From assembly GCA_020348925.1 (NCBI GenBank), contig CP070758.1, positions 94,048 to 102,264 on the forward strand: a DNA stretch of 8,217 nt, written 5' to 3'. Each line of letters begins with the position of its first letter. The first letter of the stretch is position 1. Both the position numbers and the translations under genes were made by a program. Positions 1 through 8,217 of the stretch are shown piece after piece. The DNA is from Gemmatimonadota bacterium. Its GTDB lineage: Bacteria > JBHIER01 > G020348925. Under the pieces are notes generated by a model that made no database searches, was not told where the DNA came from, and worked only from the letters and a program-made list of their open reading frames with translations.

Positions 1-424
1 ACGGTGGGGGCCTGTGAATGGGATAGAACTTTTCCGTCTCAACCGGACCAATCTTATCAATAGGCTCCCCTAACAGATTGAACAATCGTCCCAGAGTTGC
101 AGGACCCACGGGCATCTGGATTGGCGCGCCCGTATCCACCGCCCGAATACCCCGAACGAGCGTGTCCGTCGAGGACATGGCGATGCAACGGACGACGTTC
201 TGTCCCAAGTACTGAGATACCTCGACAACGAGATCGACATTCCGCTCCTTATCTTCGATCGTAATGGCATTGTAAATGGGCGGCAGCTCGTCGCACAAAA
301 ACTCCACATCCACCACCGGTCCCATCACCTGGACCACTTTTCCCACCTTCTCCTCATCCCGATCCACGCACTCGGGTACGTCCCACCCTTTGGGTTTTTT
401 TTCATCAAAAGACATGGCACTCAT
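1..424 (-). CDS. atpD: F1 ATP synthase beta subunit, N-terminal part (cut by window edge)
   Basis: Catalytic subunit of the F1 head, which makes ATP from ADP and phosphate on the cytoplasmic face. Only about 141 codons are present. They cover the N-terminal beta-barrel domain and the start of the nucleotide-binding domain. Recognisable family stretches are [15 protein letters not shown] (residues 28-42), VPVG-like [10 protein letters not shown] and NLLGEPID. The Walker A loop lies beyond base 1. The start was chosen at ATG 422-424 because GAGGTG lies 8 nt upstream. The ATG at 428-430 overlaps the atpG stop as ATGA, but the same Shine-Dalgarno would be only 2 nt from it. ATG 413-415 is also possible. 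With the chosen start, about 24 extra charged residues precede the usual GKIVQV-like N-terminus. The gene follows atpG with almost no gap, so translational coupling is likely. Identity is certain; the exact start is not. Confidence 0.96.
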
Positions 425-426
425 AT

Positions 427-1299
427 TCATCTCACCTCTTTTAATGCCTCAGCCCCTGAGACGATTTCCAATATTTCTTTCGTAATGGCCGCCTGTCTAG
501 CCTTATTGTATGTCAATGTCAGCTCCGATATCATCTCCTCGGCATTCTCCGTGGCACCCTTCATGGCCACCATCCTCGCCCCCTGCTCACTGGCCGCCGA
601 TTCCAAGAGCGCACCATAGACCTGGGCCTCGAGATAGCGCGGCAGAAGCGACAGAACGATCTCCTCGGCGGTGGGCTCGAAGATGGGCTCGCCGGTTGTG
701 ACTGCAGCACCTTCTTCGCCCTTCGGGCTCTCCATGGGAAGAAGCTTGAGCCTTGTTGGGGTGGATGACATGGCCGTCTTGAACTGGGTGAAGAAGAGAT
801 GGACCTCGTCGTACAGCTCCTCGGTATACCACTTCGTCAACCCATCCACAACGCGCTGCGTCACGTCAAAGGCCTCCTGCAGTGAGGGTTGAGGATAATA
901 TTCATGTATATCGTACTCTCTTCTGGAGTAATAGTTGTAACCTTTCTTTCCGATGAGAATGAGCCGGATCTTTTTTTCAGAAACGGAAGGGACAAATTGG
1001 TTGAACTCGCGAAGGATGTTCGTATTATACGCCCCGCACAAGCCCCGGTCCGATGTGATGAGCACGAGGCCGATATTCCTCGGCTCCCTTTTCACAAGAA
1101 GCGGATGTGTCAGGTTGGGCACCGCCGCCACGAGCTCCTGAAGCAACTCCCGAATCAGGGTTCGGTACGGTCTGGCCTTGAACACGCGCCCCTCAACCCG
1201 TTTGAACCGTGAAGCGGCCACCATCTGCATGGCCCGGGTGATCTGCTGGATGCTCTTCACCGTCCTGATTCTGCGCCGTATTTCCCGGGTACCCTGCAT
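427..1299 (-). CDS. atpG: F1 ATP synthase gamma subunit
   Basis: Central rotor shaft joining the c ring to the alpha3-beta3 head. The 290 aa product has normal length. The N-terminal helix carries the family pattern [20 protein letters not shown] (residues 5-24). The middle has [15 protein letters not shown], and the C-terminal helix ends with the gamma signature [15 protein letters not shown]. The start ATG (1297-1299) matches the usual family N-terminus. Its ribosome binding site is weak: only GGA, about 9 nt upstream, inside an AT-rich repeat-like spacer. The gene is 191 bp from atpA, which is unusually far for this operon, because repeats occupy the gap. It couples downstream to atpD. Confidence 0.97.
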
Positions 1300-1305
1300 C
1301 AGTAG

Positions 1306-1329
1306 AAATCCAAAATCCTAAATTCAAAA
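1306..1329. repeat. Short AT-rich degenerate repeat before atpG
   Basis: The spacer abutting the atpG start contains near-repeated blocks AATCCAAA, AATCCTAA and ATTCAAAA on the plus strand. It resembles low-complexity intergenic filler. It lies directly where the atpG ribosome binding site should be. Family membership is not established. Confidence 0.4.
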
Positions 1330-1345
1330 GTTAAAAAAGATAATG

Positions 1346-1431
1346 TGTCATTCCGGCCGTAGTACCGGAATCTCTTTAACATTGATGATATCCAGCAAAT
1401 TGAGGAGATTCCCGCATACGCAGGAATGACA
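1346..1431. repeat. REP-like palindromic doublet between atpA and atpG
   Basis: The outer arms TGTCATTCC (1346-1354) and GGAATGACA (1423-1431) are perfect inverted repeats. The inner arms GGAATCTC (1367-1374) and GAGATTCC (1405-1412) are also perfect inverted repeats. Each half forms its own hairpin. One pairs ATTCCGG with CCGGAAT (1350-1356 with 1365-1371). The other pairs ATTCC-x-GC with GC-x-GGAAT (1408-1415 with 1420-1427, one mismatch). Two head-to-head hairpins with TGTCATTCC ends are the layout of REP/BIME-type intergenic elements. It is transcribed as part of the operon mRNA and could act in mRNA stability. That role is inferred. Confidence 0.75.
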
Positions 1432-1455
1432 TAAGGTGTTTTATCCTCAGTATAG

Positions 1456-1487
1456 AAAAAAGTTCGAATTTCGATATTCGAAATTCG
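1456..1487 (-). terminator. Terminator-like hairpin and T-run directly after atpA
   Basis: A perfect 10-bp stem, CGAATTTCGA paired with TCGAAATTCG, with a 3-nt loop spans 1465-1487, beginning 3 nt past the atpA stop. On the minus strand it is followed by AAC and six Ts (1461-1456). This has the form of an intrinsic terminator, but the stem has only 40% GC, so termination may be partial. It could also be a piece of a dispersed AT-rich repeat. It would affect atpG and atpD expression relative to atpA. Confidence 0.45.
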
Positions 1488-1490
1488 GAT

Positions 1491-3020
1491 TTATTCTGCT
1501 GCAACTTCCCCCACCGCGATCTTCTTATATTCCTCCACCGCCCCCTTGAGCTTGGTTTTGAGTTCGTCAGTCAACTCTCGCTTAGTTTTGATCTCCTCAC
1601 CGATCTGAGGGTACCGATCCTTCATGAAGACATGAAACTCACGCTCGATATCTTTCACTTTTCCCAGAGGGACATCGTCGAGATATGCGTTCTCCGCAGC
1701 CCAGATGATCATCACTTGTTCCTCCACCGGCATGGGCTCGTACTGGGGCTGTTTTAAAATCTCCACCAGCCGCTCACCCCTGTTCAACTGGGCCTGGGTC
1801 ACTTTGTCTAATTCCGAGCCGAACCTGGCGAAAGCCGCCAACTCATGATACTGGGCCATTTCCAGCCGAAGTTGTCCTGCCACCCCCTTCATGGCCTTGC
1901 TCTGGGCCTTTCCTCCGACGCGGGAGACGGACAGGCCGACGCTCACGGCCGGGCGGACGCCGGCGAAAAAGAGGTCGCTTTCCAGATAGATCTGACCGTC
2001 TGTGATAGAGATGACGTTCGTGGGAATATATGCCGAATAGTCGCCGGCTTGAGTCTCGACAATCGGCAAAGCGGTCAGCGATCCCCCTCCCAACTCGTCG
2101 CTCAGTTTGGCAGCCCGTTCCAGGAGGCGTGAGTGCAGGTTAAAGATGTCACCGGGGAACGCCTCACGGCCAGGCGGACGACGGAGGAGAAGGGAGACCT
2201 GGCGATAGGCCACGGCATGCTTATAGAGATCATCGTAGACGACGAGGACGTGTCCGCCCTTGTCCCGAATCTCCTCACCCATGGCACATCCGGCGTAGGG
2301 AGCGATGTAAGATAAGGGCGCCGGCTCGCTGGCGTTGGCGGAGACGACGGTGGTATACTCCATGGCCCCGTATCGCTGAAAGGTATCGATAACATTGGCC
2401 ACGGTCGATTGCTTCTGACCGATGGCCACATAGATGCAATAAACATCGGTGTCCCTCTGATTCAGAACGGTATCAATGACGATAGCCGTCTTGCCTGTCT
2501 GGCGGTCGCCGATGATGAGCTCCCTCTGGCCGCGCCCGATGGGGATCATGGAGTCGATACACTTTAACCCTGTCTGAAGCGGCTCGTTCACCGGTTGCCG
2601 TTCGACGACGTTCGGCGCCATACCCTCGACAGGACGAAATGTCGTGGTGGTTATGGGTCCCTTTCCGTCCAGAGGCTGACCCAGGGAGTTCACCACCCTG
2701 CCTATGAGAGCGTCGCCTACAGGAACCTGGAGCACGTTGCCCGTGCGCTTCACCCTCTGACCCTGATCGATGTGGGCAAACTCACCCAGGATCATGGCTC
2801 CGACCTCATCCCTCTCGAGGTTCAGCACCATGCCGTAGATTCCCCTGTCGAACTGGAGCATCTCCGAGGCCATGGCATTAGGCAAGCCCTTGATTCTGGC
2901 GATGCCGTCCCCCGCCTCGATCACCTCACCAATCTCGTCTACGGAGACCTCAATCCTGTACTTTTCGATATGTTTTTTCAATACGGCCGATATCTCTTCC
3001 GGTGCTATTTTCAATTCCAT
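1491..3020 (-). CDS. atpA: F1 ATP synthase alpha subunit
   Basis: Non-catalytic nucleotide-binding subunit of the F1 head, which also contributes an arginine to the catalytic site of beta. The 509 aa length is typical. The N-terminal helix and beta-barrel occupy about residues 1-95. Walker A is GDRQTGKT (171-178). The Walker B region is HVLVVYDDL (257-265). The arginine finger region is SVSRVGG with Arg367. A helical C-terminal domain follows. The ATG at 3018-3020 has AAGGGA about 8 nt upstream. In the family signature the residue usually seen as Asn (PA-V/I-N) is Ser360 here ([10 protein letters not shown]), encoded by AGC. The gene stands alone between two repeat-filled spacers, of 370 bp upstream and 191 bp downstream, unlike the tight packing elsewhere in the operon. 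The reading frame is intact. Confidence 0.98.
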
Positions 3021-3073
3021 CTCAAATATCCCTTTTGGGCTAAAATCCGATTATAGCGTTCATTATTTACATT

Positions 3074-3321
3074 CTTTTTACAACCCCCTAAATCCCCCTT
3101 TCATAAGGGGGACTTTTAAGGGTGTGCCCTTCTATAAGGGGACTTTTAAGGGTGTGGCCCTTTGATACGTGGAATTTTCAATGTGTGCCCTTTCATAAGA
3201 GGAACTCTAAAGTATAGAGATTTTTTATTAAGAGATTTCTATGTAATACTCCTGAGCTATAAAGAAATCTGTACTTATTCCCCCCTATTAAGGGGGGATA
3301 CAGGGGGGTGTTACTTTTTAC
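3074..3321. mobile_element. MITE-like element with 8-bp flanking direct repeat, between atpH and atpA
   Basis: A 232-bp core (3082-3313) is bounded by imperfect inverted ends. The left end reads AACCCCCTAAATCCCCC, followed by a TTTCATAAGGGGG hairpin arm. The right end, read on the minus strand, is TAACACCCCCCTGTATCCC followed by a similar TTAATAGGGGGG arm. The core is flanked on both sides by the identical octamer CTTTTTAC (3074-3081 and 3314-3321), consistent with a target-site duplication. It has no coding capacity of note, so any movement would need a transposase supplied elsewhere. The right end forms a strong C6/G6 hairpin (3280-3285 with 3292-3297). Most of the 370-bp gap between atpH and atpA is this element. 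The mobile interpretation is inferred from structure. Confidence 0.62.
3096..3213. repeat. Tandem repeat, about 31-bp period, four decaying copies
   Basis: Units begin with CCCTT at 3096, 3127, 3158 and 3188, so the period is 31, 31 and 30 bp. The first two units are nearly identical: CCCTTTCATAAGGGGGAC and CCCTTCTATAAGGGGAC, each followed by TTTTAAGGGTGTG. The third and fourth have diverged and the fourth is incomplete. Each unit is itself partly palindromic (CCCTT...AAGGG). The array lies inside the MITE-like element and probably arose by internal duplication of its left end. Confidence 0.72.
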
Positions 3322-3390
3322 TTCTCTCTCAGTAATAATTTTATCCTCGCCATAAAAAGTGCTCACGGAATGCTCTCTTTCTTCAAGGGC

Positions 3391-3933
3391 TCACAATCTC
3401 TTAATCATTGCTGAGCGAAGTCCCTGAAGTTTTTTAGACACGCACCCATCAATAATCTTGTCCCCGATTCGAACGATGGCTCCTCCAAGAATAGATCCGT
3501 CCACCATCTGTTTCAGATAGACCTTCTTGTTGACCCGTTTGGACAAAACACCTCTGAGTTTATCGGCCATCTCCTCCGTCAAAGGTACGGCCGTTATTAC
3601 TTCAGCCGTTACCTGTCCCCTGAAGGCGCTGGCTAAATCGGCAAAGACCTCGACGATACCGGGCAGGAGACGATGCCTTCCTTGTTCGACGGCCGTATAC
3701 ACGAGGTTCAAGGTCAATGGCGATACCTTGCCGGCAAACAACTCTGCCACAGCACTCCTCTTACCCCCAACGGTCACTGAGGGATCGTCGAGAAATTCCC
3801 TCAGTTCGTACTCTTTGTTGAGGATCTTCTGGAGCTCGTACAATTCACTCTCGACCCTGTCCACAGCATCCTCAGCCTCGGCAATCCGAAAGAGGGCCTC
3901 GGCGTATGCCTGGGCGATGGGATCACTGGGCAT
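3391..3933 (-). CDS. atpH: F1 ATP synthase delta subunit
   Basis: Peripheral stalk protein that caps the alpha3-beta3 head and binds the b subunit. The 180 aa length is normal for the OSCP/delta family. The N-terminal helical domain starts PIAQAYAEALF, and SPLTLNLVYTAVEQGRH lies in the middle. The C-terminal part contains VDGSILGGAIVRIGDKIIDGCV, the typical delta ending. The start ATG (3931-3933) lies inside the last codons of atpF, an 11-bp overlap in another frame. An AGGGGAAG ribosome binding site just upstream is embedded in atpF, so coupled translation is likely. The next gene, atpA, is separated by the MITE-like spacer. Confidence 0.96.
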   Translation of the reverse strand: MPSDPIAQAYAEALFRIAEAEDAVDRVESELYELQKILNKEYELREFLDDPSVTVGGKRSAVAELFAGKVSPLTLNLVYTAVEQGRHRLLPGIVEVFADLASAFRGQVTAEVITAVPLTEEMADKLRGVLSKRVNKKVYLKQMVDGSILGGAIVRIGDKIIDGCVSKKLQGLRSAMIKRL

Positions 3934-4417
3934 CGACTTCCCCTATGCTCGAAATGTACTCTTCCAAAAGTTTCTCATGGTCCTTTAAACTGAGGGATCT
4001 GTCGATCACTTTCGACGCCGCCATAATGGACAGGTCGGCGATCTGCTCGCGAAGTTCGGACAAAGCGCGTTCCTTTTCGAAAGCGATCTGTTCCTGGGCC
4101 CGTTTTACAACCTGAGCCGATTCATCATTGGCCTTAGTGACCATCTCCTTCCTCGCCTGCTCCCCGAGGGTCTTTCCCTCGTCAATAATCTTCTTCGCCT
4201 CATCCCGCGCTTTATCGATAAGCTTTTTATATTGCTCGTAAAGCTCTTCGGCCGATTCGCGGGTCCGCTTCGCCTCCTCGATGGACTCCTTTATGGTTTC
4301 CTCACGCCGGTGCATCATACCGACGAGGGGCTTGTAGGCAAACTTCCGCAATAAAACGAGCAGTATAACGAAGGAGATGACAGTCCAAATCATCAGACCG
4401 GGTTCCGCTTCAAACAC
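3923..4417 (-). CDS. atpF: Fo ATP synthase b subunit
   Basis: Peripheral stalk subunit that anchors the head to the membrane. The 164 aa product has one membrane segment (about residues 8-28, LMIWTVISFVILLVLL), then RKFAYKPL, then a long charged helix rich in Glu, Lys and Ala from about 35 to 140. This is the usual homodimer-forming coiled-coil stalk. The start is GTG (4415-4417) with a strong AGGAGG 8 nt upstream. Only one b gene lies between atpE and atpH, so the stalk is presumably a homodimer and not a b/b' pair. It overlaps atpH by 11 bp. Confidence 0.96.
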   Translation of the reverse strand: MFEAEPGLMIWTVISFVILLVLLRKFAYKPLVGMMHRREETIKESIEEAKRTRESAEELYEQYKKLIDKARDEAKKIIDEGKTLGEQARKEMVTKANDESAQVVKRAQEQIAFEKERALSELREQIADLSIMAASKVIDRSLSLKDHEKLLEEYISSIGEVDAQ

Positions 4418-4441
4418 CTTTTTTCCCTCCTATTAGACCGT

Positions 4442-4469
4442 ACCGTGTCCTCCGAATCCTCAGCACGGT
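4442..4469. other. Weak hairpin in the atpE-atpF spacer
   Basis: ACCGTG (4442-4447) and CACGGT (4464-4469) form a 6-bp stem with a 16-nt loop. It lies between the atpE stop and the atpF ribosome binding site. The position would suit an mRNA-stabilising or processing signal that favours high c-subunit output. The stem is short, so chance is possible. Confidence 0.3.
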
Positions 4470-4478
4470 TGTCCCGTA

Positions 4479-4706
<228 letters not shown>

Positions 4707-4717
4707 TTAATCCTCCT

Positions 4718-5452
4718 TTAATGTTCGATATGGATAGCGGCGCTGATGTACATGGCCGCCAGAATAGTAAAAATGTATGCTTGAATGCCAGCCACAAAAA
4801 TCTCAAAGGCGCTCATAACCACCACTCCAGTCAGGGGCAGTATCGCGAAAATGAAACTCTTCAGAGAAAGAATAAGGAACAGAAAGACGAGAATCACCCC
4901 GTGACCTGCCAGCATGTTGGCAAAAAGACGAATGGCCAGGGAAAACGGCTTAGCAAATTGGCTAATGATCTCTATGGGAATCATGATGGGCAGAATCCAG
5001 AGGGGGATACCCGAGGGGATGAACCCCTTCAGATACTTAATGGGACCGTGTTTATAGACACCGACCCCTTGAACGGCAAGGAAGACCATGATCGCCAGTG
5101 CCGCTGTCACGTTGATGTTGGACGTGGCCGTGAAAGAGCCGGGAATGAGGCCCAGAAGATTGCAGATCAAAATGAAGAGAAAGAGGGTGGCAATAAAGGG
5201 AAACCAGGGTAATCCCTCCTTGCCCATCGTCTCCAGAACGAGGCTGTTTCTCAAAAAGTTTATGATGACCTCCATGATGTTCTGGAGACCGGAAGGTATG
5301 AGCCGGCTCCGCCTCGTTGCAATAATCGAGAGAATAAAAAGAAGGGCACAGGCGACCCACATCATGATGACGGCTTTTGTGATTGACATATCGATCCCAA
5401 AGAGATGCAGTTCCACGATGGGGTGAAGCTCAAAATGTTCTAATAAGTGCAC
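4718..5452 (-). CDS. atpB: Fo ATP synthase a subunit
   Basis: Static membrane subunit that provides the two proton half-channels next to the c ring. With the start used here it is 244 aa with five or six hydrophobic segments. The essential arginine is Arg175 in SLAIRLFANMLAGH. Glu161 lies 14 residues before it, as in E. coli. Gln224 in GIQAYIF is also conserved. His184 and Glu217 occupy the positions of E. coli Glu219 and His245, a swapped pair known in many a subunits. The start was set at GTG 5450-5452 because GGAGG lies 7 nt upstream. A longer reading from GTG 5471-5473 (251 aa) would translate through this ribosome binding site and give an odd MDMGGCV prefix. The insertion that separates atpB from atpI ends about 25 bp upstream, leaving the ribosome binding site intact. 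Confidence 0.96.
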   Translation of the reverse strand: MHLLEHFELHPIVELHLFGIDMSITKAVIMMWVACALLFILSIIATRRSRLIPSGLQNIMEVIINFLRNSLVLETMGKEGLPWFPFIATLFLFILICNLLGLIPGSFTATSNINVTAALAIMVFLAVQGVGVYKHGPIKYLKGFIPSGIPLWILPIMIPIEIISQFAKPFSLAIRLFANMLAGHGVILVFLFLILSLKSFIFAILPLTGVVVMSAFEIFVAGIQAYIFTILAAMYISAAIHIEH

Positions 5453-5476
5453 TACACATCCTCCCATGTCCACACA

Positions 5477-5515
5477 TGAGCAGAGGAGCAGAGGTGCTGG
5501 GGTGCTGGGGTGCTG
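5477..5515. repeat. Left boundary repeat of the IVP cassette
   Basis: The block starts with GAGCAGAGGAGCAGAGG (5478-5494), followed by a period-8 run TGCTGGGG TGCTGGGG TGCTG (5495-5515). CAGAGGAGCAGAGG (5481-5494) matches 5962-5975 perfectly in inverted orientation (14 bp). TGAGCAGAGGAGC (5477-5489) matches 5983-5995 perfectly in inverted orientation (13 bp). It sits between the IVP-like gene and the atpB ribosome binding site. Confidence 0.8.
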
Positions 5516-5557
5516 ATGAGTATGTACGATAATTTTCTATTATTTCCGTTCTGCATC

Positions 5558-5950
5558 TCAAGCCCTCTTCATAAGCCAAGGTTGTGGATTCGTAATCATG
5601 TTCACCCGTTTTCCTATGATCCAATCATACGTCTGGTAAAGTTCATTCGCAATGTCCTTTTTCAAATAACCACATTTTTCGGAAAATTCCAACCACGTTT
5701 GCGTTTCAGCTGCCTCAGCTTCTGATTCATTCAACTTATTAACAAACGCAGCTTCATATCGCCTTCTGCGCCAGGCTTCGGCGATGTTTGCGCAAACCGA
5801 TCTTGATGACTTGCGAATTTGATCTGTTAATGAATATTGTTCTTCCTTTGGGAAATCCGTGGTTACCTTAAAAATTTTCATTGCTGCTTTGAAAGCCAAT
5901 TTGTAAACCTCCAATTCACGATGAGTTTGAATAGCTTTCTTCCGCTCCAA
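5558..5950 (-). CDS. Four-helix-bundle protein, 23S rRNA intervening-sequence (IVP) family
   Basis: Small soluble protein of the family first seen inside intervening sequences of 23S rRNA. Its biochemical role is not settled. It has no known part in ATP synthase. The 130 aa product shows the family layout: RELEVYKLAF at the start, FPKEEQYSLTDQIRKSSRSV (33-52), then CANIAEAWRRRRYEAAF, then a Glu/Ala-rich third helix and a final helix ending near Trp125. The start was chosen as TTG 5948-5950 because AGGAGG lies 8 nt upstream. GTG 5957-5959 would overlap that ribosome binding site. The ribosome binding site belongs to the boundary repeat itself. The gene overlaps the atpI reading frame by 35 bp. 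Two sampled 60-bp stretches of the gene have 35-37% GC, against 58% in a stretch of atpA. Together with the bounding repeats this points to insertion into the operon. It has no RNA gene around it. Confidence 0.88.
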   Translation of the reverse strand: MERKKAIQTHRELEVYKLAFKAAMKIFKVTTDFPKEEQYSLTDQIRKSSRSVCANIAEAWRRRRYEAAFVNKLNESEAEAAETQTWLEFSEKCGYLKKDIANELYQTYDWIIGKRVNMITNPQPWLMKRA

Positions 5951-6362
5951 TACTGTCACCTCCTCTGCTCCTCTGTACCCCAGCTCCTCTGCTCAAAACA
6001 CGAATTTCCCAGATAAGAAAGAGAGTAAATCCAATTAGAAAGGTAACCAGTGTTACAATAATATTAAGAGCAGAGACTCTTGATAATCCGTAAAAGATAA
6101 AGCCCAAGACCGTCAGGCGAAATAAAAATCCGAATAAAATAATAATTTCACTTTTTACAAGGGACGTCGTCAGTGCTTTCGACGAGAGGGTCAGGGAGAG
6201 GTAAAAGTTGGCCAGAGCCAAAAGGAGGCCGACCCCCGCTCCTAGCAAGAATGGATGATGGAATCCAAAAAAGATCGTAAGCAGACCAACACAACCGGCT
6301 AGTATTATTACAACAAGGAGATCTTTACCTTCTACACCTTTCGGACGAAAAAGTGTTCCCAA
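5916..6362 (-). CDS. atpI: ATP synthase protein I family membrane protein, C-terminus altered by insertion
   Basis: Small membrane accessory of the ATP synt_I type, linked in other bacteria to c-ring assembly or cation supply for the enzyme. The 148 aa reading frame has four hydrophobic segments at about residues 15-33, 37-58, 72-93 and 98-118, the usual layout. The start is TTG (6360-6362) with AGGA about 9 nt upstream and no better start nearby. It follows atpZ by 11 bp. From about residue 123 onward the frame runs into the boundary repeat and the start of the IVP-like gene. The last 25 or so residues (SRGAGVQRSRGG...) are therefore encoded by inserted DNA and are rich in Gly, Arg and Ser. 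The core should still be functional; the native tail is lost. Confidence 0.82.
   Translation of the reverse strand: MGTLFRPKGVEGKDLLVVIILAGCVGLLTIFFGFHHPFLLGAGVGLLLALANFYLSLTLSSKALTTSLVKSEIIILFGFLFRLTVLGFIFYGLSRVSALNIIVTLVTFLIGFTLFLIWEIRVLSRGAGVQRSRGGDSIGAEESYSNSS
5962..5995. repeat. Right boundary repeat of the IVP cassette
   Basis: On the minus strand this reads TGAGCAGAGGAGC, then TGGGGTA, then CAGAGGAGCAGAGG. It has the same two word types, GAGCAGAGG and TGGGGT, as the left boundary, in inverted orientation. It forms the end of the atpI reading frame, and its last AGGAGG is the ribosome binding site of the IVP-like gene. Confidence 0.8.
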
Positions 6363-6373
6363 GCTTCGAGTTC

Positions 6374-6607
6374 CTATGTCTCCTTCTCCTTTTTCTCCTC
6401 AGATGTCATCAATCGAAAAACATTTCTGAACCCGGCTGCCGATCCCAGGACAAAACCCACAATCATGAGCCAGGGGCGGGTATGCAGCCAGCGATCCAAA
6501 AGATATCCGCCAAAAGTGCCCATGAGCACGGCGACAAGCATCTCGACGCCGAGGTTCCCGTAGGTGAACAACTGATCCCTCAGACCTTTTTTTCTATTTT
6601 CAGTCAT
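6374..6607 (-). CDS. atpZ: AtpZ-type accessory protein of ATP synthase
   Basis: Small two-helix membrane protein of the F0F1-ATPase-associated AtpZ/AtpI family, coded ahead of atpI as in many operons. From ATG 6605-6607 it has 77 aa: a charged N-terminus, helix 1 at about 17-36, the family turn GGYLLDRWLHTRPWLMI (33-49), helix 2 to about 63, then RNVFRLM and a Lys/Glu tail. The ribosome binding site before this ATG is poor. The frame stays open up to a TTG at 6692-6694, giving 106 aa with a hydrophilic, cysteine-containing prefix. The shorter form matches the family better. Its role in cation uptake or c-ring assembly is known from other bacteria and only inferred here. Confidence 0.83.
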   Translation of the reverse strand: MTENRKKGLRDQLFTYGNLGVEMLVAVLMGTFGGYLLDRWLHTRPWLMIVGFVLGSAAGFRNVFRLMTSEEKKEKET

Positions 6608-6704
6608 CCGGGAATTTTCACAGCCCAACTCCCTCTTGTGCAGGGGCGCCGAAAAAATTTCCTCTGAGCGGCCTTGCGTCTGACAATTCTTCAAACCGAC
6701 AGCT

Positions 6705-6956
6705 TTATCCTCGGCCCCGCGGTGTCTTCGAAGAGAACGGCTCTCTCATTATTCTGAGGAATTCGATAAATCCAAAAGCAACACTGAGCAGGAGACTGAG
6801 GATCATCAGCCAGGGGAAGTTGCCAAATCGCAAAACCAAAAAGTGGCCCACATGATACCCGAGAAGCAGGAAAGCGGCCACAAGAAAGCCGCATCCACCG
6901 ACGACCTCAAGGACACGGACTATGTCTTTTCCACCCTTTTTTCTGAATTGGCCCAC
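6705..6956 (-). CDS. Second AtpZ-like two-helix membrane protein, first gene of the operon
   Basis: An 83 aa protein with two hydrophobic segments (about 17-41 and 48-68) and basic ends. It shares with atpZ downstream the layout G-Y-x-x-G/D, a short loop, PWLMI, an aliphatic helix, GF and R-I/L-M. This suggests a divergent paralog. The LD after the first GY in atpZ is GH here. The start is uncertain. GTG 6954-6956 gives a short basic leader before helix 1. GTG 6972-6974 would add six residues. Neither has a clear ribosome binding site. It lies just downstream of a candidate minus-strand promoter and 97 bp before atpZ. It could be an unrelated small membrane protein, but place and pattern favour the AtpZ type. 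Confidence 0.65.
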   Translation of the reverse strand: MGQFRKKGGKDIVRVLEVVGGCGFLVAAFLLLGYHVGHFLVLRFGNFPWLMILSLLLSVAFGFIEFLRIMREPFSSKTPRGRG

Positions 6957-6967
6957 AATACAAACAC

Positions 6968-6996
6968 TTGACACAATTTAAATATAGGGCTATATT
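6968..6996 (+). promoter_or_regulatory. Candidate sigma70 promoter for the antiporter gene
   Basis: TTGACA (6968-6973), 17-nt spacer, TATATT (6991-6996). The -35 box is a perfect consensus, the spacing is ideal and the -10 has one mismatch. Transcription would start near 7003 and give a leader of about 127 nt before the antiporter start. The -35 box overlaps the longest reading of the AtpZ-like gene on the other strand. Confidence 0.62.
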
Positions 6997-7031
6997 TGTC
7001 ACTCCTGGTGGCGCCAAAAAATGTGCCTTAA

Positions 7032-7058
7032 ATTATATAACCGGAACGTGCGGGTCAA
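7032..7058 (-). promoter_or_regulatory. Candidate sigma70 promoter for the ATP synthase operon
   Basis: On the minus strand TTGACC (7058-7053) and a perfect TATAAT (7037-7032) are separated by 15 nt, slightly shorter than optimal. Transcription would start near 7025, about 70 nt before the first operon start codon. It is the only good candidate seen upstream of the operon. It faces the plus-strand promoter, with predicted start points about 22 bp apart and transcripts overlapping. Confidence 0.5.
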
Positions 7059-7074
7059 GGGAAAAGTCCTGACC
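7053..7074. promoter_or_regulatory. Inverted repeat in the divergent region
   Basis: GGTCA-A-GG and CC-TGACC form a 7-bp stem with one bulged A and a 7-nt loop. It overlaps the -35 box of the minus-strand promoter and lies in the leader of the antiporter mRNA. It could be an operator or an RNA hairpin. The remaining leader to 7129 shows no further clear element and only a weak GTGAG ribosome binding site. Confidence 0.3.
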
Positions 7075-7129
7075 GTATCGAAAAACCGGGGGCATGAGTA
7101 TTCAAGGGTGTACGTGAGCGAATGTGAAA

Positions 7130-8217
7130 ATGAACGTTTTTAGAAAATTTGTTCTTAACCTCACTGTTCTCGCAATACACTTGGGTTTTGCGCAGCAAGG
7201 TATTGCTACACCCCAAAGCAATGAGGTGGGTGGTATTCCCCTGGATCATCTTCTCCTGAAGCTCATCATCATCTTAGCAGCGGCGAAGCTGATGGGCGAA
7301 CTCTTCAAGCGGTTGCATCAGCCCGAGGTCCTGGGAGAGCTTGTGGCGGGTATACTTATAGGCCCCAGTCTCTTGGGTTGGGTTCAAACGGACCACTACA
7401 TCGAATTTCTGGCCGAAATCGGAGTTATCGTCCTCATCTTCGAAGTCGGGCTCGAATCGGAATTGAAAGACCTTCTGAAATCCGGCCTCTCTTCATTTTT
7501 CGTAGCTGCTCTCGGCGTTCTCTTTCCCTTCGGATTCGGCTATTTCGCCGTCAAGATGTTCGGTATAGCAGGAGGCTCAACAGAGGTGGCCATCTTCATC
7601 GGCGCCACGCTCACAGCCACGAGTGTCGGGCTGACGGCCAGGGTGCTCTCCGATTCTGGAAAACTCGAAAGTGTTGAATCGAAGGTGATTCTGGGTGCAG
7701 CCGTTATTGACGATGTTCTGGGACTCATCATTCTGGCAACAGTGATCGGTCTCATTCAGCGACACGTGATCGAGACGGGCTCTCTCCTATTGACGGTCGG
7801 ATCGGCGGTGGGCTTCCTGGTCGGCGCACTCCTGATCGGTGTTTACGTGACGCCTCATCTCATGAAACTCATAGCGCGTATGCAGGTGAGAGGGGTTATC
7901 TTCGTCACATCGTTTCTGTGGTGTCTCTTCCTGGCATTCATCGCCCGTAAGATCGGGCTGGCCACTATAGTCGGAGCCTTTGCAGCCGGCCTGGTGGTGG
8001 AGAAGGCCACGCCGAACGTGTGCATCGGCGATCGGATCAAACCTGTCGCCAACATATTCGTCCCCATCTTCTTCGTCACCATGGGCATGATGGTCGATTT
8101 CAGAGCACTCTTCAATCCAAACACCCTTCTCCTTTCGGGAATCCTCACGGCCATAGCCATCGTCAGTAAGATTCTGTGTGGATGGGGAGCCGTGGGTTCA
8201 AAGGTAAATCGGCTGGC
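7130..8217 (+). CDS. CPA2-family cation:proton antiporter (Na+/H+ exchanger type), 5' part
   Basis: Inner-membrane antiporter that exchanges Na+ or K+ for protons. The first 362 codons are present and the gene runs off the window. After an N-terminal hydrophobic stretch come LVAGILIGPSLLGWV (71-85), the family motif LIFEVGLESEL (102-112), TATSVGLTARVL (162-173) from the discontinuous core helix, and the paired acidic residues Asp194-Asp195 in AAVIDDVLGLI. Lys347 in AIVSKIL may be the conserved core-helix lysine. The Asp-Asp pair is the ion-binding type typical of electrogenic NapA-like members. Residues 1-26 look like a signal peptide (basic MNVFRK, a hydrophobic core, GFA-QQ). The start is ATG 7130-7132, and GTG 7124-7126 is the only in-frame alternative before a stop. 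A regulatory TrkA-N type C-terminal domain, if any, would be outside the window. Ion specificity cannot be read from the sequence. Confidence 0.92.
   Translation, partial: MNVFRKFVLNLTVLAIHLGFAQQGIATPQSNEVGGIPLDHLLLKLIIILAAAKLMGELFKRLHQPEVLGELVAGILIGPSLLGWVQTDHYIEFLAEIGVIVLIFEVGLESELKDLLKSGLSSFFVAALGVLFPFGFGYFAVKMFGIAGGSTEVAIFIGATLTATSVGLTARVLSDSGKLESVESKVILGAAVIDDVLGLIILATVIGLIQRHVIETGSLLLTVGSAVGFLVGALLIGVYVTPHLMKLIARMQVRGVIFVTSFLWCLFLAFIARKIGLATIVGAFAAGLVVEKATPNVCIGDRIKPVANIFVPIFFVTMGMMVDFRALFNPNTLLLSGILTAIAIVSKILCGWGAVGSKVNRL

Follow-up and report, generated by a model that had tools for sequence, protein, structure and literature searches.

An IVP-family gene between inverted octamer arrays in an ATP synthase operon, a probable copy of a minimal mobile unit

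Within the ATP synthase (atp) operon of a Gemmatimonadota bacterium we identified a 519-bp segment that is probably one copy of a minimal mobile unit, in which a gene of the 23S rRNA intervening-sequence protein (IVP) family lies between inverted arrays of a 7-9 nt repeat particular to its IVP lineage. The same layout recurs in other genomes: the two arms of an element have a common repeat unit, units agree with IVP clades, homology between copies ends at the arrays, and two sites were found in both occupied and unoccupied form. The array-IVP unit recurs in many bacterial groups and seems to represent a very small type of mobile element that has been overlooked. The window, by which we mean the whole 8,217-nucleotide stretch analysed, corresponds to the atp operon of a 5.04-Mb genome consisting of a single contig, and the unit and its neighbours comprise the following features:

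4718..5473, minus strand: atpB (F0 subunit a), downstream neighbour of the IVP gene; PF00119, E 7.2e-67
5477..5517, plus strand: downstream arm (in gene orientation), inverted; octamer array GAGCAGAG GAGCAGAG GTGCTGGG GTGCTGGG GTGCTGAT
5477..5995, minus strand: complete array-IVP-array unit, 519 bp; terminal complementarity equalled in 0 of 2,000 shuffles; predicted RNA fold pairs both ends, z -2.16
5558..5959, minus strand: IVP gene, 133-aa four-helix-bundle protein with a GTG start; PF05635, E 3.5e-31; TIGR02436, E 1.1e-28
5916..6362, minus strand: AtpI-like ORF, from the ORF list; PF03899, 21.5 bits, under the 25.1-bit cut-off
5955..5995, minus strand: upstream arm (in gene orientation); octamer array GAGCAGAG GAGCTGGG GTACAGAG GAGCAGAG

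A preliminary description of this DNA had placed an IVP-family gene on the operon strand between atpI and atpB. Family membership was confirmed by profile scores far above their cut-offs (PF05635, 108 bits against 33.8; TIGR02436, 99.6 against 24), as was the identity of atpB, while the sub-threshold PF03899 score allows the other neighbour to be called no more than AtpI-like. The final ~25 codons of the AtpI-like ORF are array-encoded and the IVP start overlaps this ORF; the upstream arm overlaps the IVP start together with the 3' end of this ORF, and the downstream arm adjoins the atpB GTG start at 5473. As had also been described, the window revealed no transposase and, by Rfam, no rRNA; Rfam likewise found no rRNA in 19 other IVP loci, and IVP is the sole gene of the unit. 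None of the 29 atpB loci read in other genomes has an IVP gene beside atpB. Also identified in the window were a 30-bp tandem repeat of 3.5 copies (CCCTTTCATAAGGGGACTTTTAAGGGTGTG; 3096-3203) that lies between atpA and atpH and bears no relation to the octamer, and, at the start of the operon, two adjacent ORFs matching PF09527 (ATPase_gene1; 6374-6974), an apparent duplication.

The arms flanking the IVP gene are inverted arrays of one G-rich octamer, GWGCWGRG. Perfect inverted repeats of 13 and 14 bp and a period-8 run had been noted at these boundaries, and their coordinates hold: positions 5477-5489 (TGAGCAGAGGAGC) are the exact reverse complement of 5983-5995, as are 5481-5494 of 5962-5975, and period-8 arrays were detected by TRF on both sides of the gene (5478-5494, 5493-5515 and 5960-5994). 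With both boundaries formed by tandem arrays of one octamer family, in inverted order, the 13- and 14-bp matches represent registers of the same arrays rather than separate repeats. The match between the arms is not a product of chance, its local score of 15 being reached by none of 2,000 dinucleotide shuffles (maximum 13). The predicted RNA fold of the unit is a hairpin closed by these arms.

A pattern search for octamer arrays across the window's genome returned ~18 clusters (51 matches, versus 1 for the reversed pattern), most of them solo and lacking an IVP gene, and the genome's three other IVP genes have no arms. Three of its loci hold ORF6N, HEPN and HicB/HicA genes between octamer arrays in direct rather than inverted order (L022 4765-5613, L024 5572-6151 and L028 4859-5849), showing that octamer arrays also gather small mobile-type genes besides IVP. 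In a scan of genome contigs, octamer arrays were detected mostly in Cyanobacteria, being very common in Nostocales, and also in Chloroflexota, Planctomycetota, Acidobacteriota and others. The solo arrays of the window's genome, their abundance in Nostocales and the other genes caught among them are what would be expected if the arrays were ordinary tandem repeats spreading by slippage and recombination, with IVP genes trapped between two of them and moved by inter-array recombination in which IVP takes no part. The preliminary description had named repeats scattered with no link to IVP genes as grounds for abandoning its proposal, and the octamer arrays without IVP at ~17 other clusters of this genome go part of the way towards that. 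Judged on this genome alone, the arrays would appear independent of IVP; the cross-genome evidence set out below outweighs them.

Inverted arms around IVP genes were examined in two sets. The first, selected in part through octamer arrays, comprised 86 IVP genes, some from array-bearing genomes and some from others; at an arm score of at least 16, inverted short-unit arms flanked 44 of these versus 1 of 86 neighbouring ORFs. Its controls include edge ORFs with faulty flank slices, which could only have raised the control scores, and the slices were corrected in the second set. Given the partial selection of the first set through octamer arrays, the second was drawn from 145 genomes of different families with a Pfam match as the sole criterion, yielding 67 IVP genes in ~38 genomes. 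Here, at a score of at least 15, inverted arms were found around 29 of 67 IVP genes and 0 of 22 neighbours (p 3.5e-5). Periods among the 31 elements scoring at least 13 were 7 (20 elements), 8 (7), 9 (1) and 6 (1), with two unclear, and the units were nearly all different (e.g. AAGGCAT, AAAGGTA, GTTAACA, GGTTCCT, AGAAGAC and GAGAGGTC). A score of at least 15 was reached by 43% of own arm pairs versus 0.1% of cross-element pairs. Since arms match within elements and not between them, the rule is one unit per element, present on both sides, and not one sequence throughout. Of the expectation that repeats of the window's type would flank IVP genes elsewhere, the inverted arrays are therefore borne out and a universal repeat sequence is not. 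Within the octamer clade, own arms were more alike on average than crosses (mean 23.1 versus 16.9), yet the own arm ranked first in its row in no more than 3 of 9 cases, for which reason we claim no arm-to-arm copying beyond the common unit. Detectable arms were missing in more than half of IVP genes, and co-direction of IVP with neighbouring genes showed only a mild bias.

Phylogenetic analysis revealed that the repeat unit follows the IVP lineage. A maximum-likelihood tree of 85 IVP proteins requires 16 changes of unit, compared with a mean of 27.2 and a minimum of 23 when units are shuffled (0 of 1,000 shuffles as low); the tree rests on 132 columns, and many of its inner forks are consequently unresolved. 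This agreement persists when elements with a common insertion site are removed (16 changes versus a shuffled mean of 24.8), and also for period alone and inside the IVP subfamily of the window. Within the larger octamer group, distinct clades carry the 7-mer GGCAGGG, the 9-mer GGAGGCAGG and the 9-mer GGTGTGGGG. Such agreement could reflect plain co-inheritance and is not proof that the IVP protein reads its repeat. The nearest relative of the window's IVP on the tree belongs to a genome of unrelated lineage (G001; 74% over 90 columns), in which rpmB and ftsZ flank the gene and the arrays are inverted as they are in the window. Among plasmid records the closest relatives are cyanobacterial (66% identity), and in several Nostoc plasmids an array abuts the IVP start codon, with its reverse complement within ~10 nt after the stop. 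A different arrangement occurs in genome G008 (L450-L452), where head-to-head pairs of IVP genes ~55-70 bp apart are present in several copies per genome, with degenerate 7-mer repeats on one outer side.

Comparison of IVP copies at unrelated loci showed that their common homology extends to the outer ends of the arrays and no further. One genome provides an example in two of its loci, L273 and L274, which are 97% identical over a 508-bp block whose limits lie 73 bp ahead of the start and 42 bp past the stop. At the L274 site, a close relative (G113) possesses the same flanks and a solo two-unit array of L274's unit with no IVP gene, where G106 carries the full unit; two further relatives (G109 and G110) have neither array nor IVP. 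A second occupied and unoccupied site was found in Nostoc sp. UHCC 0302, in which plasmid unnamed5 holds the unit where plasmids unnamed4 and unnamed6 hold 21 bp, the upstream flanks being 95-97% identical. The earlier statement that no clear target duplication was visible extends to these two unoccupied sites, neither of which shows one, and no recombinase or transposase was tied to the IVP unit among the loci read. Gain and loss at the two sites are not separable with certainty. Arrays of a clade's unit were also more numerous in genomes with the matching IVP clade (228 in G106, 622 in G097 and 109 in G060, versus a median of 0; p 0.0015), as they were for a second unit (p 0.003), with exceptions in which solo arrays abound without a matching IVP (139 in G063 and 57 in G086 for one unit; 111 in G060 for the other). 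Separately, at a junction that holds an IVP unit elsewhere, a plasmid of Nostoc sp. UHCC 0870 carries inverted heptamer arrays (AATTCAG / CTCCTGA; L407 2640-2780) with no IVP between them, resembling a non-autonomous derivative.

Together, these observations bear on the explanation by ordinary tandem repeats. The solo array of G113 at the site of the full unit in G106 would fit it; against it, the arrays around IVP genes are inverted and abut the start and stop, unlike the direct order around other small genes of the window's genome, the same layout occurs with different units per IVP clade in different phyla, and neighbouring ORFs lack inverted arms. We therefore consider this explanation unlikely. 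For the mobile unit itself, the preliminary description had suggested a hitchhiking passenger gene with its own repeat boundaries. Recurrent inverted arms, including those of the nearest relative in G001, homology ending at the arrays, two occupied/unoccupied sites and the lack of an IVP gene at the 29 other atpB loci support a unit with such boundaries. It is the term passenger that fits less well, since the association of repeat unit with IVP clade makes IVP appear to be the unit's core gene.

For most moderately diverged IVP pairs dN/dS was 0.07-0.17, indicating that the protein is kept by selection. This purifying selection, the position of the arms right at the IVP start and stop, and the predicted hairpin closing on them might suggest a regulatory or RNA-stability feature, whereby paired arms protect or control the IVP mRNA, IVP binds it in autoregulation, and the unit rarely moves. 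Near-identical copies at unrelated loci, unoccupied sites and the many solo arrays of the same unit point instead to movement, making this account improbable. Less probable still is that cyanobacterial plasmids possess a tyrosine-recombinase system of which the unit is a cargo, mobilised along with the recombinase: a tyrosine recombinase gene directly follows IVP in four cyanobacterial plasmid loci (L224, L227, L229 and L230) and some homology blocks continue ~1.1 kb downstream of IVP, but in the window and at most of the other loci read IVP has no recombinase gene as a neighbour, and many blocks extend no further than the arrays.

How a minimal mobile unit of this kind might move can be outlined from its layout. 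A single strand, as RNA or ssDNA, would fold into a hairpin with the ORF in its loop, as in the 23S rRNA intervening sequences (IVSs), and the IVP protein may bind its own repeat. A profile search of solved structures with IVP reached 2gsc (Xanthomonas XCC0516), a homopentamer of four-helix bundles (PMC4990558), and 2rld, and not Avd; a single-sequence AlphaFold model of the window's IVP was poor (pLDDT 55). An enzyme of the host or of another element could then copy the unit into new intergenic places. Acting in trans, IVP could in addition disperse solo arrays of its unit, much as RAYTs are thought to do with REPs. Since the RNA arms pair, RNase III may excise the insert from co-transcripts, and an operon such as atp would then tolerate the insertion. 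A broader proposal, which we regard as possible though doubtful, is that a very widespread class of minimal mobile elements is built around IVP genes, with IVP proteins creating and spreading 7-9 nt arrays across bacterial genomes, as Avd-like pentamers perhaps acting with a reverse transcriptase or polymerase, and ribosomal IVSs being copies that landed in rRNA.

These results join two old puzzles, namely how short-unit arrays arose in the genomes of Cyanobacteria, Xanthomonas and others, and what function and mobility can be ascribed to IVP/S23 proteins, which have so far been known mainly from rRNA insertions. If correct, the mobile-unit reading would account for the genes annotated as 'four helix bundle protein' that stand alone between unrelated genes in many bacteria. 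Given that each IVP clade carries its own repeat, IVP binding and spread are directly testable with matched and mismatched pairs.

With respect to known systems, the unit is not an insertion sequence or transposon, having no transposase and no duplication at the two unoccupied sites. The window's IVP shows a distant sequence kinship to Avd, the accessory protein of diversity-generating retroelements, through scores below the cut-offs (bAvd PF22296, 26.1 bits against 40; NF033474, 20.9 against 80); no reverse transcriptase was seen among the window's ORFs, and we do not assign it to Avd. Heptamer repeats described elsewhere (GGGAATC/GGGGAYT, PMC4692102; TAACTGA, PMC4679880) and cyanobacterial STRR are the same kind of intergenic short-unit array, sometimes in inverted pairs. 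The two heptamer papers leave origin and spread open, mention neither four-helix nor S23 proteins, and do not link arrays to IVP (PMC4692102, PMC4679880). Our literature search, with subscription journals mostly outside its scope, found no link between IVP genes and tandem arrays. RAYT genes with REP/REPIN sequences (PMC3116915) provide a closer parallel, as in both cases a gene adjoins short repeats of its own type that are dispersed, and the genome contains further, non-autonomous copies. The window's unit, a gene flanked by copies of a genome-dispersed repeat, shares this geometry and falls outside the RAYT/REP class in having IVP as its sole gene and no Y1 (HUH) transposase; unlike RAYT, IVP is a four-helix bundle without a known catalytic site, and its repeats are tandem arrays where REPs are palindromes. 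Closest are the 23S rRNA IVSs of Coxiella and Leptospira, which carry an ORF of the same protein family (S23/IVP) inside complementary ends that fold into a closing stem (PMC4990558); that of Coxiella has a 28-bp stem cut by RNase III (PMC4990558). Complementary ends closing a stem around the ORF are likewise present in the window's unit, which also shares the size range of ~430-520 nt and is nevertheless not a 23S rRNA IVS, lying in the atp operon of a window without rRNA by Rfam. Unlike the ribosomal IVSs, the array-IVP unit is intergenic, its stems are 7-9-nt tandem arrays, and solo copies of its repeat occur across genomes. In our reading, the unit is a free-standing IVS relative with RAYT/REP-like geometry and genetics.
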